Shown piece after piece: positions 1 through 64,000 of a stretch of DNA of 64,000 nt (positions are counted from its first letter, which is position 1; the number at the start of each line of letters is the position of its first letter). The translations under genes were made by a program, and so were the position numbers. The stretch is from NCBI RefSeq assembly GCF_024508665.1, contig NZ_JANINP010000003.1, positions 124,001-188,000 on the forward strand. Direction: 5' to 3'. The notes beneath the pieces were generated by a model, which saw only the letters and a list, made by a program, of their open reading frames with translations, was not told the DNA's origin and ran no database searches. The stretch comes from Sphingomonas sp. (GTDB lineage: Bacteria; Pseudomonadota; Alphaproteobacteria; Sphingomonadales; Sphingomonadaceae).

Positions 1-466
1 AGGCGGGATAGAGCACCATATGTCCGGCCGGCAGTTTGACCCGTTGTTCGCCGAACTGGTCCTCGATCACCAGTTCGCCGCCGTCATAGCTGTCGGGATC
101 GGACAGGAAGAGCGTCGCCGACAAGTCGCTTCGGATGCGGAAGTCGCTGCCGCGCCGGATGCGAATCGCACTGTCGACATGCGCGCCGAACGCGTCGCCG
201 CCGGCATAGCGGTTGAACAGCGGCGGATAGACTTTGAGCGGCAGGGCAGCGGCGACGAACACCGCCGCGCTCGACAAGGCGTCGAGCACCATCGTCCCCG
301 CCTCTCGCGCCGCCGCCGACTCTTCGGGCAATTGCGCGTTCTTCTTGGCAAGCGCCGATTGGTGACCCGAAGTCGCGTTGCCGTCGATCCACTCGGCCGC
401 GTCGATGATCGCGCGCATCCTGGCGACGCCCGCTGCGTCGAGTACATCGGGAATTGCGATCAGCAT
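1..466 (-). CDS. piuC: PKHD-type Fe(II)/2-oxoglutarate hydroxylase, PiuC/YbiX-like (partial)
   Basis: Iron- and 2-oxoglutarate-dependent dioxygenase of the PiuC/YbiX family, commonly found beside catecholate siderophore receptors; its substrate is not established. The visible 155 residues start [10 protein letters not shown] and contain the metal-binding HxD in [10 protein letters not shown], followed by the conserved [19 protein letters not shown] stretch. The distal His and the C-terminus lie outside the window, so the gene is cut by the edge rather than broken. Its ATG overlaps the stop of the Sel1 gene by 7 bases (ATGCTGA), so it is the third gene of the receptor operon and probably translationally coupled. 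Family assignment is firm; the role in ferric siderophore use is inferred from context. Confidence 0.88.
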
Positions 467-1188
467 CGGCCCGCCCCGCGCTCGATCGCGGCGCGGCCGC
501 GCGCGCGAAAGGCGGGCACCGGCGAAGCGTCTAGAAACGCGGCGGCCTTGGCGACGAAGGCCGGGGTTGCCCGCTCTCCTGCGCGTTCGATCCAGCGAAG
601 CGCTTCCTCGCCGCGTCCCTTGGCGCCGAGCATGCGCGCATGGTTGAACATGCCGCGAAAATCGCCGCCCTCGGCTGCCTGCTCGTAGAGTCGCGCCGCC
701 TTGGTCAGGTTGCGCGCGACCACCCAGCCGTCCTCGTGGAAGCTGCCGACGAAGTTGATCGCCTTGGCATTACCCAATTTCGCCGCCTTCTCGAACCAGG
801 CGAGCGCCGCCGCTTTGTCCTCGGCGACGCCGTGCCCCAGCGCGAGCAACGTCGCGTAATTGTACATCGCCCAGTCGAGCCCGCGTTCGGCGGCGATGCG
901 ATAGCAGTCCGCCGCGCGGGTCTTGTCGACCGCGACGCTCCAGCCAAGATCGTAGCAGCGCCCGACCATGTTGAGCGCCATCAGATGACCCTGCGCCGCG
1001 GCACGGTTGAACCAGGCGAAGCCGGCCGCTTCGTCCTTGGCGACGCCATTCCCGTCGAGCAGCAGCTGGCCGTAAAGCGCCTGCGCCTCTGCCTCTCCGC
1101 TTTCGGCGCGTTGGCGAAGAGACGCCGCGCGCTCCACCGGATCATCGGGCAAGCGCGCGGCGTCGACGACGGACGGTTCTGCCGTCAT
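460..1188 (-). CDS. Sel1-like repeat (TPR-like) protein
   Basis: A 242-residue protein of Sel1-like repeats, alpha-helical units that serve as protein-interaction scaffolds. Repeats are visible as [71 protein letters not shown] and [15 protein letters not shown]. No clear signal peptide is present, so it is probably cytoplasmic. I chose the ATG that overlaps the TonB receptor stop as ATGA; longer readings run into the receptor. It sits between receptor and PiuC-like hydroxylase, an arrangement I believe recurs in proteobacteria. Its biochemical function is unknown. Confidence 0.85.
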
Positions 1189-3749
1189 CAGAACTTGAAC
1201 TCCACCGACCCGAACACCGTCCGCCCGGTAGCGATCGACGCGTAATGGCTGGTATAGACCTGGTTGAAATAGACCTTGTCGGTCAGGTTCTGCGCGTTGA
1301 CGCTGAGTTGGATGTTCCTGGTCAGCTTGTACGACGCGCGCGCATCGAACCGCCAATAAGACGGGATCATGCGATAGAGGACCTTGGTCGCCGGCGTCAC
1401 AGTGATCGCCCCAGTATTGGTCTGCGACGCGGCGCGATTGTCGGCATAACCGCCGAACTGCCGGTCCATGTAGAGCGCCCCGCCGCTGACCGAGAAGCGC
1501 TTGGTCACATCGACCGTGGTCCAGGCAGTAAACGAATTCTTCGCCGTTTGCGGTACTTGTTTGCCGTTATTGACCGACGGCACGAGGACAGTGGTCGCCT
1601 TGGCCGCTCCATTGGCCGCCACCGCGAGCGAGGTGAAACCGCCATCGATGATCTTGGGGTCGAGATAGGTATAACCGCCGAACACCGTCCAGCCGGGCAT
1701 GATCGTGCCGTTGACGGTCAATTCCAGCCCGCGGATGCGGGTCTTGCCCAGGAACGAGGGCAGGCCGTCGTCACCCGTCACGCGCGCATTGGCGATGTCG
1801 GTCTGGAAAATCGCGAGACCCAATCCCAGGCGCTCGTCGAACAGGCTCGCCTTGGCGCCGACCTCATAGGACTTGGTCTTCTGTACCTTCAGCGAGTCGA
1901 GGATCGCGAGGTTCTGATTGGTGACACTGGTCGGCAACGCATTGTCCTCGCGCCCTTCGCCCAACAACGTGTTGGGAGGCGTCGCGGCCGTCGCGTAGCT
2001 TGCGTAAATGCTGGTCTCGGGCGTCGGTTTGAATACCAGGCCCGCCTGCCAGTTGAACAATTCGTCGGTGCGGCCGAGCCGGAAGGTCTGGGTCGCGGCA
2101 TAGGTCTGGCCGGGCGTGGTCACCGATTTGAAGCGGTCGAACCGCGCGCCGAGGTTGAGGATCAGCTGTGGCGTCAAGGTGATCGAGTCGAAGCCGTAGA
2201 CGCTGATTGTGTTGGCGTCGTTCTGCGTCTCCTCGAGCGGCAGGGACTTCACGATCGGCGATAGCGTGGACGACGTGTCGCTCGCGTAATTGACCCAGGG
2301 ATCATAAGGATTGGGGTTGAACAGGCTGGTGCAATAATAACGGGAGACCGTCGCCGTGTTGCAGCGCGGGCTCCCCGTCGAGCCGGTCGACAGCGTTTCG
2401 ACGCCGGAGGAATTGAGGAAGCCGCGCGTGACGAACGTGCCGCGACGCGCCTTTTCCCAGGAGAATTCCGCGCCCACCGCGATGCTGTGCTTGATACCGC
2501 CGGTATCGAACGTCCCGTAGAGATCGATCTGATCGGTCAGCGCGTCCGAATAGCTGTAGCGCGTATTGGCGCGGCGCCAGACATAACCGCCGCTGAGAAG
2601 GTCGCCGCGCGTACCCGCCGCCCCGGTCGTCGGGTTGGTCGGCGCCGTGCCGTATACGTTGCCGGTGCTATCGTCAGGCAGCAGGAAAATATAGGCTTGC
2701 GTCGAGTGCGACCAGCGCGCGGTGTTGCGGATGGTGAGCGTCGGCGTCAGGTCGTGTTCGAAGCGGAGCGTCGCCTGATCGGCGGTCGCGTCGCGGAAAT
2801 CGCGGTCGACCAGCCCGTAATAGGTACTGCGGTCGACATAGCCGGTCTGGCCGCCTGCGGTGGTGATCCGGCCGAGCGCTGGTTGGGTATAGATGTTGCC
2901 CGAGCCCGGGGCGTTGGCGATCGTGTAGAGATAGGGGATGCCGCTGTCGGGCAATTCGTGGCTTTCCAGCCGGTAATAGCTCGCGGTCAATCGCGTCGCG
3001 GTGCCGAGGCCAATCGTCAGCGACGGCGCGAAACCCCAACGCCTTGCCCAGATCGCGTCGCGCCCGGCGAAATCCTGATCGTGCCACAGGCCCTGGATGC
3101 GGAACGCGACGGTCGGCGTGATCGCGATATTGAGGTCGCCGGTGATGCGCTTGTAATCGGCTTGGCCATAGCTTGCCGAGATGCTGCCGAAGGTGCCCGC
3201 CTTGGGCAATTTGGAGATGATATTGATCGTCCCGCCCGCCGATCCGCGCCCGCCCAGCGTCGAATCCGAGCCGCGAACGATCTGCACCGCATCGATCGCG
3301 AAGGTCTCGCGGGTCTGCGACGACAGATCGCGGACGCCGTCGACATAGATCGACCCCTGGCTGTCGAAGCCGCGAATGAAGGGACGATCACCGATCGGAT
3401 TACCCCCCTCGGCCGCGCCGAAAGTGATGCCGGGCACGGTGCGCAATGCGTCCTGGAGCGAGGCCGATCCGGTTTCCTCGATCACCTTGCTCGGGATCAC
3501 GACGATCGACTTGGGCGTGTCGACCAAGCGGGCCACGTCCTTGGGACCATTGGGTTCCGCCTCCGCTTTGATCAGCTGGCCATTGATGATGATGTCGTGG
3601 CGGCGATCCTGATCGTCGCCGTCGTCATTGGCCGGCGTCGGATCGGGTCCGTCGGCGGCAAACGCCGGATGCGCGGCAAAGGCGCCGACACAGGACAAGG
3701 CAAGGAAAGCCGGCTGCGCGACACGGCGCGCGGAGTTGTTGCGAGTCAC
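1188..3749 (-). CDS. TonB-dependent siderophore receptor (Fiu/PiuA-like)
   Basis: Outer-membrane TonB-dependent receptor of 853 residues. It has a signal peptide of about 31 residues (cleavage near AFAA/DG), a plug domain at about residues 65-170 (DTPKSIVVIPSKVIEE, RPFIRGFDSQGS, YVDGVRD) and a long beta-barrel ending in GSVEFKF with the usual terminal Phe. The plug and the downstream PiuC-like hydroxylase point to catecholate-type siderophores, as for Fiu and PiuA; the actual ligand cannot be read from sequence. It is first in a three-gene operon. A Fur-like palindrome lies about 55-70 bases upstream of the ATG, so iron repression is likely. Confidence 0.92.
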   Translation of the reverse strand: MTRNNSARRVAQPAFLALSCVGAFAAHPAFAADGPDPTPANDDGDDQDRRHDIIINGQLIKAEAEPNGPKDVARLVDTPKSIVVIPSKVIEETGSASLQDALRTVPGITFGAAEGGNPIGDRPFIRGFDSQGSIYVDGVRDLSSQTRETFAIDAVQIVRGSDSTLGGRGSAGGTINIISKLPKAGTFGSISASYGQADYKRITGDLNIAITPTVAFRIQGLWHDQDFAGRDAIWARRWGFAPSLTIGLGTATRLTASYYRLESHELPDSGIPYLYTIANAPGSGNIYTQPALGRITTAGGQTGYVDRSTYYGLVDRDFRDATADQATLRFEHDLTPTLTIRNTARWSHSTQAYIFLLPDDSTGNVYGTAPTNPTTGAAGTRGDLLSGGYVWRRANTRYSYSDALTDQIDLYGTFDTGGIKHSIAVGAEFSWEKARRGTFVTRGFLNSSGVETLSTGSTGSPRCNTATVSRYYCTSLFNPNPYDPWVNYASDTSSTLSPIVKSLPLEETQNDANTISVYGFDSITLTPQLILNLGARFDRFKSVTTPGQTYAATQTFRLGRTDELFNWQAGLVFKPTPETSIYASYATAATPPNTLLGEGREDNALPTSVTNQNLAILDSLKVQKTKSYEVGAKASLFDERLGLGLAIFQTDIANARVTGDDGLPSFLGKTRIRGLELTVNGTIMPGWTVFGGYTYLDPKIIDGGFTSLAVAANGAAKATTVLVPSVNNGKQVPQTAKNSFTAWTTVDVTKRFSVSGGALYMDRQFGGYADNRAASQTNTGAITVTPATKVLYRMIPSYWRFDARASYKLTRNIQLSVNAQNLTDKVYFNQVYTSHYASIATGRTVFGSVEFKF

Positions 3750-3803
3750 TCTTATCTCCCTTGGGAGACGCGCTATTGAGAGTCGTTCGCAGTGTCAACG
3801 CTA

Positions 3804-3820
3804 TTGAGAAATATTCTCAA
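3804..3820 (-). promoter_or_regulatory. Putative Fur box upstream of the TonB receptor
   Basis: The sequence TTGAGAAATATTCTCAA reads as inverted TTGAGAA/TTCTCAA arms around ATA. The central 15 bases resemble the 7-1-7 Fur consensus TGATAATnATTATCA at most positions. It lies 55-71 bases upstream of the receptor ATG, as expected for an iron-repressed promoter. It also contains the stop codon of the upstream RHH gene. The match is by eye only. Confidence 0.6.
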
Positions 3821-4074
3821 CTACGACTGTCGTTCGCTTGGCTAAATGCCCATGTCCGCAACGCGCTGGCGAGGTTTGGCGGATCGGCGGCGAGGATGCG
3901 CAACGCGTCGATCTCGGCGACCAAAGCGGATAGTGGCAAGGCACGAGCCTTCGCCGCCTCTTCGAGTGCTCGCCAGAAGATGGGTTCGAGCGTGATCGAG
4001 GTTTCATGCCCCGCGATGGTGATCGAGCGTTTTACCGGGCCTGCGAAGCCGCCGGGGGGTGGGTCGATATTCAA
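3817..4074 (-). CDS. Ribbon-helix-helix domain protein
   Basis: An 85-residue protein with a ribbon-helix-helix domain: the beta strand is in PVKRSITIAGHETSITLE and the helices follow in PIFWRALEEAAKARALPLSALVAEID. This matches the small alphaproteobacterial RHH_4 type; proteins of this type are often annotated as arylsulfate-linked, but I see no basis for that here. The only start in frame is TTG at 4072-4074; no ATG or GTG follows. The Shine-Dalgarno-like GGGGAGGGG upstream of it is part of a palindromic repeat. It lies downstream of cobT in the same direction with the repeat in between. DNA targets are unknown. Confidence 0.75.
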   Translation of the reverse strand: MNIDPPPGGFAGPVKRSITIAGHETSITLEPIFWRALEEAAKARALPLSALVAEIDALRILAADPPNLASALRTWAFSQANDSRS

Positions 4075-4078
4075 GAAA

Positions 4079-4178
4079 GCCCCTCCCCTTCAGGGGAGGG
4101 GTCGGGGTGGGGAATGTCTCGCAGAGCGTATCGCCCGTGACTGCCCCACCCCCAACCCCTCCCCCGAAGGGGAGGGGC
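4079..4178. repeat. G/C-rich palindromic intergenic element
   Basis: The element has two hairpins, GCCCCTCCCCTTCAGGGGAG... on the left and CCCTCCCCCGAAGGGGAGGG on the right, which also pair with each other across a 28-base centre through GTCGGGGTGGGG and CCCCACCCCCAAC. An almost identical copy is at 23763-23862. It separates cobT from the RHH gene. Confidence 0.85.
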
Positions 4179-4195
4179 TTGATGGAGCCCCATGT

Positions 4196-6022
4196 TCAAG
4201 GCTTGTCGAACAGCGCCGCGAGCTGCTCGATGATCGCGCCACCCAATTGTTCGGCATCCATGATCGTCACCGCGCGCTCGTAATAGCGGGTCACGTCGTG
4301 GCCGATGCCGATCGCGACGAGCTCGACCGGCGAGCGGTTCTCGAGCCAGTGGATCACCTGGCGCAAATGACGTTCGAGATAGGAGCCGCTATTTACCGAC
4401 AAGGTGGAATCGTCGACCGGCGCGCCATCGGAGATCACCATCAGGATCTTGCGCTCCTCGGGACGGCCGATCAGTCGATTGTGCGCCCAGAGCAAAGCCT
4501 CCCCGTCGATATTCTCCTTGAGCAGCCCTTCCCGCATCATCAGGCCCAGGCTGGGCTTGGCGCGGCGCCAGTGTTCGTCGGCCTGCTTGTAGACGATGTG
4601 GCGGATGTCGTTGAGGCGGCCGGGCTGCGGCGGGCGGCCCGCGGCGAGCCAGCTCTCGCGCGCCTGCCCGCCTTTCCACGCGCGCGTGGTAAAGCCGAGA
4701 ATCTCGGTCTTCACGCCGCAGCGTTCGAGCGTGCGCGCCAGGATATCGGCGCTGATCGCGGCGATCGAGATCGGCCGCCCGCGCATCGACCCCGAATTGT
4801 CGATCAGCAGGGTGACGACCGTATCCTTGAACTCGGTATCGCGCTCGATCTTGTAGCTCAGCGACTGCATCGGGTTGATCACCACGCGCGCCAGCCGTGC
4901 GGCGTCGAGCAATCCTTCTTCCTGATCGAAATCCCACGACCGGCTCTGCTGCGCCATCAGCCGGCGCTGCAGCCGGTTGGCGAGCTTGGTCACCGCACCT
5001 TGCAGATGAACGAGCTGCTGGTCGAGATACGAACGCAGCCGCGCGAGTTCCTCGGCATCGCACAGCTCGGTCGCCGCGATCACCTCGTCATATTGCGTGG
5101 TCCAGGCCCTATAGTCGAATTGCGGCGACAGGTCCGAAAACGGGCGGTTGGGCCGGACGGGAAGCATCCCCTCCTCGCCTTCGTCGCCGGCTTCGCCCTC
5201 GGCATCTTCGAACGATTCGTCGCCGGCCTCGGCACCTTCGCCCTCATCGCTCTCGGCTTCGGATTGCTCGCCGCGCGCCTCGACTTCGCCCTGGCCCTGC
5301 TCGCCCTGGTCGTCGCCTTCCTCGCCCTGATCCTGTTCCTCGTCGGTGCCTGCGTCGTCCGAGCCGCCGTCGTCGCTGTCCTCGGGAATCTGATCGCCCT
5401 CGACCAGGTCGAGGTCTTCGAGCATTTTGGTCGCCAGGCTGGCGAAGGCGCGCTGGTCGTCGAGCGCGAGGCGTAACGCGTCGAGATCGCCGCCCGCTTT
5501 CTCCTCGATCCAGTCGCGGACCAGATCGAGCCCCTCGCGCGCCACTTCGGGCGCCGGCTGGCCGGTCAGCCGCTCGCGCACCAGCAGCTGGATCGCGGTC
5601 GACAGCGGCACTTCGTCGCGGCTGCGCGCGCGCGTGATCGGGTCCGAGCGCAAGCGCATGTCGAGCGCATGGTTGAGGTTGGCCGAGATACCCGCATAGC
5701 CGCGCGACCCCAATGCCTCGACCCGCGCCGTCTCGGCCGCATCGAATACCGCGCGCGCCACCGCGTCGTGCGGCGCGTTCTTGAGGTGAAGCGCCGCATT
5801 GTGGAGCTTCAGCCGGAGTGCAAACGAGTCCGCGAAACCACGCGCCTCGGCGACCTGATCGGCCGGCAGCGTCCGCGCCGGCATCGGCACCTTGATATGC
5901 TTGCCCGACTGCGCCGGCGCATCGGCGGTGAACGCCAGTTCAACCTCGGCCTCTTCCGACAGCGCGCGCGACGCACCGCCGAGCACGGCCTTGAAGCGAT
6001 CGAGGGGAGTATCCTGCGCCAC
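4196..6022 (-). CDS. cobT: Cobaltochelatase subunit CobT
   Basis: CobT, with CobN and CobS, forms the ATP-dependent chelatase that inserts cobalt into hydrogenobyrinic acid a,c-diamide in the aerobic cobalamin pathway. The 608-residue product has a conserved N-terminal region, a highly acidic Glu/Asp/Gly-rich linker at about residues 200-290, and a C-terminal von Willebrand A domain with the MIDAS motif [11 protein letters not shown] near residue 404. I chose the GTG at 6022 ([14 protein letters not shown]) because it follows the cobS stop by 10 bases and is preceded by AGCAGG; a longer reading would run into cobS. The cobN subunit is not in the window. Confidence 0.92.
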
Positions 6023-6032
6023 GCGCCTGCTG

Positions 6033-7037
6033 TTACGCCTTTCCGACCACGCTCTCGGGCAGGTCCTTGCCGAACACGCGCTGATAATATTCCGCCACCA
6101 GCGCCCGCTCCGCGTCGTCACACTTGTTGAGGAACGACAGGCGGAAGGCGAAGCCGACGTCGCCGAAGATCAGCGCGTTCTGCGCCCAGGTGATGACCGT
6201 ACGCGGGCTCATCACGGTCGAGATGTCGCCGTTGATGAAGCCCTTGCGGGTCAGGTCGGCGACGCGGACCATGTTGTCGACGACCTGTTTGCCGTCGGGC
6301 TTGTCGTACTCGCCCGACTTGGCGAGCACGATCTGCGCCTCGACCGCGGCGGGCAGATAGTTGAGCGTCACGACGATGTTCCAGCGGTCCATCTGACCCT
6401 GGTTGATCTGCTGCGTGCCGTGATAGAGGCCGCTCGTGTCGCCCAGGCCGACCGTGTTGGCGGTCGCGAACAGCCGGAAATACGGGTTCGGGCGGATCAC
6501 GCGATTCTGATCGAGCAGCGTCAGCTTGCCCTCGGTCTCGAGCACGCGCTGGATCACGAACATCACGTCGGGGCGGCCGGCGTCATATTCGTCGAACACC
6601 AGAGCGGTCGGCGTCTGCAGCGCCCAGGGCAGCAGGCCTTCGCGGAATTCGGTGACCTGCTGGCCGTCCTTGAGCACGATCGCGTCGCGGCCGATCAGGT
6701 CGATGCGGCTGATATGCGCGTCGAGGTTGATGCGGATGCACGGCCAATTGAGGCGCGCCGCGACCTGCTCGATATGCGTCGACTTGCCGGTGCCGTGATA
6801 GCCCTGGACCATCACGCGGCGATTGTGCGCGAAGCCCGCCAGGATCGCCAGCGTGGTGTCGGGATCGAACACATAGGCGGGGTCGAGATCCGGCACGCGC
6901 TCGTCGGCCTCGCTGAACGCGGGCACTTCCATATCGCTGTCGATGCCGAACAGGTCGCGCACCTTTTTCATCTGGTCGGGCGCGTCGAGCAGCGTCGTCT
7001 CACGGCTATCTGGCTGGATGTTTGGGATGTCGGTCAT
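6033..7037 (-). CDS. cobS: Cobaltochelatase subunit CobS (AAA+ ATPase)
   Basis: A 334-residue AAA+ ATPase subunit of aerobic cobaltochelatase. Walker A is GYHGTGKST at residues 79-87, Walker B is ALVFDEYD, and a sensor-type [11 protein letters not shown] follows. Length and sequence fit the family. CobS and CobT assemble into a ring complex that powers the CobN metal insertion step. The gene starts at ATG with an upstream GAAGGA and is directly followed by cobT, so the two form an operon. A palindromic mobile-like element lies just upstream of the start; no cobalamin riboswitch was recognised there. Confidence 0.95.
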
Positions 7038-7062
7038 CGTCTATTCCTTCACGCGCCTCCTA

Positions 7063-7330
7063 GGGTGTGTATTCGCGGTGGGCAATGCCCTGGACGGAGC
7101 GGATTTTGGTGCAGGGCTAGAAGCGAGGAAGGAGCGATGTCGATGCATCGTGACCGACGAGCGTCGCCGCCATGCGCCAAAATCCGCCCGCCGCTTCGCG
7201 GTTGGGCAGGGAGGCGCGCTGGGCGTCGTCGCTTGCTTGCGCGTAGCTCAAGCTACGCGACCGCGCTGCGCTCCTCGCCAGCGCGCCTCCCTGCCCAATC
7301 CAGGGCATTGCCCACCGCGAATACACACCC
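7063..7330. repeat. MITE-like element with 32-bp perfect terminal inverted repeats
   Basis: Positions 7063-7094 and 7299-7330 are exact reverse complements over 32 bases, beginning GGGTGTGTATTCGCGGTGGG. Inside lie further inverted pairs: TTGGGCAGGGAGGCGCGCTGG near 7201-7221 with its complement near 7278-7298, GCGGATTTTGG with CCAAAATCCGC, and the small palindrome GTAGCTCAAGCTAC. No protein of credible type is encoded. It fills most of the 378-base gap between cobS and the SRPBCC gene. No target-site duplication is obvious. Confidence 0.8.
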
Positions 7331-7415
7331 ACGACGCGGCCATGGCGCGAAGTCGAGACGCGAATTGCAGACCCGATGTTCGAAAATTCGGCCCCGCCGT
7401 TCGTCGTAACGCGCT

Positions 7416-7889
7416 CTATTCGAGAAAATCAGCGAGGTTGGCGAGGGTGGAGGCGAGTCCCCGGGCGTGATCCTCGGCGGAGATTCCCGACGGAACATCG
7501 CGCGCCGTGATCGTCACTTCCGTGCCCTCCGGAACGGCTTGAAGCGTCCATGTCATCGTCATCGTGCCCGCATAGGCAGGATCGTCCGACTCGAAGCCGG
7601 CGGTCTGGACGACACGCTCGCCGGGGACAAGCTCGACCAGCCGCCCCTCGACCGTGTCCGCATCGGTGGACGTCTTGCCGGCCATGGCGTGCGCGCCGGT
7701 GAACGTCAGCGTCATGCGATAGCGGCCGCCCGGCCATGGCTCAAACACATCGAATTTCGCCGTCATGCCTTCCGGCGGTAGCCAACGCGCCTGTATCTTG
7801 GGGTCGATGAAGGCGTCGTAGATCGCCTGCGGGCTGGCGCGAATGATCCGGCTGCCGGTGTCCGTCCGTCCGGTCACTCTTCGGTCCAT
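7416..7889 (-). CDS. SRPBCC / AHSA1-family protein
   Basis: A 157-residue START-like protein of the AHSA1 (activator of Hsp90 ATPase homologue 1) type, a hydrophobic-pocket fold without a fixed enzymatic role. The N-terminal RIIRASPQAIYDAFIDPKIQ, RWLPPEG and C-terminal strand-helix ending LASTLANLADFLE are characteristic. Its ATG lies inside the end of the HxlR gene, overlapping it by 16 bases, so the two are probably co-translated; a GTG a few codons in is an alternative start. Pairing of AHSA1 proteins with small helix-turn-helix regulators is common. The ligand is unknown. Confidence 0.82.
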   Translation of the reverse strand: MDRRVTGRTDTGSRIIRASPQAIYDAFIDPKIQARWLPPEGMTAKFDVFEPWPGGRYRMTLTFTGAHAMAGKTSTDADTVEGRLVELVPGERVVQTAGFESDDPAYAGTMTMTWTLQAVPEGTEVTITARDVPSGISAEDHARGLASTLANLADFLE

Positions 7890-8572
7890 TTGGGCGGCAA
7901 GGGAAACAGCGTCACGAACCGCTCGGCAAGCGCCCGGTCCCCCTCAATCGCGACCAGTCCCAGCCGTTCGCCTTCCGCGATCGGCACGCCGCCATAGGTC
8001 AGCGCGGCAAATCCGCGCGGAGTCGAGGTGAAGACGACATCGGCATCGACCGGCTCGGCGCGTATGACCTGAAAGCTGCTATTGGCGAGTTCGGTCGTGA
8101 ATACCTCGTCGCCCAGGCGGAAGCCGATCCTGGCGACCATGCCCGCCGAGCGTTCGGCCGACAACATGGTCCGGAACGACAGCATCAGCGACGCCGCCGA
8201 CAGCGGCAGCGAGGGATCGTGCGCGGGCGATCGCGTCGCCCAGCGGCCGAGTTCCTGAATCGCTGTCTCGCTCTCATAGCCCCAGCGAGTCAGCTCATAG
8301 ATCTGGACCGAAGCCGGCGGCGGGAGCTTGCGCTTCTTGAGGATGCCGGCCGCCTCCATTCCCTCAAGCCGTTGCGTCAGGACGTTGGCGCTGATGCCGT
8401 TCAATGCCGCCTTGAGCTCACCGAAGCGGCGCCCGCCGAACATCAGCTCGCGGACGATCAACAGCGACCAGCGCTCCCCTACCAGTTCGAGCGCCATCGC
8501 GGTGCCGCATGCATCGTCATACCACCGTTTTTCTGACGTTTTTTCCTGCTTAGTCATTTTTTCTAACTTCAT
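7874..8572 (-). CDS. HxlR-family transcriptional regulator with C-terminal SCP2-like domain
   Basis: A 232-residue regulator. The winged helix occupies about residues 17-110: ACGTAMALELVGERWSLLIV, LMFGGRRFGELKAALNGIS and NVLTQRLEGMEAAGILKKRK. The conserved N-terminal Cys of the HxlR family, used for redox or electrophile sensing in YodB and HypR, is present in YDDACGTAM. Residues after about 125 resemble an SCP2-like sterol-binding domain, which many longer HxlR proteins carry. An ATG five codons later is a possible start. It faces the operon beginning at 8660 and precedes a SRPBCC gene, so it probably controls both units. The inducer is unknown. Confidence 0.85.
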   Translation of the reverse strand: MKLEKMTKQEKTSEKRWYDDACGTAMALELVGERWSLLIVRELMFGGRRFGELKAALNGISANVLTQRLEGMEAAGILKKRKLPPPASVQIYELTRWGYESETAIQELGRWATRSPAHDPSLPLSAASLMLSFRTMLSAERSAGMVARIGFRLGDEVFTTELANSSFQVIRAEPVDADVVFTSTPRGFAALTYGGVPIAEGERLGLVAIEGDRALAERFVTLFPLPPKWTEE

Positions 8573-8573
8573 G

Positions 8574-8588
8574 GTTGCTTTTTGTAAC
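8574..8588. promoter_or_regulatory. Possible HxlR operator in the divergent promoter
   Basis: GTTGC-TTTTT-GTAAC is a 5-5-5 imperfect inverted repeat lying directly in front of the HxlR start and about 70 bases upstream of the divergent operon. HxlR regulators usually bind short dyads beside their own genes. Only one copy is seen, so support is limited. Confidence 0.35.
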
Positions 8589-8659
8589 TATCGAGGTCAT
8601 AAAAGTCAAGTCAGTTGATTCGCCAGTCCATGGCGGCACCGTCTTTAGGGAGAGATCAG

Positions 8660-9097
8660 ATGACCAAGATGATTTTCGTGAACCTGCCCGTCGCCGATGT
8701 CGCCAAGGCGACCGCATTTTACGAAGCGATCGGGTTCGACAAGAATCCGCAATTCAGCAATGGACAGGCTTCCTGCATGGTCTGGTCGGACGCGATCCAT
8801 GTGATGCTGCTCGACCACGGTTTCTACCGGACCTTCACGTCCAAGCAGATCGCCGACACGCACAAGACCAGCGCCGCGCTGATCGCCTTGTCGCGCGACA
8901 GCCGCGAACAGGTCGATGCGATCGCCGACGCCGCGATCGCCGCCGGCGGACGCCAGACGCGCGACACCGAGGATGGGGGCTTCATGTACGCTCGCCCGTT
9001 CGAGGACCTCGACGGCCATACGTTCGAGCCGATCTACATGGACATGAAAGCGTTCTCCGCCGCGATGTCCGATCAACAAGAGAGCGTCGCGGCCTGA
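8660..9097 (+). CDS. VOC-family (glyoxalase/bleomycin-resistance-like) protein
   Basis: A 145-residue single VOC-domain protein starting MTKMIFVNLPVADVAKATAF, with the typical FYEAIGF turn, a MLLDHGFY metal-side strand and DLDGHTFEPIYMDM at the end. It belongs to the lactoylglutathione-lyase-like group seen beside SRPBCC/DoxX genes. The ATG at 8660 has AGGGAGAGATC before it; an upstream ATG reading has no such signal. It is the first gene of a tightly packed operon and faces the HxlR regulator. Substrate is unknown; detoxification of reactive carbonyls or related compounds is a reasonable guess. Confidence 0.85.
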   Translation: MTKMIFVNLPVADVAKATAFYEAIGFDKNPQFSNGQASCMVWSDAIHVMLLDHGFYRTFTSKQIADTHKTSAALIALSRDSREQVDAIADAAIAAGGRQTRDTEDGGFMYARPFEDLDGHTFEPIYMDMKAFSAAMSDQQESVAA

Positions 9098-9129
9098 GCG
9101 CCGCGCCCTCCTCCCCAAGGAGATTTACG

Positions 9130-9237
9130 ATGCCCGAACGTTTCCGCCCCTGGATTGCCGGCCTTTTCTGGTTCGCCGTGACCGGCATCGTCATCCTCGA
9201 CTATCCGGCGCTTGCCGGCATGCCGATCACCGCCTGA
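9130..9237 (+). CDS. 35-residue single-span membrane peptide
   Basis: A short gene with a strong ribosome-binding site, AAGGAGATTTACG, just before ATG. The product has a basic start (MPERFRPW), a hydrophobic segment (IAGLFWFAVTGIVILDY) and a short polar tail, suggesting one transmembrane helix. It sits 32 bases after the VOC gene and 26 bases before the DoxX gene in the same direction. It may act with the DoxX protein. No family is recognised. Confidence 0.6.
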   Translation: MPERFRPWIAGLFWFAVTGIVILDYPALAGMPITA

Positions 9238-9263
9238 TCACCACCGCTTCCAGGAGAGAAAGC

Positions 9264-9689
9264 ATGGCGAGCACCTATCGAGCCGCTTCGGCGGCGACGC
9301 CTCCGCGCGCCCTTGAGCTATGGGGCGGCCGCATCCTGACTGCCCTGATCATCCTGTTCCTCGGTGCCGATGCCGCGGGCAAGCTGATCGCCCCGATAAC
9401 GATGATCGCGCACAGCCCGCCGCTGGGACTCCCCGCCACGTCCGGCTTCTACCGGCTGCTGGGGGCAATATTGGGCCTCGCGACCGCGCTTTACGCCTGG
9501 CAGCGCACGGCATTGCTCGGCGCGATCTTGCTGACCGGCTATCTGGGCGGCGCTGTGGCGACCCATTTGCGCGTCGGAAGCCCGCTGATCGGCTACACGC
9601 TGTTCGGCGTCTATCTCGGGATCATGCTATGGGCAGGCCTGTGGCTGCGCGACTCCCGCATCCGCGCATTGCTGCCCCTGAACCGTTGA
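9264..9689 (+). CDS. DoxX-family membrane protein
   Basis: A 141-residue inner-membrane protein with four predicted hydrophobic helices: ILTALIILFLGADAAGKL, a segment around GFYRLLGAILGLATALYAW, LLGAILLTGYLGGAVATHLR and YTLFGVYLGIMLWAGLWL. The TGYLGGAVATHLR motif is typical of DoxX-like proteins. A GAGAG ribosome-binding site precedes ATG. Members are poorly characterised and are often found with VOC, SRPBCC and YCII-type genes, as here. No enzymatic residues are evident. Confidence 0.85.
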   Translation: MASTYRAASAATPPRALELWGGRILTALIILFLGADAAGKLIAPITMIAHSPPLGLPATSGFYRLLGAILGLATALYAWQRTALLGAILLTGYLGGAVATHLRVGSPLIGYTLFGVYLGIMLWAGLWLRDSRIRALLPLNR

Positions 9690-9714
9690 CCAAAACAACA
9701 GAAGGAGAGGCATC

Positions 9715-10431
9715 ATGACCTATGTGCAGGGCTTCATCATTCCGGTGAAGGAAGGCGATAAGCAGCGCTATCTCGACTTGGCGAAAAAGGCCGCGCCCGT
9801 CTTCGCCGAATATGGTGCGATGGCGACGGTCGAATGCTGGGGCGACGACGTCCCCGACGGCAAGCGCACCGACATGAAGCGCGCGGTGAAAGCCGAGCCC
9901 GACGAGAAGATCGTCTTCTCCTGGGTGTGGTGGCCCGACAAGGCGACCTGCGACGCGGCGGCCGAGAAACTGATGGCCGATGAGCGGATGCAGCCCGACG
10001 GCGAGATGCCGTTCAATCCGCAGCGGATGATCTATGGCGGGTACGAGCCCGCCTATGAAGGCGGCGAGGGCGGCAAGTTCGGCTTTGTCGACGGGATCGT
10101 CGCGCCGACCGCCTCCGACAAGGCCGCCTTCGTCGACCATGCCCGAACGATCTCGGCCTATTTCCTGAAGAAGGGCGCGACGCGCATCGTCGATGGCTGG
10201 GGCGTCGACGTGCCCGACGGCAAGGTCACCGACTTCAAGCGCGCGGTCGCGGCCGAGGAAGGCGAGACGGTAATCTTCGGCTGGGTCGAGTGGCCCGACA
10301 AGGCGACCCGCGATGCCGCCTTTGCCGGGATGATGGACGATCCCGACATCCAGGCCGCGCCGCCAGCGTTCGACATGCAGCGCGCGATCTTCGGCGGCTT
10401 CGTGCCGATCCTCGATACCGATCACCAATAA
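9715..10431 (+). CDS. Tandem DUF1428 protein
   Basis: A 238-residue protein made of two DUF1428 copies in tandem, about residues 1-117 and 120-235. Both copies carry DDVPDGK/VDVPDGK, a TD(M/F)KRAV segment, a FSWVWWPDKAT/FGWVEWPDKAT strand, and an ending with MQRAIFGGF or PQRMIYGGY. DUF1428 is a ferredoxin-like dimeric alpha+beta barrel fold related to ABM-type proteins, normally a single domain of about 120 residues, so this looks like a covalently linked dimer. AGAAGGAGAGGCATC precedes ATG. Function unknown; the surrounding operon suggests a role with small reactive molecules. Confidence 0.82.
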   Translation: MTYVQGFIIPVKEGDKQRYLDLAKKAAPVFAEYGAMATVECWGDDVPDGKRTDMKRAVKAEPDEKIVFSWVWWPDKATCDAAAEKLMADERMQPDGEMPFNPQRMIYGGYEPAYEGGEGGKFGFVDGIVAPTASDKAAFVDHARTISAYFLKKGATRIVDGWGVDVPDGKVTDFKRAVAAEEGETVIFGWVEWPDKATRDAAFAGMMDDPDIQAAPPAFDMQRAIFGGFVPILDTDHQ

Positions 10432-10451
10432 CGACCATCAACAGGAGAGAG

Positions 10452-11240
10452 ATGATGGCTACCCGAACCGGAATGCCGATCTGGTATGAATTGCTGACCA
10501 GTGACGTCGATGCCGCCAAGAGATTCTATGGCGACATCGTCGGCTGGACCACGACCGCGTTCCCGTCGCCCGACGGCGGAATGCAATACAATATCTTCAA
10601 CGTCGGCGAGACCGGCGTCGGCGGTCTGGCAGGATTGCCGGCAGGCGCGCCCACCGGCGGCCCGGCATGGCTCTCTTATTTCTACGTCGCCAACGTCGAT
10701 GCGAGCGTGGCGGAGGTCGAGAAAGCCGGGGGCAAGACCCATATGCCGCCGACCGACCTGCCCGGCGTCGGCCGGATCGCGCTCGTCAACGATCCGCAGG
10801 GCGTGCTGTTCTACGTCATGACGCCCGATCCCTCGATGCCGGATCAGGAGAGCACGGCCTTCTCGGCCAACCTGCCCGGCCGCTGCAGCTGGAACGAACT
10901 GGTCACCAGCGACCAGAAGGCGGCATTGCCTTTCTATTCCTCGTTGCTCGGCTGGACCTCCAAGGAGGCGATGCCGATGGGCGAGATGGGCGATTACACC
11001 TTCATCGATTGCGGCGACGTTCGGCTCGGCGCGATGATGGATCGGGCGAGCCCCGAACAGCCGCTCAAATGGACTTTCTACTTCGCCATCCCCGACGTCG
11101 ACGCCGCGGTCAACAAGGTCAAAGCGCATGGCGGTACCGTGATCATGGGGCCGATGGACGTCCCCGGCGGCCAGCGCATCATTCTCGCCGTCGACCCGCA
11201 AGGCGCGTCGGTCGGCTTCGTCTCAGGAGAACGGCAATGA
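10452..11240 (+). CDS. VOC-family protein with two VOC domains
   Basis: A 262-residue protein with two VOC modules. The first begins MPIWYELLTSDVDAAKRFYG and ends GRIALVNDPQGVLFYVMTP; the second begins SWNELVTSDQKAALPFYSS and ends GQRIILAVDPQGASVGFVSG. Two-module proteins of this type include the mycobacterial Cfp30B-like group. GGAGAGAG lies before two adjacent ATGs at 10452 and 10455; either could be used. The stop overlaps the next ATG as ATGA. The substrate is unknown. Confidence 0.85.
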   Translation: MMATRTGMPIWYELLTSDVDAAKRFYGDIVGWTTTAFPSPDGGMQYNIFNVGETGVGGLAGLPAGAPTGGPAWLSYFYVANVDASVAEVEKAGGKTHMPPTDLPGVGRIALVNDPQGVLFYVMTPDPSMPDQESTAFSANLPGRCSWNELVTSDQKAALPFYSSLLGWTSKEAMPMGEMGDYTFIDCGDVRLGAMMDRASPEQPLKWTFYFAIPDVDAAVNKVKAHGGTVIMGPMDVPGGQRIILAVDPQGASVGFVSGERQ

Positions 11241-11731
11241 ACAAGATGGCAACCTGTCTGTGGTTCGATCGCGGCGAAGCCCGCAAGGCAGCGGAATTCT
11301 ATGCCGCGACCTTCCCCGACAGCCATGTCGGAAGCCCGCATGAAGCGGCGTCCGACTATCCGGGCGGCAAGGCCGGCGACGAACTCACGGTGGAATTCAC
11401 TGTGCTCGGCCAGGCGTTCCTGGGATTGAACGGCGGTCCCAATTTCAAGCCGAACGAAGCGGTCAGCTTCCAGGTCTATACCGACGATCAGGAGGAAACC
11501 GATCGCTATTGGAATGCGATCGTCGGCAATGGCGGCGCGGAAAGCGCGTGCGGCTGGTGCAAGGACCGCTGGGGCTTTTCGTGGCAGATCACGCCGCGCG
11601 TGCTGATCGATGCGGTGAGCGGTTCCGACCGCGCCGCCGCCAAGCGTGCGATGGACGCGATGATGACCATGAAGAAGATCGACATCGCGACGATCGAGCG
11701 CGCCCGCGCCGGGGAGCAGATCGATGCGTAA
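11237..11731 (+). CDS. PhnB-like VOC protein
   Basis: A 164-residue VOC protein of the PhnB / 3-demethylubiquinone-methyltransferase-like group. Diagnostic segments are ATCLWFDRGEARKAAEFYA, LTVEFTVLGQAFLGLNGGP, AVSFQVYTDDQEETDRYWNA and KDRWGFSWQITPRVL. Despite the family's historical name it has no methyltransferase motif. Its start overlaps the previous stop (ATGA) and its stop overlaps the next start by 8 bases, so it is translated as part of the operon. Precise function unknown. Confidence 0.87.
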   Translation: MNKMATCLWFDRGEARKAAEFYAATFPDSHVGSPHEAASDYPGGKAGDELTVEFTVLGQAFLGLNGGPNFKPNEAVSFQVYTDDQEETDRYWNAIVGNGGAESACGWCKDRWGFSWQITPRVLIDAVSGSDRAAAKRAMDAMMTMKKIDIATIERARAGEQIDA

Positions 11732-12392
11732 GGTGACCGGCGGCGTGTTCCTCTCGCTCGACGGCGTGATGCAGGCGCCCGGCGGTCCGACCGAGGACTA
11801 TACCGGTGGCTTCGACCAGGGCGGCTGGCTGTTCCGGTTCGGCGACGAAGGCATATTCGATACCGTCGGCTCGCTCTTCGCCGGCGAGTACGACCTGCTG
11901 CTCGGCCGGCGTACTTACGACATCTTCGCCTCCTATTGGCCCTATGTCGAAGGTCCCGAAGCGGCGATGGGCCAGGCGTTCGCGCGCGCCGGCAAACATG
12001 TGCTGACGCGCGGCGATCGGCCGCTCGAATGGCAGAATAGCCATCGTCTGAAAGGGGTGGACGACGTCGCTGCGCTCAAACGGAGCGAAGGCCCCGACCT
12101 TATCATCCAGGGATCGAGCACGATCTATCCAGACCTGCTCGCCGCCGGGCTGATCGATCGTCTGGTGCTGATGATCTTCCCGGTGACGCTCGGCAAGGGC
12201 AAAAGGCTGTTTGGCGAGGGGACGCCGGCAGGCAAGCTGCGGATGACGGACCACAAGGTCACGGCCAAGGGCACGGTCATCGCGACCTACGAACCGGACG
12301 GCGCTATCCCTGCGGACGCGTCGTTCCCCGAGCCCAGCACGAGCCAACGCGAGCAGGAGCGCCAGGCACGGATGCGGGAGGAGAAGTGGTAG
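11724..12392 (+). CDS. Dihydrofolate-reductase-like (RibD C-terminal) protein
   Basis: A 222-residue reductase of the RibD C-terminal / DHFR-like family (YwjB and YyaP type). It starts RKVTGGVFLSLDGVMQAPGG, has YDLLLGRRTYDIFASYWP, the nucleotide-binding PDLIIQGSSTIYPDLL and the strand LMIFPVTLGKGKRLF. Such proteins are probably NAD(P)H-dependent reductases of unknown substrates, not true folate enzymes. The C-terminal 35 residues are polar and unusual for the family. It is the last gene of the operon that begins at 8660. Confidence 0.83.
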   Translation: MRKVTGGVFLSLDGVMQAPGGPTEDYTGGFDQGGWLFRFGDEGIFDTVGSLFAGEYDLLLGRRTYDIFASYWPYVEGPEAAMGQAFARAGKHVLTRGDRPLEWQNSHRLKGVDDVAALKRSEGPDLIIQGSSTIYPDLLAAGLIDRLVLMIFPVTLGKGKRLFGEGTPAGKLRMTDHKVTAKGTVIATYEPDGAIPADASFPEPSTSQREQERQARMREEKW

Positions 12393-12412
12393 GCGTGTCC
12401 AAGGGTCTCTCC

Positions 12413-12445
12413 CAAAACCGGTATCCACTTTTCAACACGATAGGC
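12413..12445. repeat. Fragment of a dispersed alphaproteobacterial repeat
   Basis: CAAAACCGGTATCCACTTTT followed by CAACACGAT resembles the short extragenic repeat widely seen in alphaproteobacteria (AAAACCGGTT-CCACTTTT type). It fills the 66-base gap between the reductase gene and the PMT gene. Recognition is by memory of the pattern and no second copy is seen here. Confidence 0.35.
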
Positions 12446-12458
12446 TAAGCGGGCGGGG

Positions 12459-13742
12459 ATGCATGGTCGTCCCCGCCCGTTTCTCGTCGCGATCCTGATC
12501 GGGCTGGCCGCGGAGGCGCTGTTCCTGTGGGGCGTCACGATTCCGTCGAAGATCGTGTTCGACGAGATTCACTACGTTCCCGCCGCCCGCGCGCTGCTCG
12601 CGCTGTCTGGGCCGGTGAATACAGAACATCCCCTGCTCGCCAAGGAATTCATCGCCGCGGGGATCGCGCTGTTCGGCGATAACGCCTTGGGCTGGCGATT
12701 CTTCTCGACCATCGCCGGCGCGGCGACGGTGATGGGCGTGTTCGCGATCCTGTGGTTGCTTTACGGGCGGATGCGGCCGGCGGTGATGGGCGCGATCTTC
12801 GCGCTGCTCAACTTCACCATCTATATCGAAGCGCGGATCGCGATGATCGATCCGTTCCTCGCCGTTTTCACCATCTGGGCGATCGCCGCCATGCTGTGGG
12901 CGATGCGCGCGTCGCCGGGCAAGGTCTGGTTGCGCTGGATCGTCGCGGCGATCCTGTTCGGGTTGGCGGTCGCGGCGAAATGGGCCGCCGTGCCCTATGT
13001 CGCTGGGGCCGGTATCGCCTTCCTCGCGATGCGCTGGCGCGACGCGACGCGGGCGAAGCGTCCCCTCGCGACGCTGTGGTCCGCTCGCGACCAGCCGCAT
13101 TGGCCGGGCCTTGCCGCCTTCCCCGCGCTGCTCGCCTTCGGGCTGGTCGCGATCGCGGCCTATTTCCTGACCTTCGCACCCGCCTTCTTCTATCACGACC
13201 AGCCGCTGACCCTCGCCGAGCTGCTGCCGTTCCAGATGACGATGTATGCCGAGCAGACGCAGGTCCTGCCGCACCACACCTACGAATCGTCCTGGTGGAC
13301 CTGGCCGCTGATCATTCGCCCGATCTGGTATTTCTACGAGCCCTCCGACGGCGCGATGCGCGGCATCCTGATGATCGGCAATCCGGTGATCATGTGGGGC
13401 GGGCTGGTCGCTGTGCTCGCCTGTGTGTGGGGCTGGCTCCGCGTGCGAGACCCCAGGCTGCTGTTCGCCGCGGGACTATGGATAGCGAGTTATCTGATCT
13501 GGGTGATCATCCCCAAGTCGCTGGGCTTCTATTATTACTATTACCTGCCATCGATCTTCCTGTGCATCGCGCTGGCCGCCGCGTTCGACCATTTCGGCAA
13601 GGACAGGTTCGAGCATTGGGACGAGGGATTCGCGATCCTGGCGTTCGGAATCGCGGTCTATTTCTTCCCGATCATCTCCGCCGCGGCGCTGCCGGGGGAG
13701 CAATCCTTCATGCACTGGATGTGGTTCTCGAGCTGGCCTTAG
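12459..13742 (+). CDS. PMT-family dolichyl-phosphate-mannose-protein mannosyltransferase-like
   Basis: A 427-residue polytopic membrane glycosyltransferase of the PMT/ArnT superfamily. The first external loop has the acidic catalytic pair in IVFDEIHYVPAARA, followed by TEHPLLAKE, which matches the family's HPP-L-K region. About ten hydrophobic helices follow. Such enzymes transfer mannose from a polyprenyl-phosphate donor, to protein or lipid, on the periplasmic side. Near the C-terminus is an unusual run of five Tyr in GFYYYYYLPS. No partner genes adjoin it. Family firm; acceptor unknown. Confidence 0.83.
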   Translation: MHGRPRPFLVAILIGLAAEALFLWGVTIPSKIVFDEIHYVPAARALLALSGPVNTEHPLLAKEFIAAGIALFGDNALGWRFFSTIAGAATVMGVFAILWLLYGRMRPAVMGAIFALLNFTIYIEARIAMIDPFLAVFTIWAIAAMLWAMRASPGKVWLRWIVAAILFGLAVAAKWAAVPYVAGAGIAFLAMRWRDATRAKRPLATLWSARDQPHWPGLAAFPALLAFGLVAIAAYFLTFAPAFFYHDQPLTLAELLPFQMTMYAEQTQVLPHHTYESSWWTWPLIIRPIWYFYEPSDGAMRGILMIGNPVIMWGGLVAVLACVWGWLRVRDPRLLFAAGLWIASYLIWVIIPKSLGFYYYYYLPSIFLCIALAAAFDHFGKDRFEHWDEGFAILAFGIAVYFFPIISAAALPGEQSFMHWMWFSSWP

Positions 13743-13757
13743 CGGAATAGCGAAACT

Positions 13758-13854
13758 CCCCTCCCGCTTGCGGGAGGGGTGGGGGGGGGTCTGTTATGCC
13801 CGACAATCGCTAGCGGACATGCCCTCCCCTAACCCCTCCCGCAGGCGGGAGGGG
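13758..13854. repeat. G/C-rich palindromic intergenic element
   Basis: CCCCTCCCGCTTGCGGGAGG and CCCCTCCCGCAGGCGGGAGG hairpins flank a short centre, with a run of ten G at 13780-13789 in the left half (CCCCTAACCCC on the right). It lies between the convergent ends of the PMT and LysR genes and may help terminate both. Confidence 0.8.
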
Positions 13855-13899
13855 AATAATGTAGCTATTTCAGGTCGCTCGCCCTCGCGAATATCGGGA

Positions 13900-14796
13900 C
13901 TAAGCCTCCATCGCACCCGCCGGACGAGTAAGTACCTGGAGGAAATGACGACAGGGCAGCGTCAGGTCGGAAACGTGATGGACCAGCCACAGCATCATCG
14001 TCACGTCGGTCAGCGGCCGATAGGCCAAGGCAGCCGATTGCAAATTGCATAGCGATTCCGCCAACACCATCACGCCGATCCCGGCGGCGGTCAGCCCGAA
14101 TAGCGTCGACACGTCGCTCACCACTTGCGCGACATTGGGCTCGACACCGCGTTCGCGCATCAACGCCATCAGCTCGCCGGTGAACAGGCTGCGTTCGGTC
14201 GAGTAGAAGACCATGGGTTCGCCGGTCAGATCGAGGAGGTCGACCGTGTCCTGCGCCGCCAGCCGGTGATCGGGTGGCACGCCGACGAACAATCGTTCGC
14301 GAAGGAAAGGCTGTGCGATCAGGTCGCGCGGCAGGACGGGCCTTGCGCGGCTGCGCATGAAGCCGATGTCGAGCAAGCGGTCGTCGATATCCTCGACCTG
14401 GGCGCGGCCCGACGCCTCGCGCAGGACGAGCTTCACGTCGGGGTAGAGACGGCGGAATTCGGCGATCGCCCGCGCGATCTCGGGAATGAATGGGGCCGAG
14501 GCGTTGAACCCGATCGCCAGTTCGCCACGTTCGCCCCGCGCCGCGCCGCGCGCGACCGCCATGGCATGCTCGGCCTGGCGCAACGTCGCCCGCGCAGCAT
14601 CGAGAAACAGCTTGCCGGCGGGAGTCAGCGTGACGCTGCGGCTGGTGCGATCGAGCAAGCGCACCTGCAATTCGTCTTCCAATGCCCGAATTTGCTGGCT
14701 GAGAGGCGGTTGCGATATGCCGAGATGCTTTGCCGCGCGTGCGAAGTGCAGATCCTCCGCGACACGAACGAAATAGCGCAGGTGGCGTAACTCCAT
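13900..14796 (-). CDS. LysR-family transcriptional regulator
   Basis: A 298-residue LysR regulator. The DNA-binding helix-turn-helix is LRYFVRVAEDLHFARAAKHL followed by GISQPPLSQQIRALEDEL; the effector domain starts near residue 90 with GERGELAIGFNASAPF. The sequence is of the BenM/CatM-like subgroup. I chose the ATG at 14796 (MELRHLRYF); longer readings lack similarity. It is divergent from the RND efflux operon with 167 bases between, and is the likely regulator of that operon. The inducing ligand cannot be inferred. Confidence 0.9.
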   Translation of the reverse strand: MELRHLRYFVRVAEDLHFARAAKHLGISQPPLSQQIRALEDELQVRLLDRTSRSVTLTPAGKLFLDAARATLRQAEHAMAVARGAARGERGELAIGFNASAPFIPEIARAIAEFRRLYPDVKLVLREASGRAQVEDIDDRLLDIGFMRSRARPVLPRDLIAQPFLRERLFVGVPPDHRLAAQDTVDLLDLTGEPMVFYSTERSLFTGELMALMRERGVEPNVAQVVSDVSTLFGLTAAGIGVMVLAESLCNLQSAALAYRPLTDVTMMLWLVHHVSDLTLPCRHFLQVLTRPAGAMEA

Positions 14797-14810
14797 TATC
14801 AAGACGTAAT
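14795..14810. promoter_or_regulatory. Possible LysR site in the efflux promoter region
   Basis: ATTATCAAGACGTAAT has inverted ATTA/TAAT ends and spans the LysR start. The rest of the AT-rich stretch to about 14845 (AATAAATATCAATCATGCCG and AAACAATATT) is the only AT-rich part of the divergent gap and probably holds both promoters. No unique T-N11-A box stands out. Confidence 0.3.
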
Positions 14811-14963
14811 AAATATCAATCATGCCGTAAACAATATTGGACAGGCGCGGTTGTCGCGCCCACTTCGCCGCGACGCAGCATCGGCTTGCCACCGGTGCCA
14901 TCACAAAGATCGCCGACGGTGCTCCCCCGCCCCGCCACCGGCAATCGAACACGGGAATCGCCG

Positions 14964-17900
14964 ATGATCGGAATCGTCCGCATAGCGCTGACGCGACCGC
15001 TGACCTTCGTGGTCATGGCCATTCTGATCGCGCTGATCGGCGTGCTGACGGCCGTCCGGACTCCGGTCGACATCTTTCCCAATATCCGCGTGCCGGTGAT
15101 CGCGGTGGCCTGGCAATATAGCGGCCTGCCGCCCGATCAGATGTCGGGGCGCATCATCACGCCCTTCGAGCGCGTGCTGACGACCACCGTCAACGACATC
15201 GACCATATCGAGAGCCAGTCGATGCCCGGCATCGGCGTGACCAAGATCTATTTCCAGCCCGGCGCCGATATCCGCACCGCCACCGCGCAGGTGACCAGCG
15301 TGTCGCAGACCGTGCTCAAGCAGCTGCCGCCGGGTGTCACCCCGCCGCTGATCCTCAACTACAACGCCTCGACCGTGCCGATCCTGCAGCTCGCTTTGTC
15401 GGGCAAGGGTCTGTCCGAGGGCAAGATGTTCGACCTGGCGCAGAACCAGGTCCGCCCCGGCCTGGTGACCGTACCCGGCGCGGCGATCCCCTATCCTTCG
15501 GGCGGGCGTCAGCGCCAGATCCAGGTCGATCTCGACCCGGCCGCGCTTCAGTCCAAGGGGCTGTCGGCGCAGGATGTCGGCAACGCCATCGCCGCGCAGA
15601 ACCAGATCAATCCGGTCGGCTTCGCCAAGATCGGCAGCTTCCAGTATAGCGTCGCGCTCAACAACGCGCCCAGCTCGGTCGAGCAACTCAACAACTTGCC
15701 GGTCAAGGTGGTGAACGGCGCCACCATCTATATGCGCGATGTCGCCCATGTCCGCGACGGATCGGCGCCGCAGACCAATGTCGTCCATGTCGACGGGTCG
15801 CGATCGGTGCTGATCACCGTGCTCAAGAACGGCGCCACGTCGACGCTGGCGATCGTCCAGGGAATCAAGGACGCGCTGCCCAACATCCAGGCGACCTTGC
15901 CCAGCGCGCTCAAGATCGTGCCGATCGGGGACCAGTCGCTGTTCGTCAAGGCGGCGGTCGAGGGCGTCATCAAGGAAGGCGCGATCGCCGCCGCGCTCAC
16001 GTCTTTGATGATCATGCTGTTCCTGGGCTCGTGGCGATCGACGGTGATCATCGCGATCTCGATCCCGCTGGCGATCCTGGGCGCGATCATCGCCCTGTCC
16101 GCGACCGGCAACACGCTCAACATCATGACGCTGGGCGGCTTGAGCCTCGCGGTCGGCATCCTGGTCGACGATGCGACGGTGACGATCGAGAATATCAACT
16201 GGCACCTCGAACAGGGCAAGCCGGTGTTCACCGCGATCATGGACGGCGCGGCGCAGATCGTGACCCCGGCGTTCGTGTCGCTGCTGTGCATCTGCATCGT
16301 GTTCGTGCCGATGTTCTTCCTGCCCGGCGTCGCCGGCTTCCTGTTCGTGCCGATGGCGCTCGCCGTGGTGTTCGCGATGATCATGTCGTTCGTCCTGTCG
16401 CGCACCCTGGTGCCGACCATGGCCAACTATCTGCTCAAGCCGCATGCCGGCGACATGCACGCAGCCGGGACGCCGTCCTCGCGCAACCCGCTGGTTCGTT
16501 TCCAGCGCGGCTTCGAGCAGCGGTTCGAACGGTTTCGCAAAAGCTATGGGGCGTTGCTCGAACGCGCGCTGGCGACGCCGCGGCCGTTTGTCATCGGCTT
16601 CCTGGCATGCGTCGCGCTGTCTTTCCTGCTGGTGCCGTTCCTGGGCGAGAATTTCTTCCCGTCGGTCGATGCCGGGCAGATGGCGCTGCATGTCCGTGCG
16701 CCGGTCGGATCGCGGATCGAGGATACGTCGGCGCAGTTCGACCGTATCGAACAGCGCATCCGCCAGATCATCCCGGCGGACGAACTGGTGTCCGTGGTCG
16801 ACAATATCGGCCTGCCGGTCAGCTCCATCAACACGACCTACAACAATTCGGGCACGGTGGGGCCGCAGGACGGCGACGTCCTGATCCAGCTGACCAAGGA
16901 TCACCGGCCGACCGACGATTATGTCCGGATGCTGCGCGAGCAATTGCCGCGCGATTTCCCCGGCTCCACCTTCTCGTTCCTGCCCGCCGACATCACCAGC
17001 CAGATCCTGAACTTCGGCGCGCCCGCGCCGATCGATGTCGCGATCTCTGGCAAGGACGGCGAAGGCAATGCTGCTTTCGCGCGCGAAGTGCTGCGTCGGA
17101 TCAAGGCGATCCCCGGCTTGGCCGACGCCCGCATCCAGCAATCGGCGCGCTACCCGCAGCTCAATGTCGATGTCGACCGCAGCCGGATCGGCCAATACGG
17201 CCTGACCGAGCGCGATGTGACCGCCAGCCTGGGCAACTCGCTCGCCGGCTCGTCGCAGACCGCACCAGTCTATTTCCTCGATCCTGCCAGCGGCGTGTCC
17301 TACCCGGTGGTGGCGCAGACGCCCGAATATCAGGTCGGGTCGATCAGCGACCTCGCCAATGTCCCGGTCACCGGCTCGGCCGGCGCCAGCCAGATCGTCG
17401 GCGGCATTGCCACGATCGGCCGTTCCTATGCGCCGACCGTGGTGTCGCACTATAATATCGCGCCGGTCGTCAATGTATTCGCGACCACCAACGGGCGCGA
17501 TCTCGGCGCGGTCGCCGGAGACATCAACCGCGTGCTCAAGGACATGAAGGCGAAGGCACCGAAGGGCACGACCGTCACGCTGCGCGGCCAATATGCGACG
17601 ATGAATGCGGCATTTTCCGGCCTCGCCTTCGGCCTGCTGGGTGCGATCGTGCTGATCTACCTGTTGATCGTCGTGAACTTCCAGTCGTGGCTCGACCCAT
17701 TCGTGATCATCACCGCTTTGCCCGGCGCGCTGGCCGGCATCGTCTGGATGCTGTTCGCGACCGGCACGACCTTGTCGGTCCCGGCGCTGACCGGCGCGAT
17801 CATGTGCATGGGCGTCGCCACCGCGAATTCGATCCTGGTGGTCAGCTTCGCGCGCGAGCGGTTGGCCGAACTGGGTGACGCGACCGCGGCAGCGCTCGAC

Positions 17901-18152
17901 GCCGGTCTGGTCCGCTTCCGTCCGGTGTTGATGACCGCGCTGGCGATGATCATCGGCATGTTGCCGATGGCGCTGGGTCTGGGCGAAGGCGGCGAGCAGA
18001 ACGCGCCGCTCGGCCGCGCGGTGATCGGCGGCCTGATGGTCGCGACCTTCGCCACCCTGATGTTCGTTCCCGTAATCTTCAGCCTCGTCCACCGGCGCAA
18101 AGCCGGCGATGCGGACGCGGCGCCAAAGCAGCTGGAGGAAGCCTATGCCTGA
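14964..18152 (+). CDS. RND efflux transporter permease
   Basis: A 1062-residue inner-membrane proton-driven pump subunit of the resistance-nodulation-division superfamily. It starts MIGIVRIALTRPLTFVVMAI, shows the two large periplasmic loops and 12 helices, and carries the paired acidic residues of TM4 in GILVDDATVTIENI near residue 400. The product is closest in character to the HAE/NFE groups whose exact substrates vary (drugs, solvents or small organics). ATG at 14964 is preceded by ACGGGAA. The stop overlaps the membrane-fusion gene by 8 bases. It is the first of three genes facing a LysR regulator. Confidence 0.93.
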   Translation: MIGIVRIALTRPLTFVVMAILIALIGVLTAVRTPVDIFPNIRVPVIAVAWQYSGLPPDQMSGRIITPFERVLTTTVNDIDHIESQSMPGIGVTKIYFQPGADIRTATAQVTSVSQTVLKQLPPGVTPPLILNYNASTVPILQLALSGKGLSEGKMFDLAQNQVRPGLVTVPGAAIPYPSGGRQRQIQVDLDPAALQSKGLSAQDVGNAIAAQNQINPVGFAKIGSFQYSVALNNAPSSVEQLNNLPVKVVNGATIYMRDVAHVRDGSAPQTNVVHVDGSRSVLITVLKNGATSTLAIVQGIKDALPNIQATLPSALKIVPIGDQSLFVKAAVEGVIKEGAIAAALTSLMIMLFLGSWRSTVIIAISIPLAILGAIIALSATGNTLNIMTLGGLSLAVGILVDDATVTIENINWHLEQGKPVFTAIMDGAAQIVTPAFVSLLCICIVFVPMFFLPGVAGFLFVPMALAVVFAMIMSFVLSRTLVPTMANYLLKPHAGDMHAAGTPSSRNPLVRFQRGFEQRFERFRKSYGALLERALATPRPFVIGFLACVALSFLLVPFLGENFFPSVDAGQMALHVRAPVGSRIEDTSAQFDRIEQRIRQIIPADELVSVVDNIGLPVSSINTTYNNSGTVGPQDGDVLIQLTKDHRPTDDYVRMLREQLPRDFPGSTFSFLPADITSQILNFGAPAPIDVAISGKDGEGNAAFAREVLRRIKAIPGLADARIQQSARYPQLNVDVDRSRIGQYGLTERDVTASLGNSLAGSSQTAPVYFLDPASGVSYPVVAQTPEYQVGSISDLANVPVTGSAGASQIVGGIATIGRSYAPTVVSHYNIAPVVNVFATTNGRDLGAVAGDINRVLKDMKAKAPKGTTVTLRGQYATMNAAFSGLAFGLLGAIVLIYLLIVVNFQSWLDPFVIITALPGALAGIVWMLFATGTTLSVPALTGAIMCMGVATANSILVVSFARERLAELGDATAAALDAGLVRFRPVLMTALAMIIGMLPMALGLGEGGEQNAPLGRAVIGGLMVATFATLMFVPVIFSLVHRRKAGDADAAPKQLEEAYA

Positions 18153-19284
18153 CGGCGACGGCCCCAATCTGAAACGCACCGGCATCATCGCCGCGGTCGC
18201 CGCGATCGCAGTGGTCGGCATCGGCATCGGCACCCGCGTCCATTCGCAGGCGCAGCTCGCGACCTGGACGCACGACCAGTCGACCCCGACGGTCAATGTG
18301 ATCCACGCCAAGCCGAGCGCCGCCACCACCGCGCTGACGCTTCCGGCGACGCTGCAGGCGTTGCAAAGCGCGCCGATCTACGCCCGGACCAGCGGCTATA
18401 TCCGCAAATGGTTCGTCGATATCGGCGACACTGTCGGGCGCGGCCAATTGCTGGCGGTGATCGACGCGCCGGAGGTCGACCAGCAGTTGGCCGCCGCGCG
18501 CGCCGACCTGCAGACGGCGCGCGCCAATCAGCAGCTCGCCGCGACCACTGCGACACGCTGGCAGACGATGCTAGGCAAGGACGCGGTGTCGAAGCAGGAA
18601 ACCGACGAGAAGGTCGGCGACCTCGCCGCCAAATCCGCCGTCGCCAATGCCGCGCGCGCCAATGTCAGCCGCCTGCAATATCAACAGGGCTTCACCCGGC
18701 TGACCGCGCCGTTCGCCGGCGTGGTAACGACGCGGTCGACCGATATCGGCGCGCTCGTGACCGCGGGCAGTGCCGCCAGCGCACCTTTGTTCACCGTGTC
18801 GGACGTCAGCAAGATCCGGGCCTTCGTGAAGGTTCCCCAGGCCTATTCGGCGCAGGTCCATCCGGGCATGGAAGTTCAGCTCACGCTGCCGGAATATCCC
18901 GGCCGGACGTTCAAGGCGGTGATGACGCGATCCGCCGACGCGGTGGATACGAGCTCGGGTACGGTGCTGGTCGAATTGCTCGCCGACAATGGCGACCGCG
19001 CACTCAAGCCGGGCGCCTATTCGCAGGCGACCTTCCCGATCGGCGGCGCCCGCACTGCCGTCGAGCTCCCTGCCAGCGCGATGATCATCGGCAAGAATGG
19101 TACCCAGGTCGCGGTGCTGGATGCCGGCGGCAAGGTCCGGCTCAAGACGGTGACGATCGGCCGCGATCTGGGCGACCGCGTCCAGATCAGCGCGGGGCTG
19201 ACGCCGGCCGATCAGGTGATCGACAACCCGCCCGATTCGATCCAGTCGGGTGACAAGGTGCAGGTCGCGCGCGGTGGCAAATAA
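18145..19284 (+). CDS. RND efflux membrane-fusion (HlyD/AcrA-type) subunit
   Basis: A 379-residue periplasmic adaptor with one N-terminal membrane anchor (GIIAAVAAIAVVGIGIG). The lipoyl half-motifs are ARTSGYIRKWFVDIGDTVGRGQ and FTRLTAPFAGVVTTRSTDIG, separated by a helical hairpin rich in Ala/Gln, followed by beta-barrel and membrane-proximal domains. It joins the pump to the outer-membrane channel. The ATG at 18145 overlaps the pump stop and has GGAGGAAG just upstream. There is no lipobox, so it is anchored by its helix. Confidence 0.92.
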   Translation: MPDGDGPNLKRTGIIAAVAAIAVVGIGIGTRVHSQAQLATWTHDQSTPTVNVIHAKPSAATTALTLPATLQALQSAPIYARTSGYIRKWFVDIGDTVGRGQLLAVIDAPEVDQQLAAARADLQTARANQQLAATTATRWQTMLGKDAVSKQETDEKVGDLAAKSAVANAARANVSRLQYQQGFTRLTAPFAGVVTTRSTDIGALVTAGSAASAPLFTVSDVSKIRAFVKVPQAYSAQVHPGMEVQLTLPEYPGRTFKAVMTRSADAVDTSSGTVLVELLADNGDRALKPGAYSQATFPIGGARTAVELPASAMIIGKNGTQVAVLDAGGKVRLKTVTIGRDLGDRVQISAGLTPADQVIDNPPDSIQSGDKVQVARGGK

Positions 19285-20671
19285 GCGCCTCCTCGCTTTG
19301 TCCTTGGCATTGCTTGGCGGGTGTTCGCTGGCGCCGGCCTATCAGCGCCCTGCGATCAGCACCCCTGAAGCGTTCAAGGAAGCGCCGTGGCAGCCGGCCG
19401 GCAGCGATGTCGCTCCATCCGGCAAATGGTGGGAGGCCTTCGGCGACCCCGCGCTGACCGCGCTCGAAGAGCGGATCGACAAAGGCAATTTCGATCTCGC
19501 TGCCGCGTCGGCACGCTATCAGCAGGCACTGGGTGCGGCGCGCCAGGCGCGTGGCGACCTGTTCCCGCAGGTCGGCGCGTCAACCAGCATCGAGCGCCAG
19601 CGCCAGTCGGCCAACCGCCCCAACAGTCCGGGCCGGCCCAGCACGTTCACGGACAAAGCGATCGGCGCGTCCCTCTCCTATGAGCTCGATTTGTTCGGCC
19701 AGGTGCGCAATCGCGTCGCCGCGGGTGACGCCTCGGCTAAGGCCGCGGCGTTCGACGTCGACGGCATCCGGCTGGGCCTGCAGACCCAGCTCGCCTCGAC
19801 CTATTTCGATCTGCGCGGGCTCGACGCGCGGATCACGTTGCTCAAGCAGACAGTCGCGTCCTATCAGCGCGCCTTCGACCTCACCGATACGCGCCATTCG
19901 GGCGGGATCGCCTCGGGGATCGATGTCAGCCGCGCGCAAACGCAATTGTCGAGCGCCAAGTCCGAACTGTCTGCCGTCGAAATCGACCGCGCGCAGGACG
20001 AGCACGCCATCGCCGTGCTGGTCGGCGAAGCGCCGGAGACTTTCACCATCGCTATCGCGGACCAGCAGTCGCGGCCGCCCGTCATCGCCGCAGGCCTGCC
20101 CTCGACGCTGCTCGAACGCCGGCCCGACATCGCCGCGGCGGAACGCCGCGTCGCCGCCGCCAATGCCGAAATCGGCGTCGCAAAGGCCGCGTTGTTCCCC
20201 AACATCACCTTGGGCGGCGCGGTCGGTTACGAAGCGGCGGGCGGCAGCTGGCTGAGCGCGCCGAGCACCTTCTGGGCGCTGGGGCCGTTGCAGGCGGTGC
20301 TGTCGATCTTCGACGGCGGCAAGCGACGCGCCGGCGTTAAGATCGCGCGGGCGCAATATGACGAGGCCGCCGCCAATTACCGCCAGACCGTGCTCACCGC
20401 GTTCCGCGAAGTCGAGGACGATCTCGCCGCGCAGCGTCTGTTGATCGCGAGCGAAGCCGATCAGGCCGAAGCGACGCGCGCGGCCGAACGGACGCGCGAC
20501 CTGGCCCTGACCCGCTATCATGACGGGGCGTCGGATTATCTCGAAGTGGTGCTCGCGCAGACGGCGGCCTTGGACGCCGAGCGTAGCCTGTTACAGCTGC
20601 GCGCGCGGCAATTGCAGGTGGCTAGCGATACGTTCCGGGCGTTGGGTGGGGGTTACGGGGTCACGTCCTGA
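19274..20671 (+). CDS. NodT-family outer-membrane efflux lipoprotein
   Basis: A 465-residue outer-membrane factor of the NodT/OprM type. The N-terminus ANKRLLALSLALLGGC ends in a lipobox (LGGC), so it is a lipoprotein. The OEP repeats are visible as WWEAFGDPALTALEERI, LSYELDLFGQVRNRV, LLERRPDIAAAERRVAAAN and ALGPLQAVLSIFDGGKRR. I chose the GTG at 19274, which gives a standard signal peptide and overlaps the end of the fusion gene; another GTG at 19250 would add eight residues. It closes the efflux operon. Confidence 0.9.
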   Translation: MANKRLLALSLALLGGCSLAPAYQRPAISTPEAFKEAPWQPAGSDVAPSGKWWEAFGDPALTALEERIDKGNFDLAAASARYQQALGAARQARGDLFPQVGASTSIERQRQSANRPNSPGRPSTFTDKAIGASLSYELDLFGQVRNRVAAGDASAKAAAFDVDGIRLGLQTQLASTYFDLRGLDARITLLKQTVASYQRAFDLTDTRHSGGIASGIDVSRAQTQLSSAKSELSAVEIDRAQDEHAIAVLVGEAPETFTIAIADQQSRPPVIAAGLPSTLLERRPDIAAAERRVAAANAEIGVAKAALFPNITLGGAVGYEAAGGSWLSAPSTFWALGPLQAVLSIFDGGKRRAGVKIARAQYDEAAANYRQTVLTAFREVEDDLAAQRLLIASEADQAEATRAAERTRDLALTRYHDGASDYLEVVLAQTAALDAERSLLQLRARQLQVASDTFRALGGGYGVTS

Positions 20672-20677
20672 TCTCCG

Positions 20678-20782
20678 ACGCCTCCCCGGCGAAGGCCGGG
20701 GCCTAGTTTCGTGATATAGCGACGGCGTCCCGCCAACTTTGAATGTATCGCGACTGGGCCCCGGCCTTCGCCGGGGAGGCGT
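20678..20782. repeat. Palindromic element with 26-bp perfect inverted repeats
   Basis: ACGCCTCCCCGGCGAAGGCC (first 20 of a 26-base arm, 20678-20703) is exactly complementary to the arm at 20757-20782, with 53 bases between. Each arm is itself a hairpin around CCGGCGAAGGCCGG. It lies just past the NodT stop and may act as a terminator or BIME-like unit. Confidence 0.8.
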
Positions 20783-20821
20783 GACTTTGACGGAGCCAAG
20801 TAACGAAGTGCGCCCGGCGCG

Positions 20822-20914
20822 AAGTGAATTCGCGCCGTCGGTCGGCGCTTTGCGCCGCCGGCCGGGCTCGCCATGGCGCGCGGAATAGCGTGCGCTATTC
20901 CACTATGGCGAGCC
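20822..20914. repeat. Cluster of nested hairpins ending at the GT2 stop codon
   Basis: GGCTCGCCAT at 20865-20874 pairs with ATGGCGAGCC at 20905-20914, enclosing the perfect hairpin GGAATAGCG-TG-CGCTATTCC at 20882-20901. Further left are GGCGCGAA/TTCGCGCC and CGGTCGGCGC/GCGCCGCCGG hairpins. The right arm touches the TAG stop of the glycosyltransferase gene, so on the minus strand it is a likely terminator for recO-leuB-GT2. Confidence 0.7.
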
Positions 20915-22014
20915 TAGTACCTCCCCCAAACGAACTTGCTCGACAGCGCGTAATTCCACACCGCGCCGACCAGCACGCCGACCATCGCCGACGCCGCCCA
21001 GCTGCCGTCGCGGAAATCGTACAGGAACCCGGCGACGCCGACATTGGCGACCAGCCCCACCGCGCACACCGCGCAAAACGAAATCCAGCCGTCGACCAGT
21101 TGGCGCACGCCCTTCAGCCGGCGGTCGCGATAGGTCAGCGCATTGTTGAGGAAGAAATTGCCCGTCATCGCGGCGAGGGCGGCGATGATCTGGCTGGTCA
21201 GGAAATGCACGTTGAGCACGAACATCGCAAAGGTCAGCACCGCCATGTGCACGCCGACGCCGATCGCGCCGATCGCCGAAAACATCGCGAAGCGCACCGG
21301 AATCACATTACCGAACATGCGATCGTAGAGCGCGATCAGATATTCCATCGCGACGACGTGATCGAGCTTGCTCTCGCCTTCGGTGCGGACGCGGAACGTG
21401 TAGGGCAGCTCGCGGAAACGGAGCGGACGCGGCGATCCGGTCATGATGTCGAGCAGGATCTTGAACCCGATCGCGGCTAGGCGCGGCGCGAGATTGCGCA
21501 CGATCTCGGTCCGGATCATGAAGAAGCCGCTCATCGGATCGCTGAGATCGGCCTTGAGCACATGCCGCGCCAGCTTGGTCGCCAGCGCCGATTTGGCGAC
21601 GCGATCCTTGTCCCACTCGCCCGTCCCGCCGCCCGCGACGAAGCGCGACCCGATCACCACGTCGAGCGTCGGGTCGTCGTGCAAGGCCTTGGCCATCGCC
21701 GGCAGGATCGTCTCGTCATGCTGCAGATCGCCGTCGATCACCGCGACGAGCGGCGCAGCGGTCGCCAGCATCCCTTCGATACAGGCCGAGGATAGGCCGC
21801 GCCGTCCGATCCGCTGGATAACCCGCACGCGGCGATCGACCCGCGCCAATTCGCGCGCCGCGTCGGCGGTGCCGTCGGGGCTGTCGTCGTCGACGAAGAT
21901 CGCTTCCCAGGCGACATGTTTCAGCGCCTCGTCGAGCTTGGCGACCAGCACGGGCACATTGCGACGCTCATTGAACGTCGGAATGACGACCGCGAGGTCG
22001 AGCAGGTCGCTCAC
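20914..22014 (-). CDS. GT2 (polyprenol-phosphate mannosyltransferase-like) fused to GtrA domain
   Basis: A 366-residue fusion. Residues 1-230 are a DPM1-like family-2 glycosyltransferase: [18 protein letters not shown], the [12 protein letters not shown] motif, [11 protein letters not shown] with its metal-binding DxD-type acid, and the [12 protein letters not shown] segment. Residues about 240-366 form a GtrA-type four-helix membrane domain ending SSKFVWGRY. The product likely makes polyprenyl-phosphate sugar at the membrane, possibly the donor for PMT-type enzymes such as that at 12459. The GTG start at 22014 overlaps the leuB stop as GTGA. Family is firm; sugar is inferred. Confidence 0.87.
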
Positions 22015-23060
22015 AGCGCAGTGAGGATCGCGTCGCCCATCGCCGAGGTCGACAGCGTGCCGCCCAGATCCGCGGTGCGCGCGCCGCCCGCTATTGCCTT
22101 GGCGACTGCCGCCTCGACCCGGTCTGCCGAGTCCGCCAGATCGAGCGAATGCCGCAACATCATCGCCGCCGACAGGATCGTCGCGCACGGATTGGCTTTC
22201 CCTTGCCCGGCAATATCCGGCGCGGAGCCGTGGATCGGCTCGTACATGCCGAGGCTGGATCGCCAGCTGGATAGCGAGGCCGATGGCAGCATGCCGATCG
22301 ACCCCGCGCACATGCTCGCCTGGTCTGACAGGATGTCGCCGAACAAATTGCCGGTGACGATCACGTCGAATTGCCCAGGATTGCGCACCAGCTGCATCGC
22401 GGCGTTGTCGACATACATATGGGTCAGCTCGATATCGTCATAATCGCCGGCGACCTCGTTGACGATGTCGCGCCACAATTGCGAGGTTTCGAGCACGTTC
22501 GCCTTGTCGACCGAGCACAATTTGCCGCGGCGGCGGCGCGCGGTCTCGAACCCGACCCGGGCAATGCGTTCGACCTCGGTTTCGTCATAGCGCATCAAGT
22601 CATGACCCTCGCGCACGCCGCCGGGTCCGACGCGACGGCCCTTTTCGCCGAAATAGACGTCACCGGTCAGCTCGCGGACGATGACCATATCGATGGCCCC
22701 CGCGATCTCGGGCTTGAGCGGTGAGGCATCCTCCAAGCCCGGCGTCAGCGTGGCCGGACGCAGATTGGCGAACAGGCCGAGTTCGCGGCGCAGGCCCAGG
22801 ATCGCGGCTTCGGGGCGCAGCCGGCGCTCGAGGCCGTCGAACTGCGGATCGCCGACCGCGCCGAACAGGATCGCGTCGGCGCGCTTGGCGAGGTCGAGCG
22901 TCGTCGCGGGAAGCGGGTTGCCCGCCCGCATATAGGCCTGGCCGCCGACCGGCGCCTCTTCGAACGTCAGGTCGAGCGCCAGCGCGTCAAGCACGCGGCG
23001 CGCTTCGGCAATGACTTCGGGTCCGATCCCGTCTCCGGGCAGCAAGGCGATCAACGGCAC
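22011..23060 (-). CDS. leuB: 3-isopropylmalate dehydrogenase
   Basis: Oxidatively decarboxylates 3-isopropylmalate to 2-oxoisocaproate with NAD+ in leucine synthesis. The 349-residue product starts [17 protein letters not shown], has LFANLRPAT and [18 protein letters not shown] for substrate binding, [13 protein letters not shown], and [25 protein letters not shown] with the metal-binding Asp residues, then [19 protein letters not shown] chose the GTG at 23060 because AAGGAAG precedes it and homologues start here; a GTG at 23111 that overlaps the recO stop would add 17 residues. leuC/leuD are not nearby. Confidence 0.94.
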
Positions 23061-23107
23061 GCGGCTTCCTTTCTCTCGTCCCGCCGCCTTTGCCGAGCGA
23101 AACGCGC

Positions 23108-23719
23108 TCACGCAACCGCGCGCTTGAGCCTTTCGATCAGGCGCGCGCGCGCCGCCAGCGCTTCGGCGCGGCGATCGGTCAGCAGATGCGCTTCGATCTC
23201 GCGCCCCGTCAGCGTCAGCGCGGCGATGATTTCGGGCCAGCCGGACTCCCCGGCCAGCGCCGGCGATTGGCGAAAACCATAGCCGAGTTCGGCCAGCAAC
23301 AATTGCTCATAGCGCGCCAGCGCCACCGCCCAGCCGCGTGCCGCGGGCGCCGCCTCGATCGCGCCGATCATGCCGTCGAGCGCTTCGTAGAGGCGCGGAT
23401 AGGGCTGGCTCTCGGGCAGCGCGATCGCGGTCAGCGCCGTCACCCATTCGAGCGCCGCGCTCGCCAATGGCTCGGAATACAGCGGGGCGCGGCTGTGGGT
23501 CAGCTCGACGGTCAGGCCGGCAAGCTGGTCGTAGGTTCGCGCGCGCCATTCGCCCATCACCAGATTGGCCGGTTGCAGCACGGGCCGCAAGGCGCGCGAC
23601 CGCCCGCCGCGGATGTAACCCGCGATCATTCCCGCCTCGCGGGTCAGGCAGCGCACCACCGCATTGTGCTCGCCATGCTGGCGGACCGACAGGATCAGGG
23701 CTTGCGCGCGAAGATGCAT
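23108..23719 (-). CDS. recO: DNA repair protein RecO
   Basis: RecO acts with RecR (and RecF) to load RecA on SSB-coated DNA. The 203-residue product has the N-terminal OB fold ([40 protein letters not shown]) and a helical C-terminal domain; the family's zinc cysteines are not present, as in many alphaproteobacteria. I chose the internal ATG at 23719; a longer reading (MAPPRPALYLGG...) is not supported by family length. It is followed closely by leuB on the same strand. Confidence 0.88.
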
Positions 23720-23762
23720 GCCGCCGAGGTAGAGCGCCGGGCGAGGCGGCGCCACCTACAAA

Positions 23763-23862
23763 GCCCCTCCCCTTCAGGGGAGGGGTTGGGGTGGGGCCTG
23801 ACCACCATCGACCCGCTTGAGGCACTGCCCCACCCCCAACCCCTCCCCTGAAGGGGAGGGGC
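23763..23862. repeat. G/C-rich palindromic intergenic element
   Basis: The copy has GCCCCTCCCCTTCAGGGGAG and CCCTCCCCTGAAGGGGAGGG hairpins that also pair with each other through TTGGGGTGGGG and CCCCACCCCCAA. It is nearly the same as 4079-4178 in arms and length but differs in the centre. It separates recO from the periplasmic protein gene. Confidence 0.85.
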
Positions 23863-23872
23863 CAGAATAAAC

Positions 23873-24358
23873 TTAATCCGCCGCCGGCCGCAGCACCGGG
23901 CCGGTCGCGCGACGGCCGATTTCGTTCACGTCGTCCAGCGCTTCGACCAAGTCGCGATAGCGCGGATTGCTGCGGCTTTGCTGCGTCAGCATCACGGTAT
24001 GAATACGCCCGTTCTGCCGCCGGGTCAGCGCGCAGTCGATACCGTCCATCACATACGGCTTTTCGGGCCGTACGGTGCGGCGTTCGAACCGCGCGATGTC
24101 GAGCTCGCGCCAAATCTTCATGACCTCCATCCGGGTCGCCCGCGCGTGGAGCACGCCGCCGGACCGGCGAGTCACTTTCGACACCTGGCCGTTCGTCAGA
24201 ATCCGCGTCTGTTCGTAGCGGCCGTCAAAGCCCCCGGTGCAGACGCTCTCGACATAATCGACGCCGCGGGGCGCGAAGGGCAGTACCGGTTGCACGCGCT
24301 GCGCCATTGCCGGGGCTGCAATGGCGACGATCAGAGCGGGAAACAGCAAGCGACGCAT
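23873..24358 (-). CDS. Conserved periplasmic protein of unknown function
   Basis: A 161-residue secreted protein. The signal peptide is MRRLLFPALIVAIAAPAMA, followed by a mature part with QPVLPFAPRGVDYVESVCTG, a KVTRRSGGVLHARATRMEVM segment and the helical C-terminus NPRYRDLVEALDDVNEIGR. Three ATGs stand in a row after AAAGGAG; the third (24358) gives the best spacing. No enzymatic motif is recognised. A long hairpin lies in its upstream region, and bpt is divergent. Confidence 0.65.
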   Translation of the reverse strand: MRRLLFPALIVAIAAPAMAQRVQPVLPFAPRGVDYVESVCTGGFDGRYEQTRILTNGQVSKVTRRSGGVLHARATRMEVMKIWRELDIARFERRTVRPEKPYVMDGIDCALTRRQNGRIHTVMLTQQSRSNPRYRDLVEALDDVNEIGRRATGPVLRPAAD

Positions 24359-24430
24359 CATCATCTCCTTTGCCGGTGCTGCTAACCGGCGGTCCCTGAA
24401 CCGAAGCTTGCGACAAAGCGAATCGGAGCG

Positions 24431-24496
24431 GCGACGAGCTGCCTTGCACCCGCGAGTCGCGAGGGCGTATTCTGCCGATGCAAGGCAGTTCGTCGC
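24431..24496. repeat. Long hairpin in a divergent promoter region
   Basis: GCGACGAGCTGCCTTGCA at 24431-24448 pairs with TGCAAGGCAGTTCGTCGC at 24479-24496, 18 base pairs with one G-T. The loop holds a smaller CGCGAG-T-CGCG stem. It lies in the 256-base gap between the periplasmic protein gene and bpt, which shows no other feature. Confidence 0.7.
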
Positions 24497-24614
24497 ATTC
24501 TGGTGAATCGTTAACCACCTTTCTTGGTAAAGCCGCTTTTCATCACGCTCCGCTCGATTCATAGTGTGTTCCCAGAGGCCGGATGGACCGGCGTCGAAGG
24601 GGACCTAATCGTCG

Positions 24615-25418
24615 GTGACCGCGCCATTTCGCTTTCCGCGCTTTTTCGTGACGTCACCGTCGCCGTGCCCGTATCTGCCGGGCCGGCAGGAGCGGAAGGT
24701 GTTCACCGAACTCAACGGTCCGCACGCCAGCGAACTGAATGACGCGCTCGGCCGGATTGGCTTCCGCCGCAGCCAATCGGTCGCCTATCGTCCCAGCTGC
24801 GCGGGATGTTCGGCCTGCGTCTCCGTCCGCGTCGTGGCGCCCGAGTTCAAACCCAATGCGAGCCAGCGCAAATTGTTGCGCCGCCATGCCGATCTCGAGA
24901 TCACTGCCTGTAATCCCTGGGCAACCGACGAACAGTTTCAACTGCTCCGCCGCTATCTCAGCGCGCGTCATCCCGGCGGCGGGATGACGATGATGGACGA
25001 CGGCGATTATGCCGGCATGGTCGAGCAATCGCCGGTCAACTCCGTCGTCGTCGAATATCGCGAGCCGAGCCTGCATGGCGAGCGCGGGCGGCTGGTCGGC
25101 GCGTGCCTGACCGACCAGCAGGCCGATGGCCTGTCGATGATCTACAGCTTCTTCCTGGCCGATGATGAAAGCCGCCCGGGGCTCGGCAATTTCATCATCA
25201 TGGACCATATCCTGCGGTCGCGTGCCGCCGGCCTGCCCTATGTCTATCTCGGCTATTGGGTGAAGGGATCGGCGCGGATGGCCTACAAGACGCGCTACCG
25301 CCCGATCGAAGTGCTCGGCCCGTCGGGCTGGTCGTTGCTCGAGGACGAGGACGCGAACTACACGCCGCCGACGCACCCGGCCGAGCACGCACTGGCGGTT
25401 ACCGGCCAGTTCGCCTGA
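24615..25418 (+). CDS. bpt: Aspartate/glutamate leucyltransferase
   Basis: Transfers leucine from leucyl-tRNA to N-terminal Asp or Glu of proteins, marking them for ClpAP through the bacterial N-end rule. The 267-residue product starts [26 protein letters not shown] (family signature with its Cys) and has [26 protein letters not shown], and the acetyltransferase-fold C-terminus [20 protein letters not shown]. The start is GTG (GTGACCGCGCC). It is convergent with the transglutaminase-like gene; a palindromic repeat is between them. Confidence 0.93.
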
Positions 25419-25430
25419 AATTTCAGCACG

Positions 25431-25539
25431 GCGTCATTCCCGCGAACGCGGGAACTCATCTCTCCGACTTATCACAAACTTCACGGGCGTCGCTTGTCGA
25501 ACGCTCGGGTGCTGGGTGCCCGCTTTCGCGGGGATGACG
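25431..25539. repeat. Inverted pair of REP-like hairpins
   Basis: GCGTCATTCCCGCGAACGCG on the left (25431 onward) and CCCGCTTTCGCGGGGATGACG on the right (to 25539) form an inverted pair of the widespread CATTCCCGCG...CGCGGGAATG type. They fill the gap between the convergent bpt and transglutaminase-like genes and probably terminate both. Confidence 0.75.
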
Positions 25540-25540
25540 A

Positions 25541-26245
25541 TCAGCTTACCGACCTGACCCGTCCTCCGACCACCGCCGCCACGCCATTCAGGTCGATCGC
25601 GCTCGCGACGCGCGCGTGATCCTCGCCCGCGGATAGTCCGATCGCCGGATCAAATCCGATCCAACCGACATCGACGACATAAGCCTCGGCCCAGAAATGC
25701 GGCATCGCGCCTTCATCGCGGGCGAGATAGCCCGAGACGTATCGCGCCGGGTAGCTCAGGCGTCGGGCCGCGGCGACGAACATCCCGGCCAGCACGTCCG
25801 GACCGGAATCGCCCGCACGGCGATGGAGCGCTACGTTGAGCAGATGCAGGCGATCGATATCGCCATCCGTTTCCTCGATCGCGTCGATCGCCAGCGGAGC
25901 CAGGTCGGGCGCATCCGACTGGCCCGGCGATTGCCGCAGGAACAGCGACGGCGGCAGCGGCTCGGGGTGCGCTGCGCTGAGGATGCCGGAGGATGGACCG
26001 GTGAATATCTCGCCGCCAAGATGAATTTCGATCCGGTCGAGCGGGCCGTCGGCATAGAGCATCGTCAGGACGTTGCCATAGCCGTCGCGACCGGCGCTGA
26101 GGCGAGCGTCGCAATCGAGACCGATCCGCCAGCCGACGACCGTCTGGTCGTGATTATCCTCGGGCGTGACGCGCAGCGCCAAGGTTACGCGGGATAATGA
26201 AGCAGTAAAATCGACAGTGATCGTATGATCGACCGAGATCCGCAT
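25541..26245 (-). CDS. Transglutaminase-like protein lacking the catalytic Cys
   Basis: A 234-residue protein of the bacterial transglutaminase family. The N-terminal bact_transglu_N region is residues 1-80 (RISVDHTITVDFTASLSRVT). In the core, RLSYPARYVSGYL, the His in MPHFWAEAYV and the Asp in GWIGFDPA are conserved, but the segment that normally reads G-V-C-x-D is replaced by D-S-G-P-D (25796-25813), with no Cys nearby. The frame is intact, so this looks like a pseudoenzyme, not a decayed gene. It is the third member of an ATP-grasp/alpha-E/transglutaminase operon and its ATG overlaps the alpha-E stop by one base. Confidence 0.82.
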   Translation of the reverse strand: MRISVDHTITVDFTASLSRVTLALRVTPEDNHDQTVVGWRIGLDCDARLSAGRDGYGNVLTMLYADGPLDRIEIHLGGEIFTGPSSGILSAAHPEPLPPSLFLRQSPGQSDAPDLAPLAIDAIEETDGDIDRLHLLNVALHRRAGDSGPDVLAGMFVAAARRLSYPARYVSGYLARDEGAMPHFWAEAYVVDVGWIGFDPAIGLSAGEDHARVASAIDLNGVAAVVGGRVRSVS

Positions 26246-27180
26246 CAGGCGAACTTGAACTGCCGGCCGATCGCGAAATGCAATTCGGCATTCTCTTCGA
26301 TGAACGATTCGAGATATTGGTGCAGCCCGCCCAGGATCACGTCGGCCGATCGGGTCTTCATCATCCGCGCGTGGCGTCCGCGCGCCATCCGGTCGGCCTC
26401 GCCATGATGTCCGGTGCGTTTGGCGAGCAGGGACAGCAGTTCGACCGTTTCCTCGACCGATGCGGCCAGGCTGCGCGGCAGTTCGGAGCGCGCGATCAGC
26501 AGATCGATGACGTTCGCCGGCGACAGCCCGTCCGAATAAAGCCAGCGATACGCGGTCACCGCCGACACCGTCTGCAGGATCGTGGTCCATTGGTCGCGGT
26601 CGACGACCCCACCCACCATCTCACCTTCAGGCAACAGGATATGATATTTGACGTCGAGCAGGCGCGCGGTGTTGTCGGCACGCTCGATCGCCTGGCCGAG
26701 CCGGATGAACCAGGTCGTCTGGTTGCGCAGCATGCGATGGATCGCGCCTTCGAACCCGCGCGTCTCCGCCTTGACGGCTTCGGCCAGGTTCAAGGTCGCT
26801 GTGGCGCCGCCGGGCGACGAGCGGCTGTCGAACAACAGCCAGGCGCGATTGATCCCGGTCCAGGCGTCGCGGGTCAGCGCAGTGCGCACCGCACGCGCAT
26901 TGGTCCGCGCCTTGTCGAGGCATTGTATGATCGACCCCGGATGGCTGGTGTCCAGCGTCAGGAAGCGCGCAACCGCCTGCTGCCCGAGCGTCGCGCCGGA
27001 GGCTTCGAACGCTTCCTGCGCGTCGATCACCGCGAGCGCGCTCGCCCAGGCGATCTCACCGGCCGGGCGCGGCGAGAGGACGTCGAGGCGGACGGTCGCT
27101 TCGACGAGGCGCGCGATGAAGTCCGCGCGCTCGACGTAACGGCCGAGCCAGTAGAGCGACGATGCCGTGCGCGAGAGCAT
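26245..27180 (-). CDS. Alpha-E domain protein
   Basis: A 311-residue all-helical alpha-E protein, starting MLSRTASSLYWLGRYVERAD, with ETRGFEGAIHRMLRNQTTW, LGQAIERADNTARLLDVKYH and an ending LESFIEENAELHFAIGRQ. Alpha-E proteins were described (Iyer, Aravind and co-workers, amidoligase survey) as constant partners of circularly permuted ATP-grasp enzymes and transglutaminases in a predicted peptide-bond-forming system. The ATG at 27180 is preceded by GGAGGAATTGT, which is part of a palindromic repeat. Function remains predicted. Confidence 0.85.
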   Translation of the reverse strand: MLSRTASSLYWLGRYVERADFIARLVEATVRLDVLSPRPAGEIAWASALAVIDAQEAFEASGATLGQQAVARFLTLDTSHPGSIIQCLDKARTNARAVRTALTRDAWTGINRAWLLFDSRSSPGGATATLNLAEAVKAETRGFEGAIHRMLRNQTTWFIRLGQAIERADNTARLLDVKYHILLPEGEMVGGVVDRDQWTTILQTVSAVTAYRWLYSDGLSPANVIDLLIARSELPRSLAASVEETVELLSLLAKRTGHHGEADRMARGRHARMMKTRSADVILGGLHQYLESFIEENAELHFAIGRQFKFA

Positions 27181-27185
27181 TACAA

Positions 27186-27339
27186 TTCCTCCCCGGCACG
27201 GGGAGGGGGACCGAGGCGCGCAGCGGCTCGGTGGAGGGGGCTTGCGACACACGGGCAGCAGCCGAGGAGGTAGCCGAAAGATGGGCCCCCTCCACCACTC
27301 GCTCCGCGAGCGGTCCCCCTCCCCGTTCCGGGGAGGATT
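27186..27339. repeat. Palindromic element with two internal hairpins
   Basis: Ends are TCCTCCCCGGCACGGGGAGG and CCCCGTTCCGGGGAGGA. Inside, ACCGAG-N11-CTCGGT (27210-27232) is followed by a spacer and then ACCACTCGC-TCC-GCGAGCGGT between CCCCCTCC and CCCCCTCCCC. The same plan recurs at 51703-51842. It sits inside the ATP-grasp/alpha-E operon and its left end supplies the alpha-E ribosome-binding site. Confidence 0.85.
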
Positions 27340-27352
27340 TGGGACTCAACCC

Positions 27353-28816
27353 TCATGCTTGCACCTGGAAATGCGCGGGGCCGTTGTCCAGCAGCACGAA
27401 ACTGTCCTTGGTCCCGCCCCCTTGCGACGAATTGACCACCAGCGAGCCTTCGCGCAGCGCCACGCGGGTCAGGCCGCCGGGCACCACTTGGATGCCCTTT
27501 GACCCGGTCAGCACGAACGGACGGAAATCGACATGGCGGGGAGCAAGCCCTTGCTCGACCAGCGTTGGAACCGTGGACAAGGCGAGCGTCGGTTGCGCGA
27601 TGTAACGCTGCGGCTCCGCGACCAATGCGGCGCGGAAACGTTCGATCTCGTCCCGTGAAGCGGTCGGCCCGACCAGCATGCCGTAACCGCCCGACCCGTC
27701 GACCAACTTCACCACCAGTTCGTCGAGATGGTCGAGCACATATTGCAGCGCCTCTGGCTCGCGGCAGCGGAATGTCTGGACGTTGGGCAGCTTGGCTTCG
27801 GCGCCGGTATAATAGCGCACGATTTCGGGCATGTAGGAATAGATCGCCTTGTCGTCCGCGATGCCGTTGCCTGGCGCGTTGAGTAAAGCGACATTGCCCG
27901 CCGCATAGGCCGCAATCAGGCCGGGCACGCCAAGCATCGAGTCCGGACGGAACACCAGCGGATCGAGATAATCGTCGTCGATCCGGCGATAGATGACGTC
28001 GACCTTCACCCGCCCGGCGATCGTCCGCATCCACACGATATTGTCGTCGACCACCAGATCCGCGGCCTCGACCAGCTCGATACCCATCGAATCGGCGAGG
28101 AAGCTGTGCTCGTAATAGGCCGAATTATAATGGCCGGGCGTAAGTACGACGCAGACCGGATTGCTTCCCGTGCCGGGCGGGGCGACCGACTTCATCGTCT
28201 GGAGCAGGAGATCCGGATAGGAATCGACCGCCGCGACGCGGAACTGGCGGAACAGCTCGGGGCACAAGCGCAGCATCGCCTCGCGATTTTCGAGCATGTA
28301 GCTGACGCCCGACGGCGTTCGGGCATTGTCTTCCAGTACGAAGAAATCGTCGGGCCCGGTGCGGACCAGATCGATCCCGCAGATATGCGCCCAGATGCCG
28401 TGCGGCGGTCGCATCCCGGCGATCTCCGGCCGGAATTGCGGATTGCCGAAGATCAGATCCTCGGGCAGCACGCCGTCCTTCAGGATGCGGCGCGCGCCGT
28501 ATATGTCGTCGAGGAAAGCGTTGATCGCCTCGACCCGCTGCACCAGCCCGGCGGAGAGCCGCGCCCATTCGTCGGCCAGGAACACGCGCGGCACGATATC
28601 GAACGGAATGATCCGTTCGCTCGCATCCTCATCGCCATAGACCGCGAAAGTGATGCCGAGCTGACGGAAGGTAACCTCGGCCGATTGCTGGCGGCGCCTC
28701 AATTCGGCGGGGTCGGTGACATCCAGCCATTCGCCGAGCGCGGTCAATTCGGGACGAACGAGCCCAGCACCCGAAGTGCCCATGATCTCGTCAAACGCCG
28801 GCCCAATTCCCACCAA
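27353..28816 (-). CDS. Circularly permuted ATP-grasp protein
   Basis: A 487-residue enzyme of the circularly permuted ATP-grasp type 2 family, predicted to form amide bonds using ATP. Family marks are YGDEDASERIIPFDIVPRV near the N-terminus, EDNARTPSGVSYMLENREAM, VLTPGHYNSAYYEHSFLAD, NAPGNGIADDKAIYSYMPEIV and the GSGGYGMLVGP loop, ending SLVVNSSQGGGTKDSFVL. It lies upstream of the alpha-E and transglutaminase-like genes on the same strand. The start is TTG at 28816 or the next codon, GTG; neither has a clear ribosome-binding site. Substrate unknown. Confidence 0.88.
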   Translation of the reverse strand: MVGIGPAFDEIMGTSGAGLVRPELTALGEWLDVTDPAELRRRQQSAEVTFRQLGITFAVYGDEDASERIIPFDIVPRVFLADEWARLSAGLVQRVEAINAFLDDIYGARRILKDGVLPEDLIFGNPQFRPEIAGMRPPHGIWAHICGIDLVRTGPDDFFVLEDNARTPSGVSYMLENREAMLRLCPELFRQFRVAAVDSYPDLLLQTMKSVAPPGTGSNPVCVVLTPGHYNSAYYEHSFLADSMGIELVEAADLVVDDNIVWMRTIAGRVKVDVIYRRIDDDYLDPLVFRPDSMLGVPGLIAAYAAGNVALLNAPGNGIADDKAIYSYMPEIVRYYTGAEAKLPNVQTFRCREPEALQYVLDHLDELVVKLVDGSGGYGMLVGPTASRDEIERFRAALVAEPQRYIAQPTLALSTVPTLVEQGLAPRHVDFRPFVLTGSKGIQVVPGGLTRVALREGSLVVNSSQGGGTKDSFVLLDNGPAHFQVQA

Positions 28817-29041
28817 ATGCCAAAGCCCCGCTAGGTGTCAGAGTTCCATGCTGCAACGGAATGCTGCGGTGCACAAGCACCGCCGGAAATAAATGCGTTC
28901 GGGGCCTGCATTCCGGGGGCACAGGGACCGCGTGGAGCTGCGAGCGAACTGAGCCGAGCCCGCCTCCGGCTAAGCCGAAGCCTTGTGAAGGACCGCTTTT
29001 GGAAGGGACCGTGAACGACCAGGAACGGGTGGGAAGCGGAC
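28817..29041. other. Gene-free stretch with a strong hairpin
   Basis: No credible gene is seen. GCGGTGC-ACAA-GCACCGC at 28866-28883 is a perfect 7-bp stem with a 4-base loop, enclosed by GGAATGC (28859-28865) and GCATTCC (about 28908-28914). The pattern could be a structured RNA or the promoter/leader of the ATP-grasp operon. I do not recognise tmRNA, SRP RNA or RNase P signatures in it. Confidence 0.35.
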
Positions 29042-29350
29042 CTAATCGTATGCCGGGGTAGGCGAGACCACCCACGGCGAGTCTCGGTCATTTCGTTCAG
29101 CCTCGAACCCGAAATCCACTGTTGGCAACAATAGCAAATCCGGCTGCGATTCTAGGACGTGCGCCGCATGTAAGAACCGGCACTGCTCATCAAAATCATG
29201 ATCGGGCGCGCCGCACAGGAACTGTAAGTCTCCATCGGCTTCATGAACGAAAAGAAGAACCGGCGCACCATCCATGACATGCTGACAGGTGAAGCAACCC
29301 TTGTCGCAGTCAAATGTATAACCCGCAAAACTGATCGTTGAAGTTGCCAT
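29042..29350 (-). CDS. Conserved hypothetical protein with Cys-rich N-terminus
   Basis: A 102-residue cytoplasmic protein starting MATSTISFAGYTFDCDKGCF, followed by TCQHVMDGAPVLLFVHEADG, LQFLCGAPDHDFDEQCRFLH and a closing AERNDRDSPWVVSPTPAYD. The pattern CxHV-x-DG-x-PVLL-x-VH-x-ADGDLQFLCG recurs in small proteins of many bacteria, without a known function to my knowledge. The Cys and His residues could bind metal. It reads in the same direction as the metallo-beta-lactamase gene upstream, 82 bases after its stop. Confidence 0.6.
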   Translation of the reverse strand: MATSTISFAGYTFDCDKGCFTCQHVMDGAPVLLFVHEADGDLQFLCGAPDHDFDEQCRFLHAAHVLESQPDLLLLPTVDFGFEAERNDRDSPWVVSPTPAYD

Positions 29351-29432
29351 ACGCCCTTTGGCACAGAGACAGAAACGTCCGCAATCGCGGCCTAAGTCGA
29401 CAGACAGCTTATAACCCCAACCCGGGTGGTCG

Positions 29433-30269
29433 CTATTTCGCAATCGCTTGCTGCTTGAGCAGTTCCTTGTCGAACGCCGCCTTGGACTCCGCCACCATCT
29501 TCGGCAGCAGGTCGGGCGTCAGCCACTTTCCGCTCGCCTTGCGTCCCATCACGTCGGACAATTCGGGGTGCGCGGTCAGCACGATGTCCGCCTTCATCGC
29601 GCCGAGGCGTTTGAAGCTGGCCCGGTAATCGGCGACGATGCCGGGATAGGTCTTGTTGCCGTAGAGCTTGTTGCCGGCGACCGACAAGCTGCACGGGAAC
29701 ACCACGCTCTTCACCCCCGCCTTCAGCTTCACTGTCGTCGTCCAGGTCGTGCAGCCGCTCGTGTGCCCGGCGGTCAGCAATGCGGTCATCGTCACGCCCC
29801 CAAGCGTCACCTTGTCACCGTCCTTCAAGCGGCGGTCGACCTTCACCGGCGGGAAAGTGCCGACATAATTCTGATCGCCGAAATGCTTGCCGTTCTCGAG
29901 CGCCCAGACATCCTGTTCCATCGCGTCGAGCTTCGCGCCGGTGTCGCGCTTCATCGCCGCGAACCCGCCGGCGTGATCGAAATGCGCGTGGCTGTTGAGC
30001 AGGATCTTGACGTCGGACAGCTTGAAGCCGAGCGCCTTGATGTTCGCCTCGATCGCCGGGACATTCTCCTCCATCGTGGCGTCGAGCAGGATCAGGCCCT
30101 TGGGCGTGACGATCAGATAGGATGCCAGTCCGGCGGTTCCGACATAATAGATGTTGCCGGCGATGCGGAACGGCGCCGTCGGCTGGGTCCAGGCCGGCGG
30201 ATCGTCGGACGGCGCCGCGGCGACGAGCGATAGCCCGGCGATGGCCATGCCCAGCATCCTAACGATCAT
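29433..30269 (-). CDS. Subclass B3 metallo-beta-lactamase
   Basis: A 278-residue periplasmic zinc hydrolase. After a signal peptide (MLGMAIAGLSLVAAA) it has the B3 zinc ligands: LLNSHAHFDHAGG (HxHxDH), LTAGHTSGCTTW (third His) and LTAHPELSDV (last His). These match class B3 beta-lactamases, which open beta-lactams such as carbapenems; chromosomal B3 enzymes are frequent in sphingomonads and other environmental bacteria, and activity of this one is untested. ATG at 30269 overlaps the DsbD stop by one base, with GGAGGAATT before it. Confidence 0.88.
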   Translation of the reverse strand: MIVRMLGMAIAGLSLVAAAPSDDPPAWTQPTAPFRIAGNIYYVGTAGLASYLIVTPKGLILLDATMEENVPAIEANIKALGFKLSDVKILLNSHAHFDHAGGFAAMKRDTGAKLDAMEQDVWALENGKHFGDQNYVGTFPPVKVDRRLKDGDKVTLGGVTMTALLTAGHTSGCTTWTTTVKLKAGVKSVVFPCSLSVAGNKLYGNKTYPGIVADYRASFKRLGAMKADIVLTAHPELSDVMGRKASGKWLTPDLLPKMVAESKAAFDKELLKQQAIAK

Positions 30270-32305
30270 CACAATTCCTCCAGCAGCGACGGGCTCAACA
30301 CCTGCGGCAATATACGCGGCTCGCCGCCGCCGGCGGGATAATAAATATAGAGCGGCACGCCCGCCCGATTATGCGCTTCGATGAAGCGGCCCAGCGCCGG
30401 ATCGCCGTTTGTCCAGTCGCCGACCAGCACCGCGATGTTCTTCGTCTTGAACGAGGCGCGGACGGCATCGGTGTCGATCGCGACCCGCTCGTTGACCTTG
30501 CAGGTCAGGCACCAATCGGCGGTGAAATAGGCGAACACGGGGCGCCCCTGCGCGCGAAGCTGGGCGAGCCGTGCTTCGCTGAAACTTTCCTCGCCGGCAG
30601 ACGTCACCTTTGCTTCGGCCGGTTGCACACGGATCAGCCACGCACTCGCGCCAGCAACGACGATCAGCAGGACCACAGCCACGGCCCCGAAGCTCAGCCC
30701 CCGCGCCTGACGCCGGCCGGCTACCCAGAAGACAATCGCCGCCCCGAGCGACGCGAGCAGACCCAAGGCCATGGCATTGACGCCTGCCTCCTTGCCGAGC
30801 ACCCAGGCGAGCGCGACGGCGGTCAGCCACATCGGAATCGACAAGATACGCCGTAGCGTATCCATCCAGGCTCCCGGCCGGGGCAATCGTTTCCGCAACG
30901 CCGGCAAATAGCCGAGCAACAGAAACGGCAATGCCAGACCGAAACCGAGTCCGATGAAGATCGCCAGAGCCGCCGGCCAGGGCAGGATCAGTGCCGCACC
31001 GAGTGAGGTCGCCATGAACGGCCCGGCGCAGGGCGTCGCAACGAAGGCGGCAAGCGCGCCGGTGACGAAGGCACCGCCGGCACCGGCCGCACGGTTGACG
31101 AAACCGGGGACCGGCACCTCGAACACACCGGCAAGGTTGAGCGCGATCGCGACCGTGAGCAGCAACAGCAAGATGACGACATGCGGGTTCTGGAGCTGGA
31201 ATGCCCAACCGACAGCGCTGCCGCCGGCCCGCAACGTCAGGATGACCACGCCCAGCGCGAAACACACCGCGATGGCGCCAGCCGCATAGGCCAAGGCCTC
31301 GTGCCGCGCGGCGCGCTCGTCGCCACCCGCCCGCGCCAGGCTCAACGCCTTCAGGCTCAGGATCGGGAACACGCAGGGCATGACGTTGAGGATCAGCCCG
31401 CCGAGGACTGCCCCGAGAAATGCTAGCAAGGCGGTCGACCAACCGCCGCCGCCGACCGAGGCAGCCGGAGCCGGTACCACACCACGATCGGCCGTCAGCG
31501 CGAGGGCATGGCCATCGACGCCCAGCACGCCCTGGATCGGTCCGGGAGCGCCCTTGCCCTTGGTGGTGATGACCAGCCGATCGCCGTCACGCGCAATCTT
31601 TTGCGGCTCGGCATAATCGATCGCGTCGGCAGTGATCGGATAGAAATAGGCGCCCTTCCCCGCCGCGCCCGCGGGATAGGGGATTGCGATCCGCAATGCG
31701 CCGCCTTGCGCCTGATAGGTCGCTTGAGAGCCGAGCGGCTGCGGCAGCACGCGCATCCATTGCGCGAATTGCGCGGCGCGCGCCGGATCGGGCCGCCCGT
31801 CGCCGACGGTCAGAACGGCCGAGAGATCGGCCTGTTCGGGAACGCACAAGGTCTTGGTGCAGACGAGATATTGCAGATGCAGCTTGATCGGCAGCGAGCT
31901 TCCGGCCGCCAGACCCTCGGGCACGGTCAGCGGCACGATCACCGCATAAGGCTGCTCGAACACATAGTTCATCAGGCCCGCGACGACGAGTTGCTGCGGC
32001 GCCGGATAGCGCGGGGCGCCCGCGCCAACGCCGTTGGGCAGCGTCCAGGCGAATTTCGCCGGAAAGCCCGCGTCTCCCGGATTTTGCCAATAACCGTGCC
32101 AGCCCGGCTGCGGCCGGGTGTCGAGCGCGAGATTGATCGTGCTGCCCGCTTTGGGCGTGGTCGTTTCGGCGACGAGCTCGATCTTCAGATGCGGCGGCGG
32201 GTCGTTTGCCGGGTCACCTTGCGCGGACGCCGGCACCACCCAGGCGAACATCGCCAGCAGGATCATCAGGATCATTGTCATCGGAACGAAACCGAACGCG
32301 CGCAT
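30269..32305 (-). CDS. DsbD/ScsB-type thiol:disulfide interchange protein
   Basis: A 678-residue membrane protein carrying electrons from cytoplasmic thioredoxin to the periplasm. Order: signal peptide (to PASAQ), N-terminal periplasmic domain with the Cys pair in YLVCTKTLCVPEQA, a CcdA-like membrane domain with NVMPCVFPILSLK and ATPCAGPFM, and a C-terminal thioredoxin-like domain with ADWCLTCK. The N-terminal domain with VCTKTLCVP is of the ScsB-like type found in alphaproteobacteria. I chose the ATG at 32305 (MRAFGFVP) after AGAGGTCGC; GTG at 32326 is possible. It is the first gene of an operon with the B3 lactamase. Confidence 0.9.
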   Translation of the reverse strand: MRAFGFVPMTMILMILLAMFAWVVPASAQGDPANDPPPHLKIELVAETTTPKAGSTINLALDTRPQPGWHGYWQNPGDAGFPAKFAWTLPNGVGAGAPRYPAPQQLVVAGLMNYVFEQPYAVIVPLTVPEGLAAGSSLPIKLHLQYLVCTKTLCVPEQADLSAVLTVGDGRPDPARAAQFAQWMRVLPQPLGSQATYQAQGGALRIAIPYPAGAAGKGAYFYPITADAIDYAEPQKIARDGDRLVITTKGKGAPGPIQGVLGVDGHALALTADRGVVPAPAASVGGGGWSTALLAFLGAVLGGLILNVMPCVFPILSLKALSLARAGGDERAARHEALAYAAGAIAVCFALGVVILTLRAGGSAVGWAFQLQNPHVVILLLLLTVAIALNLAGVFEVPVPGFVNRAAGAGGAFVTGALAAFVATPCAGPFMATSLGAALILPWPAALAIFIGLGFGLALPFLLLGYLPALRKRLPRPGAWMDTLRRILSIPMWLTAVALAWVLGKEAGVNAMALGLLASLGAAIVFWVAGRRQARGLSFGAVAVVLLIVVAGASAWLIRVQPAEAKVTSAGEESFSEARLAQLRAQGRPVFAYFTADWCLTCKVNERVAIDTDAVRASFKTKNIAVLVGDWTNGDPALGRFIEAHNRAGVPLYIYYPAGGGEPRILPQVLSPSLLEEL

Positions 32306-32384
32306 GCGACCTCTTGTACCTGACACCCCAGCCCCTTAGCGGTCCTTCATCGCCTCGCCCAGCCCGCCAGCGGAGTTTTCCCCG

Positions 32385-34031
32385 ATGCGCCTTCTCAAAT
32401 TCGTCCCGCTTGCCCTCGCGGTTACGGCCGCCCCGCTCGCTGCGCAGGATGCGCCGCCGGTTGCCGCCTCCGCCACCACCAAGGCGCCGGCGCCGAAACT
32501 GGTCGTGGTGATTTCGGTCGATCAATTCTCCGCCGATTTGTTCGCCGAATATCGCAACCGGTTCACCGGCGGGTTCAAGCGGCTGCTCGACGGCGCGGTA
32601 TTCCCCGCGGGCTATCAGAGCCATGCCGCGACCGAAACCTGCCCGGGCCATTCGACGATCATGACCGGCGACCGCCCCGCGCGCACCGGGATCATCGCGA
32701 ACGACTGGTATGAATGGTCCGGGCCGCGGCCGGGATCGGTCTATTGCGCCGAGGATCCGTCGAAGGGTCCGGCCGGTAATTATGTCGCCTCCGACATCCA
32801 CCTCCGCGTGCCGACATTGGGCGAACGGATGAAGGACGCAGATCCCGACGTCCGTACCGTGTCGATCGCGGGCAAGGACCGGGCGGCGATCATGATGGGC
32901 GGACACAAGGTCGACCAACTCTGGTTCTGGCGCGACGGCAAGGGCTTCATTTCCTATGCAGGCCGCACCGAGCCCGCCGCAGTGACCGCCGCCAACACTG
33001 CCGCCAAGGCCGAGATCGCCAAGCCGGGTGCCGCATTTGCCGAACCGGATTGGTGCAAGCCGGTCGACCGCGCCTTGGTGGCCAACGGCCAGACGGTCGG
33101 CGCCGGCAAGTTCGAGCGCCCGGCCAATGTCGAGGCGAAATGGAAGGCTTCCCCCGCCTTCGACAGCGCGATCGTCGGGCTGGCGACGGCGATGGTGCGG
33201 GACATGAAGCTCGGCCACGGCAGGTCGACCGATATCCTGACGATCGGCGCCTCGGCGAGCGACTATGTCGGCCACACCTATGGCACCGAAGGGTCGGAGA
33301 TGTGCATCCAGCTCGCCAATCTCGATCAGACGCTTGGCAAGCTGTTCGCCGCGCTCGACAAGACCGGCGTCGATTATGTCGTCGCTCTGACCGCCGATCA
33401 TGGCGGCAACGACATTCCCGAGCGCGAGCGCGAGCGCGCGATTCCGATGGCCGCCCGGGTTGCCGCTGCGCTGTCGCCCAAGGCTGTCGGCGATGCGATT
33501 GCCAAGGACATGGGGCTGACCGGCCGCATCCTGTACGGAGTCACCAACGGCGATGTCTGGATCGACCCCAAGCTGACCGGCGATCAACGCACCAAGGTGC
33601 TCGCCGCAGCGGTCGCGCATTATCGCGCCGATCCCCAGGTCGCCGCCGTCTATACCCAGGCCGATATCACCGCCGCGCCGCTGCCCGAAGGGCCGCCCGA
33701 GGGGTGGACATTGCTGCAGCGCGAACGGGCCTCGTTCGATCCGGCGCGCTCCGGCGACTTCGTGGTGTTCCTGAAACCGCGGATCACCGCGATCCCGCCC
33801 GGTGACTATCCGGGCGCAGTGGCGACGCACGGCTCGCCCTGGGACTATGACCGCCGCGTGCCGATCCTGTTCTGGCGCAAGGGGATGAAGGGGTTCGAGC
33901 AGCCGCTGTCGATCGAGACGGTCGACATCATGCCCAGCCTCGCCGGCGTGCTTGGCTTCGCGCTGAAGCCCGGCGATGTCGATGGCCGGTGCCTCGATCT
34001 CGACGGCGGCACCGCAAGCACTTGCCCATGA
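32385..34031 (+). CDS. SPAP-like alkaline phosphatase
   Basis: A 548-residue periplasmic phosphomonoesterase of the NPP-type alkaline phosphatase group, close in layout to the Sphingomonas sp. BSAR-1 enzyme SPAP (559 residues, threonine nucleophile). It has a signal peptide ending PLAAQ, the metal Asp in VVVISVDQFSADLF, nucleophile motif AATETCPGHSTIMTG near residue 85, ASASDYVGHTYG, TADHGGNDIPE and a final metal His in ATHGSPWDYD. It is expected to release phosphate from organic esters under starvation; no Pho box was identified. The next gene overlaps its stop. Confidence 0.9.
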   Translation: MRLLKFVPLALAVTAAPLAAQDAPPVAASATTKAPAPKLVVVISVDQFSADLFAEYRNRFTGGFKRLLDGAVFPAGYQSHAATETCPGHSTIMTGDRPARTGIIANDWYEWSGPRPGSVYCAEDPSKGPAGNYVASDIHLRVPTLGERMKDADPDVRTVSIAGKDRAAIMMGGHKVDQLWFWRDGKGFISYAGRTEPAAVTAANTAAKAEIAKPGAAFAEPDWCKPVDRALVANGQTVGAGKFERPANVEAKWKASPAFDSAIVGLATAMVRDMKLGHGRSTDILTIGASASDYVGHTYGTEGSEMCIQLANLDQTLGKLFAALDKTGVDYVVALTADHGGNDIPERERERAIPMAARVAAALSPKAVGDAIAKDMGLTGRILYGVTNGDVWIDPKLTGDQRTKVLAAAVAHYRADPQVAAVYTQADITAAPLPEGPPEGWTLLQRERASFDPARSGDFVVFLKPRITAIPPGDYPGAVATHGSPWDYDRRVPILFWRKGMKGFEQPLSIETVDIMPSLAGVLGFALKPGDVDGRCLDLDGGTASTCP

Positions 34032-34378
34032 GCTACGAGATGCGCCGCGTGATTATCTTCACGCACAATTTCGCCGCGATGCGCGATTTCTATCGCGACA
34101 TGTTCGGGCTGCAGGTCGTCGAGGAGGATGACGGCTGGGCGGACATGGCCGCGGGCGGCTGCCACATCGCGATCCATGCGGCGGGCAAAGGCGCGCCCAG
34201 CGCGGATGGCACAGGGCCGCACAAGATCGTGTTCCATGCGGACGACGTTGCCGCGGCGTGCGAGGATCTGGTGTCGCGCGCGGCGAAGATGGGGCCCGTC
34301 AAGGTGTTCGGCGACCTCCATCTGTGCGACGGCGATGATCCTGGCGGGAACAGGTTTCAGCTGTCGAACCGGCCGTAG
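34028..34378 (+). CDS. VOC-family protein
   Basis: A 116-residue single VOC-domain protein. It starts MSYEMRRVIIFTHNFAAMRD, then FYRDMFGLQVVEED, GGCHIAIHAAG with a possible metal His, KIVFHADDVAAACEDLVSRA, and LCDGDDPGGNRFQLSNRP. The ATG overlaps the phosphatase stop by 4 bases (ATGA), so it is co-transcribed with it. No substrate can be assigned. Confidence 0.82.
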   Translation: MSYEMRRVIIFTHNFAAMRDFYRDMFGLQVVEEDDGWADMAAGGCHIAIHAAGKGAPSADGTGPHKIVFHADDVAAACEDLVSRAAKMGPVKVFGDLHLCDGDDPGGNRFQLSNRP

Positions 34379-34381
34379 GAA

Positions 34382-34591
34382 CTCCCCTCCCTGCAAGGGA
34401 GGGAGCATTCAGGTCGGACAAGCCCCCGGCTTGACCTGAACAGCGCGGGGCGCTGTTCACCCGATGCTGGGTGGGTGCGCGCGTCTGCGCGCCCAAAAAG
34501 CTCCAAAGCGGATCGGCAAAATAGCGACGGGCGAGGCATCGAGCCTCGCCCGCGCTTACCCACCCCTAACCCCTCCCTTAAAGGGAGGGGA
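34382..34591. repeat. Palindromic element with several nested hairpins
   Basis: Ends are CTCCCCTCCCTGCAAGGGAG and CCCTCCCTTAAAGGGAGGGG. Between are TTCAGGTC/GACCTGAA, GAACAGCGC-GGG-GCGCTGTTC, and GGCGAGG-CATCGAG-CCTCGCC stems. At 210 bases it is the longest of the set. It separates the convergent VOC and beta-helix genes. Confidence 0.8.
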
Positions 34592-34608
34592 ATTAGATAT
34601 CGAACCGT

Positions 34609-35544
34609 TCAGCGCTCCTCGTACTTGCGGATCCCCGCCGCCAGTTGATTCTCGCCTACGTCCAGCCGATCGCGGCCGACATTGGCCACGAAGGCCGGGC
34701 TCTTGCTGAAATTGGGGGCGAGGGTGGCGACGTTGTCGACCACCTTCAGGCCCGCCGACGAATAGGTCCGCCCCTCCGCCGCGACGACGATGAAGCCGGT
34801 CCAATTCTCCTTGTTCGGTCCGTCGGCGAAGGTGTTGCGCGCGATCAGGCCGGTGCCGCCCTCCGACAGATCGATCATATAATTGGTCTTGCGCCCCTGG
34901 CTGTCGTCGAAGCTGTTGTCGGTGATCGTCAGGTTGGGCACGCGCAATTTGACGTAATGACCGCCGGTGCCGCGTTCGAAGCGCGACCGCGTGATCGTCA
35001 CCGACCCCTTGTTGGCGAGATAGATGGAGTGCGAGCAGTCGACCGTCTCGTCGCATTGGCCGAGGCCGGCGAAGGTCGAGCGGTCGATCACGATCTGCTG
35101 GCCCGCCGGTTGGCCGCCAAGAATGCCCTCCTGGCTGTCGAGGAACATCGAGTTGCGCACCGTCAAATTGCCCATCTCGGTGCGGATGCCGGCCCCGTTG
35201 CCGTCCGACACGCGCATGTTGCGGAAGATGATCCCGTCGACCGTCGACGACAGGCCGCGCAGCACGAACGCCGCCTTGCCCTCGCAGGTCTCGCCGTCGA
35301 AGATCACCTTGCCCGGTTCCGCGGCCTTGAAGGTGATGTTGCCGCCCGCTTGGACGGTGCATTGGTGATAGACACCCGGCGCGATCACGATCGTAGCCGT
35401 GCCCATGCGGATCGACTGCACCGCATCGTCGAGATTGGCGAAGCCCTGCCCGGTTTCCTGCACGGTGAAGGGCGCGACAGCGGGTTCGGCGCGCAAAGGT
35501 GCGGTGGCTAGCAGCGGAAGCAGGGCGATAAAGGCACGGCGCAT
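34609..35544 (-). CDS. Right-handed parallel beta-helix repeat protein
   Basis: A 311-residue secreted protein with a signal peptide (MRRAFIALLPLLATAPLRA) and a parallel beta-helix (pectate-lyase-like fold) from about residue 30. Coils are seen as ATIVIAPGVYHQ, GKVIFDGETCEG, STVDGIIFRNMRVSDGNGAG, NLTVRNSMFLDSQEGI, SVTITRSRFERG and NLTITDNSFDDSQG. This fold is shared by polysaccharide lyases and structural proteins; I see no lyase catalytic set, so enzymatic function is uncertain. Four Cys may form disulphides. It is a single-gene unit. Confidence 0.82.
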   Translation of the reverse strand: MRRAFIALLPLLATAPLRAEPAVAPFTVQETGQGFANLDDAVQSIRMGTATIVIAPGVYHQCTVQAGGNITFKAAEPGKVIFDGETCEGKAAFVLRGLSSTVDGIIFRNMRVSDGNGAGIRTEMGNLTVRNSMFLDSQEGILGGQPAGQQIVIDRSTFAGLGQCDETVDCSHSIYLANKGSVTITRSRFERGTGGHYVKLRVPNLTITDNSFDDSQGRKTNYMIDLSEGGTGLIARNTFADGPNKENWTGFIVVAAEGRTYSSAGLKVVDNVATLAPNFSKSPAFVANVGRDRLDVGENQLAAGIRKYEER

Positions 35545-35904
35545 GAAGGGACTCCTTTGCGCTGGGCTATCGGACGCGGAATGCGGCTGGGGTAGCTGGA
35601 ATGACGGTTAATACCCGCGTCGCACGACAAGCGGCGGCCATAGATATGAACACGCCTAGAGTTTGCCCCAAGGAGAGACAAACGGGAGGAGTCGTGACGA
35701 AGACGTGCACCCCTTCTCCCCTTGGGGGAGACGGATAGCGTAGCTTGGTGCCCCCGGCCTTTGCCGAGGCGCCTAGCGAAGCTTGGATGAGGAGTATGCG
35801 GCGCGAAGCGCCGCGCGAGCCTGCGGCTCGCACCCTCACCCTCCCACTCGGCTGCGCCGAGCGGGTCCCTCCCTCTCCCCCGGAGGGAGAGGGGAAATAA
35901 GACC
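35545..35904. other. Intergenic region holding a palindromic element
   Basis: This 360-base gap has no credible gene. Up to about 35710 it is plain sequence that should hold the promoter of the beta-helix gene. From 35716 to 35898 is an element with TTCTCCCCTTGGGGGAGA at the left and CTCTCCCCCGGAGGGAGAGG at the right, enclosing GGCGCGAAGCGCC and CCCACTCGGCTGCGCCGAGC hairpins. The second half closely matches the right half of the element at 63431-63581. Confidence 0.75.
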
Positions 35905-38559
<2,655 letters not shown>

Positions 38560-38570
38560 TACTTTTCTTT

Positions 38571-38684
38571 CTCCCTCTCCCCATCGGGGAGAGGGTCGGG
38601 GAGAGGGGCAGTAATCTCGCGAATGACAGGCCCCTCTCCCGCCTTCGCTTCGCTCGGCACCCTCTCCCCAAAGGGGAGAGGGAG
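38571..38684. repeat. Palindromic element between the two metH parts
   Basis: CCCTCTCCCCATCGGGGAGA and CCTCTCCCCAAAGGGGAGAG hairpins at the two ends also pair with each other via GGGGAGAGGGGC and GCCCCTCTCCC. It fills the gap between the homocysteine-module gene and the large metH gene, where it might protect or attenuate the transcript. Confidence 0.85.
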
Positions 38685-38689
38685 AATAT

Positions 38690-39736
<1,047 letters not shown>

Positions 39737-39746
39737 CTTTTTTTCC

Positions 39747-39825
39747 CGTCGCCCCGGCGCAGGCCGGGGCCGTTACGTATTTCTCGCCAGCCAACCCGGC
39801 GGCCCCGGCCTCCGCCGGGGCGACG
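39747..39825. repeat. Palindromic element between metF and metH
   Basis: CCGTCGCCCCGGCGCAGGCC and its inverted partner GGCCCCGGCCTCCGCCGGGG form a REP-like pair of the common CGCCCCGGC-GCCGGGGCG type. It fills the gap between metF and the homocysteine-module gene. Confidence 0.75.
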
Positions 39826-39827
39826 AC

Positions 39828-40766
39828 TCAAGCCGCTTCCGCCTTCGCCGCGCCCTTGGGCCGGATCCCCAGCAAATGGCAGATCGCGTAGCTAAGCTCG
39901 GCGCGGTTGAGCGTGTAGAAGTGGAAATTGCGCACGCCGCCCGCATAGAGGCGCCGGCACAATTCCGCGGCGATCGTCGCCGATACCAATTGCCGCGCCG
40001 CGGGATGATCGTCGAGCCCCTCGAACAGGCGGCCCATCCAGCTCGGCACCGCGGTACCGCACATCGCCGACATGCGCTGGACGCTGGCGAAGTTCATCAC
40101 CGGCATGATGCCGGGCACGATTTCCGCGTCGATACCCGCCGCGGCGATCGCATCGCGATAGCGGAAGAAGGTTTCCGCCTCGTGGAAGAACTGGGTGATT
40201 GCCCGCGTCGCGCCGGCATCGAGCTTGCGCTTGAGGTTGTCGATGTCCGCGGCCGCATTGGGTGAATCCGGATGGCATTCGGGGTAGGCCGCGACCGAGA
40301 TCTCGAACGGGTGCAGCTTGCGCAACCCCGCGACCAGATCGGCGGCATTCTCATAGCCACCCGGATGCGACGCATATTTCTCGCCCGCGCGCGGCGGGTC
40401 GCCACGCAGCGCGACGATGTGCCGCACGCCGGCATTCCAATAGTCGTCGGCGACCTGGTCGATCTCCTCCCTGGTCGCCTCGACACAGGTCAGGTGCGCG
40501 GCGGCCGGGATATGGGTCTCGCGCGCGATCCGCTCGACCGTCGCATGGGTCCGCTCGCGGGTCGAACCGCCGGCGCCATAGGTCACCGAGACGAAGCGCG
40601 GGCCGAGCGGGCTGAGCGTCTGGATCGACTCCCACAAAGTCTCTTCCATCTTCTCGGTCTTGGGCGGGAAGAATTCGAAGCTGACCCGAGCGTCGCCCGC
40701 GAGGTCCGCGAACAGCGGACTCCCCAGCGCGCGGCGCGCTTCTGCCATCTCCTTGACCGAAACCAT
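39828..40766 (-). CDS. metF: Methylenetetrahydrofolate reductase
   Basis: Reduces 5,10-methylenetetrahydrofolate to the 5-methyl form needed by MetH, using FAD. The 312-residue TIM-barrel protein has VSFEFFPPKTEKMEETLW with the catalytic Glu, FVSVTYGAGGSTRERT, AHLTCVEATREEID, the flavin-binding ALRGDPPRAGE, and GIMPVMNFASVQR. The ATG at 40766 overlaps the regulator's TAA by one base (TAATG). Part of the methionine operon. Confidence 0.95.
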   Translation of the reverse strand: MVSVKEMAEARRALGSPLFADLAGDARVSFEFFPPKTEKMEETLWESIQTLSPLGPRFVSVTYGAGGSTRERTHATVERIARETHIPAAAHLTCVEATREEIDQVADDYWNAGVRHIVALRGDPPRAGEKYASHPGGYENAADLVAGLRKLHPFEISVAAYPECHPDSPNAAADIDNLKRKLDAGATRAITQFFHEAETFFRYRDAIAAAGIDAEIVPGIMPVMNFASVQRMSAMCGTAVPSWMGRLFEGLDDHPAARQLVSATIAAELCRRLYAGGVRNFHFYTLNRAELSYAICHLLGIRPKGAAKAEAA

Positions 40767-41725
40767 TACGCTGCCTCCGCTATACGCGCCGACGCGCCTG
40801 CCTTGCGCGCCAGCCACAATTTCACCGTCAGTTCGCCGCCCTCGAGCGTCTCCGTCCGCACCGGCACGAGTCCCGAATGCTCGAACCAGCCGAGCATCTG
40901 TTCGTCCGAAAAGCCGAGGCGCGCATGCGCGTCGCGAATCCGCAATTCCTCGCGTCCGTGCGACGCGAAATCGACGATCAGCAACCGGCCGCCCGGTCCA
41001 AGCACACGCGCCGCCTCGGCAATAGCCGCATCGGGCGTCTGCGCGAAGTGCAGCACGTGATGCAGGATCGCGAGATCCGCCGTCCCATTGTCGAGCGGCA
41101 GCGCGTAGAGATCGGCCTGGCGCAATTCGGTATTGTCGAGGCCGCGCTCAGTCAGCTTGGCGCGCGCCAGCCGCAACATCTCGGAACTGCGGTCGATGCC
41201 GAGCGCATGATCCGCCTGGCCCGCGAACAATTCGAGCATGCGCCCTGTGCCGGTACCGATATCGACCAGCCGTTCGACCCGCGCATCGCCGAGTACCTCT
41301 GCCATCGCGGCTTCGACCTGTTCCTCGGCGACGTGGAGCGAGCGAATCGCGTCCCATTGACCGGCATTGCTCTCGAACCAGCCCGCGGCATGCGCGGCGC
41401 GATCGGCACGAACCGCCGCCAGCCGTGCCGCATCCGCCTCGGCACGCGCCTGGGCACGATCACCTTCCCAGGCATCGAGCGCGGCGCAGAGCGGCCCGAC
41501 CACGTCGCGCGCGCCCATCGCCACGAATACCCAGCTGCCTTCCTTGCGGCGTTCGACGATGCCGGCGTCCGACAGTATCTTGACGTGGCGGCTGACACGC
41601 GGTTGGCTCTGGCCGAGTACCTGGGCGAGTTCGCTTACCGACAATTCCATCGAGCGCACGAGCGCGACGATCCTGAGGCGCGTCGAATCGGCAAGCGCGC
41701 GAAAGATGTCGAGAGCGTTCGGCAT
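40766..41725 (-). CDS. ArsR-type regulator fused to a SAM-dependent methyltransferase domain (SahR/SamR-like)
   Basis: A 319-residue two-domain protein. Residues 1-95 are an ArsR winged helix (NALDIFRALADSTRLRIVAL, LAQVLGQSQPRVSRHVKIL). Residues about 130-319 form a class I methyltransferase fold with motif I VDIGTGTGRMLELF and LPLDNGTADLAILHHVLHF. Proteins of this architecture, encoded beside metF/metH, have been proposed as regulators of the methionine cycle sensing SAM or S-adenosylhomocysteine. A perfect 20-bp palindrome lies 12 bases before its start, the likely operator. First gene of the metF-metH operon. Confidence 0.88.
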   Translation of the reverse strand: MPNALDIFRALADSTRLRIVALVRSMELSVSELAQVLGQSQPRVSRHVKILSDAGIVERRKEGSWVFVAMGARDVVGPLCAALDAWEGDRAQARAEADAARLAAVRADRAAHAAGWFESNAGQWDAIRSLHVAEEQVEAAMAEVLGDARVERLVDIGTGTGRMLELFAGQADHALGIDRSSEMLRLARAKLTERGLDNTELRQADLYALPLDNGTADLAILHHVLHFAQTPDAAIAEAARVLGPGGRLLIVDFASHGREELRIRDAHARLGFSDEQMLGWFEHSGLVPVRTETLEGGELTVKLWLARKAGASARIAEAA

Positions 41726-41736
41726 GTCGATTAGAG

Positions 41737-41756
41737 ATATAAAGATATCTTTATAT
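41737..41756. promoter_or_regulatory. Perfect 20-bp palindromic operator of the methionine operon
   Basis: ATATAAAGATATCTTTATAT is its own reverse complement. It lies 12-31 bases upstream of the ArsR-methyltransferase start and also upstream of the divergent lipoprotein gene, in an otherwise GC-rich region. This is typical of ArsR-family autoregulation; binding by the adjacent protein is inferred. Confidence 0.75.
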
Positions 41757-41829
41757 GCCGTCAACGCGTTGCACGCGGAACGAGGCGGCGGTAGCGAAGT
41801 TCTCGACCCATTTCGCAGGAGATTTCCGG

Positions 41830-42129
41830 ATGACCAAGGCTCCCAAGACACTGGCCGTGTCGCTCGCGATCGTCGCTTCACTCGGCATTGCCGCCTGCAG
41901 CCAGAAGGCACAGAACGAAGCGGCCGAAGCCGCCAACACGATGGCCGGCGACGCCAATGCGACCATGGCACGCGCGGTCAACACCACCGACGCGGCCGTC
42001 GATTCCGCGCTGGGCGCAGCCGAGAACAAGATGGACGCCGCGTCGAACAAAATGGACAAGGCGACCAGCGACGCGAAGAAGGACGCCGGCCAGGCACTGA
42101 AGGATGCCGGCAACGAGATCGAGGATTGA
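41830..42129 (+). CDS. Ala-rich coiled-coil lipoprotein
   Basis: A 99-residue lipoprotein with signal peptide KTLAVSLAIVASLGIAAC (lipobox IAAC), followed by an Ala/Asp/Lys/Asn-rich helical region with regular NxMDxAxN/K spacing (ENKMDAASNKMDKATSDAKK), likely a coiled coil or amphipathic helix. AGGAG precedes the ATG at 41830. The stop overlaps the start of the next small lipoprotein (TGATG). Function unknown. Confidence 0.78.
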   Translation: MTKAPKTLAVSLAIVASLGIAACSQKAQNEAAEAANTMAGDANATMARAVNTTDAAVDSALGAAENKMDAASNKMDKATSDAKKDAGQALKDAGNEIED

Positions 42130-42311
42130 TGCGCGCGCGCGTGACGCTGGCCGGTCTCGCCTTGCTGGCGGGACTGACGGCGTGCTCGAGCCATGACGAT
42201 ACCGGCGGCGTATCGGCCGACGAGCAGCGCGCGCTGAACGATGCCGCCGCGATGCTCGACGCCAATAATGCCGTGCCTGCCCAGCCCTCCGACCAGGGAA
42301 ATAGCCAGTGA
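42129..42311 (+). CDS. Small lipoprotein
   Basis: A 60-residue lipoprotein with signal RARVTLAGLALLAGLTAC and a short acidic mature part (SSHDDTGGVSADEQRALNDA). It begins one base inside the preceding stop and ends overlapping the GTG of the aldo/keto reductase gene. The tight packing supports it as a real gene. No family is recognised. Confidence 0.65.
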   Translation: MRARVTLAGLALLAGLTACSSHDDTGGVSADEQRALNDAAAMLDANNAVPAQPSDQGNSQ

Positions 42312-43252
42312 CCGAACTCCGCCGCCTCGGTGCCAGCCATCTGCACACGCCCAAGCTTTGCCTCGGCGGCAACGTGTTCGGCTGGACTGCCGACAAGGCG
42401 ACCAGCTTCGCCGTGCTCGACGCGTTCGTCGATGCCGGAGGCACGCTGGTCGACACCGCCGACGTCTATTCGGCCTGGGTGCCCGGTCACAAAGGCGGCG
42501 AGTCGGAGACGGTAATCGGCGAGTGGCTCAAGTCGAGCGGCAAGACGGTCGGCGTCGCGACCAAGGTTGGCATGATACCCAGCGCAGCGGGCGAGAAGCT
42601 GGCGCCGGCGCGGATCGCCGAGGCGTGCGACGCATCGTTGCAGCGGCTCGGGGTCGAGCAGATCGCACTTTATTACGCGCATCAGGACGACGAGGCGACG
42701 CCGCAGGACGCCTATATGGAGGCGTTCGCGAAGCTGGTCGCGGCCGGCAAGGTCGCGGTGCTGGGCGCGTCCAATTTCCACGCGGGGCGATTGAAGTCGG
42801 CCAACGACATCGCGCGCGCCGCCGGCCTGCCGCATTTTCAGGTGCTGCAGCCCGAATATAACCTCGTCAGCCGCCACAAGTTCGAGGGCGAGCTGCAGGA
42901 TTATTGCGTCGAGCATAATATCGGCGTGCTGCCTTATTACGGGCTCGCCTCGGGCTTTCTGACCGGCAAGTACCGCTCGGCCGACGATCTCGGCAAGAGC
43001 GTGCGCGGCGGCCGGATGACCGAGTTGCTCGAGGGCAAGGGCGCGGCAGTGCTCAAGGCGATGGACGAGGTCGCCGCGGAAACCGGCGCAACCCTCGCCC
43101 AGATCGCGCTTGCCTGGCTCGCGGCGCAACCCGGCGTCACCGCGCCGATCGCCAGCGCGACCAGCGTCAAGCAGCTCGAGGAGTTGCTGCCGGCGATGGA
43201 CCTGACGCTCAGCGCGGCGCAGCTCGACAAACTCGACGCAGCGGGCGCCTGA
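42308..43252 (+). CDS. Aldo/keto reductase
   Basis: A 314-residue NADPH-dependent oxidoreductase of the AKR superfamily, like the YajO/AKR12-13-type group. The catalytic tetrad is visible: Asp and Tyr in LVDTADVYSAW, Lys in GVATKVGM and His in LYYAHQDD. The cofactor site is in APIASATSVKQLEELL. The start is GTG at 42308, overlapping the lipoprotein stop. Substrate unknown; such enzymes reduce diverse carbonyls. Confidence 0.9.
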   Translation: MTELRRLGASHLHTPKLCLGGNVFGWTADKATSFAVLDAFVDAGGTLVDTADVYSAWVPGHKGGESETVIGEWLKSSGKTVGVATKVGMIPSAAGEKLAPARIAEACDASLQRLGVEQIALYYAHQDDEATPQDAYMEAFAKLVAAGKVAVLGASNFHAGRLKSANDIARAAGLPHFQVLQPEYNLVSRHKFEGELQDYCVEHNIGVLPYYGLASGFLTGKYRSADDLGKSVRGGRMTELLEGKGAAVLKAMDEVAAETGATLAQIALAWLAAQPGVTAPIASATSVKQLEELLPAMDLTLSAAQLDKLDAAGA

Positions 43253-43276
43253 CCCTCTCTTGAAACGGAGGGGCAC

Positions 43277-44101
43277 ATGCACCTCGACGTGATCCAGTCG
43301 CTCTCGATCGCGGGCGACAGTTCGAAGGCGAATGACGACCGCACCGGCGCGGGCCACGCCCATGCCTGGGTGATCGACGGCGCGACAGACCTGGGCGAAC
43401 CCGGATTGCTCGGCAATCGCGGGGGCGCGGCCTGGATCGCGGCCGAAGCCGACCGCGCTTTCGCCGCCGCTCCGGAGGATGGATCGATCGAACAGACTTG
43501 CCGGATTGTATTCGAACAGGTCGCGACGCGTTTCGCCGAACAACGCACCCGCGAGCCCGAGAGCTGGGAAGTCCCCTCGGCCTCGTTCCTGGCGGTCGCG
43601 GTCGCCGACAATGTCGTCGATTGCGCGTGGCTCGGCGACTGCGCCGCGTTACTGATCCGCGACGGCGAGGCGACGCGAATCGGCCCGCAGCGCGACATTC
43701 GCGACGACGAGACCGACCTCGCGCGCAGCGTCGCACATCACGGCCTGGGCTCGGTCAAGCGCGCGGCGCCAGTACTCGACGTGCTGCGGCAAGCGCGTAG
43801 CCGGCCGGGACGCCAGGTGCTCGGCATCGACCCTGCCGGTGCCGAACAGATCTATTATTCCAGCCAGCCCTGCGTCGCCGGCGACGAATTGCTGCTGATG
43901 ACCGACGGCTTCGTCGCGGTGACCGATCTCTATCGCCTGATCGATCAAGCTTCGCTGCCCGGCCTGCTCTCAATTGACGGCCTGTCGGGCATCGCCGCTC
44001 GACTGCGTGCTGCCGAGGCCGACGATGCCGAATGCATGCGCTGGCCGCGCTTCAAACAGGGCGACGACGCCACCGCGATCTGGCTCCGCGTGGTCGCCTG
44101 A
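43277..44101 (+). CDS. PP2C-family protein phosphatase
   Basis: A 274-residue PPM-type phosphatase. Metal-coordinating Asp motifs are AWVIDGATDLGE, WLGDCAALLIRDG, LLMTDGFVAVTDLY and the terminal GDDATAIWLRV. The N-terminus (LSIAGDSSKANDDRTG) fits family motif 1. It would dephosphorylate Ser/Thr. ATG is preceded by a Gly-rich AAACGGAGG. It is downstream of the aldo/keto reductase and in the same direction. Confidence 0.8.
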   Translation: MHLDVIQSLSIAGDSSKANDDRTGAGHAHAWVIDGATDLGEPGLLGNRGGAAWIAAEADRAFAAAPEDGSIEQTCRIVFEQVATRFAEQRTREPESWEVPSASFLAVAVADNVVDCAWLGDCAALLIRDGEATRIGPQRDIRDDETDLARSVAHHGLGSVKRAAPVLDVLRQARSRPGRQVLGIDPAGAEQIYYSSQPCVAGDELLLMTDGFVAVTDLYRLIDQASLPGLLSIDGLSGIAARLRAAEADDAECMRWPRFKQGDDATAIWLRVVA

Positions 44102-44131
44102 ACCACGAACGCGGGGCTAGCCTCCCGGTGG

Positions 44132-44152
44132 ATGCCGGGACGGGCCCGGCAT
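44132..44152. repeat. Short palindromic repeat
   Basis: ATGCCGGG-ACGGG-CCCGGCAT, followed by GACG, is a short hairpin found again at 56171-56191. It lies in the gap between the PP2C and sulfatase genes. Confidence 0.7.
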
Positions 44153-44278
44153 GACGAAGGTGGTTAATCCCACCCCCGTCCTCCAATGCGCGTAAGCCAG
44201 CCCTTGTCGCTCCCCTGCCCTGCTTCATAAGCTGCCGGGAAGCCCGCTCAGAAAACGCGGGTCGCCAGGAGAGTGACA

Positions 44279-46495
44279 ATGCCCAACCGCGACCCGTTGG
44301 CCGCCCCGCACGCGCCGTTCTGGCCGTCGGGACCCAAGCCGCCGGCGGGCGCGCCGAATATCGTCGCCATCCTGTTCGACGATGTCGGCCTGTCGGATTT
44401 CGGCTGCTACGGGTCGCCTATCGCGACGCCGGCGATCGACGCCATTGCCGCTCGCGGGCTGCGCTATTCGAGCTTTCACACGACCGCGATGTGCTCGACC
44501 ACCCGCGCGGCGTTGATGACGGGGCGCAATCATCATTCGGTCGGCATGGGGTGTCTGGCCAATTTCGACAGCGGCTATCCGGGCTATCGCGGCAAGATCG
44601 CGCGCGAGGCGGGCACCTTGCCCGAGATGCTGCGGCCGCACGGCTATAACAGCTATATGGTCGGCAAGTGGCATGTGACGCCGCTCGACGAAACCGGTCC
44701 GACCGGGCCGCATGACGGCTGGCCGCTGGGGCGCGGGTTCGACCATTTCTACGGCTTCATGGACGCCGAAACCGACCAATACGCACCCGAACTGGTGCGC
44801 GACAATACGCCGGTTCGGGCGCCGGGAACCTATGAGACCGGCTATCACCTGACCGAGGACCTCACCGACGAGGCGATCCGCTACGTCGCCGATCACGTCG
44901 CCGCGCGCCCCGACAAGCCGTTCCTGCTATGGCTGGCCTATGGCGCCTGCCACGCCCCACACCAGGCGCCGCGCGACCTGATCCTGAACTATGACGAGAT
45001 GTTCCGCGACGGCTGGGATGCCGAGCGCGAGCGGCGGCTGGCGCGGATGATCGACATGGGACTGGTTCCGGCGGGCACGACGCTGCCCCCGCGCAACGAT
45101 TTCGTGCAGCCCTGGGACAGCTTGGATGCCGACGCGAAGCGGCTCTTCACGCGGCTGCAGGGTGCCTATGCGGCGATGCTCGACCATGCCGACCGGAACA
45201 TCGCGCGATTAACCTCTTTCCTGGATACCGCCGGGCTGAGCGACGACACGCTAATCCTCGTCCTGTCGGACAATGGCGCCAGCCAGGAAGGGCTCGGCTA
45301 TGGCTTCATTAACGCGATGGGGCCGTACAATATGCGGCCCGAGACGATCGAGGAGAAGATCGCGCGGATCGACGATATCGGCGGGCCCGACACGCATTCG
45401 AACTTCCCGCTCGGCTGGGCGATGGCGTCGAACACGCCGGTCCGGCGCTACAAGCAGAACACCCATGGCGGCGGCATCCGCGATCCGCTGGTGGTCAGCT
45501 GGCCCAACCGCCTTTCCGCGCGCGGCGAAGTGCGGCACCAATTCGCCCATGCGGTCGATCTGGTCCCTACCCTGCTCGACCTGATCGGGATCGATGCCCC
45601 CGCCAGCATCGCCGGAGTCGAGCAAATGCCGATCGAGGGCGTCAGCTTCGCCGCCTCTTTGACCGACGCCGCCGCGCCCGAACGCGAGACGCCGCAATAT
45701 TTCGAGATGTTCGGGCATCGCGGGATCATCCATCGCGGTTGGAAGGCGGTCGCGTTCCATCCACCGGGCACACCATACGAGTCCGACAAATGGGAATTGT
45801 TCGACCTGTCCCGTGACTTCGCCGAGACGCATGACCTTTCCGCGGAGCGACCCGACAAGCTCGCCGAGCTGATCGACCTGTGGTGGCAGCAGGCGGAGGC
45901 GCATCAGGTGCTGCCGCTCGACGACCGCTTCGGCCCGCGCTTCGCCGAGAATGCCGCGCGGCGGCTAGGCGACCGCCGCGTCTTCACCTTCCATAAGGGC
46001 ATGGGCCATATCCCGACCGATATCGCACCAGATCTGCGTGCGCGGTCGTACCGCATCGAAGCGTATGTGACGGTGCAATCGGGCGACGAAGGTGTGCTGA
46101 TCGCACACGGCGACGCGACTTGCGGCTACAGCCTGTATTTGAAGGACGGTCGGCTGCACTTCGACGTCAATGTCGGCGAGCACCAGATCGTCTCGTCCGA
46201 TGCGTCGGTTTCGGCGGGTGAGCATGTATTTTCGGTCCATGTCGCGCATGGCGCGCCGGTGCAGGCCGAATTACGCTGCGACGGCACATCGATCGGCAGC
46301 GGCACGATCCGCTTCGGCTTCGTCAACTTCATTAGCTGGTCGGGGCTCGACATCGGCCATGACCGGTCGAGCCCGGTGTCGCGCTACGAAGCGCCGTTCG
46401 CCTTCACCGGCCAGCTGGCGAAGGTCGTGGTTACGATCGAGGACGAGCAAGGCGATGCGGAAGGCGCGGCGCAGGCGCTGCTGGCGCGAGAGTGA
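44279..46495 (+). CDS. Arylsulfatase with non-canonical formylglycine motif
   Basis: A 738-residue type I sulfatase-fold enzyme. The metal site is PNIVAILFDDVGLSDFG, with KWHVTP, LSDNGASQEG and HGGGIRDP further on. The maturation segment reads MCSTTRAALMTGR: Cys72 is followed at +2 by Thr, where the C-x-(P/A)-x-R rule calls for Pro or Ala. There is no signal peptide. The C-terminal third (after about residue 560) is a beta-rich addition found in long bacterial arylsulfatases. ATG at 44279 has GGAGAGTG before it. It probably hydrolyses sulfate esters if modified. Confidence 0.88.
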   Translation: MPNRDPLAAPHAPFWPSGPKPPAGAPNIVAILFDDVGLSDFGCYGSPIATPAIDAIAARGLRYSSFHTTAMCSTTRAALMTGRNHHSVGMGCLANFDSGYPGYRGKIAREAGTLPEMLRPHGYNSYMVGKWHVTPLDETGPTGPHDGWPLGRGFDHFYGFMDAETDQYAPELVRDNTPVRAPGTYETGYHLTEDLTDEAIRYVADHVAARPDKPFLLWLAYGACHAPHQAPRDLILNYDEMFRDGWDAERERRLARMIDMGLVPAGTTLPPRNDFVQPWDSLDADAKRLFTRLQGAYAAMLDHADRNIARLTSFLDTAGLSDDTLILVLSDNGASQEGLGYGFINAMGPYNMRPETIEEKIARIDDIGGPDTHSNFPLGWAMASNTPVRRYKQNTHGGGIRDPLVVSWPNRLSARGEVRHQFAHAVDLVPTLLDLIGIDAPASIAGVEQMPIEGVSFAASLTDAAAPERETPQYFEMFGHRGIIHRGWKAVAFHPPGTPYESDKWELFDLSRDFAETHDLSAERPDKLAELIDLWWQQAEAHQVLPLDDRFGPRFAENAARRLGDRRVFTFHKGMGHIPTDIAPDLRARSYRIEAYVTVQSGDEGVLIAHGDATCGYSLYLKDGRLHFDVNVGEHQIVSSDASVSAGEHVFSVHVAHGAPVQAELRCDGTSIGSGTIRFGFVNFISWSGLDIGHDRSSPVSRYEAPFAFTGQLAKVVVTIEDEQGDAEGAAQALLARE

Positions 46496-46549
46496 AGTTA
46501 TCAAATTCTCTCTCCCCTTGTGGGAGAGGGAAATGACGCCAAAACGAAA

Positions 46550-46616
46550 CGGCCCGGAGGGGCTACTTACCTCCGGGCCGTCCATGGTCCGCCGCAAGGG
46601 GGATGGAGCGGCGGAC
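46550..46616. terminator. Two hairpins between convergent sulfatase and aceA genes
   Basis: CGGCCCGGAGG-N9-CCTCCGGGCCG (46550-46580) has an 11-bp stem. GTCCGCCGC-N12-GCGGCGGAC (46587-46616) follows. Neither ends in a clear T-run, but their position between convergent genes suggests termination. Confidence 0.65.
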
Positions 46617-46701
46617 ATTGCTCGCCTGGTTCAGGCGGCGAACTCTTTCGGCCGGTAACGCGGCGGCGGAGCCACGTCGTCGGTCGGGCGTGATCGCGGG
46701 C

Positions 46702-46725
46702 GCGGGATAGCCGGAGCTATCCCGC
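46702..46725 (-). terminator. Hairpin just after the aceA stop
   Basis: GCGGGATAG-CCGGAG-CTATCCCGC is a 9-bp perfect stem beginning 4 bases past the aceA stop on the minus strand. No T-run follows. Confidence 0.55.
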
Positions 46726-46729
46726 TCGA

Positions 46730-48325
46730 TCACGCCGCGAACTGGTTCATCGTATTGTGCACCCCGCCCGCCTTGAGCGCCGCTTCACCGGCGAAATATT
46801 CCTTGTGATCGTCGCCGATGTCGCTGCCCGACATGTTCTGGTGCTTCACCGCGGCGATGCCCTGGCGGATTTCCTGGCGCTGGACGTTCTTGACGTAACC
46901 CAGCATCCCCGCCTCGCCGAAATATTCCTTGGCGAGATTGTCCGTCGACAGCGCCGCCGTGTGATAGGTCGGCAAGGTGATCAGGTGGTGGAAGATCCCC
47001 GCCCGCTTCGCGGCGTCCGCCTGGAAGGTGCGGATGCGCTCGTCGGCCTCGGCCGCCAAATCGGTGGCATCGTAATCCACGCTCATCAGCTTGGCGCGAT
47101 CATAGGCCGACACGTCGCGGCCCGCTTCCGCCCAGGCGTCATAGACCTGCTGGCGGAAATTGAGCGTCCAGTTGAAGCTGGGCGAGTTGTTGTAGACCAG
47201 CTTGGCGTTGGGCACGACTTCGCGGATGCGATCGACCATCGAGGCGATCTGCTCGATATGCGGCTTCTCGGTCTCGATCCACAACAGGTCGGCACCGTTC
47301 TGCAGCGAGGCGATGCAGTCCATCACGCACCGATCCGCCCCCGTCCCTTCGCGGAACTGGTAGAGGTTGGACTTGAGCCGCTTCGGACGCACCAGCTTGC
47401 CGTCGCGCTCGATCACGACGTCGCCGGCCTTGAGGTCGCCGACCGCGATTTCCTCGCAATCGAGGAACGAATTATATTGGTCGCCCAGATCCCCGGGCGT
47501 GTGGCTGATCGCGATCTGCTTGGTCAGGCCGGCGCCGAGCGAGTCGGTGCGGGTGACGATGATGCCGTCCTCGACGCCGAGTTCGAGGAAGGCGTAGCGG
47601 CAGGCGCGGACCTTCGCCAGGAAGTCCTCATGCGGCACCGTGACCTTGCCGTCCTGATGCCCGCATTGTTTTTCGTCGGACACCTGGTTCTCGATCTGCA
47701 GCGCGCAGGCGCCCGCCTCGATCATTTTCTTAGCGAGCAGATAGGTCGCCTCGGCGTTGCCGAAGCCGGCGTCGATATCGGCGATGATCGGCACGACGTG
47801 CGTCTGGTGATTGTCGATCGCCTGGACCAAGCGCTGCGCCTCGACTTCGTTGCCAGCTTCGCGCGCCTTGTCGAGGTCACGGAACATCATCCCCAGTTCG
47901 CGCGCATCGGCCTGGCGAAGGAAGGTGTAGAGTTCCTCGATCAGCGCAGGAACGCTGGTCTTCTCGTGCATCGACTGGTCGGGCAGCGGCCCGAATTCGG
48001 AGCGCAGCGCGGCGACCATCCAGCCCGACAGGTAAAGGTAGCGGCGCTCGGTCGAACCGAAATGCTTCTTGATGCTGATCATCTTCTGCTGGCCGATGAA
48101 ACCATGCCAGCAGCCGAGCGACTGGGTGTAGTTGGCCGGATCGGCATCATAGGCCGCCATGTCGCGGCGCATGATCGCCGCGGTGTAGCGGGCGATGTCG
48201 AGCCCCGTGCGAAAGCGGTTCTGGATCTGCATCCGCGCCACCGCCTCGGCGCCGATCCCGTCCCAGGTGCCGTTATGGCTCTTGATGAGCTGAGCGGTAG
48301 CAGCAATCGAATCTTGGTAGGTCAC
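46730..48325 (-). CDS. aceA: Isocitrate lyase
   Basis: Cleaves isocitrate to glyoxylate and succinate, the first step of the glyoxylate shunt used on acetate and fatty acids. The 531-residue product has the catalytic DEKQCGHQDGK, PIIADIDAGFGN for metal binding, and WIETEKPH and YNNSPSFNW of the active site. It is of the long (about 530) type with an extra domain. The start is GTG at 48325 (VTYQDSIAATAQ) with GAGGAC before it. Two TGTAM-N6-TTACA repeats lie upstream. The partner malate synthase is not in the window. Confidence 0.95.
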   Translation of the reverse strand: MTYQDSIAATAQLIKSHNGTWDGIGAEAVARMQIQNRFRTGLDIARYTAAIMRRDMAAYDADPANYTQSLGCWHGFIGQQKMISIKKHFGSTERRYLYLSGWMVAALRSEFGPLPDQSMHEKTSVPALIEELYTFLRQADARELGMMFRDLDKAREAGNEVEAQRLVQAIDNHQTHVVPIIADIDAGFGNAEATYLLAKKMIEAGACALQIENQVSDEKQCGHQDGKVTVPHEDFLAKVRACRYAFLELGVEDGIIVTRTDSLGAGLTKQIAISHTPGDLGDQYNSFLDCEEIAVGDLKAGDVVIERDGKLVRPKRLKSNLYQFREGTGADRCVMDCIASLQNGADLLWIETEKPHIEQIASMVDRIREVVPNAKLVYNNSPSFNWTLNFRQQVYDAWAEAGRDVSAYDRAKLMSVDYDATDLAAEADERIRTFQADAAKRAGIFHHLITLPTYHTAALSTDNLAKEYFGEAGMLGYVKNVQRQEIRQGIAAVKHQNMSGSDIGDDHKEYFAGEAALKAGGVHNTMNQFAA

Positions 48326-48357
48326 GATACGTCCTCGCTTGTAGTGATGCGAGGTTA

Positions 48358-48373
48358 TGTACATCGATTTACA
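48358..48373. promoter_or_regulatory. Inverted repeat TGTAC-N6-TTACA upstream of aceA (copy 1)
   Basis: TGTACATCGATTTACA, 33-48 bases before the aceA start. Same 5-6-5 layout as the copy at 48445-48460. Candidate operator for an acetate or fatty-acid responsive regulator. Confidence 0.5.
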
Positions 48374-48444
48374 CGCCTCAGCGCACCTGCACGAGGAAGA
48401 TATCGGTCATGATGTGACCAGAGATGCAGAATCGATTGACAATA

Positions 48445-48460
48445 TGTAACTTAATTTACA
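48445..48460. promoter_or_regulatory. Inverted repeat TGTAA-N6-TTACA upstream of aceA (copy 2)
   Basis: TGTAACTTAATTTACA is a perfect 5-6-5 dyad just before the stop of the lipocalin-like gene, 120 bases upstream of aceA. A related TGTCA-N5-TTACA is at 51480-51494 in front of the ScfR/RamB-type gene. Confidence 0.55.
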
Positions 48461-48461
48461 A

Positions 48462-48989
48462 CTAGTCGATCTTGTGCCAGACCGAGATGGGGATGTCGCC
48501 GTTGGGGCGGGCGGCGACCGCGTAGCGCAACACCTTGCCCTTCAATTGGTACTGCCTGACCTGCCTCGTCCCGTTCCAGTTTGCGAAGCTCGCCTGCTCG
48601 ATCGCGAAGGTCAATGTGCGGGCCTTCGTGTCCGCACTTAACGCCCCATAATGTACGCTCATCCCCAACGCGGTCTCGCGATATTCCTCCGGAGTGCCGC
48701 TGGAACGGTCGCCCGAAGCAAAGCGCGGCCGTTCGCTCTTGAAGATCATCAGCGTGTAGCGACCGGCAGTATCGACCATCATGCTCCCGCGCGGCGCTTG
48801 GCCGTAATCGTGGCTGATACTGCCGTCGGGATGCTGGACATCGGCGGCGACCAGCGACCAGGTCCCGACCAGTTCGCGCGGCAACCACGGGCGCTCGGTC
48901 GCGGCGGATACTGCGCCGAGCGAACCGCCGATCAGGACGGCAGCGGCAGCTATTTCGATCGTACGTGGTGGGGGCAACAGTCTGAACAT
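48462..48989 (-). CDS. Lipocalin-like domain protein
   Basis: A 175-residue exported protein with an N-terminal hydrophobic segment (IEIAAAAVLIGGSLGAVSAA) and a lipocalin-like beta barrel: LVGTWSLVAADVQHPDGS, GSMMVDTAGRYTLMIFKSER, LGMSVHYGALSAD and ending ISVWHKID. Such domains occur in small secreted proteins of unknown ligand. It is divergent from a LysR regulator that may control it. Confidence 0.78.
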   Translation of the reverse strand: MFRLLPPPRTIEIAAAAVLIGGSLGAVSAATERPWLPRELVGTWSLVAADVQHPDGSISHDYGQAPRGSMMVDTAGRYTLMIFKSERPRFASGDRSSGTPEEYRETALGMSVHYGALSADTKARTLTFAIEQASFANWNGTRQVRQYQLKGKVLRYAVAARPNGDIPISVWHKID

Positions 48990-49041
48990 CGCGAGTCTCC
49001 TTCGCGACGCGCGCTACCTGAACCATCTCATCGGCAAAAAC

Positions 49042-49078
49042 GAATAGTTTTTATTCATCACTTCGGTTATACTGAAGT
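49042..49078. promoter_or_regulatory. Dyads in the lipocalin/LysR divergent promoter
   Basis: GAATA-GTTTT-TATTC (49042-49056) and ACTTC-GGTTATACT-GAAGT (49060-49078) are inverted repeats in the 89-base gap. They fit LysR-type sites near the regulator's own promoter. Confidence 0.45.
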
Positions 49079-49966
49079 ATGCAATTGTCCAATCTCGACA
49101 TGGACGTTCTCCGGACTTTGGTCCTGGCCGATCAATTGGGCGGTTTCGGCCGGGCCGCGGAACGGGTCGGACGATCGCAATCGGCGGTCAGCCAGCAGAT
49201 CCGCAAGATCGAAGACCAGGTCGGAGAGCCGTTGTTCGCGAAGCAAGGCCGCGGCCTGGCGCCGACGCCGGCCGGCGAAATTCTGCTGGCCTATGCGCGG
49301 CGCATCCTCGACCTCAACGATGAAGCGCTGATCGCGGTTCGCGGTACCGCCGCGCAAGGTCAGGTGCGCTTCGGATTACCGCCTGATCTCGCCGAAACCT
49401 GGCTTCCCGACGTGCTTGGGCGATTCAATCGCGCGCATCCGGGCGTTCGTCTGGAAACGATCGTCGACCGCAATCGTGCGCTGATCGACCGACTGGACCG
49501 CGGCGAGCTCGATGTCGCGCTCGCCATGAACCAGATCGACCGCGCCGATGCCCGGCCGCTGGCTGCGCTCAAGGCAATCTGGATTGGACCATCGCCCCGC
49601 CGCTTGCACTGGGACCCGGCGGGCGGCGAGCCGCTGCCGCTCGTCCTGACCGAAGCACCCTGCTTCTTTCGCCAGCGCGCTCTTGCCTTGCTCGAAGCCG
49701 CCGGCGTCCCCTGGCGGATCGTGATGACCAGCGCGAGCGCGCGGGGTCTGTGGGCCGCGGTCGAAGCCGGGCTCGGCGTGACTTTGCGCATTCCGGTCGG
49801 CGTCCCCGCCGATCTGCACGTTCTCGGCATCGAGGAGGGACTTCCCGATCCATCCGGCGAGCCGTTTGTCCTGTCGATCCATGATGGCGGCCGCGTCCTC
49901 GAACCGGCCGCACGACAGCTTTACGATATCCTGGCAGCCGCGATGACCGACATCCCTGGCGGGTAG
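49079..49966 (+). CDS. LysR-family transcriptional regulator
   Basis: A 295-residue LysR regulator starting MQLSNLDMDVLRTLVLADQL, with helix-turn-helix GGFGRAAERVGRSQSAVSQQ and effector domain from GQVRFGLPPDLAETWLPDVL. The motif LPDLAE-type effector start is typical of the subgroup near DmlR/PecT-like. It is divergent from the lipocalin-like gene, which is the best candidate target. Ligand unknown. Confidence 0.9.
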   Translation: MQLSNLDMDVLRTLVLADQLGGFGRAAERVGRSQSAVSQQIRKIEDQVGEPLFAKQGRGLAPTPAGEILLAYARRILDLNDEALIAVRGTAAQGQVRFGLPPDLAETWLPDVLGRFNRAHPGVRLETIVDRNRALIDRLDRGELDVALAMNQIDRADARPLAALKAIWIGPSPRRLHWDPAGGEPLPLVLTEAPCFFRQRALALLEAAGVPWRIVMTSASARGLWAAVEAGLGVTLRIPVGVPADLHVLGIEEGLPDPSGEPFVLSIHDGGRVLEPAARQLYDILAAAMTDIPGG

Positions 49967-49974
49967 AGGTTGGT

Positions 49975-50028
49975 TCAGCAAAGCTGAAACATTAGCGGAG
50001 CCGATACAGCGGAGCTGAAAGCGGCTCG
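49975..50028. terminator. Hairpins between convergent LysR and XRE genes
   Basis: TTCAGC-AAA-GCTGAA at 49975-49989 and GAGCCG/CGGCTC at 49999-50028 form stems in the 68-base convergent gap. Weak as intrinsic terminators. Confidence 0.35.
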
Positions 50029-50034
50029 GGGCCT

Positions 50035-51426
50035 TCAATCGCGGCCGAAGGTGAACGGGCTGACCCCGCGCTCGCGCTCGTTGACCAGCAAGGCGCGGCC
50101 TGCCGGCGCGGCGCTGCGTTGCGGGCAAGACGGGCGCGCACAGGCGCGGCATCCCAGACCGATCGGCGTTGCCTCGCCCTTCAGGTCGAGTCCCCGTGCC
50201 ACCGCAAGGCCTCCCGCGACGTCCGCCGAGACGCCCAGCCCGACCGCGAATTCGGCCTGCACCGCGCCATAACGGCGCCCTTGCGGCGTGACCGTGCGCG
50301 AAAGCGTCAGCCAGCGCGCGCCGTCCTCCAGCGCGACCAGTTGAACCACGAGGTCGCCGGGCCGGTCGAATGCGGAATGCACTCGCCAGAGCGGACACCG
50401 CCGGTCGCTTTCGACCAGCGGCGAACCGCTGGCGCCCGAAAAGCGCTTTGAGACCTGACCGGCGCGGTCGACCCGCACCATGAAAAACGGCAGTCCGCGC
50501 GCGCCCACGCGCTGCAGCGTGGTCAGTCGGTGCGCGACCTGCTCGAACCCGGCGCCGAAGCGCCGCTGCAGCAACTCGAGATCGTATCCCGTGGCCTCGC
50601 ACGCGCGCAGGAAACGGGCATAGGGCATCATCACCGCCGCCGCGAAATAGCTGGTAAGGTAGCGGCGATAGAGACGTTCGCCGGCACGATCGGCGAAACC
50701 GGCGCCCTGAACCAGCGCCTCCACCATCGATCGCGCTTCGATCTGCCCGAGCTGATAGGCGGCCGCAAAAGTCCGGCTTGCGGCATCGAGCATCTCGGAC
50801 ACTTGCAATTGGCGGGCATGGAGATCGGTGCGCCGAAGCAGGTCGGGCATCACGTCGACCGGCAGGATCCGAATGGTGAGCTGGTGCTTGACCCGCAGCC
50901 GCTCGGCGATCGCGCCATAGAGATCGCCGGCACCCATCCGCAATTCGTCGGCCAGTGCCTCCGCCGCGGCATCTAGATCGGCATAATGCCCGCGCCAGCG
51001 CTCGATCTCCTTGCGCAATTCGGCGATCACGTCGCCGGGCCCGCCGGTCTCTCCGGTCGCCGTACCCTGCCCCAGCCGATCGAACACGCGGGCAAAAGCT
51101 TCGGCCCCACCGGGCGCCCCCGCCAGCCACTCCTCCACCTCGTTACGGTCGATCTCAAGGTCGGCGAACATCGGATCGGCCAGCCGCCGCCGGATCGCCG
51201 CCGCCCCGCCGCCCGGCTCACCCGCCGCCAGCGCGCGCGGATCGAAATCGAATGTCTCGGCGAGCTTGACCAGCAACGCGGCGGAGAGCGGACGCTGGTT
51301 CTTTTCGACTAAATTGAGATAGCTGGGCGAGATCGCCAGCATCTCCGCCATGGCCGCTTGAGTCAGGCCAGCGCGCCGACGCAATCGCCGAACCGCGTGT
51401 CCCGCCAGCAACTTGCGATCCGCCAT
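50035..51426 (-). CDS. ScfR/RamB-type XRE regulator (HTH plus IrrE-like and DUF2083 regions)
   Basis: A 463-residue regulator. The XRE helix-turn-helix is residues 7-60 (VRRLRRRAGLTQAAMAEMLA, ISPSYLNLVEKNQRPLSA). The middle part resembles a degenerate ImmA/IrrE domain without HExxH (ERLYRRYLTSYFAAAVMMPY), and the C-terminus is the conserved Cys-containing region GLGCRACARPSCPQRSAAP. Related proteins control short-chain fatty acid and glyoxylate metabolism (RamB in Corynebacterium, ScfR in Sinorhizobium). Its location close to aceA is suggestive. ATG at 51426. Confidence 0.87.
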   Translation of the reverse strand: MADRKLLAGHAVRRLRRRAGLTQAAMAEMLAISPSYLNLVEKNQRPLSAALLVKLAETFDFDPRALAAGEPGGGAAAIRRRLADPMFADLEIDRNEVEEWLAGAPGGAEAFARVFDRLGQGTATGETGGPGDVIAELRKEIERWRGHYADLDAAAEALADELRMGAGDLYGAIAERLRVKHQLTIRILPVDVMPDLLRRTDLHARQLQVSEMLDAASRTFAAAYQLGQIEARSMVEALVQGAGFADRAGERLYRRYLTSYFAAAVMMPYARFLRACEATGYDLELLQRRFGAGFEQVAHRLTTLQRVGARGLPFFMVRVDRAGQVSKRFSGASGSPLVESDRRCPLWRVHSAFDRPGDLVVQLVALEDGARWLTLSRTVTPQGRRYGAVQAEFAVGLGVSADVAGGLAVARGLDLKGEATPIGLGCRACARPSCPQRSAAPAGRALLVNERERGVSPFTFGRD

Positions 51427-51499
51427 CCCGATCCCCGAATAGACTGCTAGGCCGTAGCGATCCGGCGACGACAGCAATTTGTCAATCCTTTACACATCG

Positions 51500-51688
51500 A
51501 CGGGCCATATCGCCCAATCGGTCGACAGCCTGACCTCGGGACGGACACGTGCGATATCGCCCGGGGCACGAAATTCGGCCAGTTGCCCGGCCAGAGACGA
51601 GCGTCAGCGCTGCGGTCTTGTAAGGTTTCCGACTTTCCTGGGGAGGAAAGGATGCCCGCCGGGTTCATCTCGGCGGGCATTTTCTATT
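51500..51688 (+). ncRNA. Candidate small RNA ending at an orphan terminator
   Basis: The plus strand before the terminator at 51652 carries no gene; the nearest plus-strand gene ends at 49966 with an opposite gene in between. Internal stems include TTTCC-TGGGG-AGGAAA. The 5' end is unknown and set arbitrarily. An alternative is that this is only the end of an antisense or read-through transcript. Confidence 0.35.
51652..51688 (+). terminator. Intrinsic terminator without an upstream gene
   Basis: ATGCCCGCCG-N9-CGGCGGGCAT is a perfect 10-bp stem (51652-51680) followed by TTTCTATT. It is the only textbook rho-independent terminator I see in the window. Confidence 0.8.
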
Positions 51689-51702
51689 CCGGCAGATTAA
51701 TC

Positions 51703-51842
51703 CTCCCCGTTTACGGGGAGGGGGACCAAGACGCGCAGCGGCTTGGTGGAGGGGGCTGGCCACAAGCGATTCCGAGGAGGATATCCCCCTCCACCACGCG
51801 ACTTCGTCGCGTGGTCCCCCTCCCCACCTTGTGGGGAGGATT
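51703..51842. repeat. Palindromic element related to that at 27186
   Basis: Ends are CTCCCCGTTTACGGGGAG and CTCCCCACCTTGTGGGGAG. Inside are ACCAAG-N11-CTTGGT (51725-51747) and ACCACGCGA-CTTCG-TCGCGTGGT, at the same places as in the 27186 copy. The pairs differ from that copy but stay complementary. Confidence 0.85.
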
Positions 51843-51881
51843 TATCTCCCCTTGCCACGCGGCGCTTGTTAAAGCCCTGCC

Positions 51882-52451
51882 ATGCATCTCCGTCTTCGTA
51901 CCGCGTTCGCGCTCCTGCTCGTTTGGCTAGCGTTCGCCGCCCAGCCCGCGGCCGCCAAGGTCCGCATTACCTTCTGGTCGCGCGAAGAGGGGCAGATGTT
52001 TCCCCACGCCTTCTTTACGCTCGACGGCACGCCCGATCGCGGTGGGCGGCCGGTCGACATCTCCTATGGTTTCACCGCCAAGGTGATTTCCCCCGCGATC
52101 CTGTTCGGCGACGTGCCGGGCAAGATCGACATCACGCCGCGCAGCTACATCATGGGCAGTTTCGCGCATTTCTCGGTGCTGTTGACCGATGCGCAATATG
52201 ATTCGGTGCTGCATCTGACCGAGGAATGGGGCGAAAAGGGCGACCATCATTACAGCGCGAGCAAGCGCAACTGCGTTCATTTCGTCGCCGAAGCCGCACG
52301 CCGCTCCGGCCTGCGCGCGGTGATCCAGCCGAAATTCGTCAAGAAGCCACACGCCTTTCTCGAATCCGTGCTGGCGATGAACCCTCAGGTCACCCGGGTC
52401 GAAGCCAACGCCAAGATCTTCTACGGAACCGCACGTGCCGGCGCGCGCTGA
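51882..52451 (+). CDS. Exported protein, possibly a permuted papain-like fold
   Basis: A 189-residue protein with a signal peptide (RTAFALLLVWLAFAAQPAAA). A His-containing HAFFTLDG strand precedes a Cys in ASKRNCVHFVAEAARRSGL; His before Cys is the order of permuted NlpC/P60 or LRAT-like hydrolases and of Lnb-type N-terminal domains. That likeness is my inference. It starts after the palindromic element and is convergent with the DUF4893 gene. Confidence 0.65.
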   Translation: MHLRLRTAFALLLVWLAFAAQPAAAKVRITFWSREEGQMFPHAFFTLDGTPDRGGRPVDISYGFTAKVISPAILFGDVPGKIDITPRSYIMGSFAHFSVLLTDAQYDSVLHLTEEWGEKGDHHYSASKRNCVHFVAEAARRSGLRAVIQPKFVKKPHAFLESVLAMNPQVTRVEANAKIFYGTARAGAR

Positions 52452-52454
52452 GCC

Positions 52455-53069
52455 TCAGCCGATCGGTACCAGTTCGACGACGTCGAGCAAGGATTCGAAG
52501 TGCGGATAGGGCAGCACCAGCCGCCAGCGCCGCGGTCCGATCCGCTCGACGATTCCCGCCATATCGCGATTGGCGTCGCGGCCATAATCCATCGGGAGTT
52601 CTTCGTCGCCGAGTGACAGCGTGCCCAGGAAGATCTGTCGAGAACGGCCATCGTCGAATATCAGTCCGACCGGGCGCTGCGACCCGCCGATCTTGTAGAA
52701 ACTCAGCATCTCGCCTTCGGGATCGATGCGGCAGCGGAATGCGGGATAGGCAGTGAAGTCGCGATTGCCCGGGCGTTGCCCGCCCAGCTTGAAGACTCGG
52801 CAGCGATAATCGCCGGCGGGCGGCTTGGCGCCAGCAAGGGCGCGGTCCGGATCGAACAACACGCCTTGCGCGGCAGTCGCCTTGCCCTGGCCCGCCGCCC
52901 GCACCTTGGCGAGCGCATCGAGCCAGGCCTGGCGCGTGTTGCGCAGGCGCACACGGTCGTCCGGCGTCGCCACGCGCCGCCAGTCCGCGGGCATGTCTCT
53001 CGCCACAGCCGGTACGATCCCGACAACCAACAGGGCACCTATTAGCGCCCCCAAATGCGCCCTTTTCAT
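52455..53069 (-). CDS. DUF4893 protein
   Basis: A 204-residue exported protein with signal LGALIGALLVVGIVPAVARD and a DUF4893-type body: ADWRRVATPDDRVRLRNTRQ, LAGAKPPAGDYRCRVFKLG, AYPAFRCRIDPEGEMLSFYK and FLGTLSLGDEELPMDYGRD. The two Cys in YRCRV and FRCRI probably bond. The family is common in sphingomonads and has no known function. ATG at 53069 is preferred; a longer reading adds six residues. Confidence 0.78.
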   Translation of the reverse strand: MKRAHLGALIGALLVVGIVPAVARDMPADWRRVATPDDRVRLRNTRQAWLDALAKVRAAGQGKATAAQGVLFDPDRALAGAKPPAGDYRCRVFKLGGQRPGNRDFTAYPAFRCRIDPEGEMLSFYKIGGSQRPVGLIFDDGRSRQIFLGTLSLGDEELPMDYGRDANRDMAGIVERIGPRRWRLVLPYPHFESLLDVVELVPIG

Positions 53070-53114
53070 GCCGGGACAACCAACCACCGAAGGGTTGGTT
53101 GCGCAGGCGATATG

Positions 53115-53900
53115 TCAGGCCGCGGTCCAGCCGCCGTCGACGGTCATATTGGCGCCGGTGATCGACTTCGCTTCGTCGCGGCACAGGAATACAGCGAGCG
53201 CCGCCACCTGTTCCGGCGTGACGAATTCCTTGGTCGGCTGGGCGGCGAGCAGCACGTCGTTCATCACCTGCTCGCGAGTCAGGCCGCGCGCCTTCATCGT
53301 GTCGGGTATCTGGTTCTCGACCAGCGGCGTCCAGACATAACCGGGCGAGATCGCATTGACGGTGATGCCATGGGTCGCGACCTCCAGCGCCGCGGTTTTG
53401 GTCAGGCCGGCGATGCCGTGCTTGGCGGCGACATAGGCCGATTTGTTGGGGCTCGCGACCAGGCTGTGCGCCGAGGCGGTCGAGATGATCCGCCCCCATT
53501 TCGCCGCCTTCATGTACGGGATCGCGGCATGCATCATGTGGAAAGCGCTGGTCAGGTTGATGGCGATGATCGCATCCCATTTGTCGGCCGGGAATTCGTC
53601 GATCGGCGCGACATGCTGGATGCCGGCATTGTTGACGATGATATCGGGCCCGCCGAGTTCGTCATGGCAGCGCTTGACCATCGCCTCGATCGCCTCGGCC
53701 TTGGTCATGTCGGCGGCGTCGTAGAGCGCCTTGGCGCCGCTCGTCGCCTCGAGCGCGGCGCGTTCCTTTTCGATTGCCGCAGCATCGCCGAAGCCGTTGA
53801 TCATCACGCTCGCGCCCTCGGCAGCGAACGCCTTGGCATAAGCGAGGCCGATGCCCGAGGTCGAACCGGTGACGATGGCGCTCTTGCCCTTGAGGAACAT
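53115..53900 (-). CDS. bdhA: 3-hydroxybutyrate dehydrogenase
   Basis: NAD-dependent short-chain dehydrogenase that oxidises (R)-3-hydroxybutyrate to acetoacetate. The 261-residue product has AIVTGSTSGIGLAYAKAF for cofactor binding, NNAGIQHVAPIDEFP typical of this enzyme, catalytic Ser-Tyr-Lys in STASAHSLVASPNKSAYVAAK, and an ending with ITGANMTVDGGWTA. It takes part in polyhydroxybutyrate or ketone body use. The patatin gene is immediately upstream on the same strand. Confidence 0.93.
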   Translation of the reverse strand: MFLKGKSAIVTGSTSGIGLAYAKAFAAEGASVMINGFGDAAAIEKERAALEATSGAKALYDAADMTKAEAIEAMVKRCHDELGGPDIIVNNAGIQHVAPIDEFPADKWDAIIAINLTSAFHMMHAAIPYMKAAKWGRIISTASAHSLVASPNKSAYVAAKHGIAGLTKTAALEVATHGITVNAISPGYVWTPLVENQIPDTMKARGLTREQVMNDVLLAAQPTKEFVTPEQVAALAVFLCRDEAKSITGANMTVDGGWTAA

Positions 53901-53912
53901 TGGGTCTTCTCC

Positions 53913-55046
53913 TTAGCGGCGGGTGAGGTCGAAGGCGGCGGTCTTGCCGTCGATGATGTTCTCGGCGACCAATTCGGCATTGGCCATGGTCGCGGCGACG
54001 TCTTCGTTGCCGGCCTGCCAATGTTCGCGCATGGTGCGCGCCGAGAATTCGAAGTCGCGCGCGCCGCCTTCCCAGGCATTGGCGCGGTAGATCAGATGGA
54101 CGAGGTTGACCGGATATTCCGCCGACCGCTCGGCGAGCGCGCGGACGTCCGGATCATTCCCCATTTCAGGCGGCAGTTTGGCGAGCACGCGGCGAGCGAT
54201 TTCGCGATCCTTGCGCAGCCGCATCAATTGCGTCGAGATTTCGCGCGACCGGCTGGAGAAGCGAATTTCCTTCTCGCGCGCCATCACGTCCATGATGGTC
54301 CGCGGTCGCACCGCGATCGACGGGAACAGGTCGACCTGGAACACCAGCAATCCTTCGGTCTGGTGATCGAGCACATGGCTGAGCGGGGTGTTGGAGACCA
54401 GCCCGCCGTCCCACCACAGCCTGCCTTCGATCTCGACCGGAGGAAGGCCGGGCGGCAACGCGCCCGAGGCCATGATGTGACGCGCGTCGATCCGCTCGAA
54501 ACGATTGTCGAAATAGCGGAAGTTACCGCTCTCGACATCGACCGCCCCGACCGACAGCCGAACCGGGCCATGGTTGAGGAGATCCCAGTCGACCAGTTCG
54601 TTCAGCGTGTCCTCCAGCGGCGCGCTGTCATAGAAACTGAGCGCGGCGACAGTTCCCGGTGCGGCCATTACCGGCGGCAATCCACGTGGCGTAAAGAACC
54701 CCGGAACGCCTGCCAGCATGACAAATCCGGCCGACCATTCGTGGAGCGTCTCACGCACCATGTCGTCGGGAAAGATCGGGAAGCTGGGCAGCGCGCTCGT
54801 CACCTTGTCCCAGAATGCCGTTAGCCGCTGAACGCGCCGGTCGGGCGGGTTGCCCGCGACGATCGCGGCATTGACCGCGCCGATCGAAATGCCCGCGACC
54901 CAGTCGAGTTCGATGCCGTTGGCCTCCAGCCCGTCGATGACGCCGGCCTGATAGCTCCCGAGCGCGCCTCCTCCCTGAAGCACCAGCGCCACCTGTTCGG
55001 GCAAGGGCAGCATCTTGGTGCGGCGGCGGGCGGCGGGATCGACCAT
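53913..55046 (-). CDS. Patatin-like phospholipase
   Basis: A 377-residue patatin-family lipase: oxyanion GGGALGSYQAG, nucleophile elbow in VAGISIGAVNAA (GxSxG), and catalytic Asp in LWWDGGLVSNTP. The C-terminal part resembles the DUF3734 extension. Patatins hydrolyse phospholipids; those with the extension are often next to bdhA, suggesting a link to storage lipid. Only 12 bases separate it from bdhA. Cytoplasmic, with no signal peptide. Confidence 0.88.
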   Translation of the reverse strand: MVDPAARRRTKMLPLPEQVALVLQGGGALGSYQAGVIDGLEANGIELDWVAGISIGAVNAAIVAGNPPDRRVQRLTAFWDKVTSALPSFPIFPDDMVRETLHEWSAGFVMLAGVPGFFTPRGLPPVMAAPGTVAALSFYDSAPLEDTLNELVDWDLLNHGPVRLSVGAVDVESGNFRYFDNRFERIDARHIMASGALPPGLPPVEIEGRLWWDGGLVSNTPLSHVLDHQTEGLLVFQVDLFPSIAVRPRTIMDVMAREKEIRFSSRSREISTQLMRLRKDREIARRVLAKLPPEMGNDPDVRALAERSAEYPVNLVHLIYRANAWEGGARDFEFSARTMREHWQAGNEDVAATMANAELVAENIIDGKTAAFDLTRR

Positions 55047-55153
55047 CGCCCAGCCGCATGGGCCAAGTGCCCGAGTCGATCAATCGGGCGATTGCAACCA
55101 TGGGCGTTGGCGCGCATTTTGATACGCGACGAAAACGACAAAAGGGGCAACCG

Positions 55154-56074
55154 ATGCGGCTCGACGACTTCGATCCCAACATCAATGTCGAGGATCAGCG
55201 CGGCCAAGGAAGCGGGTTCGGCGGCTTCGGTGGAGGTGGCGGCGGGGGCGGACTGCTGTTCGCCTTCCTGCCGTTCATCTTCAACCGATTCGGCTGCCTG
55301 GGCGTCGCCGTGGTCGTCGGGCTGTTCTTCGTGTTCAGCGGCGGCCTTCACTTCGCCGATACCGGAAGCACCGGCGGCAGCCTGGCGCCGACCGAGAGAA
55401 GCCGGACCGCCGGCGGCACCGATGCGCGATCGAGCTGTACGGTCGATGCGTCGTCCAAGGTGGCCTGCAACGCCTTCAGCTCGGCCGACAAGACCTGGGC
55501 GGCGATCTTCCAGCAGCAAGGACAGCGGTTCGCCGCACCGAAATTGGTATTCTATTCGGGTGAAGGTCAATCGGGCTGCGGCGCCGCACAATCGGCGATG
55601 GGGCCGTTCTATTGCCCAACCGACCAGGGCATCTATCTCGATACCAGCTTCTTCCAGGAATTGTCGCAGCGCTTCGGCGCGCCGGGCGACTTCGCGCAGG
55701 ATTATGTCATCGCGCACGAATTCGGCCATCACATCCAGTATCTGATGGGCATTTCGGATCGTGTGAATTCGGCGCAACGCCGCGCCAGCGAAGCAGAGGG
55801 CAATCGCCTGTCGGTGATGCTCGAGCTGCAAGCGGATTGCTTCGCCGGCGTCTGGGCCGCGCAGAATCGCGACCGGATGGATCCCGACGATCTGCAGGAA
55901 GGCATGACCGCGGCCAAGGCGATCGGCGACGACACGCTGCAGCGCGAGTCGCAGGGCCGCGTGGTTCCCGACAGCTTCACCCACGGCACGTCCGAGCAGC
56001 GCATGACCTGGCTAAAGCGCGGCATCGACACCGGCGATTATCGCCGGTGCGATACCTTTGCGGGGGCGATCTAG
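55154..56074 (+). CDS. YpfJ-family zinc metallopeptidase
   Basis: A 306-residue membrane-anchored protein. The N-terminus MRLDDFDPNINVEDQRG and a Gly-rich stretch are followed by one helix (CLGVAVVVGLFFVFSGG) and a zincin domain with HEFGHHIQYLMG; the third ligand is in ELQADCFAGVWA. This is the neutral zinc metallopeptidase (YpfJ) family. ATG at 55154 was chosen because MRLDDF is the family start. Substrate unknown. Confidence 0.88.
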   Translation: MRLDDFDPNINVEDQRGQGSGFGGFGGGGGGGGLLFAFLPFIFNRFGCLGVAVVVGLFFVFSGGLHFADTGSTGGSLAPTERSRTAGGTDARSSCTVDASSKVACNAFSSADKTWAAIFQQQGQRFAAPKLVFYSGEGQSGCGAAQSAMGPFYCPTDQGIYLDTSFFQELSQRFGAPGDFAQDYVIAHEFGHHIQYLMGISDRVNSAQRRASEAEGNRLSVMLELQADCFAGVWAAQNRDRMDPDDLQEGMTAAKAIGDDTLQRESQGRVVPDSFTHGTSEQRMTWLKRGIDTGDYRRCDTFAGAI

Positions 56075-56170
56075 CATTAATCTTCAGCCGTCACCCCGGA
56101 CGCGTTCCGCAGTCCAACGGGCGGCAACGGAATAGCTTCAGCCTCTTGCCTGTCGCTAGCGGCACGTTGG

Positions 56171-56191
56171 ATGCCGGGACGAGCCCGGCAT
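56171..56191. repeat. Short palindromic repeat
   Basis: ATGCCGGG-ACGAG-CCCGGCAT followed by GACG; matches the hairpin at 44132-44152 with one loop change. Between convergent YpfJ and ABC genes. Confidence 0.7.
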
Positions 56192-56196
56192 GACGA

Positions 56197-57900
56197 TTAG
56201 ATCGGATGATCCTCCACTCGCGCCACCCCATCATTGACGCGGATGAGCGTGTCGCACAGCCGCAAGCTCGAATCGCGGTGCGCGACGATCAGGATCGTGG
56301 GGCGCGGATCGAGCGCGGCAAGGCGCGTCAGCAATTCGCCTTCGCTGGCCTGATCGATCGCATTGGTCGCCTCATCGAGGACCAGCAGGCGTGGCTTGCG
56401 CAACAAGGCGCGGGCGATGGCCAGGCGCTGGCGCTCGCCGCCCGACAGCAGCGCGCCGCGCTCGCCCACGACGCTGTCGACTCCTCTCGGCATGCGCGCG
56501 ACGATCGCGGTCGCGCCGACCATCTCGATCGCCGCGTGCATCAGGTCCTCGCTGATCGTCTCATCGCCCCAATCCAAGTTGCGGCGCACGCTGTCGTGGA
56601 ACAGGAAGCCGTCTTGCGGGACATAGGCGATCGCCCCGCCCCAGCCGCCGCCGAGCGCGCGTCCGCCGATGGTGATCCTGCCCTGTTGCGGTTCGAGTAG
56701 CCCGGTGATGATGTCGACCAACGTGGTCTTGCCACCCCCGCTCGCGCCAGTCAGCCCGGTGATCGATCCTTCGGCGATCGTCAGCGTCGCATCGCTCACG
56801 CCGCCGCCGCCGTGATGCCGATACGTGACGTGCGAGAGCTCGATCGGTCCGGCTGGCGGAACCTCCGCGCTGGTCTGAGCGAAGGCCCCGAAATGCCGCT
56901 CCGCATCGCGCACCGCTTCGAACGCCGGGACGCCATAGGCGACTTGCTGGATCGATTGCTGGATCGCCTGGGCCGGGCCCGCCATCCGGCCGAAGACCAG
57001 GACGACGATGATCAGCCGCGCCGGCGGCACGCCCAAGAGGTTGATGCCCGCGAGCACGACGCCGGCCAATGCCACCGCCGCTCCCAGGGTGAACCACAAG
57101 CGCGCCCGCGCCTGGTCGCGCTGGAACCCTAATTGCCGGCGCCGCGCGACCGATTGCGACGCCGCGAATTCGTCGACGAAACGATCGCGCATCTGTTGCG
57201 CGGCCGCGATCTTCAGTCCGCCCAGAAAGCTGCTGGCATTGCTCATCATGTTCTGACCCGCGCGCAAGGCCTGTTCGCCGCTGTTGCGATTGCGGGCCTG
57301 GCCGAGCGCGATCAGCATCGCACCGATCACCATCGCCACACCGGCCACCAGCGCCAGAACCGGGGCAAGCGCCGCGATCACGGCGAGCTGCACCAAAGTG
57401 GAAATCAAGGCGACCGTCATCTGGATCAATTGCTGAGCGGTGGTACCGATCCGGATCACGTCGATCCCGATCAACGTCGTCGTTCGCGAATGATCGAGCG
57501 CGGCGATTTCGCGCCACGGGGCCACCGCCAGCGCGCGCAGGATGCGCAGGCGCTGCGCATCGACGAACCGTGCCTGAAGCGACTGCATTGAAAGGTCGCG
57601 CGCATAGAGCACCATCCCGCGCACCACCATCATCGCCATGAACGCGATCATCATCCAAGCGATCAACTGGGACGTGCCGACAATACCCCATTTCTCGGCA
57701 TAATTCCGTACCCAGCCGGGGCCACCGCCGGTCGCCACGGTCAGGATCGGCACGAGCAGCAGCAGCCCGGCGCCTTCGACCGCGGCGCCGCCGAGCGCGA
57801 GGGCCAGGGCGATTGCCGTGTGCCGCGGGCTCATCGCCGCCAGGGCGCGCGTGATCGCCAGCATCATGCGCAATGTTCTTGTGGCGTCGCCCCCGGTCAC
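56197..57900 (-). CDS. ABC transporter, fused permease and ATPase
   Basis: A 567-residue half-transporter. The membrane domain (residues 20-330) has six helices; the ATPase part has Walker A LTGASGGGKTTLVD, the signature LLSGGERQRLAIARALL and Walker B RLLVLDEATNAIDQ, followed by IVAHRDSSLRL. It probably acts as a dimer and exports a lipid or peptide. GTG at 57900 begins it; ATG at 57867 is the alternative. Substrate unknown. Confidence 0.87.
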   Translation of the reverse strand: MTGGDATRTLRMMLAITRALAAMSPRHTAIALALALGGAAVEGAGLLLLVPILTVATGGGPGWVRNYAEKWGIVGTSQLIAWMMIAFMAMMVVRGMVLYARDLSMQSLQARFVDAQRLRILRALAVAPWREIAALDHSRTTTLIGIDVIRIGTTAQQLIQMTVALISTLVQLAVIAALAPVLALVAGVAMVIGAMLIALGQARNRNSGEQALRAGQNMMSNASSFLGGLKIAAAQQMRDRFVDEFAASQSVARRRQLGFQRDQARARLWFTLGAAVALAGVVLAGINLLGVPPARLIIVVLVFGRMAGPAQAIQQSIQQVAYGVPAFEAVRDAERHFGAFAQTSAEVPPAGPIELSHVTYRHHGGGGVSDATLTIAEGSITGLTGASGGGKTTLVDIITGLLEPQQGRITIGGRALGGGWGGAIAYVPQDGFLFHDSVRRNLDWGDETISEDLMHAAIEMVGATAIVARMPRGVDSVVGERGALLSGGERQRLAIARALLRKPRLLVLDEATNAIDQASEGELLTRLAALDPRPTILIVAHRDSSLRLCDTLIRVNDGVARVEDHPI

Positions 57901-57948
57901 TCCGCCTTGTTAAGGACGAAGCGCACCGCTGTCACCGCGTACCGTGTC

Positions 57949-58548
57949 TTAATCGACCAGCGCGAGTAGCCGCTCCGGATCAGCGCGTTCGGGTATTGGT
58001 CGTGCGAACGCGTCGCTGCCCAAAGTCGCGAGCAGGTCGACCAACCGCTCCTCGGCATGCGTGCCGATCGCGCTGCGATTGGTCGGATGATCGGGGGTCA
58101 GGCTGCCCAGATCGACGAAGCGACTTCCCCAGCTATCGGCCAGCGCCAGGACCTGTTCGACCGCAGGCGTGGGATCGCAGGCCACGATCGACGGAAAGGG
58201 CAGCTTGGTCGCCGGGCTTAGCCGGACATTGCGCGCGATTGCCGATTGGCCGAAGCCATAGCTGAGCGGTGACAACAGCACCGCGCCGCGGATGTTGCGG
58301 AGGTAGGAACGCGGTGAAAGCTGTGCCCACCAAGCCACCGCCAGACACGCCACGCCTTGCGCCAGGATGACGGCGGGCTCGGCGCGATTGGCCATCGCGG
58401 CATCGAGCTGCAAGGCCCAGCGCCCGCTATGGAAACGGGAAAGATCGAGTTCGACGCGCTGCAATCGTGCCGCGATCTGGGTATCGCCCTTGACCGAGAC
58501 GATGATCGGAACAGGCTTGTCGAACGACGTATCGAAGTCGCGATCCAT
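57949..58548 (-). CDS. RBBP9/YdeN-like hydrolase without catalytic Ser and His
   Basis: A 199-residue alpha/beta-hydrolase-like protein of the RBBP9 (YdeN) family. LPFPSIVACDPTPAVEQVLA and LADSWGSRFVDLG match the family, but where HSLGC is expected the sequence is AVILAQGVACLAV (no Ser nucleophile), and the region expected to carry G-H-I-N reads PDHPTNRSAIG. The open frame and ribosome site (GGGAGAGCTGTC before ATG) are intact. It is probably a pseudoenzyme. Confidence 0.72.
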   Translation of the reverse strand: MDRDFDTSFDKPVPIIVSVKGDTQIAARLQRVELDLSRFHSGRWALQLDAAMANRAEPAVILAQGVACLAVAWWAQLSPRSYLRNIRGAVLLSPLSYGFGQSAIARNVRLSPATKLPFPSIVACDPTPAVEQVLALADSWGSRFVDLGSLTPDHPTNRSAIGTHAEERLVDLLATLGSDAFARPIPERADPERLLALVD

Positions 58549-58665
58549 GACAGCTCTCCCAAGCGGGCGCGTCGCCTCTGTTCTTGCAAGCGCCTCCGAC
58601 TCGGCGGCGCCTGACTCAAAGCTATTCCGATCGATTTGATGTACAAACAGCTTGCGACGAATCGA

Positions 58666-58684
58666 GGTCCGGCAGAGCCGGACC
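58666..58684 (-). terminator. Hairpin after kdpD
   Basis: GGTCCGGC-AGA-GCCGGACC, an 8-bp stem 11 bases past the kdpD stop. No strong T-run follows. Confidence 0.5.
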
Positions 58685-58695
58685 GGAGGATTCGG

Positions 58696-61326
58696 TCACA
58701 CGGCGAAGGCGAGCGAGAATTCGGCCCCACCGTCGGGATGATTGCGCGCGCTGATGCCGACCTGCATCGCCTCGGCGAATCCCTTGGCGATGGCGAGGCC
58801 GAGGCCACTGCCCCCGCTGCGATCGCTCCCGCGCCCCTGCGCGAACGTATCGAACACGCGCTTTTCCGAGCCCGGCTCCAGCCCCGGGCCATGGTCGCGC
58901 ACCGACAGCAGCACGGTGTCGGGCGTCCTCTTGCCGATGATCGCGACGCGCCCGTCGCCACCATGGATCGCCGCATTGGCGAGCAGGTTGATCAGCACGT
59001 GATGGAGCAGGGTCGGGTCGGCCCGGACCAGCGGCAGGTCGACCGGAACCTGCAAGTCGATGTGCACGCCGCGCAACAAGTCCTTGAGATCGTGTACCGC
59101 GCTCGCCACCGCGTCGGTCAGGTCGATCGCCTCGGGCGAGATCGCCAGCGCACCCGTATCGAGCCGCACCATGTCGAGCAGATTGTCGAGGAAGCGCCGC
59201 AGCCGGGCGATGTCGGCGCGGGCCAACGGTACCGCCGCGGCGTCGGGATATTGCCGCGCCAATGCGTCGACCGAGGCGGCGACCGATGTCAGCGGCGTGC
59301 GCAGATCGTGCCCGATAGACGACAACAATGCCGCACGCAGACGATCGCGTTCGCGCAGTACCGATACGTCGCGCAGCTGGTCCTCGAGCTTCAGCCGCTC
59401 CTGCGCGAGCGCGGCCTGGCCGAGCAAGGTCGTCAGCAACACCGCGCGATCCGCACCCACCGGATTGCCGCCATCTTCCGCAAGCAACCCGACCACGCCG
59501 AGCACGCCAAGCGAGGTCTTGAGAGGCTGAAACTGCCAGTCCGCCGAAACCAGGGTCGCGGTACCGACCCCGGTCGCCTCGCCCCTGTTCCATGCCCAGT
59601 CGGCGGCGGCACGGTCGACCGTGCCGAGCTCGGGTATCGATCCCGGGGCCGAAGCGATGCATTCGAGTTCGCCGTCGCGTTGATCGAGCAGGATCACGGT
59701 CACGCCGAGCAGGCGGGCCGCTTCGCTGCAGATCGTCTGGCTGGTGCTCCGCCAGTCCGACGCGCGCGCCAGCGCCTGGCCGAACCCGGCGACCGCCGCA
59801 TTCTCCTGCGCGCTGCGCGCACCGATCGTCGCGCGTATCTTCAACCGGCCGGTCAGGTTCGCGGTAAAGGTCGCGATGCCGATCAGGACGAACATCGTCA
59901 GCAGGCTCTGCGGATCGGCGATGGTGAAGGTGTAAAGCGGCGGCAGGAAAAAGAAGTTATAAGCCAGTCCCGACAGGATCCCCGTCGCTACGCCCGGCCA
60001 CAGCCCGAGCCGCGCCGACGCGACGATCACGGGCAATAGGTAGATGAGGTCGATGCCGCCCGGTCCGATCCACGGCTCGACGGTCCGGGTCAGCACCGTT
60101 GTGAGCGCCACCAACAGCACCGGCACGAATGCATCGATCGCAAGGCTCCAGTCACCGCGCGGAACGCTGGTTCTGGTCTGCGCCGGTGCACCCCCGGCGG
60201 GAATGACGTGAACCGCCAGGCCCTCGCCCGTCGCCAGCATCGCGTCGACCACGGATCCGTGACGCAAGGCGAACCACCAGCTGCGGCTCGACTTGCCGAT
60301 CACCAATTGCGTGATCCGCGCCTCGGCGATCTGGTCGCGTAAGCCCGCGGTGACGCTCTCCGCGGGAATGGTCGCGATCGTCGCGCCCAGGCTCGAGGCG
60401 AGGCCCAGCATGTCGGCGACCTGACGCCGTTGCTCTTCGCCAAACCCGGCGGCGCGCGGCGTTTCGATGAACACCGCCTGCCATGGCGCTTTCAAGGCGT
60501 CGGCCAGGCGCTTGGCGGCACGCACCAATGTGTCCGCGCCCGGCAATTCGCTGACCGCGACGAGCACGCGCTCGCCGCCGGCAAAGGTGCCCGTCACGGC
60601 ATGAGTATCGAGATGCTCGGTCAGCGCCTGGTCGACGCTTTGCGCGGCGCGGCGCAGCGCCATTTCGCGCAGCGCCGACAGATTGGCCTTGGAAAAGAAG
60701 CGATCGAGCGCCCGGGTCGCTTCGGCAGGAATATAGACCTTGCCCGCCTTCAACCGCTCGATCAGTTCATCGGGCGGCAAGTCGACCACTTCGACCTCGG
60801 CGCCGTCGAACACGCTGTCGGGAACGGTTTCGCGGACACGCACGCGTGTGAAGCTGGCGACGACGTCGTTGAGGCTGTCGACATGCTGGACGTTGAGCGT
60901 GGTATAGACGTCGATCCCGGCGTCGAGCAGTTCCATCACGTCCTGCCAGCGCTTGGGGTGGCGGCTGCCGGGTGCATTGGTGTGGGCGAATTCGTCGACC
61001 AGAACGAGCCGCGGGCGACGCTCCAGCACCGCGTCCAGGTCCATTTCTTCGAGCCGGTGCCCCTGATAGTCGATCGAACGGCGCGCGATGACCTCGAGCG
61101 GTTCGACCAGCGCCTGAGTCTCGGCGCGACCGTGTGTTTCGACCACCGCGACCACGACGTCGGTTCCGGCGCGCTGCCGCTCGGCGCCTTGGCGCAGCAT
61201 CTCGAACGTCTTGCCGACTCCCGGCGCGGCGCCGAGGAAGATCTTAAGCCGCCCGCGCTCCTCGGCTTTCGCCGCACGCAGCAGCGCGTCCGGTGAAGGG
61301 CGGTTATCGTCGAGCAACTGTGCCAA
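58696..61326 (-). CDS. kdpD: Sensor histidine kinase KdpD
   Basis: An 876-residue potassium-sensing kinase. N-terminal KdpD domain with Walker A GAAPGVGKTFEML and VDEFAHTNAPGSRHPKRWQD, a universal-stress-like domain, four membrane helices at about 395-500, a GAF-like region, phosphoacceptor His673 in SSIGHDLRTPLTS, and an ATPase domain (DHGPGLEPG, GSGLGLAIAKG). It would phosphorylate KdpE to switch on kdpFABC. The kdp genes face it, and no kdpE follows downstream on this strand. Confidence 0.94.
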   Translation of the reverse strand: MAQLLDDNRPSPDALLRAAKAEERGRLKIFLGAAPGVGKTFEMLRQGAERQRAGTDVVVAVVETHGRAETQALVEPLEVIARRSIDYQGHRLEEMDLDAVLERRPRLVLVDEFAHTNAPGSRHPKRWQDVMELLDAGIDVYTTLNVQHVDSLNDVVASFTRVRVRETVPDSVFDGAEVEVVDLPPDELIERLKAGKVYIPAEATRALDRFFSKANLSALREMALRRAAQSVDQALTEHLDTHAVTGTFAGGERVLVAVSELPGADTLVRAAKRLADALKAPWQAVFIETPRAAGFGEEQRRQVADMLGLASSLGATIATIPAESVTAGLRDQIAEARITQLVIGKSSRSWWFALRHGSVVDAMLATGEGLAVHVIPAGGAPAQTRTSVPRGDWSLAIDAFVPVLLVALTTVLTRTVEPWIGPGGIDLIYLLPVIVASARLGLWPGVATGILSGLAYNFFFLPPLYTFTIADPQSLLTMFVLIGIATFTANLTGRLKIRATIGARSAQENAAVAGFGQALARASDWRSTSQTICSEAARLLGVTVILLDQRDGELECIASAPGSIPELGTVDRAAADWAWNRGEATGVGTATLVSADWQFQPLKTSLGVLGVVGLLAEDGGNPVGADRAVLLTTLLGQAALAQERLKLEDQLRDVSVLRERDRLRAALLSSIGHDLRTPLTSVAASVDALARQYPDAAAVPLARADIARLRRFLDNLLDMVRLDTGALAISPEAIDLTDAVASAVHDLKDLLRGVHIDLQVPVDLPLVRADPTLLHHVLINLLANAAIHGGDGRVAIIGKRTPDTVLLSVRDHGPGLEPGSEKRVFDTFAQGRGSDRSGGSGLGLAIAKGFAEAMQVGISARNHPDGGAEFSLAFAV

Positions 61327-61400
61327 ACTCCCGTGTAGCGGCGAAATCAGGCGCAGGGGATCGGCACGAACTGCGGATAAGGCAAGTCTCGACGGTGCGA

Positions 61401-61454
61401 TTCTAATGGCTTCTTAATGCCGCCGGGCCGCTTTCGCCCTCGCACCTTAATGCC
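61401..61454 (+). promoter_or_regulatory. Direct repeats in the kdp promoter region
   Basis: TTCTAATGGC (61401), TTCTTAATGCC (61411) and ACCTTAATGCC (61444) are imperfect direct repeats; the two CTTAATGCC cores are 33 bases apart, about three helix turns. They lie 43-96 bases before the first small gene and could bind KdpE. Confidence 0.4.
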
Positions 61455-61496
61455 ATCCCCTCCTATCTCGCCGGCCGATCCAACAGGAGGCCGATC

Positions 61497-61580
61497 ATGC
61501 CCGACATCACCTGGCTCGCCGTGCTCGGCGGGCTGTTCCTGGCGACACTCGCCTTCGTGCGGCTGTGCGACGAGGCCTGA
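61497..61580 (+). CDS. 27-residue membrane peptide preceding kdpF
   Basis: A very short gene with AACAGGAGG seven bases before ATG. It encodes a hydrophobic helix (TWLAVLGGLFLATLAFV) with a Cys near the end (RLCDEA). kdpF starts two bases after its stop. Similar tiny genes may precede kdpF in sphingomonads. Function unknown. Confidence 0.6.
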   Translation: MPDITWLAVLGGLFLATLAFVRLCDEA

Positions 61581-61581
61581 G

Positions 61582-61671
61582 ATGAATCTGCACCTCGCGC
61601 TCGCCGGGCTGACCGCATTCGGCCTGCTCATCTACCTCGTCGCCGTCCTCGTGCGGCCCGAACGGTTCTGA
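61582..61671 (+). CDS. kdpF: Potassium-transporting ATPase subunit KdpF
   Basis: A 29-residue single-helix subunit that stabilises the KdpFABC complex. The C-terminal RPERF after a hydrophobic helix ([15 protein letters not shown]) is the family signature. It is 10 bases before kdpA. Confidence 0.88.
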
Positions 61672-61681
61672 GGATATCGCC

Positions 61682-63415
61682 ATGACACTCCAGGGATGGG
61701 CGCTGATCGCGCTCTTCGTCGCCATCCTGGCGGCACTGGCCAAGCCGATCGGGCTCTGGCTGTTCGCGCTCTACGAAGGACGTCGCACGCCGCTGCACGC
61801 CGTACTCGGCCCGGTCGAGCGCGGCTTCTACCGACTGTCGGGAATCGATCCGGATACCGACCAGAGCTGGCGCCGTTATGCGGTCCACATGCTGGTGTTC
61901 CAGCTGATCACGGTGCTGCTCACCTATCTGATCCTGCGCGCGCAGGGTTTCCTGCCGTTCAACCAGGGCAAGCTGCCCGGGGTGGGCGCGGATGGCTCGA
62001 TGAACACCGCCATCGCCTTCGTCACCAACACCAACTGGCAATGGTATGTCGGGGAATCCACCATGTCGAACCTCAGCCAGATGATGGCGTTGACGATCCA
62101 CAACTTCCTCAGCGCGGCGACCGGCATCGCCATCGCCTTCGCGCTGTTCCGCGGGTTCGCCCGGCGCCCTTCCCCCAATGCGGCGCCGGGCGGCACCGCA
62201 TCGCCGGGGATCGGCAATTTCTGGGCCGATATCACGCGCATCACGCTCTATCTGCTGCTGCCGATCAGCGTCGTCTATGCGCTCTATCTGCTGCTGAGCG
62301 GCGTTCCGCAGACCTTTGCCATGTCGGTCGACGCGACCACATTGGAAGGCGTCAAGCAGATCATCTCGCTCGGTCCGGTCGCCAGCCAGGAAGCGATCAA
62401 GATGCTCGGCACCAATGGTGGCGGCTTCTTCAACGCCAATTCGGCGCATCCGTTCGAGAACCCCTCGGCAGTGACCAACCTAGTCCAGATGTTGTCGGTC
62501 TTCTCGATCGGCGTCGGCCTGACCTATACGTTCGGCAAGGCGGTCGGCGACACGCGCCAGGGCTGGGCGATCCTGGGGGCGATGACCATCCTGTTCCTGG
62601 CGGGTGTCACCGTCGCCTATTCGCAGGAAGCCGCCGGCAACCCGATCCTTCACCATCTCGGCGTCGCGGGCGCCAATATGGAAGGCAAGGAAGTCCGCTT
62701 CGGCACTGCCGCCAGCGCCTTGTTCGCCGCGGTCACCACTGCCGCTTCGTGCGGCGCGGTCAACGCGATGCACGACAGCATGACAGCGCTCGGCGGGCTG
62801 ATCCCGCTGTTCAACATGCAGCTCGGAGAGATCGTCATCGGCGGGGTCGGCGCCGGCATGTACGGGTTCCTGCTGTTCGCCATCCTGGCGGTGTTCGTCG
62901 CCGGGCTGATGGTCGGCCGCACGCCCGAATATGTCGGCAAGAAGATCGAGGCGCGCGAGGTCAAGCTCGCCGTGCTGGCGATCGCTGTGCTGCCGCTGTC
63001 GATCCTGGGCTTCACGGCATTGTCCGCGGTGATGCCCGATGGTCTCGCCGGGCCGCTCAACAAGGGCCCCCACGGCTTTACCGAGATACTCTACGCGTTC
63101 AGCTCGGCGACCGCGAACAACGGTTCCGCCTTTGCCGGCCTCAGCGCGGGGACCCCCTGGTATAACGGCCTGCTGGCGGTGGCGATGTGGATCGGCCGAT
63201 TCTTCATGATCGTCCCGGTGCTGGCCATTGCCGGCAGCCTGGCGGCCAAGAAGTACACGCCGGCCAGTGCGGGGTCGTTTCCGACCACCGGCGGCTTGTG
63301 GATCGGTCTGCTGGTGGGGATCATCCTGATCCTGGGCGGCCTCACCTTCCTGCCGAGCCTCGCGCTCGGGCCGATCGCCGATCATCTCGCGATGATCCAC
63401 GGCCAGCTCTTCTGA
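61682..63415 (+). CDS. kdpA: Potassium-transporting ATPase subunit KdpA
   Basis: A 577-residue membrane subunit that selects potassium, with four repeats like a potassium channel. Filter-type motifs include [53 protein letters not shown] and [16 protein letters not shown]. Length is normal. It works with KdpB, the P-type ATPase that follows; a palindromic repeat of about 150 bases lies in the 178-base gap between them. Confidence 0.95.
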
Positions 63416-63430
63416 TGGTCTGGCGCGAAA

Positions 63431-63581
63431 CACTGCCCCTCTCCCGTTGGGAGAGGGGAGGAGCCGCGAAGCGGCGGGCGGGTGAGGGTGTCCCCTCCGC
63501 GCCGCGCCCCTCGTCACCCTCACCTTCCCACTCGGCTGCGCCGAGCGGGCCCCTCCCTCTCCCAATGGGAGAGGGGACACA
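63431..63581. repeat. Palindromic element between kdpA and kdpB
   Basis: CCCCTCTCCCGTTGGGAGAG and CCCTCTCCCAATGGGAGAGG at the ends; the CCCACTCGGCTGCGCCGAGC hairpin inside is also in 35716-35898. It fills most of the gap within the kdp operon. Confidence 0.85.
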
Positions 63582-63593
63582 GCGAGACGTCCA

Positions 63594-64000
63594 ATGACAA
63601 CCGCATCCTCCATGTTCTCGGCGAAGCTGGTCGTTCCGGCGATCGGCGACTCGTTCAAGAAGCTCGATCCGCGTCAGCTGATCAAGAATCCGGTGCTGTT
63701 CACCACCGCGGTGATCGCGCTGCTGCTGACCATCCTTCTCGCGCTTGGCGGTGAGAAGCTGCCCATCGGTTTCCAGCTTCAGCTGATCATCTGGCTGTGG
63801 CTGACGGTGCTGTTCGGCACGTTCGCCGAGGCGCTCGCCGAAGGGCGGGGGCGCGCCCAGGCTGCGAGTTTGCGCGCCACCAAGTCCGAGCTCCAAGCGA
63901 AGCGGCTAACCGGGGTCGGCGACACCTGGGGCAAAGTCGAAGCCTGGCGGTTGCAGAAGGGAGAAATGGTGCTGGTGGAGACCGGCGACCTGATCCCCGC
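63594..64000 (+). CDS. kdpB: Potassium-transporting ATPase subunit KdpB (partial)
   Basis: The first 135 residues of the P-type ATPase KdpB, cut by the window edge. It starts MTTASSMFSAKLVVPAIGDS and includes FKKLDPRQLIKNPVLFTTAV, the helix LIIWLWLTVLFGTFAEALAE with its GRGRAQAASLRATK, and VEAWRLQKGEMVLVETGDLIP. The catalytic DKTGT lies beyond the window. No strong ribosome-binding site is seen; the palindromic element ends 12 bases before ATG. Confidence 0.93.
   Translation, partial: MTTASSMFSAKLVVPAIGDSFKKLDPRQLIKNPVLFTTAVIALLLTILLALGGEKLPIGFQLQLIIWLWLTVLFGTFAEALAEGRGRAQAASLRATKSELQAKRLTGVGDTWGKVEAWRLQKGEMVLVETGDLIP

Follow-up and report, generated by a model that had tools for sequence, protein, structure and literature searches.

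The gene analyzed here, P0001, lies at positions 25541..26245 on the minus strand of the window, that is, the whole 64,000-nt stretch of Sphingomonas DNA under study, and encodes a 234-residue protein of the transglutaminase fold that lacks the catalytic cysteine. It is the third gene of an operon on this strand, after those for a circularly permuted ATP-grasp protein (27353..28816, minus strand; PF14403/PF04174) and an alpha-E protein (26245..27252, minus strand; PF04168, 266 bits). The start codon of the ATP-grasp gene is uncertain, with TTG as listed, and the alpha-E protein possibly starts further in, because its Pfam match opens at residue 25. The frame of P0001, read from 26245 to 25541, is open over 234 codons and closed by a stop codon, and its ATG shares one base with the TGA of the alpha-E gene (TGATG). 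Together with the Pfam assignments of the neighbors, this agrees with the first-pass annotation, which had described an intact frame with a coupled start in an ATP-grasp/alpha-E operon. Two Pfam domains were matched above the cut-off in P0001, Bact_transglu_N at residues 4–79 (40.2 bits) and a truncated Transglut_core at residues 149–200 (43.4 bits), the latter covering only the second half of the profile (positions 54–108). By sequence and fold P0001 belongs to the family defined by the N-terminal domain plus core (PF08379 + PF01841), its core being partial, and the linked ATP-grasp and alpha-E genes known from the Anbu operon are present beside it. The search of NCBIfam at an E value of 0.01 returned no name for any of the operon's proteins.

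The region downstream from P0001 contains a convergent gene of the arginyl-tRNA-protein transferase family (ATE_N + ATE_C; window 24615–25418, plus strand), and a match was found at the same convergent position in all six flanked relatives (L015–L020). Between this gene and P0001 (window 25433–25538) the 20-base motif GTCATTCCCGCGAAnGCGGG is present as two inverted copies, with 0 and 1 mismatch, as compared to 0.1 copies expected; the pair resembles the termini of a small repetitive element, or else a terminator acting in both directions. Because genes of Burkholderia cenocepacia are described as NtrC-dependent in a published report (PMC5491218), the window and locus L010 were searched for a sigma-54 consensus. 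Its matches were at chance level, with 20 found versus 21.7 expected in the window and 1 versus 2.6 in L010, which left the idea of sigma-54 control without support.

The residues of the Cys-His-Asp triad are incompletely represented in P0001. His183 (codon 25697..25699, minus strand) and Asp199 (codon 25649..25651, minus strand) were found, as the first-pass annotation had proposed, while the catalytic cysteine is absent and the sole cysteine of the protein is C45 in the N-terminal domain. The same annotation had read the G-V-C-x-D segment as changed to D-S-G-P-D. The alignment with full-length orthologs showed instead that P0001 and its seven nearest relatives are without 19 residues of the linker, including the GVCQD segment, so that the linker is 35 residues long in the cysteine-containing rows and 16 residues long in this clade. 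Since these residues are absent, D-S-G-P-D is the joint left behind by the deletion and not an altered motif. The deletion site (25802..25819, minus strand; loop residues 143–148) is located just before the helix that would open with the cysteine (residues 149–162 in P0001), and the alignment also showed that the clade is without the C-terminal tail of the orthologs. The same deletion was found in S. pruni, S. mali, S. asaccharolytica and four further genomes, making eight genomes with that of P0001. At residue 169 (P0001 numbering) seven of the eight clade members (L015–L020 and L026) have PARC, while P0001 and 92% of the full-length Cys-less rows have PARY. The AlphaFold2 model of P0001 has a pLDDT of 89.9 and a pTM of 0.87, it superimposes on the structure 3ISR along the entire chain (215 residues, Z 19.5), and its longest predicted helix has 14 residues.

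The comparison of Sphingomonas genomes showed that the cysteine was gone in 67 of the 71 genomes read at this site, and was kept in four (G016, G049, G048 and G063). The 71 genomes are not a random draw, as they comprise G821 and 70 of the 145 genomes, among 151 of the genus, that gave a match to the P0001 gene; the four cysteine-containing genomes are among these 70. Three of the four cysteine-containing genes belong to a remote part of the tree, which means that the contrast within the genus is mostly not one between close orthologs. At the cut-offs used, genome G003 of the genus gave no match to the P0001-type transglutaminase, to Anbu, or to the fused gene described below, and it apparently is without the system altogether. 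Outside the genus, the cysteine was kept in 77 of 89 rows in the row set of a 156-row tree. It was also kept in 62 of 66 further loci, seven of which are genes already read, and one of the four Cys-less loci among them belongs to the genus. The Cys-less genes from outside the genus are distributed over the same family (G439, G466, G475, G411, G412, G518, G578 and G418) and five other families (G180, G384, G227, G184, G866, G728 and G716). No alpha-E or ATP-grasp gene was present within the 5.8 kb read around the Cys-less gene of G411. A Cys-less copy (GTPKD) accompanied by ATP-grasp, alpha-E and an Anbu-like gene was found on a contig titled Candidatus Marinimicrobia (L021); it groups with alphaproteobacterial rows, and the contig is perhaps mis-binned.

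The residues that replace the cysteine across the Cys-less rows are P, A, S, G, Y, T and V, and the full-length copies of the genus have P, A, S, G or V, mostly followed by R-D (R in 54 of 61). In six genus copies (L197, L204, L207, L208, L209 and L211) a cysteine is found one position past the catalytic site, which gives xCD in place of RD. This cysteine was rejected as an alternative nucleophile, because the six rows fall inside the Cys-less clade and seem to derive from a change of R to C in the RD pair. When the states of the site were mapped by parsimony on trees that were quick searches with many open forks, and that left out three f58 losses from the 66 further loci, nine changes were counted on a tree of 192 rows built with the site columns removed, three of them forced by well-supported branches, eight on the 156-row tree, and ten on an alpha-E tree of 153 rows. 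Other cysteine-containing transglutaminase types, which the class-wide search also matched (among L107–L124), were excluded from the trees below 150 bits, and the 213-row alignment left out L022–L025 and L056, which repeat genes represented by other rows; L022–L025 had been included in the alignment with the orthologs. Across the genomes compared, this loss has come about repeatedly, and every genome in which it did so carries another gene cluster of this type.

To describe what has been conserved, 32 columns that are at least 95% conserved in 81 cysteine-containing rows were compared with the same columns in 73 full-length Cys-less rows. In the latter 21 of the 32 columns stay at 90% or above, while the positions of G-V-C-Q fall to 0.18, 0.04, 0 and 0.08, respectively, and the D directly after them is at 0.92. 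On the other side of the site the His, Trp, Glu, Trp and Asp columns remain at 0.96–1.00, the His, both Trp and the Asp being at 100%. The His and Asp were also present in all 213 aligned rows and all 66 further loci. Seven conserved columns besides G-V-C-Q also drop below 90%, the lowest of which (0.38) is a Gly near the C terminus. The dN/dS values against six relatives were 0.14–0.27 for the P0001 gene, 0.085–0.13 for alpha-E, and 0.03–0.10 for ATP-grasp, the last from four of the six relatives, as two contigs end. Hence, the P0001 gene is under purifying selection, and it is the least constrained of the three genes of the operon. The non-catalytic or altered role that had been suggested for P0001 is well supported by the absence of the cysteine, the deletion of the nucleophile loop, the retention of the predicted fold, and the purifying selection. 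The loss is not peculiar to this copy, but is shared by most of the genus and found again outside it.

The genome of P0001 contains on another contig (C2) a fused ATP-grasp/alpha-E gene of 839 aa, followed by a transglutaminase gene with GVCQD, and the genome yielded no more than two alpha-E genes. The cysteine-containing paralog that the first-pass annotation had recommended searching for is therefore present, as a part of a second ATP-grasp/alpha-E/transglutaminase system. A transglutaminase with GVCRD is also encoded about 40 kb from the P0001 operon (L009 2784–4385, minus strand; contig C3, about 109 kb), and the 7 kb read there contained no ATP-grasp or alpha-E gene. With the fused gene counted at E 1e-90 or better, and the third genome set searched at 1e-55, it was present in 82 of 82 Cys-less genomes (41/41, 37/37 and 4/4 in the three sets) and in 37 of 137 cysteine-containing genomes (5/38, 5/43 and 27/56), where three genomes of the third set that are counted as cysteine-containing without the fused gene (G839, G805 and G781) may hold another subtype. 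The resulting table covers 219 genomes; G003 has neither gene. In G083 the ATP-grasp/alpha-E gene of the second system is split into two adjoining open frames (C1:773428-775880).

The association with the fused gene was seen at several levels of comparison. Within the genus the fused gene was present in 67 of 67 Cys-less genomes versus none of the four cysteine-containing ones, and outside the family, in the first two sets, in 4 of 4 versus 6 of 40 (one-sided p = 0.0015). When families were counted by hand over all sets, a Cys-less member was found in 5 of the 22 families with the fused gene and in none of the 27 without it (one-sided p = 0.014). The third set alone gave a one-sided p of 0.065, and the well-supported branches provided 3 and 5 pairs, none contrary to the link, which are too few for significance. 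The link is one-way, as the fused gene is also carried by the 27 cysteine-containing genomes of the third set mentioned above. The transglutaminase adjoining the fused gene had GVCQD in all 20 stretches fetched, 19 of which were from Cys-less genomes. The loss of the cysteine seems to require the second system, although this system alone does not seem to be enough.

The distribution of Anbu was compared using a query whose clear relationship to known Anbu structures was established with five solved Anbu-type chains. The counts refer to the first two genome sets, and at E 1e-15 Anbu was matched in 77 of 81 cysteine-containing versus 8 of 78 Cys-less genomes. The Cys-less genomes with Anbu were 0 of the 66 in the genus and 8 of the 12 others, while all four cysteine-containing genomes of the genus had it. 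The genome of P0001 gave no Anbu match at E 1e-15, and its sole PF00227 protein was rejected as Anbu, because it is HslV, encoded beside hslU. Because eight genomes are Cys-less with Anbu and only four are cysteine-containing without it, the distribution suggests that the cysteine was lost first and Anbu later; on the trees the independent pairs for the two losses are too few for significance, and one pairing is contrary.

Several explanations for the state of P0001 were weighed against these observations. That it results from a sequencing or assembly artefact can hardly be entertained, because the same deletion is present in eight genomes, including that of P0001, and nothing was found in favor of it. 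A sequencing error in one copy among cysteine-containing orthologs, which the first-pass annotation had kept in view, is ruled out in practice, and so is a single-copy accident, since the nearest orthologs are also Cys-less and so is most of the genus. It is also improbable that P0001 is still an enzyme that uses another nucleophile or a cysteine from elsewhere in the chain. The full retention of the His/Asp pair, the presence of C45 in 58 of 61 full-length Cys-less genus rows and of C169 in seven of the eight members of the P0001 clade, and the six genus rows with a cysteine one position later could be taken to support such activity. However, the residues found at the site itself are P, A, S, G, Y, T and V, and C45 is already present in 6 of 8 close cysteine-containing relatives. 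Moreover, no cysteine is common to all eight clade members, as C45 is absent from S. asaccharolytica and C169 from P0001, which rules out for this clade an alternative cysteine in the same site, a possibility also raised at the outset.

The main rival is a slow decay, in which the second system made the old operon redundant and its transglutaminase degenerates stepwise, losing the cysteine, then Anbu, and then the loop and tail. This is a real but minor possibility. It would be consistent with the highest dN/dS of the operon, with the additional 19-residue deletion and lost tail in the P0001 clade, with the lack of Anbu in all 66 Cys-less genomes of the genus, and with the second system in every Cys-less genome tested. 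However, the dN/dS of P0001 is well below 1, every copy read has an open frame, the His, two Trp and Asp are invariant in the Cys-less rows, and the predicted fold is confident; the gene is also matched in 145 of 151 genus genomes (70 of the 145 read, four with the cysteine). Somewhat less probable still is a role of P0001 as a ligand or substrate sensor, whose His-Trp-Asp face would bind an amide or peptide product of the ATP-grasp enzyme and control that enzyme. Such a role could explain why the nucleophile segment was lost while His, Trp, Glu, Trp and Asp were held at 96–100%, and a genetic phenotype is reported for RloABC, another ATP-grasp operon that encodes an inactive transglutaminase (PMC12239564). 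However, these residues may simply form the core of the fold, and the inactive transglutaminase of that operon, RloB, is another kind of protein, one that has seven transmembrane helices.

Judging from the sequence comparisons and the predicted structure, we consider it rather probable that P0001 is a retained non-catalytic pseudoenzyme of the transglutaminase fold, which belongs to a stripped-down, relic operon of the Anbu type. In the best reading of the data, the transglutaminase reaction of this operon can either be dispensed with or is provided by the second system. The acquisition of the second system may have made the cysteine of the first transglutaminase dispensable, after which the cysteine and then Anbu would have been lost. 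With less weight, P0001 could persist as a putative subunit of the ATP-grasp/alpha-E ligase with a binding or scaffolding role; any thiol reaction that the cell still needs might be performed in trans by the cysteine-containing paralog. The fastest dN/dS in the operon and the loss of 19 residues and the C-terminal tail count against a pseudoenzyme subunit, and also fit slow decay. A bolder proposal, which we put forward only tentatively, is that the two ATP-grasp/alpha-E systems of a cell share one catalytic transglutaminase. In this view, whenever a fused system with an active transglutaminase is present, the transglutaminase of the older operon of the Anbu type would repeatedly become a partner subunit without catalysis, and Anbu would be lost afterwards. 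If this is true, the rule that the cysteine is not lost without a second system, which held for 82 of 82 Cys-less genomes, would mean that the two systems are functionally coupled. P0001 is a real and conserved variant, without the cysteine, within a known family, and the repeated origin of this variant and its tie to the second system are more interesting than the gene alone. Genomes that are without the transglutaminase nucleophile, and mostly without Anbu, yet contain ATP-grasp and alpha-E, reveal which steps can be separated from each other, and indicate an interplay of two systems that is open to simple knockouts.

Among the closest known systems is the Anbu operon, which consists of ATP-grasp, alpha-E, transglutaminase and Anbu genes (Iyer et al. 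2009, as cited in PMC5666114 and PMC6376114). Its transglutaminase is homologous to P0001, and the gene order with respect to ATP-grasp and alpha-E is identical, while P0001 is without the cysteine and the active-site loop, and no Anbu was found in its genome. These two papers propose a peptide-synthesis or tagging system without a proven product, and, together with PMC8665760, they give no known product or proven function of Anbu-type operons. The NtrC dependence mentioned above (PMC5491218) and the fact that marine metagenomes show urea-metabolism domains occurring together with these operons (PMC3597751) hint that Anbu-type operons are tied to nitrogen limitation. In the open-access papers searched we met neither this Cys-less case nor its connection to another system of this type. 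Such proteins are not new in kind, however, because an inactive transglutaminase of an ATP-grasp operon is already known. A published report (PMC12239564) ascribes a genetic role to RloB of the RloABC operon, which provides a precedent for the retention of a transglutaminase domain without catalysis. Both RloB and P0001 have a transglutaminase domain encoded in an ATP-grasp operon, inactive in RloB and predicted to be so in P0001, but in RloB this domain is fused to seven transmembrane helices, while P0001 has 234 residues with no long helices in the model, and its neighbors are alpha-E and a circularly permuted ATP-grasp. Human protein 4.2 (EPB42), a catalytically inactive relative of transglutaminases (PMC10318531), shares with P0001 a transglutaminase core, predicted in P0001 to be without catalysis, and gives a middling fold match (Z 5.8–6.4), but it is a large eukaryotic protein with no operon context. 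The transglutaminase-like protein of Cytophaga hutchinsonii (3ISR) has the same whole-chain fold as P0001, and differs from it in having the cysteine (AGVCRDFAH).
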